In this document: in pieces, positions 1-35,239 of the stretch | How positions within the stretch are numbered: the first letter of the stretch is position 1 | Layout of the letters: the number at the start of each line of letters is the position of its first letter | NCBI GenBank assembly: GCA_021802055.1 | Contig: JAKAAY010000006.1 | Coordinates: 1 to 35,239, forward strand | Direction of reading: 5' to 3' | Origin: Thermoplasmata archaeon | GTDB lineage: Archaea; Thermoplasmatota; Thermoplasmata; Thermoplasmatales; Thermoplasmataceae | DNA: 35,239 nucleotides | Translations under genes and position numbers: made by a program | Notes under the pieces: generated by a model | Databases searched by the model: none | Told to the model about the DNA's origin: nothing | The model's input: only the letters and a program-made list of their open reading frames with translations

Positions 1-546
1 TCGTAGATCATGAGACGGCATGTGTTCTGGGTCCATTTCCCGATGCTGAATGTGGGAAATAGATACGAATCACGCTTTACTGCTGTGTAGATCCATGCAT
101 CGCCCTCCTCAGATTCATCTCCGCCAGTACGGACAAGTGTTTTATGTTTTTTTGATCATGGTCCAGATCTCATCCATCTCGTACTGTTCAAGAGGGATTG
201 ATCTCAGGAGTGTTTCATTCACATATTCTGCATTTTCCGCCAGATCCTCCAGCAACCTGCCTATAGTGTCCCTGTGATGTCCCGTTATCCTCTCAATGGA
301 TCGGATTCCATTCTTCTCCACCAGGAGTTTGCAGATCCTGATGATCTCATTCTCAGACATGTGCTTGTGATACAGCGGCGTCAACAGGGTCTCAGAGTAT
401 GTGTGATTGCAGTGAAGGCACTTGTACAACTGATGGCCTGCACGATTCCTTCCTCTCTTTATTATGTCCTTGCCTCTCTCCCTGCCGAAATACCTGCAGC
501 TGTGATTCTGGCATGTAACCGTATTCTCGCCTCTTGGCCTTGCCAT
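1..546 (-). pseudogene. IS1-family transposase, split by a frameshift and cut by the window edge
   Basis: The protein read from 546 down to a stop at 142-144 has an N-terminal zinc ribbon (paired Cys in CQNHSC and CLHC), then a helix-turn-helix-like stretch (IERITGHHRDTIGRLLEDL), then the first catalytic Asp of an IS1-type DDE domain in MDEIW. It stops right after MIKK. From about position 147 downwards, another reading frame on the same strand continues the homologous sequence (GDAWIYTAVKRD, then FSIGKWTQ) to the window edge. The two frames meet at a run of seven A (seven T on the + strand, 147-153). Dropping one A joins them. This may be a decayed copy, a slippage-expressed element or a sequencing error. 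The rest of the catalytic domain and the far end lie outside the window. The start is an ATG at 546. Confidence 0.8.
147..153 (-). other. Homopolymer frameshift site in the IS1 transposase
   Basis: Seven A in the transposase sense strand lie exactly where the IS1 homology moves to the next frame. The downstream frame is +1, meaning one base fewer is needed. Bacterial IS1 instead uses a -1 shift on an A-rich heptamer. Here the -1 frame is open but does not encode IS1-like sequence. Loss of one A, in DNA or by transcript slippage, would restore the full protein. Confidence 0.6.
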
Positions 547-579
547 GAGTACTGATGCGGGGGAAGTGTATTAACGCAT

Positions 580-597
580 GTAACGTAGGACACTACC
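580..597 (-). repeat. Candidate terminal inverted repeat of the IS1 element
   Basis: Read on the transposase strand, positions 597 to 580 give GGTAGTGTCCTACGTTAC, about 34 nt before the transposase start, which is where an IS1-type end would lie. The sequence beyond about 600 has no transposase character. The opposite end and any target duplication are outside the window, so this is an inference from position and general resemblance only. Confidence 0.35.
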
Positions 598-712
598 CAC
601 AATTGTTTTGGAGGTAAGGACCTATGAATAGAGACTGGTGCGTTCTATTGGAAATTCCATCGGTAACACTCGCAACCCTTAGCGGGAACCCATACGATAT
701 AAATAATAAAGG

Positions 713-719
713 TTAAATA
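713..719 (+). promoter_or_regulatory. TATA box for the secreted-protein cluster
   Basis: TTAAATA is centred 26 nt before the ATG at 742, the archaeal TATA-to-start-site distance, so the message would be leaderless. A second AT-rich element (GATATAAATA, 696-705) lies further upstream and would give a leader of about 15 nt. Confidence 0.5.
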
Positions 720-741
720 GTCGGACTAATTATTAGTGCTA

Positions 742-2532
742 ATGTTATCATTTAATGGTGGCAACAATAAGAGACGTCGGGTAATGTTGGCCCTAGGGAT
801 GTCACTTTTAATGATTGTTCCTATAGCCTTCATACTCTTCCAGTCACAATCAGTCGGTACATACACGATTTCGTACAACGCGAACGCAGTAATAGTTAAT
901 CCAAATGGTATAGAACTCAGGATTGGCAATGAAGCAATTACACCACACTGGTTACTGTTAATGTCAAGCGGGAATACTACGCAACTGCTGACGCTTGGTA
1001 ATTTAAGCGTTTCCAGAATAATTAATAACTACCAGAACTCCGTGGTTGTGAAGGGAAGTAACGGCAACCTAAGGGCTGCAGAAATATATTCGTTCTCTGG
1101 GAATAAAATTAGCGCCAGCATAGCGATACAGAACCTGAATGAACACTCAACCAGTTTTTCTACGGTCTTCGGAATAACCGCAGCTCATTCCAAACGCATA
1201 GGTCTCATTGGTTATGCACCGGAACAGGTTGGAAACGGCAATGCGCAGTTTGGTTCCAGTATCGCTGAGTCAAGCTATGTCCCTTATTCTGATTTTGGCG
1301 CTAGCTTCGGCGGCGTATACCTGTCCTGGAGGAGCGAAATGTCAATTTTTGCGGGAGGCGTCGCTTCGGTCTCCTCGGTCGGTAATTCCGTAGCACTTGA
1401 TTTTGGCCCTTTCCTCCTTTCCCCGAATGAGACCTATACCGTTGATCCAACCGTAAGCCCTATGGTAATAGCTCCTCCACCAGGCGGCGGAGGAGGCTGC
1501 TGCTACCAGGCACCCACGATTAGCCAGTGGGGTTATACATCAAATCCGTATGTAGGTCCAGGCGAATCTTATTGGTTTTGCGGATATGTGAACCCGGGAG
1601 GGGGAGCGAATATCCAATTTCAGGTGAAGGATTACGGCTCCTGGTCCACAGTCTACAGCGAGTATGAAACTTCTACTAATCGCTATTCATATAGTTTTTC
1701 ATATAACACCCTCAGCGAATACAGCGCTTCCCAGGTGAGGATATTGGCCAGCAACGGGTATGGAAGTGTTGCAGAATCTAGCCCTAATATCTACGTGTCA
1801 GTTTATGCGCCGACCACTAAAAATGTCTCCATTTACAACTCCAATGGATGCAGGGTCGGCTCATACACAATGGCGGTGACTGTACCGGGATGGGCCGGAC
1901 AGTTTACAAGCATAGGCCCAGGGTCCTGCGGAACTCCGCACTACTTTAACATGAACTTCGGGACAGGGGTTGAGTGGAACACCAACAGCATAGGAGGAGT
2001 ATGGAGCATTGACCAGGGCATCACTGGTGGGGCCAGCCCCAGCTACACGTCAAGCCAGTCCCCGTTCATGATTGGGTATGGGCAATATGGCTATCAGTCG
2101 AGTTCCAGCAATACGTTCCTCATTCACCTATCGGAATACCTGGTGGGTATAGCCAACAGCTTTGCATTCGGGTTAATTCCGAACCCGTCGTGGTTTTATC
2201 AGCCAAATAATAATGGTAATTCGCCATTTGATCAGTCCGCTTACTGGCACAACGACTCTTCAAGCCCAACTTTTATCTATTATGGATGTGGCTACGGGCA
2301 GTGGTATTACTATCCCCTAACATATGGCTCGTGCTGGAATCCGCAGGACTCCAAAATATGGGGGATAAAGACCATAACTGACTGGTTCGTGTCGGGAAAC
2401 ATACCTAACTACTTTGGCTTTGTCGTATACCATGTGAACGTGAATCTTGTGGAGAGCAATGACTGTGGCAGCCTGGTGACCTACGGGGCAGCATCGTCAC
2501 TCACAGTGGGCGTGCAGGTTCTAAATCCATAA
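742..2532 (+). CDS. Large secreted or membrane-anchored surface protein, function unknown
   Basis: The roughly 596-residue product begins with basic residues (NKRRR) and one hydrophobic segment (about residues 13-33) that should act as a signal peptide or N-terminal anchor. A beta-rich N-terminal region of about 210 residues follows, ending in a Pro/Gly linker with a Cys pair (PPPGGGGGCC, near residue 250). After the linker comes an Ig-like stretch and then a long region rich in Tyr, Ser, Gly, Asn and Trp with several more Cys, suggesting disulfides outside the cell. There is no C-terminal membrane segment. I do not recognise the family; an adhesin, glycoprotein or exported toxin-like protein are all possible. 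It heads a run of three genes for exported proteins. GTG at 736 is an alternative start; ATG at 742 fits the TATA box better. Codon use looks more AT-leaning than in the ATPase operon. Confidence 0.75.
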   Translation: MLSFNGGNNKRRRVMLALGMSLLMIVPIAFILFQSQSVGTYTISYNANAVIVNPNGIELRIGNEAITPHWLLLMSSGNTTQLLTLGNLSVSRIINNYQNSVVVKGSNGNLRAAEIYSFSGNKISASIAIQNLNEHSTSFSTVFGITAAHSKRIGLIGYAPEQVGNGNAQFGSSIAESSYVPYSDFGASFGGVYLSWRSEMSIFAGGVASVSSVGNSVALDFGPFLLSPNETYTVDPTVSPMVIAPPPGGGGGCCYQAPTISQWGYTSNPYVGPGESYWFCGYVNPGGGANIQFQVKDYGSWSTVYSEYETSTNRYSYSFSYNTLSEYSASQVRILASNGYGSVAESSPNIYVSVYAPTTKNVSIYNSNGCRVGSYTMAVTVPGWAGQFTSIGPGSCGTPHYFNMNFGTGVEWNTNSIGGVWSIDQGITGGASPSYTSSQSPFMIGYGQYGYQSSSSNTFLIHLSEYLVGIANSFAFGLIPNPSWFYQPNNNGNSPFDQSAYWHNDSSSPTFIYYGCGYGQWYYYPLTYGSCWNPQDSKIWGIKTITDWFVSGNIPNYFGFVVYHVNVNLVESNDCGSLVTYGAASSLTVGVQVLNP

Positions 2533-2544
2533 CAGGTATGAAGC

Positions 2545-3159
2545 ATGAACATTGGAATTGAAGGCAAAGGAAAGGCAGTCTTCGTGTTGCTTGTGGTAGC
2601 CATGTCATCTGTTGTAGGAGGTACCATATTAACCGGTAACTCCTACCATCATGATGCGATCCCACTTCTCACCGTTGCGAACGTCGACTCCCTTACAGGG
2701 CATAAATGGACATACCTTTGCGGAAATAACCAATCAGAGTCTCATTCAACCGGTATGCAAGCAGCTGATCAAAACGGATCTGCGGGCACAACAGAGGGGA
2801 ATTTACCGCCCGGCCTTCAAATCCGCTCCGTTGAGGCACTTGGTTCCTTAAATTCAAGTTCAAATATAATCTCCATCGCTGCCTTTAATTTCAGTAATTC
2901 TTCGTGTGCCCTTGATTTTTTCAACCATACCATGAACGCGGGGTGGATAGGCCCACCATTTCATCATCCCGAGGTTGGCAACAGAATCATATGGTATTAT
3001 GTCAACGACTCCTACACGTTTGGCAATCTAACGACGAGGCAGAGTTTGATCATAGGATACAGATCAAACACGGTTATTGAAATTTCAGCTCTTTACATGA
3101 CACTTGGCCAGAAGGCTTCGCTTAACTTGCTCACTGCTCAGGAAAACCTTATTTTCTGA
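2545..3159 (+). CDS. Small exported hypothetical protein
   Basis: The 204-residue product starts with a hydrophobic segment after a short basic stretch (about residues 8-30: KGKAVFVLLVVAMSSVVGG), a likely signal peptide or anchor. The rest is polar, Asn/Ser-rich, with several N-glycosylation-type sequons (NQS, NSS, NFS, NDS) and two Cys. No enzyme motif is visible and I do not recognise a family. The ATG is 12 nt after the preceding stop codon with an AGGT just upstream, so it is probably co-transcribed with the large surface protein and may work with it outside the cell. Confidence 0.7.
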   Translation: MNIGIEGKGKAVFVLLVVAMSSVVGGTILTGNSYHHDAIPLLTVANVDSLTGHKWTYLCGNNQSESHSTGMQAADQNGSAGTTEGNLPPGLQIRSVEALGSLNSSSNIISIAAFNFSNSSCALDFFNHTMNAGWIGPPFHHPEVGNRIIWYYVNDSYTFGNLTTRQSLIIGYRSNTVIEISALYMTLGQKASLNLLTAQENLIF

Positions 3160-3198
3160 GATTGATTTAATTCATGACAAGAGGTCGGGATAAAACCG

Positions 3199-4320
3199 TT
3201 GAAAGACAGTGATAGAAAAAAAGCAGTGGCCTGGGCAATCTTTCTTGTGGTGATATCTGCCTCACTAATCTCTACAGTTGCTGCCTATGATCTCACCCTG
3301 AAGTATGACGAGATTGTGTCCTCCATGGAGATACCAGGCACACCATCTTCCATTGCCTATGATCCAAGCAATGGCTTTGCATACGTATCCTCCTATTATG
3401 CAAATCATATATTCGTTGTCAATCCTCGTGCCGGATCGATTGTGGACACCATTCCTGGCGGTATCGCACCGGCAAACGTAGTCTATGACCCGGTGAATCG
3501 ATATGTCTATTTTTCCAGCGAGCAATACATGTCAGGTTCTTTAGTCTCATCCGTAGATGCAATAGAAAGCAGCAATAATTCCCTTGTAGCCCAGATTCCT
3601 ATGGGTCAGCTTGCCTCAGTAAACAGTATGGTTGTCAACCCGCGAAGTGGAACACTGTTTGTGAGTGCCAGCAGCATATTTGAGATCAATGGAACGAAAC
3701 TGGTTGCAAGATACGGTACGTTGGATACGCGCTGCTTGATCACTCTGAATCCGACCGGCAGCACAATGTTCCTGTTATCTGAGATAAGTGGCACAATGTG
3801 GGAAGCGAACATTACCAATAATGCAAACCTATCTCAGATACAGGTTTACAGCACGGGCATACAGGATTCTTCCAACTTTTACTTTGGGAATCTCAAGAAT
3901 GACGGAAAACTAATTCTGGGTACAGACAAGGAACTGTACGTTTTCAACACGTCACGTCCAAAATCACCTGCTCTCACGATCCAGATACCCTGTGGAGTGA
4001 GCAGCGCATACTGTTGTAATTCTACGCATATTCTCTACCTGTCATTCTATTCCCAACGCGGCTCTATCAATGCTTACAATGTCCTGAACGGTCAGTTTGC
4101 CGGAACCATACGGATACCCTCTTCCCCCGATGGATTTTCAGGCCTCAGCGGCTCAAAAATTATGGTCCTATCGGGGGGCAGTCTGTACGTGTTGAGTGCG
4201 TCGTTGAATAACTTACAGCCCAACAACTTCATTTTCTACGGCACGGCAACAGCTGCCGCGGCATCATCACTCATTGCGCTCCTTGTCCTGCTCAGCATCA
4301 GGAAAAGAGGAATGAAATAA
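3199..4320 (+). CDS. YncE-like beta-propeller protein, exported and membrane-anchored
   Basis: The 373-residue product has an N-terminal hydrophobic segment (about residues 10-30), repeated blades of the YncE/40-residue YVTN type (for example YVSSYYANHIFVVNPRAG and the VYDPVNRYVYFSS that follows), and a C-terminal membrane helix (about residues 343-365) ending in RKRGMK. This implies an extracellular propeller tethered to the membrane. Such propellers in archaea usually bind surface partners or ligands; no catalytic residues are identifiable. The start is TTG with GAGGTCGGG (3181-3189) upstream. It follows the small exported gene by 39 nt and is probably the last gene of that cluster. Confidence 0.75.
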   Translation: MKDSDRKKAVAWAIFLVVISASLISTVAAYDLTLKYDEIVSSMEIPGTPSSIAYDPSNGFAYVSSYYANHIFVVNPRAGSIVDTIPGGIAPANVVYDPVNRYVYFSSEQYMSGSLVSSVDAIESSNNSLVAQIPMGQLASVNSMVVNPRSGTLFVSASSIFEINGTKLVARYGTLDTRCLITLNPTGSTMFLLSEISGTMWEANITNNANLSQIQVYSTGIQDSSNFYFGNLKNDGKLILGTDKELYVFNTSRPKSPALTIQIPCGVSSAYCCNSTHILYLSFYSQRGSINAYNVLNGQFAGTIRIPSSPDGFSGLSGSKIMVLSGGSLYVLSASLNNLQPNNFIFYGTATAAAASSLIALLVLLSIRKRGMK

Positions 4321-4667
4321 ACCGTACATCGAAGTGACTTAGAACTCAGTGCTGCAACGCTCGCGATATTCTAGCATTAGGGGCCTTCAACTCAACTGTA
4401 TCTCATTGGGTTCTCTGCCAGCGTTGAACACCGAAATTGCGGAGTGCGGTACTCCATCTGGTCTTACCCTCTTCAGGCTTCTTATCTGGCAGGCAGCAAG
4501 CCGGGTATTTTCATTACAGACTGTGAACCCTCGCAGTCAGGCATCTTTAGAAAACCCCTCCCTGAACAGGAACATGGACTGTGGAAACATACAGGTAAGG
4601 ACCCTGCAGGTCCGCCGTCTAACCTGCATCGTGGAATTCCAGCAGGCAAAATAAGCCAGGATTTTAC
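4321..4667. other. Gene-free stretch
   Basis: About 350 nt lie between the propeller gene and a convergent hypothetical gene. Short open frames here have no coding character or recognisable homology, and I see no tRNA cloverleaf or strong terminator. On the minus strand a stretch of frame interrupted by stops (roughly 4380-4570) reads somewhat like protein, so a decayed gene is possible but not demonstrable. Confidence 0.4.
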
Positions 4668-5009
4668 CTAGAGTTTTCTGAATTCCTCAAGAGCAAGATC
4701 AAGGATCGTGGACTTCTGCGGTTTCACAACGAGAAAATGGCTCTTTTCAGGGTTTACGGGCCTGTTCGTTTTCTCTATCTTCTTGGTCTCATAGTCGAAC
4801 TCAATGAGTCCAACGGGCAATGTGCCCTTGGCAAGTGTTATAAGCCATATGGATTCACCCTTCTCTCCTGAGAGCGTCGGGCTGTAGAACAACACATAGT
4901 CCCCGTACTGCGTCAGGGTGCTTATCTGCCTCATTCCAAGGGAAAAGCTGCTGGCAGCAACCGCCAGAAGATCCTCCACACTGGCGAATAACTCAAACTC
5001 AAACCTCAT
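4668..5009 (-). CDS. Conserved-looking small hypothetical protein
   Basis: The 113-residue product beginning MRFEFELFASVEDL is soluble, with no signal peptide or membrane segment, and alternates beta-like and charged stretches. I do not recognise a family. The frame is open further upstream (to 5120), but the ATG at 5009 is preferred because an AT-rich box (AATAATAACC on the + strand, 5031-5040) is centred about 25 nt away, the spacing of leaderless promoters in this window. It is transcribed divergently from the alpha/beta hydrolase. Confidence 0.6.
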   Translation of the reverse strand: MRFEFELFASVEDLLAVAASSFSLGMRQISTLTQYGDYVLFYSPTLSGEKGESIWLITLAKGTLPVGLIEFDYETKKIEKTNRPVNPEKSHFLVVKPQKSTILDLALEEFRKL

Positions 5010-5179
5010 GCCGGTAAATAGGTAATGGGAATAATAACCTTGACGGGAAAAGCCTCGTATGATAAGGGGATCATGTAATTGGCCCAGCAATGGAATGCAG
5101 CAGCCCGTCACAAAATTCAATCACCCACTGAACTCCATACATCGATAGTTATTTCACAAACATAGCAATCAAATCCCCA

Positions 5180-6007
5180 TTGGAAGATCAGATCATCAAA
5201 ATAGAGACCTTTGAGGGCGACATCGCGCTGAGGCAGCTCACCAATCCGGCCAGCAGAAAGAACATAGTCTTTCTTTCAGGACTCAGTGGAGATCGCCACT
5301 ACTGGGATCGTCTCTTCGATCAGTCCTCTCTCAGGCAGTATAACCTCATCGCAGTGGATCTTCCCGGGCAGGGGGAAAGCAAATTTACCCCAGACTACTC
5401 CTTCTCCATGGAAAGCCAGGCCAGGGCGGTTCTGGAAGCCCTGAAACACCTGGGAATAGTGAGTTTCACGGGAGTCTTTCACTCCATGGCGGGAGTCATT
5501 GGCCTCATAATGTGTGAACTGAAACCTTCCATGCTGAGCAACTATGTAGGGCTTGAATCACAACTGGTATACCAGGACACACAGTGGAGTGCACAGATTG
5601 CGGCAAGCAGGGAAAACGAATACAAGGAAATATGGGATGATATGCTGGCTTCCGCAGACCAGTTCTATACCCAGGCTCTTGCATCCACCAACCCCAGGGA
5701 GATAAGAGATACCATCAAAATACTGGTCGATAGCGCCAGGAAGAGCCCTTACTATGCGATATGGCGATCCGCCGTCTCGCTTTGTGAATACGGCAAGAGG
5801 AACCTTCCGGATAAACTGGAGCTCCTCAGGGGAATCAGCAGCCACTACCTCATAGGCCAGAAGAACTACAGGGACTTCGACGTCTATTCGCCCATATTCA
5901 AGAAGTATGGGATCGAGGTGGAGTTCATCAGGAGAGCGGGTCATGTTATGATGCTTGAAAACCCTGAAGAAACCGCGGCAACGATTTCAAGAATAGCCGC
6001 AAAATAA
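5180..6007 (+). CDS. Alpha/beta hydrolase
   Basis: The 275-residue length and fold pattern fit a single-domain alpha/beta hydrolase. VFLSGLSGDRHYW is the oxyanion-loop region, VDLPGQGES follows strand beta-4, the nucleophile elbow is FHSMAG with Ser102, and RRAGHVMMLENPEE gives His255 near the C-terminus. The elbow has Phe where the classical GxSxG motif has its first Gly, which may narrow activity or signal a specialised subgroup. The acidic residue is probably Asp in NYRDFD. It is likely cytoplasmic because there is no signal peptide; the substrate cannot be told. The start is TTG at 5180, with a weak AT box (AGTTATTT, 5147-5154) upstream. It is not part of the ATPase operon, which has its own promoter. 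Confidence 0.82.
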   Translation: MEDQIIKIETFEGDIALRQLTNPASRKNIVFLSGLSGDRHYWDRLFDQSSLRQYNLIAVDLPGQGESKFTPDYSFSMESQARAVLEALKHLGIVSFTGVFHSMAGVIGLIMCELKPSMLSNYVGLESQLVYQDTQWSAQIAASRENEYKEIWDDMLASADQFYTQALASTNPREIRDTIKILVDSARKSPYYAIWRSAVSLCEYGKRNLPDKLELLRGISSHYLIGQKNYRDFDVYSPIFKKYGIEVEFIRRAGHVMMLENPEETAATISRIAAK

Positions 6008-6084
6008 AACCCGATGGGGGAATTTCCCATATTAAGGCGTGTGGGTAAACGTTACCTGAACTGGGTTAGAGTAAGGCAATCACT

Positions 6085-6120
6085 TTTAAATAAACAAGGT
6101 TAATTAGCCTTCGGTGAACT
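6085..6120 (+). promoter_or_regulatory. ATPase operon promoter and strong ribosome binding site
   Basis: TTTAAATA (6085-6092) is a clear TATA box. A start site about 26 nt downstream would leave a leader of roughly 10 nt that just contains GGTGAACT (6113-6120), a good match to the archaeal 16S 3' end, four nt before the TTG start of atpK. The same GGTGAACT precedes the TTG start of rpsL. Confidence 0.6.
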
Positions 6121-6124
6121 TTCA

Positions 6125-6343
6125 TTGGCAGATCCACAATTAGCGCTGGCAGCTGCGATTGCTATTGCAGGAGGTCTCATAGGTACAGGCATGGCCCAGC
6201 AGGGAATCGGAGCAGCCGGTATGGGTATTATCGCAGAAAAGCCCGAGAAATTTGGACAGGTTCTGGTGTTCTTCGTTATTCCGGAGACGCTGTGGATCAT
6301 AGGTCTGGTATTGGGATTAATCCTGTTGCTGAATATCCTCTAG
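6125..6343 (+). CDS. atpK: A-type ATPase subunit K (proteolipid c-ring)
   Basis: The 72-residue product is a single hairpin of two membrane helices with the Gly/Ala-rich first helix typical of c subunits and a short polar loop (AEKPEKFG). The second helix carries the ion-binding glutamate Glu54 in the sequence IPET. Each copy contributes one hairpin to the membrane ring that turns as ions pass. Thr55 next to the glutamate is a side chain seen in some Na+-binding rings, but ion choice cannot be decided here. The start is TTG, supported by GGTGAACT four nt upstream and by protein length. It is the first gene of the operon. Confidence 0.93.
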   Translation: MADPQLALAAAIAIAGGLIGTGMAQQGIGAAGMGIIAEKPEKFGQVLVFFVIPETLWIIGLVLGLILLLNIL

Positions 6344-6349
6344 GTTAAA

Positions 6350-6919
6350 ATGTCCCTGGAAAGCATAATCTCCGAGATAGACGAGAAGAAGAAGGCCCAG
6401 ATCAACTCGATCCAGAAGGAGATTGATGAACTTGTCGAGTCGCGTTCCCAGCAGTTGAAAAAGGAAACGGACTCTCTTGCAGAGGCGTTCAGTTCCAGGA
6501 AAGTTGCATACGCGAACTCCGTCGAGAGGAGCAGGAGGGATCTGGCAGTCCTGGAGGCTGCGAGAATTCTCACAGATGCAAGGAGCAAACTCATCGATGA
6601 TGCGACGTCTCTGGTATCGGAATATCTTTCGAACCTGAGAAAAAGGTCCGTGCACAGGAAGATACTGGAGATGTCCATCAGGCTGGTGGAGTTTCAGTTC
6701 CCGGAAGGTGCCACAGTTTTCGCTCCTGAACAGGACATCGAAGCCCTGAAAAAGTTCACGGCCGACACCAGGATCAAGTTTGAGAAGGGCGACATGCCAT
6801 ACGGCATCCTGGCGGCATCCAGTGACGGAAAGAGGGAGCTTGACCTCACCTTCACCCAGATATGGAAGGCAGCCAGGGACAACATAGCACTGGCACTGGA
6901 AGCAGGCATAGGTGAGTGA
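6350..6919 (+). CDS. atpE: A-type ATPase subunit E (peripheral stalk)
   Basis: The 189-residue product has a long charged N-terminal coiled coil (about residues 1-100, rich in Lys/Glu, such as EIDEKKKAQINSIQKEIDEL) and a C-terminal alpha/beta head (about 105-189), matching archaeal subunit E. It pairs with subunit H to form the outer stalk that holds the catalytic head still. The ATG is six nt after the atpK stop and the gene ends four nt before atpC, so it belongs to the same transcript. Confidence 0.9.
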   Translation: MSLESIISEIDEKKKAQINSIQKEIDELVESRSQQLKKETDSLAEAFSSRKVAYANSVERSRRDLAVLEAARILTDARSKLIDDATSLVSEYLSNLRKRSVHRKILEMSIRLVEFQFPEGATVFAPEQDIEALKKFTADTRIKFEKGDMPYGILAASSDGKRELDLTFTQIWKAARDNIALALEAGIGE

Positions 6920-6922
6920 GCA

Positions 6923-7975
6923 ATGGACGGAACCTATGCTGGGAGCTATGGCAGGATCCGTTCCTATTATACTGATTTCCTGGACGATGCTTTCATGGCC
7001 TCTCTCGTTGGACGCAAGAATGACGAGATAGGACAGATGCTGCTCAAGACAAACTACAGGGAAGATCTGGAGGCTCTCTCATCAACCTACAGCGGAAGGG
7101 CACACCTGGAAAATGCCATCAACCGCCATTTCGTAAAAAAAAATAAGCTGGCGATATCATCTCCTCCACCCGGAGTCAAGGACTTCCTCAAGCTCTACGT
7201 TTCAAAGTGGGATATAGATAACATCAAGATACTTCTGGCTTCCAAGGAACTCGGTCACAAGATATCCCTGGATGACACCTTCATAGTCAACTCCCGGGGT
7301 ATACCAATGGGGGTCTTCGCCGGGAACATTTCACCAGAGGAATTCAGGGTTCTGCTTGGGCTGCCCAGCCTCGAGTCTTCCATTGATTATCTCTCCAGAC
7401 ACCCCGTGGGCGTTGCAATGGCATCAAGGCTTGATGAATACAGGCGCACGGCAGACCTGTCCTTTCTCTTCACGGCCATGGACACTTTCTATTTCTCGGA
7501 AGTACTGAGGACGCTGCTCTTCATAAGAGGCGACGAGTCTCCCGTAAGGAGCTATTTCAGGGATTATATTGATCTGAGAAATATCATGGTAATACTCAAG
7601 GCAAGAGACCAGGAAATGGATTTTGCCATAATCAAAGAGCGGCTGAGTCCTGGAGGTAGTATATCTCCCGCAGCGCTTGAAGACTTGTTCAGGAACTCAC
7701 CTGTCGCTGATATATATCAGTCCGCGGGTAAGGTCGCGGGTGGAGAATCAGAGCAGCATCCCGCAAATCTCTCCGATCTTGAGATCATGACAAGGATGCA
7801 TCTTTACAGGAGATACCACCCATCATTCATGGCCTCCTCCATCTCCGTTAACACCATATTCGACTTTGTGCTGACTGCTGAAAGGGAACGAGACATCCTG
7901 CGGGGGATAGTCATTGGAAGTTCCTATGGGATGAAAAACGATTCAGTTCTGAGACTCACTGGCATGGGGGTGTGA
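6923..7975 (+). CDS. atpC: A-type ATPase subunit C (central stalk socket)
   Basis: The 350-residue, largely alpha-helical soluble protein matches the length and pattern of archaeal subunit C / V-ATPase d. It has an early SYGRIRSYYTDFLDD and the recurring helices of the funnel (VSKWDIDNIKILLASKELG, YFRDYIDLRNIMVILKARD). It sits on the proteolipid ring and receives the D-F shaft. It lies between atpE and atpF; its TGA overlaps the atpF GTG by four nt, implying coupled translation. Confidence 0.9.
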   Translation: MDGTYAGSYGRIRSYYTDFLDDAFMASLVGRKNDEIGQMLLKTNYREDLEALSSTYSGRAHLENAINRHFVKKNKLAISSPPPGVKDFLKLYVSKWDIDNIKILLASKELGHKISLDDTFIVNSRGIPMGVFAGNISPEEFRVLLGLPSLESSIDYLSRHPVGVAMASRLDEYRRTADLSFLFTAMDTFYFSEVLRTLLFIRGDESPVRSYFRDYIDLRNIMVILKARDQEMDFAIIKERLSPGGSISPAALEDLFRNSPVADIYQSAGKVAGGESEQHPANLSDLEIMTRMHLYRRYHPSFMASSISVNTIFDFVLTAERERDILRGIVIGSSYGMKNDSVLRLTGMGV

Positions 7976-8295
7976 AGCTGGACAAGGGAAAATCCGTCGC
8001 AGCCATAGGGAAGAGGGAAGTAATCATGGGATTCAGGCTGATAGGGATCAGCACCTCCAGGGAGGCAGATGCCAGAGATGTGGATAGGGTTCTTTCCGGG
8101 ATGATAGCCGAGGGAAAGCATTCCATGATCATGGTGACGGAAGACCTCAGGTCTGGTATAAGCAGCAGGCTTCTGGAGAGAATTGAGACGATGAACGACC
8201 CGCTTGTGATCTTCGTACCCATGCCTGGTGGCACGGAAGAGGAGTCAGTCTCAAAACTGGCCAAGCGGATACTGGGAGTAGAGATAGGAGAGTAA
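7972..8295 (+). CDS. atpF: A-type ATPase subunit F
   Basis: The 107-residue soluble protein matches the small central-stalk subunit F, with the family core GFRLIGI, a middle region MIAEGKHSMIMVTEDL, and PLVIFVPMPGG near the C-terminus. It binds subunit D and modulates the shaft. The start is taken as GTG at 7972, overlapping the atpC stop (GTGA). The N-terminal ~15 residues are a little longer than the usual core, so an internal ATG just before GFRLIGI (8026) is an alternative. Confidence 0.88.
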   Translation: MKLDKGKSVAAIGKREVIMGFRLIGISTSREADARDVDRVLSGMIAEGKHSMIMVTEDLRSGISSRLLERIETMNDPLVIFVPMPGGTEEESVSKLAKRILGVEIGE

Positions 8296-8299
8296 GGGA

Positions 8300-10642
8300 A
8301 TGGGCAAAATAGTTAAGATTTCTGGGCCAGTTGTGGTTGCAGAAGGCGTAGAAGAAGCAAGGATGTATGACGTAGTGAGAGTGGGAGAACTTGGCCTGGT
8401 GGGTGAGATCATCAGGCTGGAGTCGGGGCGCTCCACAATCCAGGTTTATGAGGATACAAGCGGTCTGAGACCGGGTGACAAGATAGAGAACACACGCAGG
8501 CCACTCTCCGTGGAGCTTGGACCGGGCCTGCTGGCCTCCATCTATGATGGGATCCAGAGGCCGCTTGACGTCATACGGCAGAGCTCGGGGGACTTCATAA
8601 GAAGGGGATTTACGGCTTCCCCGCTGGATGAGACCAAGAAATGGCATTTCCATCCCAGCAAGAAGAAAGGTGATAAGGTGGTCGCCGGAGAAATCCTGGG
8701 TACAGTTCAGGAGACAAGCCTCATAGAGCACAAGATCATGGTACCTCTGACCATAGAGTCAGGAACCATAGAGTCGCTCAAGGACGGGGAATTTACTGTA
8801 TCGGAAGTGATCGGGACAATATCCGCAGGAGAAAAGAAAGTCGAGCTGAGGCTCAAGCAGACCTGGCCCGTGAGAAGCGCAAGAAGGGTGGCCAGAAAAC
8901 TGCCTCCCGTTGAACCTCTCATAACCGGCCAGAGAGTCATAGACACCTTTTTCCCTGTTGCAAAGGGTGGCACCGTGGCAGTGCCCGGACCATTCGGATC
9001 AGGCAAGTGTGTAACCGGAGAAACTGATATTCTTCTGGGAGACGGGACTCTGATCAGCATCCGGGAACTCTTTGAAAAACACTCAAAGGGGAGCACAGAC
9101 GCGGAGGAGTACGTGTTTCTTGATTCCCCAGTCCAGCTTTTCTCCATGTACGACGGACGGATCTCAAGGAGCGAGTCTTATGTGCTTTACAGAGGTAAAA
9201 GCGACTCCGTGTACCGGGTTAGAACGCAGGGAGGCAGGGAAGTCAGGGTAACGCCTGTTCACAAGCTTTTCAGACTCAACGATGATGGAGTTTTGTCAGA
9301 GACCATGGCCAGGAATCTCCGCACTGGAGATTTCATAGCATGTGCAGATATACCTGAAATAGTCGACTCCTTCCTGAATATGCCATCCCAACCCACTGAC
9401 AGTTCCGGATCATCTGCCCAGGCAATAGAGCTTGTCAGCCAGTACGGTAGAGAAGATGTTGCGCCGGTATTTGACATGATAGTGGCCCTGGAGGAAGAGG
9501 AGGGCCCATTCGACGTCTATGATCTTGCCGTTCCGGACTTCGGCCACAACTTCATAGGGGGTTCCGGGGGAATAGTTCTTCACAACACCGTGGTTCAGCA
9601 CCAGCTTTCCAAGTGGGCAGACAGCGACATAGTTGTGTATGTGGGGTGTGGGGAGAGAGGCAACGAAATGACAGAGATTCTCACAACATTCCCTGAGCTT
9701 CAGGACCCCAAGAGCGGAAAACCACTGATGGAGAGAACCGTCCTCATAGCGAACACATCCAACATGCCGGTTGCAGCAAGAGAAGCCTCAATCTATACGG
9801 GCATCACAATCGCAGAATACTACAGGGACATGGGATACGACATCGCCCTTATGGCCGACAGCACATCCAGATGGGCAGAAGCACTAAGGGAAATATCAGG
9901 CAGACTGGAAGAGATGCCCGGCGAGGAAGGTTATCCGGCTTATCTGGGACGGAGGCTTTCAGAATTCTATGAGAGATCGGGCAAGGCCGTGGTCCTTTCC
10001 AAAGAGCAGAGGGAGGGATCAATAACCATAGTGGGCGCGGTTTCCCCTCCCGGTGGAGACATATCGGAGCCCGTCTCACAGAACACCCTCAGGGTAACCA
10101 GGGTTTTCTGGGCTCTTGACGCCTCCCTGGCATCGAGGAGGCACTTCCCTTCAATAAACTGGCTCAACAGCTACTCCCTTTACAGGGAAGAGCTATTCAA
10201 GTGGTTCAACAGTAAGGTGTCTGAGGAGTGGAGTGGCGTCTATTCAGAGGCCATGGGCATACTCCAGAAGGAATCAGAATTGCAGGAGATCGTGCAGCTG
10301 GTTGGTTATGATGCGCTCCCTGAGAGGGAAAAGGGAATTCTTGACATTGCAAGGATGATAAGGGAGGACTTTCTCCAGCAGAGTGCCTTCGACGACGTGG
10401 ACACATATTGCTCCGTGAGGAAGCAGTTTCTCATGCTCAGCACCATCATAGAACTGGGCAGAGCGCAGTTCAAGGCCATAGAGAAAGGTTCCAGAATGGA
10501 TCAGCTCAGGACCATCCCCGTGAGGGACAGGATATCCAGGATGAAGGAGATCAAGGAAAGCGCAATAGAAACTGCATTCCCACCGATGCTGGAAGAAATC
10601 AGGGGGCAGGTTAAGTCCCTGGAGGCGGAGGTGACAGGATGA
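8300..10642 (+). CDS. atpA: A-type ATPase catalytic subunit A, interrupted by an intein
   Basis: The 780-residue precursor becomes a host protein of about 587 residues, normal for the family, after removal of a 193-residue intein. Extein features are the N-terminal beta barrel ([15 protein letters not shown]), the archaeal non-homologous insert (residues about 110-200), and the P-loop GPFGSGK followed after the intein by [10 protein letters not shown]. Further downstream come CGERGNEM, with the catalytic Glu, and the Walker B region [19 protein letters not shown]. It hydrolyses or makes ATP at the A/B interfaces. Because the intein sits inside the P-loop, the subunit cannot bind nucleotide until splicing occurs. 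The ATG follows atpF by four nt; its TGA overlaps the atpB ATG. Confidence 0.96.
9008..9586 (+). other. Mini-intein in the AtpA P-loop (VMA-type)
   Basis: Residues 237-429 of the AtpA precursor form a 193-residue intein. It opens with Cys1 ([13 protein letters not shown], block A), has block [15 protein letters not shown] with Thr82 and His85, block [14 protein letters not shown], and ends GGIVLHN with the terminal His-Asn. The next extein residue is Thr, the +1 nucleophile. About 80 residues separate blocks B and F, with no LAGLIDADG motif, so it lacks a homing endonuclease and cannot move by itself. All splicing residues look intact. The insertion point between Lys and Thr of GSGKT is the one I recall for Thermoplasma VMA inteins, which are of similar size. 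Confidence 0.95.
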
Positions 10643-12021
10643 TTACGCCGAGTTACAAGTCAATATCACAGATAAGCGGTCCCCTTCTGTTTGTGGAGGG
10701 TGTTCCAAACGCAGCATACAACGAGATCGTGGAGATAACAACACCTGACGGTGAATCCAGGTCTGGCCAGGTTCTGGAGAGCAGAAACGGGCTTGCCATA
10801 GTGCAGGTCTTCGGTTCCACGTCCGGACTGGACAACAACAGGACCAAGGTCAGGTTCACAGGCAGCATTGCCCGCATATCCATATCGGATGAAATGCTGG
10901 GACGCGTTTTCAACGGATTGGGTGCCCCCATTGACTCCGGTCCTGCCATCCTCAGCAAGGAAAAGTTTGAGATTGTGGGTAATGCAATCAATCCCTACTC
11001 CCGGGAAGAGCCATCTGAGTTCATCCAGACGGGGATATCCACAATCGATGGTATGAACACGCTCGTCAGGGGGCAGAAGCTCCCCATCTTTTCCGGTTCC
11101 GGACTGCCTCACAACCAGCTCGCGGCACAGATCGCAAGGCAGGCCAAGGTCAGGGGCACGGACGAGAATTTCGCGGTCATCTTCGGGGCCATGGGTATAA
11201 CCAGTGAGGAGGCCAACTACTTCATCAACGAATTCAGGAGCACAGGCGCAATCTCCAGATCCGTGATGTTCCTTAACCTGTCCTCGGACCCGTCCATGGA
11301 GCGCATAATCCTGCCAAGGACAGCCCTCACCACGGCAGAGTACCTTGCATACGAGAAGAACATGCACATACTGGTGATCCTGTCCGACATGACAAATTAC
11401 TGCGAGGCCTTGAGGGAAGTTTCGTCCGCAAGGGAGGAAGTCCCGGGAAGGAGAGGTTTTCCAGGCTACATGTACACCGATCTGAGCACCATTTACGAAA
11501 GGGCAGGAAAGATCAAGGGACGATCGGGATCAATCACACAGATACCTATCCTTACCATGCCAGGCGACGACCTTACAAACCCCATACCCGATCTGACCGG
11601 CTACATTACCGAGGGGCAGATTGTCATGAGCAGAGACCTCCAGAGAAGCGGCATATATCCGCCCATCAATGTCCTGCCGTCACTCTCAAGGCTGATGAAC
11701 CAGGGGATTGGAAAGGGCAGGACCAGGGACGATCACCGGGGCGTTGCAGACCAGCTTTACTCGGCCTACGCCAACGGGAAGGACCTGAGATCGCTCAGCG
11801 CCATCGTGGGCGAGGAGGCCCTTGGAGCAGCGGATCGCCAGTACCTCAGGTTTGCCGATGCATTTGAGGAAAGGTACGTGAAGCAGGGCTATAATGAAGA
11901 CAGGACCATAGAGCATACCCTGGATCTTGGATGGGAACTCATGTCCATGCTTCCGGAAGGGGACATGAAGAGAGTCAAGAAGGATCAGATAGAGAGATAC
12001 GGAAAATGGAAGAAGGAGTAG
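10639..12021 (+). CDS. atpB: A-type ATPase regulatory subunit B
   Basis: The 460-residue product has the three-part layout of archaeal subunit B: an N-terminal barrel ([16 protein letters not shown]), a RecA-like domain with the degenerate P-loop region [19 protein letters not shown] instead of Walker A, and a C-terminal helical part with [13 protein letters not shown]. It alternates with subunit A in the head hexamer and supplies residues, including Arg, to the catalytic interface, but does not turn over ATP itself. The ATG overlaps the atpA TGA (ATGA), and the TAG is one nt before the atpD start. Confidence 0.95.
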
Positions 12022-12022
12022 A

Positions 12023-12661
12023 ATGCCGGCTAGAGACGTGAGGCCAACGAGGATCGAACTGATCAACACCAACAGGAGGATTAAGCTTGCAGCCCGCGGC
12101 CTGGACCTGCTCAAAATGAAGCGATCCGCCCTGGTCATGGAGTTCTTCAAGATCAGCAGGGAGGTCAGAGGGCTCAGGGAAAATCTCAGGGCCACCATTG
12201 GCGAGGGCATTGAACTTGTGAGGATATCGGAGATACTTTACGGCGACATGATCATTGAAAGGCTGGCAGGATTCTCCTCCGAGGAGTCCTCGGCTGTTAA
12301 GACCAGGAACATCATGGGCGTCAGGATACCGGAGGTTCGGGTCCAAATGGGGGAATCCCTTGCATCCGACCTCTACAGGGCTGTCTCCCTTCCGCCGACG
12401 CTATACGATGCAATGAAGAAATTCAACCAGATATTCTCGAGCCTGACGGAAGTAGCGGAAAAGGAGAGCTCAATGAGGCGCCTTCTCCATGAGATTGACC
12501 GTACCAAGAGACGGTCCAATGCCATAGAGAACATTCTGATTCCGGAACTCAAATCAGAGGCAAAGTACATAAGAATGCGCCTCGATGAGATGGAAAGGGA
12601 CACGTTCTCCACTCTGAAGACCATAAAGAAGAAGATAGTGGCCAAGGGGGAAGGCATATGA
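12023..12661 (+). CDS. atpD: A-type ATPase subunit D (central shaft)
   Basis: The 212-residue product has the antiparallel coiled-coil signature of subunit D. The first helix has the family motif IKLAARGLDLLKMKRSALVMEF and the long C-terminal helix ends near KKIVAKGEGI. The shaft turns inside the A3B3 head. The ATG sits just after an AAGGAG (12013-12018) inside the end of atpB. Its stop codon overlaps the ATG of the next, unannotated small gene by four nt. Confidence 0.92.
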   Translation: MPARDVRPTRIELINTNRRIKLAARGLDLLKMKRSALVMEFFKISREVRGLRENLRATIGEGIELVRISEILYGDMIIERLAGFSSEESSAVKTRNIMGVRIPEVRVQMGESLASDLYRAVSLPPTLYDAMKKFNQIFSSLTEVAEKESSMRRLLHEIDRTKRRSNAIENILIPELKSEAKYIRMRLDEMERDTFSTLKTIKKKIVAKGEGI

Positions 12662-12828
12662 ATCCCATGTTCTACACCAACCCTGGAAAGGAGCGCAGAA
12701 CGATCTCCGTCACCCCCGAAGGGGAAAAAGCGCTGAAGAAATTTATGCGGGTCAGGAAAATAATGGCTGCGGTGAATGTCGGGGTGTCTGCAGCGATACT
12801 ATATGCCGCATTCATGGGGATGATCTGA
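12658..12828 (+). CDS. 56-residue single-membrane-segment protein within the ATPase operon, unrecognised
   Basis: This small frame runs ATG 12658 to TGA 12826-12828. Its ATG overlaps the atpD stop by four nt (ATGA) and its TGA overlaps the atpH ATG by one nt, so it fills the space between the two subunits exactly and is presumably translated by coupling. The first 34 residues are polar and basic (for example NPGKERRTISVTPEGEKALK, then FMRVRKIM), and the last ~20 form one hydrophobic helix (VNVGVSAAILYAAFMGMI). The layout suggests a small tail-anchored membrane protein, basic side in the cytoplasm. It is not one of the nine standard archaeal subunits. An accessory or assembly factor of the membrane sector is my inference, by analogy only with the small membrane subunits of eukaryotic V-ATPases. 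Confidence 0.75.
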   Translation: MNPMFYTNPGKERRTISVTPEGEKALKKFMRVRKIMAAVNVGVSAAILYAAFMGMI

Positions 12829-13166
12829 TGGAGGATATTGAGGTCATAAAGAAAATCAAGGAGGCTGAAGACGCTTCCGTCTCAGAACTTGAAAGGATGC
12901 GCAGGCTCTACAGCGAAAAGGTCGCCGAACTCACTGCTGCCCACGATAGCGCCATCAGGGAGCAGAAGGAAAGACTGGAGAAGGAATATTCAGAATTTGT
13001 TGAGATTGAAAACGCCAAGGTAGAGGAGAAAGTGAGGGGGATACTGGCCGAGGCCCGCAAGAGAGCTGCGACGCTCAAGTTGAATTTCACCAGGGATCAG
13101 ATAATGGAGATCTTTGACAGGGAGATCCAGAAGGTGCTGGAGGAGAGCAATGGCCCTAAGGCCTGA
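12828..13166 (+). CDS. atpH: A-type ATPase subunit H (peripheral stalk)
   Basis: The 112-residue product is almost entirely a charged coiled coil (VIKKIKEAEDASVSELERMR, then EKERLEKEYSEF-type heptads), as in archaeal subunit H/AhaH, the E partner in the outer stalk. Its ATG overlaps the stop of the 56-residue gene and its 3' end overlaps the atpI start by 17 nt. In many archaea H and I open the operon; here they close it. Confidence 0.85.
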   Translation: MEDIEVIKKIKEAEDASVSELERMRRLYSEKVAELTAAHDSAIREQKERLEKEYSEFVEIENAKVEEKVRGILAEARKRAATLKLNFTRDQIMEIFDREIQKVLEESNGPKA

Positions 13167-15090
13167 ACGAATGCTGAGGATTCGCATAATAAGCACCCTT
13201 TCAAACAGAGATCCAGTGATTTCTCTGCTCCATGATGCCAACGCAGTACAGGTGGAGCAGATCTCCGGCGATATCCGGGAATCACTGGGACGGCAGCCAC
13301 AGCAGGACTTACAGGCCAGAACTTCGGAACAGCTCCAGAGAATAAAGGGCATAGAGACTGCATTAACGCCCGTTGAAGTCTCCGGGGCAAAATTCTTCCC
13401 TTCCACAGAGGAGACCATCAGGGAAGCTGAAAAGATTGACATAGACAAGCAGGTGTGGGCGCTTAAGAACAGGGAGCAGGACCTCACTGCCGACCTGAAG
13501 GACATAGAGGTGAGGGAATCAACGATCTCATACATCAAGGGAATGGACGTTGACCTGGGGATTTTCACGACCCATCGCCTCAAGAGCTACGTCATCCCGT
13601 CGCCGGAACCTGGAGAACTGTCAGCAGAGATAAAGAAATCATTGCCGGAAGCCTCCACGATCCTTCTCAGCGAAGGACTCCTGGTAACTGTGCGCAGGGA
13701 ACATGACTCGGATCTTGCCAAGATAGCCTCGGCAAACGGTCTCACCATGAGAATAATCCCGGATGTACAGGGAAGTCCGGTCCAATACCTGGAAAAGCTG
13801 GCCTCCGTGAAGAATGAGCGTATGGCGGAACTGCGGGAAGTCCAGGCAGAGATCAGAGAGCTGTCTGGCCATTACTATTCACGCATCGTCCAGGTGCGGG
13901 AGCAGCTTGAAATAGAGCAGAGCAAGTTCGAGGCTGCGGAGAAAGGGGGATACACGGAGCAGACCTTCACGCTTGAAGGCTGGATACCGGAGTCCAGAGT
14001 CAAATCATTGCAGTCTGCACTGGAGAAGAACACGCAGGGGCGGGTTGTCATCAGTTATCCCAGGTTTACCGAGGAGCCTCCGACCCTTCTGAGAAATCCC
14101 AGGAGGATAAGGTTCTTTGAGTTTTTCATCAGGTTCTACTCACTTCCCCAGGAATCAGAGTACGATCCCACCCTGATTTTCGCCATGGTGTTTCCTCTGT
14201 TCTTCGGTATGATGGTAGGGGACATTGGATACGGGATCGTGATCCTGCTTGGTGCCATCCTGATCCTCATGAAGCTCAGCGGCAGGGCCAAGCGTTTCCC
14301 GCTGCCCAGGAAGCTTTCGCGGTTCGCCGTGGTCATTCTGGGAAGAGGCCCCCTGAAGACACTGGCCAGGGCCCTGATCCCTTCTGCGATCTCCGCCATT
14401 GTGTTTGGAATCATATTCAACCAGTTCTTCGGATTCAAGATACTCCCCTTCACACTGTTCGACGTGACCTCCTCTCTTCCCACCCTTCTGCTGTTATCGG
14501 GATACATCGGCCTTTTCATGGTGACGCTGGGACTCGCCATGGGATTCACCAACGAATACCTTGGGGGACACAGAAAGAGGGCATTCGGAAAGGCGGGGTG
14601 GATCCTTTTCATCTGGGGGGTTGCCATTGCAGGGCTCGACCTGCTTCACAGAACATTCGGTTCAACGGGGAGCTATGAAGCCATTGTAGTTGCCATGGCA
14701 GGCATAGGCGTGATAGTGGCTACCGAAGGTGCAATGGGGGCAATGGAGCTGCCGTCAATCATCAGCCACGTGCTTTCCTACACCAGGATCATAGGCATAC
14801 TGCTGGCCTCAGTCATACTCGCCTACGTCGTAGATTTCATATTTCTTGAGTACCTCCACACCTTCCCCATGGTGATTTTCGCAGCAATCATCCTTGTGCT
14901 GGGGCAGATATTCAACCTGTCCATTGCCATATTTGAACCGGGTATCCAGGGGGCGAGGCTGATCTATGTGGAATTCTTCTCAAAGTTCTACCATGGCAAC
15001 GGAAAGCCATTCAGACCCTTTGGAAGGAACCGCAGGTACACCATAAGACAGTATGATGCAGAGGCCGTGGAATCCGCGAAGCAAATCTAA
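13150..15090 (+). CDS. atpI: A-type ATPase subunit I (membrane a-type subunit)
   Basis: The 646-residue product matches archaeal subunit I: a cytoplasmic N-terminal half with coiled coils (about residues 1-330) and a C-terminal half with seven or eight membrane helices starting around FAMVFPLFFGMMVGDIGYG. The essential arginine facing the c-ring is Arg546 in SYTRIIGILLASV. Together with the K ring it forms the ion path. The frame is open to 13114, but ATG 13150 gives MALRPERMLRIRI, the usual family N-terminus, and overlaps atpH by 17 nt. It is the last gene of the operon. Confidence 0.94.
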   Translation: MALRPERMLRIRIISTLSNRDPVISLLHDANAVQVEQISGDIRESLGRQPQQDLQARTSEQLQRIKGIETALTPVEVSGAKFFPSTEETIREAEKIDIDKQVWALKNREQDLTADLKDIEVRESTISYIKGMDVDLGIFTTHRLKSYVIPSPEPGELSAEIKKSLPEASTILLSEGLLVTVRREHDSDLAKIASANGLTMRIIPDVQGSPVQYLEKLASVKNERMAELREVQAEIRELSGHYYSRIVQVREQLEIEQSKFEAAEKGGYTEQTFTLEGWIPESRVKSLQSALEKNTQGRVVISYPRFTEEPPTLLRNPRRIRFFEFFIRFYSLPQESEYDPTLIFAMVFPLFFGMMVGDIGYGIVILLGAILILMKLSGRAKRFPLPRKLSRFAVVILGRGPLKTLARALIPSAISAIVFGIIFNQFFGFKILPFTLFDVTSSLPTLLLLSGYIGLFMVTLGLAMGFTNEYLGGHRKRAFGKAGWILFIWGVAIAGLDLLHRTFGSTGSYEAIVVAMAGIGVIVATEGAMGAMELPSIISHVLSYTRIIGILLASVILAYVVDFIFLEYLHTFPMVIFAAIILVLGQIFNLSIAIFEPGIQGARLIYVEFFSKFYHGNGKPFRPFGRNRRYTIRQYDAEAVESAKQI

Positions 15091-15095
15091 ATAAT
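15088..15095 (+). promoter_or_regulatory. TATA box for the NfeD-like gene
   Basis: TAAATAAT overlaps the end of atpI and is centred about 25 nt before the GTG at 15116, consistent with a leaderless transcript separate from the ATPase operon. Confidence 0.5.
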
Positions 15096-15115
15096 TCTGA
15101 TTATACTGCATCACT

Positions 15116-15409
15116 GTGTCTTTACTTTACGTACTAACAATTGTGACGGATACTGCTGTGAGCCTCTTCGTCGGGGGATGGCTGGGGAGATTCCTTACCA
15201 GGTACCCATTTGGCCAGCGGGCCTTCACAGGCAAGGAATCACTCATAGGCAGGAAAGCCACGGTTGTTACCGTCAAGCCCGGTTTCTATGAAGTCAGACT
15301 GGACTCTCAGATATGGAAGGCCGTATGCGACGATCCTCTTGGCATCAACGAGGCAGCAGAAGTCTCGGACTTGAGCGGGAACAAGCTTACCCTCAGGAAG
15401 ATCCGTTGA
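15116..15409 (+). CDS. Short NfeD-like membrane protein
   Basis: The 97-residue product has one hydrophobic N-terminal segment (about residues 2-26, LLYVLTIVTDTAVSLFVGGW) followed by a small OB-fold-like domain (from GKESLIGRKATVVTV through WKAVCDDPLGINEAAEV to LTLRKI), the pattern of NfeD C-terminal domains. NfeD proteins usually work with a stomatin/SPFH partner in membrane quality control; no such partner is adjacent here. It is a short form without the ClpP-like protease domain. The start is GTG, chosen from the TATA spacing. Confidence 0.72.
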   Translation: MSLLYVLTIVTDTAVSLFVGGWLGRFLTRYPFGQRAFTGKESLIGRKATVVTVKPGFYEVRLDSQIWKAVCDDPLGINEAAEVSDLSGNKLTLRKIR

Positions 15410-15486
15410 ACGATCCGCTTCATGCAGGGCCTCTCACCCGGCTTCGGAATGGAAAATGGCATAACCTCACCAATCCTGCTGAGAAC

Positions 15487-15498
15487 ATATATATAAAT
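15487..15498 (+). promoter_or_regulatory. TATA box for the epimerase-Nudix pair
   Basis: ATATATATAAAT lies 22-26 nt before the ATG at 15516, suggesting a leaderless bicistronic message for the epimerase and the overlapping Nudix gene. Confidence 0.55.
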
Positions 15499-15515
15499 CT
15501 CATTATTGTGACACT

Positions 15516-16430
15516 ATGAAGGCAGTAATCTTCGGTGCCACTGGCCTCATAGGAAGCAACGTGGCAGCCAGGCTGAGAGACGGTGGCAGTTCAGTTATCT
15601 CCGTATCGAGGAATAAACCTTCGGCAGAGTCAAAAATACCAGGTCTTGCCGAATATCGGGAACTCAGGCTGGACAAGGAACAACTTTCGGCAATCATGGA
15701 CGGTTCAGACGCAGTAATTAACTTTTCCGGGGCATCAGTTTTTTCCAGACACCATGACTATGATGCCGAGGTGAGAGACAGCAGGATAAGTGTCACCAGG
15801 GCCATTTCAGAATCAATGGCGGCCTGCGGCAGGAAACCCTCTGTCTTCATCAACGGTAGCGCCACAGGATACTACGGGAAAACCGAGGCTTCCCAGGAAC
15901 TGACAGAGGACTCCCTTCCGGGGAAAGATTTCTGGGGAAAGCTCGTGGAGGAATGGGAAGCGGCTGCAGCCCCTGCCATGGAGGCGGGAGTGCGCACGGT
16001 TTTTCTTAGAACCAGCGTTGTCCTGTCCCATGAGGGAGGGGCCCTCTCCCAGCTCATCCCGGTATTCAAGGTTCACCTTGGGGGCTACATCAAGCCCGGT
16101 GACCAGAATTTTGCCTGGGTCCACATGGAAGACGAGGTAGGGCTGGTGGAGCATGCCATTGGCAACACCCAGGTGTCAGGGCCCATGAACGCTGCTTCGC
16201 CGGGCTATGTGACCTCGGCTAAGTTCTCCAGGGCTCTGGGGGATGCCATGGGCAGAAAATCAGGCCTCGGCATACCGGAGTTTATTCTCAGGGCAAGGGT
16301 TGGCAAAGCGTTTGACCTCCTGGCCTCAGGCGGCAAGATCATTCCGAAGAAAGCACTGGATACGGGATACAGGTTCCGGTTTACGGACATCAACGCCGCA
16401 ATGAATGAGATCATAGGGAAGCTGAAATAA
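15516..16430 (+). CDS. SDR-family NAD(P)-binding epimerase, SDR39U1/YfcH type
   Basis: The 304-residue product opens with the extended-SDR nucleotide-binding motif AVIFGATGLIGSNVAARL, carries DAVINFSGASVF at the end of strand 4, and the active-site Tyr-containing GSATGYYGKTEASQELTED. The C-terminal part has the DUF1731-like ending (PKKALDTGYRFRFTDINAAM) of the TIGR01777/YfcH group. The reaction in this group is not established; sugar-nucleotide epimerase is only a family label. It overlaps the Nudix gene by one nt (TAATG), so the two are probably co-translated. Confidence 0.85.
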   Translation: MKAVIFGATGLIGSNVAARLRDGGSSVISVSRNKPSAESKIPGLAEYRELRLDKEQLSAIMDGSDAVINFSGASVFSRHHDYDAEVRDSRISVTRAISESMAACGRKPSVFINGSATGYYGKTEASQELTEDSLPGKDFWGKLVEEWEAAAAPAMEAGVRTVFLRTSVVLSHEGGALSQLIPVFKVHLGGYIKPGDQNFAWVHMEDEVGLVEHAIGNTQVSGPMNAASPGYVTSAKFSRALGDAMGRKSGLGIPEFILRARVGKAFDLLASGGKIIPKKALDTGYRFRFTDINAAMNEIIGKLK

Positions 16431-16864
16431 TGGTCTCAGGAAGAAAGGTACAGGCAGTGATCCACAGGAGTGGGCCAGAGTTTCTTCTCCTGCACTATTC
16501 CCCGCCCAAAAACTACTGGCAGTCACTGACGGGAAACCTCCAGGACGGCGAGGATGAAAAAGATGGTCTAATGAGGGAGATAACCGAGGAGACCGGATTG
16601 CCGGAACTGGGGATTGTGAGGTTCAGCAGAGCGGGGAGTTTTGGATTTACGGCCAGGGGAAGAAGCTACTCCGAGACCGTTTACTCCGTCCTGGTCAGGG
16701 GGGAATCCATGGTTGATCTGAGCGGCAACCCTGATCATGAGCACAATGCATATGGATGGTTCGACCCGCTCGTTGCCCAACGGCTGGTCAGGTGGGACAT
16801 CACCCGATCCGCAATCCGGGAGATTGCCTCCACGGTCACTGATCCTGATCCGAAGGAATCCTGA
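16430..16864 (+). CDS. Nudix hydrolase
   Basis: The 144-residue product contains a perfect Nudix box, Gx5Ex7REUxEExGU, as GNLQDGEDEKDG followed by LMREITEETGL, which binds the metal for pyrophosphate hydrolysis. Length and the N-terminal HYSPPKNYWQSLTGNLQDGE resemble dihydroneopterin triphosphate pyrophosphatase-like (NudB-type) enzymes, but the substrate cannot be fixed. It starts inside the epimerase stop codon. Its 3' end overlaps the convergent unknown gene by 29 nt. Confidence 0.9.
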   Translation: MVSGRKVQAVIHRSGPEFLLLHYSPPKNYWQSLTGNLQDGEDEKDGLMREITEETGLPELGIVRFSRAGSFGFTARGRSYSETVYSVLVRGESMVDLSGNPDHEHNAYGWFDPLVAQRLVRWDITRSAIREIASTVTDPDPKES

Positions 16865-17480
16865 TAAAGTTCACAAGATTATCGGCAAGCCTGAATACGT
16901 CCTCCCTGAACAGGACAGCTGCCTTGAGGCTGCTGTGCATACGCCAGCGGTGGTTCTTTTTTAGGGCATAAGCCTGCCCAGCGACCAGATGGAGGAAGAA
17001 CTGCTTTTCCTCTTCGGAGCCGGAAACGCCGACGGATACAACAAAAGAGTGGTGCAGCCTGCCGGAAAACCTTGCCATCCTCGATCTGAGAACGACCTGG
17101 TAGGCGATCCTGCCGCTAATGGAAGAGCGCGCTGCGAATATGAGCGATGAAAGGAAATCCGGGTAGAAAAAAGGCGCCGCATTTCTGTTGAAGTAGCTGT
17201 TCCTGAGGGTGCAGTGGGTGCCGAATCCATCAAGTTCAGGCCTCTCGTCCTGGGCATAGGAAGGATAGACCGAAGTGAAGAACGTGGTGAGCCTGGCAGT
17301 CCCACCCGGTGTGGTGCTCCCAAGGTAGAACACCACCGACTCATTGTTGCACAGCGCGAGGAACCTGTGCTCTTCACCATGCAGCGGTATGAGCAGCTGC
17401 GAATATCTCCTGTAGGCGCTCAGATCTGTCCTGATGTCGGTAGAAGTGAAGACCAGTCCTTTCCAGATTATCTCGGCCAA
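16836..17480 (-). CDS. Unrecognised 214-residue protein
   Basis: The product (MAEIIWKGLVFTSTDIRT...) is soluble, mixed alpha/beta, with no signal peptide and no recognised catalytic motif. A stretch VVFYLGSTTPGGTARLTTFF and a later Arg-rich part (RSSISGRIAYQVVLRSRMAR) stand out. The early layout faintly recalls the N-terminal domain that precedes HerA/VirB4-type ATPases, but no ATPase follows and I would not assign it. The TTG start at 17480 is supported by an AT box (AATAAAA on the + strand, 17504-17510) 27 nt away. It is convergent with, and overlaps, the Nudix gene by 29 nt. Confidence 0.6.
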   Translation of the reverse strand: MAEIIWKGLVFTSTDIRTDLSAYRRYSQLLIPLHGEEHRFLALCNNESVVFYLGSTTPGGTARLTTFFTSVYPSYAQDERPELDGFGTHCTLRNSYFNRNAAPFFYPDFLSSLIFAARSSISGRIAYQVVLRSRMARFSGRLHHSFVVSVGVSGSEEEKQFFLHLVAGQAYALKKNHRWRMHSSLKAAVLFREDVFRLADNLVNFIRIPSDQDQ

Positions 17481-17593
17481 GGTCGCAGGATATCGCTGCC
17501 GGCAATAAAACCCGCGCCATGTGCCCTCATCTCATGCAGGTCATCCCGAGGGCCTCAGGAAGCGCCGACACGCTCAAAGCAGGCAAAGGCCAT

Positions 17594-18568
17594 TCAGGAA
17601 ATCTTCATGGTGGACCCACCCGAGGATGACCTGATGGATGCCTCAACGATCTTCACCACACGGTGACCATCCTCTCCAGTGGCTATCTCTGTTTCCTTTC
17701 CGCTAACGTGACTGACAAAGCCCTCTATTTCACGCACATAGGGACTGCCTCCACGGAACGTCCTCAACGTCCTGCCTGACGATACGATCTTGCCCCTGAT
17801 CTCGGTGCCGAAGATGCCAGACGCCTCAATGGTTCCCTCATCCCCGAAGATGTAAAGGCTGTTGTCAGGACTCTCAACGAGTCTGGACGAGAATGCCGTT
17901 GCAACGATGTCCCCATAACGCATCATGATATGCGAGGTTTTGTCCACAACACTGCCCTCCGGGATCCTGAACGCGGAAACATATTCCGGAGCCCGCCCCA
18001 TTATGTAGTTCAATGCATCTATCACGTGCACACCGGTTCCCATGACAGAGCCTCCACCCGCCATTTCCGGCACAGTCCACCAGTTCCGATCGGGATCTTC
18101 ATGACTGCTGCCTCCCAGTCCGGCCCATGAACCGCTGATCATTGTAATGTTGCCTATTTCCTCCCTTCCCAGTATGCTGCGCAAAGTCTGCAGGCCCGGA
18201 TGAAAGCGCATGTGGAAGCCCACGCTGAGTTTCAGGTTGTCGCCATCCGCCATTCTGCACAGCCTGTTGGAATCACCTGACGAGAGGGTCATGGGTTTTT
18301 CCAGCAGAACATGCCTGCCATGTTCCAGTGAAAGGGAGGCCTGGGCAAAATGCAGGCTGTTGGGTGACGCGATGTATACGGCCTCGAAATCCTCCCTGAA
18401 AAATGCTTCCTGATCAACCTGGTAAGAACACTGGAACCTCTCAGCCAGGGACTTCCCTTTGTCCTCCCTCCTCGTGAGGATAGATGATATGACGTTACCG
18501 CTCTTTTGTATGGCTGGCATAACCCTGTTGACAGAGTGGTTTCCGAGCCCAATAACCCCAAACTTCAT
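17594..18568 (-). CDS. Gfo/Idh/MocA-family NAD(P)-dependent oxidoreductase
   Basis: The 324-residue product starts with the Rossmann motif FGVIGLGNHS and carries the family EKP motif (HVLLEKPMTL), whose Lys contacts substrate. The conserved GGGSVMGTGVHVIDALNYIMG helix (containing the GxxxDxxxH-like catalytic region) opens the second domain. The family oxidises or reduces sugars, inositol or related polyols; sugar dehydrogenase is plausible for a heterotrophic Thermoplasmata archaeon, but the substrate is unknown. It is cytoplasmic. It is divergent from the threonine dehydratase with 84 nt between them. Confidence 0.9.
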   Translation of the reverse strand: MKFGVIGLGNHSVNRVMPAIQKSGNVISSILTRREDKGKSLAERFQCSYQVDQEAFFREDFEAVYIASPNSLHFAQASLSLEHGRHVLLEKPMTLSSGDSNRLCRMADGDNLKLSVGFHMRFHPGLQTLRSILGREEIGNITMISGSWAGLGGSSHEDPDRNWWTVPEMAGGGSVMGTGVHVIDALNYIMGRAPEYVSAFRIPEGSVVDKTSHIMMRYGDIVATAFSSRLVESPDNSLYIFGDEGTIEASGIFGTEIRGKIVSSGRTLRTFRGGSPYVREIEGFVSHVSGKETEIATGEDGHRVVKIVEASIRSSSGGSTMKIS

Positions 18569-18590
18569 GTAATGTGGATTCAGGCTTGAT

Positions 18591-18624
18591 GCTTAACCAT
18601 TTTCCATAATGATGCTTATAAAAG
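18591..18624. promoter_or_regulatory. Divergent promoter between the oxidoreductase and threonine dehydratase genes
   Basis: On the + strand CTTATAAAAG (18615-18624) lies about 33 nt before the ATG at 18653, giving a leader of a few nt. On the - strand ATGGTTAAGC (complement of 18591-18600) is centred about 27 nt before the oxidoreductase ATG at 18568. The two boxes are separate and about 24 nt apart, so the pair could be regulated together. Confidence 0.45.
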
Positions 18625-18652
18625 TTCAAAACGGAGCCTACACTATCCTTGC

Positions 18653-19897
18653 ATGCAGAGTTCCGGGACAGAACTCCCGAAGTTCGAGGACATCAAGGAT
18701 GCAGCAGAGATCATAAGCGGCAGGCTGAACAGGACCCCCCTCGACAGGTCAAGGACATTCAGCGAGAAATACGGTTCAGAAGTTTACCTCAAGATGGAGA
18801 ACATCCAGAGGACCGGCTCATTCAAGACCCGCGGGGCATTGGTGAGGATGTCCAGGCTGACGAAGGAGGAGAGGCAGAGGGGTGTGATCGCAGTGAGCGC
18901 GGGAAATCACGCCCAGGGTGTTGCATATGCAGCCCGGGAGTCCGGCATAAGGGCAAGGATAATAATGCCTCTTTACACCACGCCTGCCAAGGTCAATGCA
19001 GTCCAGAGCTACGGCGCAGAAATCACGCTTTATGGGAAGGACTACAACGAGGCCAGGGAGTACTCTTTAGGCGTGGCGGAGAAGGAGGGCATGGTGTTCA
19101 TTGACGGCTTTGACGACCGATGGGTGGTTGCTGGCCAGGGTACAATAGGGCTTGAGATTATGGAGGACCTTCCAGATGTAGATACCATCATTGTGCCCGT
19201 GGGAGGAGGCGGCCTCATCTCGGGTATAGCGCTTGCCGCGAAGACCATCAATCCCCGCGTGAGGATTATAGGAGTTCAGTCCGAGAAATACGACTCCATG
19301 AAGAAGTCTGTGGAGGCCGGAATTATAACGCCTAGCGTCTCCGGGGAGACCATTGCTGACGGCATTGCCATAAAATTTCCCGGCAGGATTCCCTTTGAAT
19401 TGGTCAAAAAGCACGTTGACTCCATAGTCACTGTGTCTGACGAATCCATGGCACTGGCCATCTTCAAGCTTCTCGAGAGGCACAAGACTCTTGCAGAACC
19501 AGCAGGAGCGGCGGGATTGGCCGCCCTTCTGGAGGGGAAGATCGACGTGAGGGGAAGGAAGACGGTCATAGTGGTGTCGGGGGGAAACGCCAACCTGCTG
19601 ACTCTATCCAAGATAATATACAAATCCATGGAACTGGAATGGAAACTCATCAGGATAGACACAAAGATTCCCGACAGGCCCGGCACTTTATACAGGATTG
19701 CCTCTGCAATTTCAGAGGCGGGTGGTAACATCTACCACGCTGAGGTGGACAACCTCAACGAGGACACCCCCGTGGGATATCAGAGCGTGACATTCTCAGT
19801 CAACGTAAGGGGCCAGGAACATGTAAAACTGCTCATGGAAAATCTCAACAGGCTCGGGTACCGGTTCACCATAATGAACGCACAGGTAAAGGATTAG
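18653..19897 (+). CDS. ilvA: Threonine dehydratase (threonine ammonia-lyase) with ACT domain
   Basis: The 414-residue product is a fold-type II PLP enzyme. The PLP lysine is Lys58 in SFKTRGA, the substrate loop is SAGNHAQG, the phosphate-binding loop is VGGGGLISG, and VVVSGGNANL-like sequence closes the catalytic domain. A C-terminal ACT domain (about residues 335-414, DRPGTLYRIASAISEAGGNI) suggests control by an amino acid such as isoleucine or valine. It deaminates threonine to 2-oxobutanoate, for isoleucine synthesis or catabolism. No other branched-chain genes are adjacent. Its last four nt overlap the convergent acylphosphatase. Confidence 0.92.
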   Translation: MQSSGTELPKFEDIKDAAEIISGRLNRTPLDRSRTFSEKYGSEVYLKMENIQRTGSFKTRGALVRMSRLTKEERQRGVIAVSAGNHAQGVAYAARESGIRARIIMPLYTTPAKVNAVQSYGAEITLYGKDYNEAREYSLGVAEKEGMVFIDGFDDRWVVAGQGTIGLEIMEDLPDVDTIIVPVGGGGLISGIALAAKTINPRVRIIGVQSEKYDSMKKSVEAGIITPSVSGETIADGIAIKFPGRIPFELVKKHVDSIVTVSDESMALAIFKLLERHKTLAEPAGAAGLAALLEGKIDVRGRKTVIVVSGGNANLLTLSKIIYKSMELEWKLIRIDTKIPDRPGTLYRIASAISEAGGNIYHAEVDNLNEDTPVGYQSVTFSVNVRGQEHVKLLMENLNRLGYRFTIMNAQVKD

Positions 19898-20163
19898 TGC
19901 TCTATCCTGAACCCTTTTTCATCTTTCCATGCAATTTCCCTGACGTCCCTGCCTGTGATGAAGGCGTTCTCAAAATTCCCTTCCAGTGCGTCCAGCAGCC
20001 GGGTCATCCCGGTGTCGTCCCCATGGAATTCCCCCTCTACAGAACCATCAGGGTTATTTCTTATCCATCCGCTTATTCCCAGCATTCTGCAGAATGCGCT
20101 GACATCCCTCCTGAAGTTCACTCCCTGAACGCGTCCGGTGAATCTTATCCAAAGGCTTTTCAT
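19894..20163 (-). CDS. acyP: Acylphosphatase
   Basis: The 89-residue length and both active-site motifs fit the family: GRVQGVNFRRDV supplies the catalytic Arg18, and GWIRNNPDGSVEGEF supplies Asn36. It hydrolyses carboxyl-phosphate bonds such as acetyl or 1,3-bisphosphoglycerate phosphates in the cytoplasm. The usual GxGFR glycine is replaced by Asn (GVNFR), a mild departure. It is convergent with ilvA, overlapping by four nt. Confidence 0.92.
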   Translation of the reverse strand: MKSLWIRFTGRVQGVNFRRDVSAFCRMLGISGWIRNNPDGSVEGEFHGDDTGMTRLLDALEGNFENAFITGRDVREIAWKDEKGFRIEH

Positions 20164-20313
20164 ATCCGCGGATCAACCCTTATGCGTTGATTAACCTTGA
20201 TCCAGGCGCCTTACAGGAGGCCAAAACTGCGAAAACTGCGTACGGTATGCAAACATATGGTTAACGGAAACAGTAACCTAGGTTAAATCGTTCCTTCATC
20301 TCATGATCCTGCT

Positions 20314-21168
20314 ATGAATGATGTTCTTCTGATACATGGCGGGGTTGGATGGGCCGAACCTCCCAGAATTGACATGAACGCAATTATTTCCAGTGTCGAT
20401 CTCGGCCAGGGTTCTGTCAACGCAGCTGTAAAGGCCGTATCTTTTCTTGAGGATGATCCCAGGTTCAATGCTGGAACCGGATCTTTTCCTAGGATTGACG
20501 GTTCCGTGCAGATGGATGCTGCCGTGATGGCCGCGGGAAACTTCGGTGCAGTCATCGGGATTGAGAAGGTCAGGAACCCTGTTCTGGTGGCCCTTGCGGT
20601 GATGAACAGCTCGCCACATAACGTGCTCTCTGGCGATGGAGCCATACGCTTTGCCAGAATAATGGGATTTGAAGAATATGATCCCATGACGCCGGAGAAC
20701 AGGAATAGGCTGGAAAAGCTGCTGGAAGACATAAAGGCCGGAAACCCCGGAAACAATCCCAGAATTGCCTCTTTCAGCCGCAAGATCGATCCTGAAAAAC
20801 TCATCGGCACGGATACCGTTGGGGCTATCGCCAGGATAAACGGAAGATTTTCCGCAGCGGTTTCCACCGGAGGGGTATTTCCCATGATGAGGGGGCGTGT
20901 GGGGGATGTCCCCTTCATTGGCTGCGGCTTCTATGCGGGGGATAAGGGCGCCGCCGTTGCAACGGGCATAGGCGAAGAAATCATGAAGAGGCTCCTGTGC
21001 TACAGTATATACTCAAGGATGGGAAAAGAGGACCTTCAGGATATTGTCAGGGACGAGATAGAGAAATTCGGTGTAAACCTGGCCGGGGTCATAGCCATCA
21101 CAAAGGACCAGGAAGCCACATTTGCGAACGGCAATATGGCGGTGGGAAGAAAAGCCTCCCATGTATGA
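20314..21168 (+). CDS. Isoaspartyl peptidase / L-asparaginase, Ntn-hydrolase family
   Basis: The 284-residue product starts with the family opening LLIHGGVGW, carries RFNAGTGSFPRIDGSVQMDA, and has the autocleavage site IGTD|TVGAIA, in which Thr168 becomes the N-terminal nucleophile of the beta subunit. STGGVF and VAATGxGE-type sequence (AVATGIGEE) complete the active site. It should self-cleave and hydrolyse beta-aspartyl peptides or asparagine. The segment before the cleavage site is moderately long and charged, which may affect processing. An upstream TTAAAT (20283-20288), 28 nt before the ATG, suggests a leaderless message. Confidence 0.9.
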   Translation: MNDVLLIHGGVGWAEPPRIDMNAIISSVDLGQGSVNAAVKAVSFLEDDPRFNAGTGSFPRIDGSVQMDAAVMAAGNFGAVIGIEKVRNPVLVALAVMNSSPHNVLSGDGAIRFARIMGFEEYDPMTPENRNRLEKLLEDIKAGNPGNNPRIASFSRKIDPEKLIGTDTVGAIARINGRFSAAVSTGGVFPMMRGRVGDVPFIGCGFYAGDKGAAVATGIGEEIMKRLLCYSIYSRMGKEDLQDIVRDEIEKFGVNLAGVIAITKDQEATFANGNMAVGRKASHV

Positions 21169-21184
21169 CCGGCCAGCCCCCGGC

Positions 21185-22141
21185 TCAGTCCGTGTGCACT
21201 CTGGCTGCAGCCCTGTATCCAGTAGATACCGCCCTGCCATGCACAAAGTCCAGCAGGCACACCTCGCTGCCGGAAAGGCCATGGGAGAGGAACAGTGTTA
21301 TCTCATCATCCTTTCTGGGAACCTGATCCTCTATGATCGATGCCAGGTCCCTCATCCCGCCTGTGGCAGGGTGACTCCTGAATGCAAAGCTTGAATCTCT
21401 CAGGTACTGCTCGGGAAAATCAGACGCTATGAGAGAGGCCTTTGAGTAAAGACCATCCTCTATCTCAGATCTGCCGGTGTATTTTGGGCCGAGAGCGTTG
21501 ACATGCGTCCCCGGATCAATCCAGGGGCCATATACTACAGGGGTCGGAGAATCAGTCGCGGTGATTACTATGTCCGCATTGGCCACCGCAGTCCTTGCAT
21601 CATCAACCGGGGTGACTTCCACACCGAACTCCCTTGAGGCCTCCCTTGCCATCCTGGCAAGCAGAGACCTGCTCCTCCTGTATACCTGCACGCGGTCTAT
21701 GCTGCGGACAGCAATGCACGCCTGGACCTGCATCCAGGCCTGTTCCCCGAATCCGACCACTCCAACGACTCTTGAATCCTTCCTGGACATGGCATCGATC
21801 GCCACGCCTCCAATTGCACCAGTCCTCAGCAGTCCCAGGTAGGATCCTATGGAAATGGCCTTCAGGCTGCCCTTTACCGAATCCCACAGGAGGACCGCCT
21901 GATCGCCCTTCGGGACTCCAGTGGGATAAAGCCTGAGTCCCATGGCCTTGAGCTGTCTGTGCCCGCCCGGTGTCCATACAAGGCCCGTGGAATCCATCGA
22001 GAACATCTCTCTCGGAGGGGAGACCAGGTCTCCGTGACTGCGGGAAATAATGGTCTGCTTCATCACCTGGACGGCAGCCTTCATGGGGGCAAGGGCCATG
22101 ACGTCGCGGTCACTCAATATGAGAATATCCTCGGCGGCCAT
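21185..22141 (-). CDS. Ornithine cyclodeaminase / mu-crystallin family protein (copy 1)
   Basis: The 318-residue product has the family layout: an N-terminal substrate region (LSDRDVMALAPMKAAVQVM), YLGLLRTGAIGGVAIDAM with the conserved Arg-Thr, the Rossmann motif VVGVVGFGEQAWMQVQA, and ATDSPTPVV followed by HVNALGPKY. Members include ornithine cyclodeaminase, archaeal alanine dehydrogenase and ketimine reductase. In the segment GLRLYPTG the usual substrate-binding Lys appears to be Arg, so the classical ornithine reaction is uncertain. It is convergent with the isoaspartyl peptidase. A second member of the family is at 30610-31518. Confidence 0.88.
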   Translation of the reverse strand: MAAEDILILSDRDVMALAPMKAAVQVMKQTIISRSHGDLVSPPREMFSMDSTGLVWTPGGHRQLKAMGLRLYPTGVPKGDQAVLLWDSVKGSLKAISIGSYLGLLRTGAIGGVAIDAMSRKDSRVVGVVGFGEQAWMQVQACIAVRSIDRVQVYRRSRSLLARMAREASREFGVEVTPVDDARTAVANADIVITATDSPTPVVYGPWIDPGTHVNALGPKYTGRSEIEDGLYSKASLIASDFPEQYLRDSSFAFRSHPATGGMRDLASIIEDQVPRKDDEITLFLSHGLSGSEVCLLDFVHGRAVSTGYRAAARVHTD

Positions 22142-22536
22142 AACGAGAGAGCACTATCCTGCTCAAAAACATCTCCGTCCTATTCCACACGAATCTTTCC
22201 GATGGGACATGGTGGCTGAAGTAAGCATGACGGATGCTAACCCCTGTTCTTGCTCGGGCCCATGTGTCCCGGGTTATGCTGCAGGTAATGCGCACTTAGT
22301 ATCGCATATGCAAGTTTTCTAAATTTAGTCAGAAATAAAGCGTGCACGCAGCCAATTGGTGATACCTTCGGGGCGGCAAAAATTCCCCCATGACGGGCTG
22401 GAAACTGCCACATCTAGCGGGTCGACTCATGACTATACTCTATGCATCTCTCTGATAACACATAAGTATTAATATGGTATAGCCAATGAATAGAAGTGCC
22501 AGAAAGGGCAGTCTAATTTGCCTCAGCGTGGGAGTT
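22142..22536. other. Gene-free stretch upstream of glycerol-1-phosphate dehydrogenase
   Basis: I see no convincing gene, tRNA or known structured RNA. A GC-rich piece around 22360-22420 contains short self-complementary runs (GGGG then CCCCC) that could fold, but they do not match a family I know. TATTAATA (22467-22474) is a probable TATA box for the dehydrogenase; a start site near 22497 would fall after the upstream ATG at 22486. Confidence 0.4.
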
Positions 22537-23598
22537 ATGGAGTTCGAAAAGTACAAGACAATGCATTTTCCGAGGGATGTTCTTGTTGGACATGGCGTTA
22601 TATCCAGCGTCCCTTCAATAGTCTCCACGTACCTCAGGAGAGGCAGTGTGGTTATAGTTACAGGCAGCATCACCTACGGACTTGCGGGAAAGGAGGTAGA
22701 AACGCTTCTACAGGAAGCGGGGTTTCAGACCCATACGCTCATTACCGGTCCCGCCTCTTTCCAGAACATAAAGGATGTGGAGGACAATCTTAAAGACCTC
22801 TCGCCCGGCCTGCTCATAGGCGTGGGTGGCGGATCGAAGATTGACATCACCAAGAAGGTGGCATCTGATCTCAATGTCCCATTTCTAAGTGTGCCAACCT
22901 CACCAAGCCATGACGGGATAGCTTCCCCCAGGGCATCCATAAAGGGCAACGGGTCAGTGGTATCCGAAACGGCTGTCATGCCTCTTGCCATCATAGCGGA
23001 CACGGCCATAATGGTCAAGGCACCCTACAGGTATCTTGCTGCAGGGGCTGCAGACGTCATTTCAAACGAGACAGCGCTGCTTGACTGGAAGCTTGCCAGC
23101 AGGGTGAAGGGAGAGGACTACAGTTCGTCAGCAGCCGCACTATCCGAGTACTCTTCCAGAGAACTCATAGAAAAGGCGCACATGATACTGCCTGGCGTAG
23201 AGGAGTCCGTATGGCTCGTCACAAAGCAGATACTGGCATCCGGCACGGCCATGGCAATAGCATCCTCATCAAGACCTGCAAGCGGGAGCGAACACATGTT
23301 CTCGCATGCAATCGATCTCCTTGGAAATAGCAAAGCCATCCATGGAGAGCAGTGCGCCATGGGATCTGTTGTGAGCATGTATCTCCACGGTGGCAACTGG
23401 CAGAAGCTGGCCTCGGTCTATGATACAATAAAGCTTTCTATAAAGGCAAGGGATTACGGACTGTCGAACGAAGACGTGATAAGCGCGCTGGCCACGGCAC
23501 ACAGCATCAGGCCAGACAGGTTTACCATACTGGGCGAGACAGACCTTAGCCTTAGTGCCGCTGAAAAGGCGCTCGAAGTCACAGGCATAATCGAATGA
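22537..23598 (+). CDS. egsA: sn-Glycerol-1-phosphate dehydrogenase
   Basis: The product (353 residues from this start) makes the glycerol-1-phosphate backbone of archaeal ether lipids from dihydroxyacetone phosphate with NAD(P)H. Signatures are the dinucleotide loop LIGVGGGSKIDITKKVA, the segment VPTSPSHDGIASPRAS, and metal ligands in HDG, GSEHMFSHAID and AIHGEQCAMG. The frame is also open from an ATG at 22486, but ATG 22537 gives MEFEKYKTMHFPRDV, which matches the family N-terminus, and the TATA spacing puts the likely transcript start downstream of 22486. It is followed by the UPF0179 gene after 12 nt. Confidence 0.93.
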   Translation: MEFEKYKTMHFPRDVLVGHGVISSVPSIVSTYLRRGSVVIVTGSITYGLAGKEVETLLQEAGFQTHTLITGPASFQNIKDVEDNLKDLSPGLLIGVGGGSKIDITKKVASDLNVPFLSVPTSPSHDGIASPRASIKGNGSVVSETAVMPLAIIADTAIMVKAPYRYLAAGAADVISNETALLDWKLASRVKGEDYSSSAAALSEYSSRELIEKAHMILPGVEESVWLVTKQILASGTAMAIASSSRPASGSEHMFSHAIDLLGNSKAIHGEQCAMGSVVSMYLHGGNWQKLASVYDTIKLSIKARDYGLSNEDVISALATAHSIRPDRFTILGETDLSLSAAEKALEVTGIIE

Positions 23599-23610
23599 CA
23601 GTTGATTCTT

Positions 23611-24051
23611 ATGAAGAAAATAATATCACTGATAGGACAGGACCTTGCAAAGGAGGGCCTGGAATTTATTTTTACCTCCCCGCTGCAGGTGTGCTCGGAG
23701 TGCAGAGTCAAGAATGTATGCTTCAACCTTGAGCTGGGGAGAACCTACAGAATATCCAAGGTGAGGGAGAAGACCAACCCGTGCATCGTTTTCAACGGAG
23801 ACAGGGTGAATACCATAGAACTTGAGGAGGTCCCGGAAACGCTCAACCTGAAGGCGGGACCAGCCCTGCAGGAGGGCTCGACGATCACAACAAGATCAAT
23901 GAACTGCGACAATTATGTATGTCCCAACATAGAGAAATGCAACCTCATCCACCTTAAGGAGGGGAGGAAGGCCACCATCGAATCACTGGGAGAAAAACTG
24001 GAATGCCCGAAGGGTTACGACCTTGTTAGCGTTCTGGTTTCATACAAGTGA
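23611..24051 (+). CDS. UPF0179 family protein
   Basis: The 146-residue soluble protein matches the archaeal UPF0179 family, opening with ISLIGQDLAKEGLEFIF and carrying two Cys groups (CSECRVKNVCF, and CDNYVCPNIEKC) with a further Cys in LECPKGYDLV. The Cys pattern suggests bound zinc or an iron-sulfur cluster; function is not established. TTG at 23602 in frame is an alternative start. It lies between egsA and the GTPase gene with gaps of about 10 nt, so the three probably form one transcript. Confidence 0.85.
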   Translation: MKKIISLIGQDLAKEGLEFIFTSPLQVCSECRVKNVCFNLELGRTYRISKVREKTNPCIVFNGDRVNTIELEEVPETLNLKAGPALQEGSTITTRSMNCDNYVCPNIEKCNLIHLKEGRKATIESLGEKLECPKGYDLVSVLVSYK

Positions 24052-24060
24052 AAACTGGCA

Positions 24061-25245
24061 ATGGCAAAAGTAAGGCTTGGTCTCGTGGGTAAGCCCAATG
24101 CTGGGAAGAGCACGCTGTTCTCCGCCATAACCTCCAGGGCTGCAGAGATAGGCAGCTATCCGTTTACCACCATCAAGCCAAATATCGGGCTTGGCTTCAT
24201 CGAGACGAAGTGCCCTGATACCGAGATAGGCACGACCTGCAATCCCAGGGAGGGAAGCTGCTCTGGAGGGATCAGGCAGATACCCATTGAGATCATAGAT
24301 GTTCCAGGCCTGATAGAAGGCGCTAGCCAGGGTAAGGGCATGGGGAATGAATTCCTGGAGAATGTACGTGAATCCGAAGCTCTCCTGCTGGTTTTTGACG
24401 CATCCGGCAAAACCGCTCTTGACGGAACACCCGTAGAAGAGAGAATCGATCCCAATGCAGAGATAGACATGATAAAGGGAGAAATCACAAAGTGGATGGT
24501 TGCCAGGCTGTCCAAGGGATGGGAGAAATTCGCGTCCAGAGAGGAGGCGACCAATCAGCATCCTGCGGCGTCATTGCTTCGGAAACTGTCCATGAGCGGA
24601 ATAAACGAGCAGGCCCTCCTGTCAGCCCTTTCCGCCGGGGGCTTTCCGTTGAGGCTATCAATTTGGAAGGAGGAGGACTTCACCAGGTTCTCGGAGATGT
24701 TTCTTGCCAGGTTCAAGCCGCTGATTCTCCTTGGAAACAAGGTTGACGCAGCAGATCCAGAAACCATTGATCGCATAAGGGCAAAGCACCCTGACACCAT
24801 ATTCACATCCGGGGACTTTGAACTGGCACTTTCCAGGGCCGTACAGGCTGGACTGGCAGAGGTGAGCAAGAGGCACATATCCCCATCTGCCAGGGCCAGT
24901 GAACCTCAGAGGAAGGCGCTTGCCAGGGTCCAGGAGGTCATTTCTCTCCCATATTACGCCTCTCCCGAGGCAATAATGACAGACGTTGTGAGGGAAAGGC
25001 TCGAAAGAATAGCGGTATATCCAGTCCAGGACGAATCAAAGTGGACGGACAGTCAGGGGAATGTACTGCCCGACTGCTTCATGGTCAGGAAGGGTACAAC
25101 CGCAATTGATCTCGCTTTTCGGGTCCACTCCGACATCGGGGAAGGGTTCATCAGGGCGATAGACTGCAGGCGGAAGATGGTCATTTCACGCGATCACGAA
25201 CTGAAGGACTCAGACGTTATAAGTATCGTATCCAGAAGCAGGTGA
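24061..25245 (+). CDS. Obg/YchF-type GTPase with TGS domain
   Basis: The 394-residue product is a YchF/Obg-like GTPase of the archaeal kind: G1 GLVGKPNAGKST, the switch region YPFTTIKPNIG, G3 DVPGLIEGASQGKGMGNEF and G4 LGNKVD. A helical insert lies between, and a C-terminal TGS domain (about residues 320-392, VRKGTTAIDLAFRVHSDIGEGF) follows. Such proteins bind ribosomes. The start ATG is ten nt after the UPF0179 stop, implying co-transcription. Confidence 0.92.
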   Translation: MAKVRLGLVGKPNAGKSTLFSAITSRAAEIGSYPFTTIKPNIGLGFIETKCPDTEIGTTCNPREGSCSGGIRQIPIEIIDVPGLIEGASQGKGMGNEFLENVRESEALLLVFDASGKTALDGTPVEERIDPNAEIDMIKGEITKWMVARLSKGWEKFASREEATNQHPAASLLRKLSMSGINEQALLSALSAGGFPLRLSIWKEEDFTRFSEMFLARFKPLILLGNKVDAADPETIDRIRAKHPDTIFTSGDFELALSRAVQAGLAEVSKRHISPSARASEPQRKALARVQEVISLPYYASPEAIMTDVVRERLERIAVYPVQDESKWTDSQGNVLPDCFMVRKGTTAIDLAFRVHSDIGEGFIRAIDCRRKMVISRDHELKDSDVISIVSRSR

Positions 25246-25297
25246 ACTTCGTTCCTGCATTTACGGGTTCAGGCGAAATCATGACGCGGCATCCTCT

Positions 25298-26251
25298 TTA
25301 CGTGACGTCCGATCGATCAGACGCCGAATGGAATCTTTCCAGCCTGAACCTCACAGCTTCGGATGCCGGAAGGTCGTATTCCACTCCAGGGAGGTTGCTC
25401 AACCTCCTGCCTTCAGCCTTCATGACATGATTCTTTTCAGCGGATTTCCTGAACTCCCTGTCATCGGAAACAACCACCCTGTAGTCCTCATCAAAGGCCC
25501 AGAGGAAACGATCGAAAAGGTCATGATGATTCTTGCAGAGCAGGATGCCGTTGCGAACGTCCTTGGAGGTTCCGTGTGCACTCACCGGGATTATGTGGGC
25601 AGCCTCCAGGCCTATGGGCTCTCCCCTGAAAGTATAACCCAGTTCACAGAGGCTGCATCTTCCCCTGTATGCCCTGCGGACTGCAGTCATGAAGCCTTTG
25701 TTTCTTATCTCTATCGTGGCATTTGTGACCGGCAGGGGATCGTTTTCAAAGGGCTGGAAGCGTGAGGAAGACGGATCCTTCATGGGGGGACTCTGGAAAT
25801 CAATGGGGAGTCCGCGCAACACAAAGTGCGTGCCGTCGAAACGATCTATATATGCCAGTCCCATGACTTCATAGGTGGTCTTCTCTCCGGGAAGGTTTCT
25901 TTCAATGAACACTCCCACCGGAATCTGGTCTTCCATGGACCTGATCAGGGCCCTGTTGGTATCCAGGGAGAGATCAGCCCTCCCTTCCTTTGATTCCGGG
26001 GTATAAAGGTAAGTCCAAGAGCCATCTGGCAATGGAGGCTCCTCCACATCAGGATATATGCCTTTGAGAGTCTGCCTGATCCATAGTGCATACTCTGAGC
26101 CACCGGGTTTGTATATGCCCTTCTGTGTTCTGAAACCCTGGACAGTCTGCTGCAGATATTCGCTCTGCTTCCATGAACCCATCATTTCCCTGATCTCCAG
26201 AAGTTTCTTCCTGAAATCAGGATCTGGCACCCTTGAGACGGGATCAGTCAT
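25298..26251 (-). CDS. HNH endonuclease domain protein
   Basis: The 317-residue product has a long N-terminal region with YDG/SRA-like flavour but no firm match (FRTQKGIYKPGGSEYALWIRQ, later VGVFIERNL and GLAYIDRFDG) and a C-terminal HNH nuclease domain. That domain has RAYRGRCSLCELGY, then LEAAHIIPVSAHG and NGILLCKNHHDLFDRFLWAFD, supplying the metal His and Asn residues. This pattern is typical of restriction-type HNH enzymes acting on foreign or modified DNA. No methyltransferase is adjacent, so modification-dependent cutting or a solitary nuclease are possible. The frame extends to 26320, but ATG 26251 fits a TATA box (TTTAAA, 26277-26282) 28 nt away. Confidence 0.85.
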   Translation of the reverse strand: MTDPVSRVPDPDFRKKLLEIREMMGSWKQSEYLQQTVQGFRTQKGIYKPGGSEYALWIRQTLKGIYPDVEEPPLPDGSWTYLYTPESKEGRADLSLDTNRALIRSMEDQIPVGVFIERNLPGEKTTYEVMGLAYIDRFDGTHFVLRGLPIDFQSPPMKDPSSSRFQPFENDPLPVTNATIEIRNKGFMTAVRRAYRGRCSLCELGYTFRGEPIGLEAAHIIPVSAHGTSKDVRNGILLCKNHHDLFDRFLWAFDEDYRVVVSDDREFRKSAEKNHVMKAEGRRLSNLPGVEYDLPASEAVRFRLERFHSASDRSDVT

Positions 26252-26327
26252 GGCATTGATCATGCAAGGCAGGGGATTTAAACGCTTTTGTATTGGAGGC
26301 TTGGCGTGGATGCAGGGCAAGGCATAA

Positions 26328-26382
26328 CTTAAATAGTATCATGAAAATCTCGAAAAACTATCGCTAAAATTCGATCAGGTGA
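26328..26382 (+). promoter_or_regulatory. rpsL promoter and ribosome binding site
   Basis: CTTAAATA (26328-26335) is a probable TATA box with a transcript start near 26357. AGGTGA (26377-26382) is a strong Shine-Dalgarno match six nt before the TTG start of rpsL and decides that start. Unlike most genes in this window, rpsL therefore seems to have a true leader of about 30 nt. Confidence 0.55.
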
Positions 26383-26388
26383 ACTCAT

Positions 26389-26817
26389 TTGGCAAATGGA
26401 GAAAATGCTGGATCTACCCTTGTTAAGAAAAGAGGGCAGTACAGGTGGTCCGACAGGGACTACAAGAGAAGAATGCTCAAACTAAAGGAGAGAAGCGATC
26501 CTCTGGAAGGCGCTCCCCAGGCGAAGGGCATAGTCATTGAAAAGATTGGGATAGAAGCAAAACAGCCCAACTCAGCCATAAGGAAGTGCGTCAAGCTTCA
26601 GCTAATAAAGAATGGAAGGCAGATCACTGCATTCGCGCCGGGGGACGGAGCAATCAACTACATCGACGAGCATGATGAGGTTGTAGTGGAAGGCATCGGC
26701 GGAAGAATGGGCAGAAGCAAGGGCGACATCCCCGGTGTAAGGTACAAGGTTGTTAAGGTAAACGGAATTTCGCTCAGGGAACTGGTAAAGGGAAGAAAGG
26801 AAAAGGCGGTGAGGTAA
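26389..26817 (+). CDS. rpsL: 30S ribosomal protein S12
   Basis: The 142-residue product is archaeal/eukaryal-type S12 (uS12), with the decoding-site signature [22 protein letters not shown] and the later [21 protein letters not shown] followed by [18 protein letters not shown]. It monitors codon-anticodon pairing in the small subunit. The start is TTG, supported by AGGTGA six nt upstream. It is followed directly by rpsG, as in most archaea, but no elongation factor gene follows here. Confidence 0.97.
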
Positions 26818-26821
26818 TCTG
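26808..26821 (+). promoter_or_regulatory. Ribosome binding site and apparent CTG start of rpsG
   Basis: GGTGAGG (26808-26814) lies inside the end of rpsL, six nt (counting from GGTGA) before CTG at 26819. In the S7 frame there is an in-frame TGA at 26810-26812, so only GGT, AAT and CTG precede the conserved N-terminal residues [10 protein letters not shown]. No ATG, GTG or TTG is available in that interval. Confidence 0.65.
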
Positions 26822-27382
26822 GATCTCAAACTCTTTGGACAGTATGATCCCTCGGGTGTGCAGATACATGATCAGAGCCTGTCGAAATACATCAATCTGG
26901 GTGCCGGCCTGAATTTACATACAGGAGGCAGGTTTTCAAATTATTCTGCAGGTAAGAGGAACATGAATACAATTGAAAGGCTCCTGAACAAACTCATGCG
27001 AACCGAGAAGTGGACAGGAAAGAAATACAGCGCCTACCGCGTTCTCTCAGAAGCCTTTGAAAAAATTGCAGTCAAGGCGAAGGATAACCCCATACAGGTC
27101 CTGGTAAATGCCATTGAAAATGCTGCGCCCAGAGAAGAGGTGACCAGGCTCAAATATGGTGGCATCGCGGTTCCAAAAGCCGTGGATATATCCCCCTCAC
27201 GAAGGGTCGATATAGCACTGAGAAACATAGCCATCGGCGCATCTAACGCTTCGTTCAAGAAGAAGAAGGCCATCGAGGACTGCCTCGCAGACGAGATCAT
27301 CCTTGCTGCAAGGAATGAAGGCGGCTCTTTCGCAGTGAGCAAGAAAGAGGAAATCGAAAGAATTTCAGCCTCTGCGAGATAA
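26819..27382 (+). CDS. rpsG: 30S ribosomal protein S7, apparent CTG start
   Basis: The product (187 residues from CTG) is archaeal S7 (uS7), with [24 protein letters not shown] at the N-terminus (split here: KLFGQYDP, then SLSKYINL), [20 protein letters not shown], and [18 protein letters not shown]. It binds 16S rRNA at the head of the small subunit. The next usable start codon is GTG at 26858, which would remove the conserved KLFGQYDP segment, so I take CTG at 26819, one nt after the rpsL stop. A sequencing or mutational loss of ATG at this site is the alternative. fusA does not follow. Confidence 0.93.
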
Positions 27383-27383
27383 T

Positions 27384-27875
27384 CTAATAATAACCAACTA
27401 GAACGGCACCAAACACTGTTACAAGGACGAGCAGGGCCAGCGTAAGGTAGGACAGGAAGTGAGCCCTCCTCCTAATTTTATCAACCTCGCCCTTCTTGCC
27501 TTCAGCAAGGAGCCGGACTATTTTTTTTGGATGTGTGAGGTTGTTGTAATACATTATTCCAATTGCAGCTGCCACCAGGAGGGACTTAACAAGAAGAACA
27601 GCGCCTGCACCAGTGGAGAGCAGCCCCGGGTCCTGGGAAAACATTCCATACGCAAGCAGCAAACCAGTTATGATCAATACGCCAACAGAAATGTTGGTGA
27701 TTCTGGCAAACCTCTTGGAGGCCAGCCCAACGATCATGGTCCTCTGCTTCTCGTCGGAAGTCATCTCGAAGGACGCAGGCCAGAGGGCAAACCAGATGAA
27801 GAATGAACCTCCGATGAAGATTATTGCGAAAAAGAGATGAATCCATAGGATTGTGGTCAGGAGAAGCGGAGACAT
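27384..27875 (-). CDS. CopD-like four-helix membrane protein
   Basis: The 163-residue product has four hydrophobic helices (about residues 5-30, 60-78, 88-108 and 140-162) with a conserved-looking first helix IHLFFAIIFIGGSFFIWFALWP and a His in the loop (THPKKIVRLL). The pattern resembles CopD/YqfA-type small membrane proteins linked to copper or haem handling, but no copper motif is clear, so the label is by general similarity. Its ATG is 26 nt from a TATA box shared with the divergent deoxyhypusine synthase gene. Confidence 0.7.
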   Translation of the reverse strand: MSPLLLTTILWIHLFFAIIFIGGSFFIWFALWPASFEMTSDEKQRTMIVGLASKRFARITNISVGVLIITGLLLAYGMFSQDPGLLSTGAGAVLLVKSLLVAAAIGIMYYNNLTHPKKIVRLLAEGKKGEVDKIRRRAHFLSYLTLALLVLVTVFGAVLVGYY

Positions 27876-27896
27876 GCCTGGCGATCATGAATTAGG

Positions 27897-27903
27897 TTTT
27901 AAA
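27897..27903. promoter_or_regulatory. Possible shared bidirectional TATA box
   Basis: TTTTAAA is near-palindromic and is centred about 24 nt before the deoxyhypusine synthase ATG (27924) and about 25 nt before the CopD-like ATG (27875) on the other strand. No other TATA-like element lies in the 48-nt gap, so one element probably serves both leaderless genes. Confidence 0.5.
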
Positions 27904-27923
27904 GCTAACCGGAATCAAGGGAC

Positions 27924-28889
27924 ATGGCGAAGGATGGGGATACTTACACGAGGGAAAAGCTGCTGAAAGTCGCAGTGAAGGATCTGAGGATACATTCGGG
28001 AACCACGCTGGGCGATCTTATGAATCAGTTTTCGTCCGTTGGCGGGTTCACTGCATCAAAAATTCATGACGCCTACAGGGTGATCGACAACATGTCCGGA
28101 AGCGGCGTTACCAGGTTTCTATCCTTCCCGGCAGACATCATTTCAACAGGGCTCAGGGGCGTCATAAACGATATGGTCAGAAGGAAGATGTTCGATGTGA
28201 TCATAACCACGACGGGCACACTGGATCATGACATAGCCAGGTCATACAGTGATTACTATTGCGGGAGCTTCGATCTCAGCGACAGCAGGCTTGGTGAGAT
28301 AGAGATAAACAGGCTCGGAAACGTGCTGATCCCGGACTCGAGCTACGGTAAAATAATAGAGGAAAAGGTGCAGCCGGTGCTGGAAGGGCTCTATAGCCAG
28401 AAGAAGGAATGGAACGGACGTGATCTCATATGGGAGATGGGTAAGAGCATAGGCAGTGAGTCCTCCATCCTCTACAATGCATACAGGAACCACATCCCGG
28501 TCTTCGTGCCCGGCATAACCGACGGTTCGTTCGGGTCGCAGCTGTGGTCAATGTATGAAAAACACCATGACTTCAAGATCAACCTGCTGGAGGATGAACA
28601 CCTGCTGTCCGACATAATCTTCGATGCAAAGAAAACAGGGGCCCTGATGATCGGGGGAGGTATATCCAAACATCACACCATATGGTGGAACCAGTTCCGC
28701 GAGGGGCTCGATTATGCTGTTTATGTCACCACGGCTCAGGAGTATGATGGGTCACTCTCCGGAGCAAAGCTTGAGGAGGCAATCTCATGGAGGAAGGTAA
28801 AGAGGGATGCAAAGTTCGTAAACGTCTACGGAGATGCCACAGTCATAATCCCTTTACTTGCGGGCGCTCTTATTCAATCGATGAACTGA
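27924..28889 (+). CDS. dys: Deoxyhypusine synthase
   Basis: The 321-residue product transfers an aminobutyl group from spermidine to a lysine of translation factor aIF5A. It shows the NAD-binding and catalytic motifs TTTGTLDHDIAR, VFVPGITDGSFGSQLW and GGGISKHHTIWWNQFREG, whose Lys249 corresponds to the imine-forming lysine. EYDGSLSGAKLEEAISWRK and VYGDATVIIPLLAG close the active site. Length is normal for archaea. It is divergent from the CopD-like gene, and its 3' end overlaps a convergent small gene by 16 nt. Confidence 0.95.
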   Translation: MAKDGDTYTREKLLKVAVKDLRIHSGTTLGDLMNQFSSVGGFTASKIHDAYRVIDNMSGSGVTRFLSFPADIISTGLRGVINDMVRRKMFDVIITTTGTLDHDIARSYSDYYCGSFDLSDSRLGEIEINRLGNVLIPDSSYGKIIEEKVQPVLEGLYSQKKEWNGRDLIWEMGKSIGSESSILYNAYRNHIPVFVPGITDGSFGSQLWSMYEKHHDFKINLLEDEHLLSDIIFDAKKTGALMIGGGISKHHTIWWNQFREGLDYAVYVTTAQEYDGSLSGAKLEEAISWRKVKRDAKFVNVYGDATVIIPLLAGALIQSMN

Positions 28890-29188
28890 AGCCACAGCAT
28901 CACGGGGTCATCTTCTCCATCCAGAACGGTGATGGTCTCCCCCAGGGCACTACTTGTAATGAACCTTGTGAAGAATATCGTGCCGTTTTCCTCGACACCC
29001 TCCATTATATGCTCCACGGGCTCACCGTTTGGAAAATGCATCATGGCCTCAGGGGAGTCCGGAGTAAACCTCAGTGAAACCGCGTGACCGGACACACTGA
29101 GGGAGTAAGCCCTGTTAAGGTCAACATATCTCTTCAACCGGTCAGTTTCAATGTGGGGCTTGCCTTCCATGTACCTGTATCGGGGCAT
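28874..29188 (-). CDS. Small soluble hypothetical protein
   Basis: The 104-residue product (MPRYRYMEGKPHIETDRL...) is soluble and largely beta-rich, with an acidic C-terminus (LDGEDDPVMLWLQFID). I do not recognise the family. ATG 29188 is supported by an AT box (ATAATAAG on the + strand, 29211-29218) 26 nt away. It overlaps the end of the deoxyhypusine synthase gene by 16 nt, tail to tail, so antisense effects between the two messages are possible. Confidence 0.65.
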   Translation of the reverse strand: MPRYRYMEGKPHIETDRLKRYVDLNRAYSLSVSGHAVSLRFTPDSPEAMMHFPNGEPVEHIMEGVEENGTIFFTRFITSSALGETITVLDGEDDPVMLWLQFID

Positions 29189-29239
29189 GAATAATACTTC
29201 TTTTCATCTGATAATAAGGTGAGGATGTAGGGTGCATTT

Positions 29240-30499
29240 TCACTGGGGCTTGATGGGACCGCCCGAAGGACTGCCCGGCTGCTTCCATCTCAGCAGAATC
29301 GAGAACAGGCCAAGTTCTCTGCGGTTGTTGCCTCCAACCTCCCTGAGTCTCAGGAACAGAAATGAGCTTGCCAGCCGCCCGGCAAACACGATTAAGTACG
29401 AGATCAGGAGCGCGAGCCTCAGGGGATAGAGGAAGACCAGGTACTGAAGAAGAAACCCACCGGTTGTTGCGCCAAGGAAATAGACTACGCCGTTCATTCC
29501 GTTGATCTTTGATATGTACTCTGCACGGTTTTCCCTGGGTGCAACGTCCAGGAGGTATGCGGTCATGACCACTGCCTGGATGGCGCCGGTAAATCCGCTG
29601 TAAACCTCCAGCAGCACAAATTCCGGGAAACTGGAGAACAGGCCATACATGAGCGGAATCATGCAGAGCATAATCCTGTTGAGGAATATGAGCGGAACCC
29701 GATTTACCCTGTCAACAAACCTGCCGAAGAAATACTGGGTAGCGATGGTAAAGGATAGCGATACTATGGTCAGGTATGCAACAGTCAGAACTGAGAAATT
29801 CATCACCGAGATAATGGTGATTGGGAACATGGGCCATGCCATTGACCAGAAATAACCCTGGACGCTTGTGGCGACAAAATACCTGTAGAACGGCTCGTTT
29901 TTTTTCAGATCCTTCCACTTATGCCTGCGAATCTCGTGCCTGGGGTGCCTGGTCTCCTTGCCTCTGGCCAGGAGAACAGCAGTCATGAAATAGGACACCC
30001 CACCGGCCACGAATGGAATGAACAGGTCATGGATGTTAGCGCCAGTGAAGAAGAAGGTCATCGCAATCACGGAGAGCACAGTCCCGACCGACGAGAGATT
30101 GTTTATGGCAGAGAGAAAATTCCCCCTCGTGGCAGATTCCACATTGTCTGCTATAAAGGCATACCAGTTCACGGTTATGAGCGATGAGAATACGGAAATC
30201 AGGGCGTAGAGCACTATGAGATTGAATGGATCATAGACAAAGGGCATAAGGAACCATAGTGCACCGAGCGACAGGCTCCCCATGATGAGAAACGGAAGCC
30301 TTCTGCCGACCCGGTCACTGATACGTCCCCAGAAGACCTGTCCTGCGTTTGAAAGAGAGTTGGAAGTGGATTGAAGGAACCCCATCTCGGCAGGCGTAGC
30401 TCCGAGCAAAACGCCGTAGACTCCAACAAACGTGGCAGCAGCCGTTGCGCCGGCAGAAACAATAAATGACCTCAGTGCAATGAGATATCGGTTTTCCAT
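29240..30499 (-). CDS. Major facilitator superfamily transporter
   Basis: The product (419 residues from ATG 30499) has about 12 hydrophobic helices in two halves, with the MFS loop motif GRISDRVGRRLPFLIMG between helices 2 and 3 and its weaker echo GRFVDRVNRVPLIF in the second half. A charged central loop (ETRHPRHEIRRHKWKDLKKNE) separates the halves. It should be a secondary transporter or exporter in the membrane; the substrate cannot be told. The frame extends to GTG 30550, but ATG 30499 follows an AT box (AATTAATC on the + strand, near 30529-30536) at about the right distance. It is divergent from the second ornithine-cyclodeaminase-like gene. Confidence 0.88.
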   Translation of the reverse strand: MENRYLIALRSFIVSAGATAAATFVGVYGVLLGATPAEMGFLQSTSNSLSNAGQVFWGRISDRVGRRLPFLIMGSLSLGALWFLMPFVYDPFNLIVLYALISVFSSLITVNWYAFIADNVESATRGNFLSAINNLSSVGTVLSVIAMTFFFTGANIHDLFIPFVAGGVSYFMTAVLLARGKETRHPRHEIRRHKWKDLKKNEPFYRYFVATSVQGYFWSMAWPMFPITIISVMNFSVLTVAYLTIVSLSFTIATQYFFGRFVDRVNRVPLIFLNRIMLCMIPLMYGLFSSFPEFVLLEVYSGFTGAIQAVVMTAYLLDVAPRENRAEYISKINGMNGVVYFLGATTGGFLLQYLVFLYPLRLALLISYLIVFAGRLASSFLFLRLREVGGNNRRELGLFSILLRWKQPGSPSGGPIKPQ

Positions 30500-30609
30500 T
30501 CCCCGGACTCTGGCGATCGGGCACCTGGAATTAATCTTTGCCTGTATCACCGAGGTCTGTTGTGATCAAAAGACGCAAACGATATTTACGGTTCCGGCAA
30601 TCTGACTTC

Positions 30610-31518
30610 ATGCTCATGATAACAGAAGACGAGGTGCGAAATGTGCTGGATTACCCGGGGACGATCGATGTACTCCGGAAGGCATTCATCTCGCTCGGCG
30701 AAGGCAATGCTTCGACTGCCCCAAGGATCAGGACTTTTGGTGACCGGTTTGTGCTAAGCACAATGCCTTCCGTGATCTCATCCCTCGGAGTGGCTGGCGC
30801 AAAGATATACTCCGCGACGTCAGGAAAGGCATCGTTCAGGGTGATTATCTTCAGGACTTCGGATGCAGAGCCCGTTGCTCTTCTCGAGGCGAACTACCTT
30901 GGGCAGATCCGAACCGGATCACTTGCAGCAATGGCATCCTCACTCTTTGTGCACGAAAGGAACGTCGACATGGGCATCATCGGAAGTGGATTCCAGGCAG
31001 AATCAAACCTGATGGCCCACGCCGCGTTATTCAATCCTGGAACGGTAAGAGTGTATTCCAGAAACCATGACCACGCAGTGAGGTTTTCTGCAAGAATGTC
31101 TGGAAAACTTGGCATTGAAGTGAAGGCAGAAAAAACTCCGGATGCAGTCTCCCTCAACTCAAGGATCATCAATACCGTGACAAACGCACGTGTTCCCATA
31201 TTGCGCTCGGAAATGATGCCTGAGAAGTACCACCTGAATCTGGTGGGCTCAAATATAATGGGTAACCGGGAAGTTTCCCAGGAGGTCATGGAACAGAGTG
31301 ATTTGGTATGCGTGGAGCATCTTGATCAGGCCATGTCAGAATCCACCGAGATCAAGGAATACGTGGAATCGCATGGGCACGCGAAAATGATTGAGCTGAA
31401 GGAGGCCGTGGTTAAATCCAGGGAAATGCCCAGGACGGTGTTCAAATCAATGGGAAATGGAATAGAGGATGTTGCGGCCGCCTGGTACGTCCTCAGGAAG
31501 ATGGGCCTTATGTCCTGA
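30610..31518 (+). CDS. Ornithine cyclodeaminase / mu-crystallin family protein (copy 2)
   Basis: The 302-residue product shows ITEDEVRNVLDYPGTIDVLRKAF, VAGAKIYSATSG with the substrate-binding Lys, EANYLGQIRTGSLAAMASSLF, and the Rossmann motif DMGIIGSGFQAESNLMAH. This is an NAD(P)-dependent amino-acid cyclodeaminase, imine reductase or dehydrogenase; the archaeal alanine dehydrogenase type is one option. The frame extends to 30538, but TATA-like GATATTTA (30581-30588) is centred 25 nt before ATG 30610, indicating a leaderless start there. Copy 1 at 21185-22141 is clearly different in sequence, so the two probably have different substrates. Confidence 0.88.
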   Translation: MLMITEDEVRNVLDYPGTIDVLRKAFISLGEGNASTAPRIRTFGDRFVLSTMPSVISSLGVAGAKIYSATSGKASFRVIIFRTSDAEPVALLEANYLGQIRTGSLAAMASSLFVHERNVDMGIIGSGFQAESNLMAHAALFNPGTVRVYSRNHDHAVRFSARMSGKLGIEVKAEKTPDAVSLNSRIINTVTNARVPILRSEMMPEKYHLNLVGSNIMGNREVSQEVMEQSDLVCVEHLDQAMSESTEIKEYVESHGHAKMIELKEAVVKSREMPRTVFKSMGNGIEDVAAAWYVLRKMGLMS

Positions 31519-31520
31519 AT

Positions 31521-32654
31521 TCAGTCGAAATATATGCTTGATATCCGCTTTCCATGGTTCTCAAGACTGTATCTTCCGGTCAGTTTCCTGGGGGAATATA
31601 CTCCTGATGCAATGTCTTCTGCTCGATCTGAAAGGCTCTCCGGGTCATCCGAGACGAATGCCATTCCTCCCTTCCCGCCTTCGATTATCTCTTCCTGTGA
31701 GGAATCACTGGGGACCAGCAAAGGCGTGTTGCAGGCCATGGCTTCTATATCCACTGTACTTAGAACCTCAAACTGGGAGGGGTTGCAGAAGACATTCGCC
31801 GCTGAGAAGTAAAGAATCTTCTCATACTCTGTAACCCGTCCCTTGAAGAGTATGCTGTGAGGGGCGATCATCTCTGCCAGTTTTTGGTAATAATCCAGGG
31901 ACGGGCCGGAGCCCACTATGTAGACCCTGAAACCCTTTCTGGCAAGGGATGGGGCTGCCCTAATGAGTATTTCAAGGTTCTTCTCATACCCTATTCTTCC
32001 AAGATACAGTATGATCCTCTCTTCATCCGGTATGCCAAGCAGCCTTCTGGCCTCTTCCCGATCAGGCGAGGACAGGAACTTTTCAATGTCCACTCCGTTG
32101 TTCACAACAACCGATCCGTATATGCCGATCTCCTCAAGTTTCTCCCTTATGAAGTTAGAGGGTGAGATGAGAACGTCGAACCTTGAATAGAACCATCTCA
32201 GGTACCTGATGAGGCCAGTTCTGGCAGACCTGACAACGATTTGGTTCGGATGGAGATAAGCTGAAATGGCCCTCTCGCTGAAGACAAGGCTGTGGAATGT
32301 CGCAATCTTCTTCGAGCCGGAGAGTTTTGCTGCCCTCAGGGAGGCAAGTCCCATGGAAAATGGGGTCTGCGAATGGATGACAGCGGGTTCCAGGACTGCA
32401 ATCCTCCTGTTCATTGAAAACGGCCTTACGCAGATGCTGTACTGGGGATACGACATGAGTGCGATACCCTTTGCGTAAAATACATTTTCAGCCGGATCAA
32501 TCCCCTGCTTTCTTGAGGTGGTGACCACATACGCAGTCGCGCCTACCAGATCAAGGGATTTCCTCAGTGCATCAATATAGGTAACGACACCATCCTGTGC
32601 AGGATGGTACGAATCAGAGTATATGGCAACCACACCATCTCCTTTCGTGGGCAA
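31521..32654 (-). CDS. Glycosyltransferase family 4 protein
   Basis: The 377-residue product has two Rossmann-like halves of the GT-B fold. The first contains GVVTYIDALRKSLD and HSQTPFSMGLASLRAAK, the second YLGRIGYEKNLEILIRAAP, VGSGPSLDYYQKLAE, and the EX7E donor motif in FEVLSTVDIEAMACNTPLLV. It resembles enzymes that add sugars to diacylglycerol or phosphoinositol-type lipids, so a role in archaeal glycolipid synthesis is plausible but unproven. It probably works at the inner membrane face. The TTG start is supported by a TATA-like box (CATATTTAGA on the + strand, 32677-32686) about 26 nt away. Confidence 0.9.
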   Translation of the reverse strand: MPTKGDGVVAIYSDSYHPAQDGVVTYIDALRKSLDLVGATAYVVTTSRKQGIDPAENVFYAKGIALMSYPQYSICVRPFSMNRRIAVLEPAVIHSQTPFSMGLASLRAAKLSGSKKIATFHSLVFSERAISAYLHPNQIVVRSARTGLIRYLRWFYSRFDVLISPSNFIREKLEEIGIYGSVVVNNGVDIEKFLSSPDREEARRLLGIPDEERIILYLGRIGYEKNLEILIRAAPSLARKGFRVYIVGSGPSLDYYQKLAEMIAPHSILFKGRVTEYEKILYFSAANVFCNPSQFEVLSTVDIEAMACNTPLLVPSDSSQEEIIEGGKGGMAFVSDDPESLSDRAEDIASGVYSPRKLTGRYSLENHGKRISSIYFD

Positions 32655-33054
32655 GGCGGGAGGTAATTGTGAACTGCATATTTAGAAGACATGGAAAACC
32701 CTGACAGTTTGGATAGGGATCGAAAGACAAGCATACTTTATCTGCTAAAAATTGTATATGGTATTATAAGAATTATGACACCCAGATAAATTAATAAAGG
32801 TGTCCAGTCGTCGATGCAAGAGTTTTGGACGAATTCCGCATGGATAGTCAGTAATTTCTTTATGGATTATAATCAGGACAGTAAACCCACACTCATGATA
32901 AATTTTATACCATATGCGGATTAGACAGCGATGAAGTTATGCCCATCAATCCGCTAATATGGCCCGTTTATCACTTGTGTTAACAATTGAATTACTCACA
33001 GTAATTAGTAATGAAGCAAATTTTTAAATACGTCCAACCTCATATAACCGTTTA
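32655..33054. other. AT-rich intergenic region upstream of the secreted protease
   Basis: No gene is visible in these 400 nt. Two short inverted repeats stand out: GACACC/GGTGTC (32777-32782 and 32799-32804) and GCGGATT/AATCCGC (32916-32922 and 32948-32954). TTTAAATA (33023-33030), 28 nt before the ATG at 33055, is the likely protease TATA box; ATTTTATA near 32902 is another candidate. The inverted repeats could be operator sites. Confidence 0.5.
33023..33030 (+). promoter_or_regulatory. TATA box for the secreted protease
   Basis: TTTAAATA is centred about 28 nt before ATG 33055, with no Shine-Dalgarno sequence between them, so the transcript is probably leaderless or nearly so. Confidence 0.5.
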
Positions 33055-35239
33055 ATGCAAAGACGACTACTACTAGCTTCTGTGCTGCTACTGTCTTTTG
33101 CGTTTGTTGCCTCGGGTTTTCTGGCTGCCAATGGACTAGTCCAGAGCACCAGTAACAATGGCAATGAGCTATTTTTGATACCGGACCATGTGGCCGGGGT
33201 CGTTAACAACGGCCACGCTCTGGGACCGGCGAAGACAGGAACGCAGCTGAATGTTGTTTTGTCGCTACCGTATAGCAACCAGGCGCAGTTGAACTATTTC
33301 CTGGCAGCTGTTCAGGACCCAAGTTCTCCACTGTACCACCACTACCTGACACAGAGCCAGTTCAAACAGGACTTCTCTCCAAGTGCAGCGGAATACTACC
33401 ACTATGTCCAGTATTTCATGTCTCAGGGGTTCCACGTGAAGACCTACGGTGACATGGTATCCATGGTGTTGTCAGGCTCTGTTGCACAGTACCAGGCAAC
33501 TTTCCACACGTCGATGTCCAGCTTTATCACGGCACATGGAAACAGGTACATAGCACCGTCGAGCCAGTTGATGCTCCCGGTATTCTACGGTCCGATATCA
33601 TCCATAGTCGGGCTTAACACAAGGTATACTGCTCACATTTCTCCGCTGTTCCAGGGATCCGGAACGTCTCAGACCCTTTACGGGGCAGACTTCCAGACTG
33701 CCTACCAGCTGAGCAAGCTCTACCAGAAGTACGGGTTCCCGACCAACGAGACCATCGCAACCATACTATGGTCTGGAACAAGTTCCTCCGGAGCAGCAGT
33801 TGCACCATATGTTCCATCTGATATCACGTATTACTTCAAGCACAACCTGCCGTCCACAGATCCAATGCCAATAGTGTATGGATATCCCATTGCGGGAGCT
33901 CCTGCACCGGGCCCATCTGCGGCCAATGATCACACTCAGGCAGACTTTGAGAGCACCCTGGATCTGGAAATGGCAGGTTCGGCAGCTCCGGGCGCACACG
34001 TGGTGGAGGTCTACGGGCCTTCTGCAACGCAGTCATGTCTGGATCAGGCATTCGCGTCAGTGCTGAATCCAAGTTACAACACTTCCGTTAACAGCGCTCT
34101 GTCGCATGTAGTTGCAATATCAAACTCATGGGGCGGAACGGACGCAAACGACTCTACCTGGATGCAGTATGAGGAACAGGCCGCCGCAAGAGGTATAACC
34201 GTACTTGCCTCATCAGGAGACGACGGAAACTCCGGAGGGAGCGTTGCACCGAGCTTCCCGGCTACAATGTCCTACGGCACATTTGGAACCCTTGCAGTCG
34301 GCGGGGCATGTACTGTCCTTACGGGAACCGCATCAACTGACGGCTCAGGAACCACCGGAATCTCCACACAATCAGTCTGGTACAACACACCCAATTCTGG
34401 AGACGGCTCACAGGGCGGAGTAAGCTCAGTATTCGCTGAACCGACATGGCAGAAAGGATCTTCCGATGCAAACGGCGTCATTACCGGAGCATCCTCCACG
34501 ACAGGCGTATCATCCGGAAGGGGAACACCAGACGTTGCAGCTGATGGCGCGAACATGGAGATTTACATCACCTACAGCGGTTCCAGCAGCTATCAGGAAC
34601 TCTGGGGAACCAGCATCGCCTCACCTCTGACGGCAGGCGTGATTGCAGTTATGGATCACTCTCTCGGACCCTCTGAAGGGTTCATCAACCCGCTGATATA
34701 CAAGTTCGGGCAGGAGCAGTACTCCGGTACATTCTCTGGTGCCCCAGCGCTTTACTTTATCAGCAACGGCTCCAACGGAGCATTCAGTGCCCACAACGGC
34801 TACAGTCTTGCAGTGGGATGGGGAAGCATTAACGCATACAACTTTGTCCAGGCCCAGCTTGGAACCTCCCCGCCTCCAACAAACTACGCAGTCACCTTCA
34901 CTGAGTCAGGCCTTGCAAGCGGAACCTCATGGTCCGTGACCTTCAACGGTAACACCCAGTCCTCGACGGGAACTAGCACATCCTTCTCCGTGCCCGATGG
35001 AACGTACTCATACACCATCGGCTCAGTTTCAGGATACTCTGCTTCACCGTCGTCTGGATCAGTCACCGTAAATGGTGCAGCCCAGACCGTCAGCATATCC
35101 TTCACTGCATCACCTCCAACAAACTACGCAGTCACCTTCACTGAGTCAGGCCTTGCAAGCGGAACCTCATGGTCCGTGACCTTCAACGGTAACACCCAGT
35201 CCTCGACGGGAACTAGCACATCCTTCTCCGTGCCCGATG
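33055..35239 (+). CDS. Secreted sedolisin-type (S53, pro-kumamolisin) protease, truncated by the window end
   Basis: The frame is open for 728 residues to the edge without a stop. A signal peptide comes first (MQRRLLLASVLLLSFAF, about residues 1-25), followed by a pro-kumamolisin activation domain (about 60-215, LPYSNQAQLNYFLAAVQD and the TYGDMVSMVLSGSVAQYQATF region). The catalytic domain follows (about 225-600) with the Glu-Asp pair in DFESTLDLE (Glu299, Asp303), the probable oxyanion Asp in SSGDDGNSGG (Asp389) and the nucleophile Ser520 in WGTSIASP. Sedolisins are acid-active endopeptidases that mature by removing the pro-domain, which suits an acidophile feeding on proteins. The last calcium-site region (YFISNGSNG) lacks the usual Asp before the Ile. 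From residue 607 onward the tail is an 80-residue repeated beta domain. Confidence 0.92.
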   Translation, partial: MQRRLLLASVLLLSFAFVASGFLAANGLVQSTSNNGNELFLIPDHVAGVVNNGHALGPAKTGTQLNVVLSLPYSNQAQLNYFLAAVQDPSSPLYHHYLTQSQFKQDFSPSAAEYYHYVQYFMSQGFHVKTYGDMVSMVLSGSVAQYQATFHTSMSSFITAHGNRYIAPSSQLMLPVFYGPISSIVGLNTRYTAHISPLFQGSGTSQTLYGADFQTAYQLSKLYQKYGFPTNETIATILWSGTSSSGAAVAPYVPSDITYYFKHNLPSTDPMPIVYGYPIAGAPAPGPSAANDHTQADFESTLDLEMAGSAAPGAHVVEVYGPSATQSCLDQAFASVLNPSYNTSVNSALSHVVAISNSWGGTDANDSTWMQYEEQAAARGITVLASSGDDGNSGGSVAPSFPATMSYGTFGTLAVGGACTVLTGTASTDGSGTTGISTQSVWYNTPNSGDGSQGGVSSVFAEPTWQKGSSDANGVITGASSTTGVSSGRGTPDVAADGANMEIYITYSGSSSYQELWGTSIASPLTAGVIAVMDHSLGPSEGFINPLIYKFGQEQYSGTFSGAPALYFISNGSNGAFSAHNGYSLAVGWGSINAYNFVQAQLGTSPPPTNYAVTFTESGLASGTSWSVTFNGNTQSSTGTSTSFSVPDGTYSYTIGSVSGYSASPSSGSVTVNGAAQTVSISFTASPPTNYAVTFTESGLASGTSWSVTFNGNTQSSTGTSTSFSVPD
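34873..35239 (+). repeat. Exact 240-bp tandem repeat in the protease tail
   Basis: The unit starts at CCTCCAACAAACTACGC (34873) and again at 35113. The second copy is cut by the window after 127 nt, and all 127 nt are identical to the first. Each unit encodes an 80-residue beta domain with the motif FTESGLASGTSWSVTFNG, a type common in Thermoplasmata surface proteins. The total copy number is not visible. Confidence 0.93.

Follow-up and report, generated by a model that had tools for sequence, protein, structure and literature searches.

The window analysed here is a stretch of 35,239 nucleotides (contig JAKAAY010000006.1, Thermoplasmata archaeon). Its forward strand carries an A-type ATPase operon in the order K-E-C-F-A-B-D-orf56-H-I, in which orf56 is a small frame between the genes of subunits D and H. 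The nine standard archaeal subunits, which the original prediction had placed elsewhere in the operon, were all identified (K at 6125, E at 6350, C at 6923, F at 7972, A at 8300, B at 10639, D at 12023, H at 12828, and I at 13150). The features of the locus are as follows:

6125–12021, plus strand: atpK, atpE, atpC, atpF, atpA (with intein) and atpB, the remaining operon genes
12023–12661, plus strand: atpD, rotor shaft subunit D (PF01813, E 1e-49; NF001545, over cut-off)
12658–12661, plus strand: 4-nt ATGA stop/start overlap of atpD and orf56 (sequence)
12658–12828, plus strand: orf56, a proposed divergent AhaG, 56-aa basic single-helix membrane protein (sequence, profiles, AlphaFold2)
12715–12813, plus strand: predicted helix codons (residues 20–52), including the membrane span near the C-terminus (AlphaFold2, charge analysis)
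12742–12756, plus strand: codons of the conserved basic F-M-R-V-R stretch (residues 29–33; family alignment)
12828, plus strand: 1-nt TGATG overlap of the orf56 stop and the atpH start (sequence)
12828–13166, plus strand: atpH, peripheral stalk subunit H (PRK06397, E 1.8e-9, below cut-off)
13150–15090, plus strand: atpI, membrane subunit a/I (PF01496; PRK05771)

The layout of the junction was confirmed from the sequence: the frame is complete, overlaps atpD by four nucleotides, and ends with a TGA whose final base (12828) is also the A of the atpH ATG. The start of the small gene also lies a few bases from the D stop in many relatives, and the ATGA overlap suggests that orf56 may be translationally coupled to atpD. 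The 3' end of atpD is the site where AhaG-type genes occur.

Several other observations were made in the operon. An A/T-rich, TATA-like stretch (tttaaataaa) just 5' of atpK, within positions 6080–6125, is probably the operon promoter, and the atpK start is likely TTG. The AtpA protein (8300–10642) carries an intein splicing domain at residues about 246–429 (PF14890, E 4e-16), inserted beside the P-loop (GPFGSGK|C...HN|T); the intein is short, so its homing endonuclease is probably missing. Directly after atpI, on the same strand, lies a gene (15116–15409) for a protein with an NfeD-like C-terminal domain (PF01957, E 2.8e-9) and an N-terminal hydrophobic stretch.

The translation of orf56 is MNPMFYTNPGKERRTISVTPEGEKALKKFMRVRKIMAAVNVGVSAAILYAAFMGMI, a protein of 56 residues with a mass of 6.24 kDa and a pI of 10.4. 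Its predicted tryptic peptides include MNPMFYTNPGK, TISVTPEGEK, and a hydrophobic peptide of 2.2 kDa from the C-terminus. The basic N-terminal part and the single C-terminal membrane helix that had been read from the letters were recovered in the closer analysis, with a net charge of +6 ahead of the helix and 0 behind it. AlphaFold2 modelled a single helix at residues 20–52, with a poorly ordered basic start; the model of AhaG has a long helix resembling it, and one helix dominates in both. In the alignment of the window family (f1), F29 shows no variation and N40 almost none. The N-terminal charge exceeds the C-terminal charge in 68/68 f1 proteins, and for this reason these proteins, including orf56, are predicted to have a single helix with the N-terminus inside and the C-terminus outside. 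No match over the curated cut-offs was obtained for orf56 in Pfam or NCBIfam, and the AhaG-type proteins likewise gave none over the Pfam cut-off. Searches of the PDB by sequence and by fold returned no matching chain or fold, although a single helix gives the fold search little power; none of the solved structures searched contains a relative.

The closest counterpart of orf56 was found in a genome of the same genus, G086 (71% identity; dN 0.19, dS 0.84), with weaker matches beyond. Subunit D was searched for in 117 genomes of the order, and the sequence that follows D was examined at 105 atpD loci. At 103 of these 105 loci, D was followed by a frame of about 30–60 residues with one strongly hydrophobic stretch, so that the search of the D-adjacent junction in relatives recovered a conserved frame. 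The single-contig genome G097 (1,564,906 bp) carries the small gene after D, as do 34 of the 40 class representatives. In a genome-wide profile search that took no account of location, strong matches adjoined D only; thus, the gene is present as a single copy and in the ATPase operon only.

It is scarcely credible that orf56 is a chance frame or an artefact of the opposite strand with no protein product. The frame is short and is overlapped by a hydrophobic antisense frame (12672–12815, minus strand), which would suit such a reading; however, 102 of the 104 testable D junctions hold a frame of this kind, against 3.8 expected from dinucleotide shuffles. The count of synonymous and non-synonymous changes also revealed constraint at the protein level, with a pooled pN/pS of 0.20 for the small gene and 0.08 for subunit D (36 independent pairs); in the same pairs, 618 of the 993 differences fell at third codon positions. 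When the reading frames were compared, pN/pS was 0.17 in the orf56 frame, 1.3–2.4 in four others, and 0.31 in the antisense frame, which shares third codon positions with orf56 and owes its low value to this. The antisense frame was rejected as a real gene: it is open at only 39/103 loci (the corresponding 103/103 for the orf56 frame holds by construction) and is a shadow of the orf56 codons. Thus, orf56 is a real, constrained small membrane-protein gene embedded in the operon; neither refuting condition set by the original prediction, lack of a conserved frame or of constraint on the protein, held.

The original prediction had regarded the protein as an addition to the nine known subunits. 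This was not borne out, since a tenth gene, ahaG, is already known at the same place in methanogens (PMC3087415; PMC4350412). The methanogen operon order, given in reverse as ahaGDBAFCEKIH, places ahaG after ahaD (PMC3087415). AhaG has been described as a protein of 6.3 kDa with two tryptic peptides above 900 Da and a doubtful role; it was not among the 8/10 ATPase subunits recovered in the M. mazei proteome (PMC4350412). A frame after D in one Methanosarcinales locus (L141) fits that description in both mass and number of such peptides. In an automatic screen of Methanosarcinales, at most 55/77 had a frame after D; this is an upper figure, as a few calls were spurious (e.g., L164, L167, L173, and L188). 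A location-blind AhaG search on the Methanosarcina side gave one match per genome in 89/246 genomes, and the best matches adjoined D in 8/8 cases. A recognisable AhaG also follows D in most other Thermoplasmata genomes. A survey of Methanomassiliicoccales names only H, I, K, E, C, F, A, B, and D (PMC4153887); unlike its gene table, loci of the Methanomassiliicoccales type (e.g., L240–L247) have a clear AhaG after D.

Profile comparisons divided the small proteins into two clusters. Cluster I comprises the AhaG of Methanosarcinales and of most Thermoplasmata, together with the Aciduliprofundum-like families f3 and f6, which matched the AhaG profile with a P of 6e-6 and 0/100 column shuffles as good; hydrophobic helices make such P values look better than they are, so that the shuffle counts deserve more trust. 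Cluster II comprises the window family f1 with f25, f5, f2, and f11. Within it, the window cluster matched f5 (P 1.7e-7, 0/100 controls as good) and f11 (P 2e-6, 0/200 controls), and the match with f2, whose frames are 30 residues long, was weak (P 6e-4, 0/100 controls).

The link between the clusters was weaker. A direct comparison of the AhaG and f1 profiles showed no similarity (probability 0.6; 55/100 shuffles as good), and the AhaG profile did not find orf56 in the window gene's own genome. Run on whole genomes of the order, the same profile gave only noise for f1 and one true f3 locus. The strongest matches outside the operon, in G102 and G103, were frames of 90–93 residues beside a nuclease-like gene, had no ATPase link, and were rejected. 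With regard to the AhaG sequence pattern (P-E/D, R, W-x-I-S-L-x-M-L-x-L-G), the comparisons gave a weak bridge by way of f11 (P 0.0013, 3/200 controls as good) and a weak match of the merged clusters I and II over 35 gapless columns (P 1.4e-4, 2/200 controls); AhaG alone against merged cluster II gave a P of 3.8e-4 with 0/200 controls as good. The f11 bridge and the merged-profile links share a consistent register.

The gene order of the operon differs between these lineages. Subunit I lies downstream of D-x at 66/69 f1 loci (the remaining three are cut short), at all f2 and f5 loci, and in f25 and f11, but at no locus of f3, of f6, of the other Thermoplasmata, or of Methanosarcinales; atpH is likewise downstream of D-x in the clade of the window gene. 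On the tree of subunit D, the lineages with H-I downstream of D-x formed one clade (support 100/99), requiring one change, which indicates that H-I moved behind D-x once; the small gene stayed beside D. As a result of this move, the frame is found between D and H here. Cluster II was found only in this clade.

The small gene is not retained everywhere in full. In some lineages it shrinks to 30–36 residues. In f11 genus g41 (loci L272 and L282) it is missing and atpH directly follows atpD; it is also missing at Methanoperedens loci such as L207, where the entire genome yielded no AhaG match. Locus L128 (genome G024, family f4) has a very divergent subunit D, with the longest branch of the tree (over 4 changes per column), and no small membrane frame after it; it may represent a different kind of ATPase or lie on a foreign contig.

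Taken together, the results favour the interpretation, to which we assign a probability of about 0.6, that ahaG has its Thermoplasmatales counterpart in orf56, which encodes a useful yet dispensable accessory piece of the A0 sector that packs at subunit I or the K ring. Gene position and operon history carry most of the weight, with moderate support from sequence; size, position after D, single copy, and topology all agree with AhaG. Descent from AhaG as such is moderately supported. Against it stand the less basic N-terminus of AhaG (mean charge +0.9 versus +5.9 for f1) and the ease with which single hydrophobic helices converge. That the gene evolves faster than D, shrinks to about 33 residues, and is missing in some lineages argues for an accessory piece, its loss in some lineages indicates dispensability, and the whole suits a helpful, dispensable element of the membrane sector, either a small subunit or an assembly aid.

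Two readings compete with a divergent AhaG. The small protein may act as an assembly factor that aids insertion or assembly of the K ring or subunit I in the manner of AtpI, AtpZ, or Vma21 and is absent from the finished enzyme. We regard this as somewhat unlikely, although it deserves attention: the faster evolution of the gene compared with D, its shrinkage, and its loss in Methanoperedens and the two f11 genomes are typical of an accessory and not of a core part, and the subunits recovered from M. mazei did not include AhaG (PMC4350412). The searches, however, linked the protein by sequence or fold to none of AtpI, AtpZ, and Vma21, and the tight tie to D carries no information on assembly as such. 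Furthermore, AtpI, AtpZ, and Vma21 have two or more helices each, whereas orf56 has one. It is improbable that cluster II is an unrelated newcomer, which appeared de novo or took the place of AhaG between D and H as H-I moved and acquired a lineage-specific role. The negative direct comparison of AhaG with f1 and the coincidence of the cluster change with the operon rearrangement would fit such an origin, but position, size, topology, and register agree with AhaG, the f11 and merged profiles give a weak link above the controls, and retention of a gene already present is more parsimonious.

If orf56 is a divergent AhaG, it would be made beside subunit D through translational coupling and would then insert in the membrane by its one C-terminal helix, leaving the basic N-terminal part in the cytoplasm. 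The helix may pack against subunit I or the K ring while the basic collar meets the stalk side, and the protein may thereby help in assembling the rotor-ring interface of the A0 sector or in holding it together. Membership of the complex and this mechanical role are inferred. A further-reaching version, which we consider doubtful, is that AhaG was remodelled at the base of the rearranged-operon clade into a basic single-helix tenth subunit, stable in the rotor-stator region of acidophile A-ATPases; if true, the protein would tune proton tightness or ring stability in acidophiles.

Subunit lists of the archaeal ATP synthase usually comprise nine proteins and treat AhaG as a doubtful addition in methanogens. 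A comparison from 2013 noted the absence of AhaG from archaea of acid mine drainage and from T. acidophilum and considered that it is perhaps unnecessary (PMC3750248). For T. acidophilum and its relatives, this absence is true of recognisable similarity but probably wrong about the gene, and the gene missed is probably of the orf56 type. In nearly all of these archaea, the position beside D holds a small gene whose protein is under selection and which stayed there through an operon rearrangement. A conserved tenth gene reopens the question of its task and supplies organisms and peptides for tests.

Subunits e/Vma9 and f and the Voa1/Ac45 helix of the eukaryotic V-ATPase resemble orf56 in working only, as additional small hydrophobic helices in the membrane sector; two helices are present in subunit e, and orf56 had no sequence or fold match among the small subunits of known structure of V- and F-ATPases. 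AtpI and AtpZ of the F-ATPase operon and Vma21 of the V-ATPase are likewise comparable in working only, as small membrane proteins that a rotary ATPase requires or whose genes accompany it, but they have more helices, a different gene position, and no Pfam or NCBIfam match with orf56. AhaG of Methanosarcina mazei and Methanothermobacter differs from orf56, which is much more basic and is followed by H-I; the window family has the motif F-x-R-I-R...N, AhaG has W-x-I-S-L-x-M-L-x-L-G, and pairwise profile similarity is undetectable. Nevertheless, AhaG is like orf56 in being encoded directly after the D gene as a single copy, in its mass of about 6.2–6.4 kDa, and in its one predicted membrane helix near the C-terminus.
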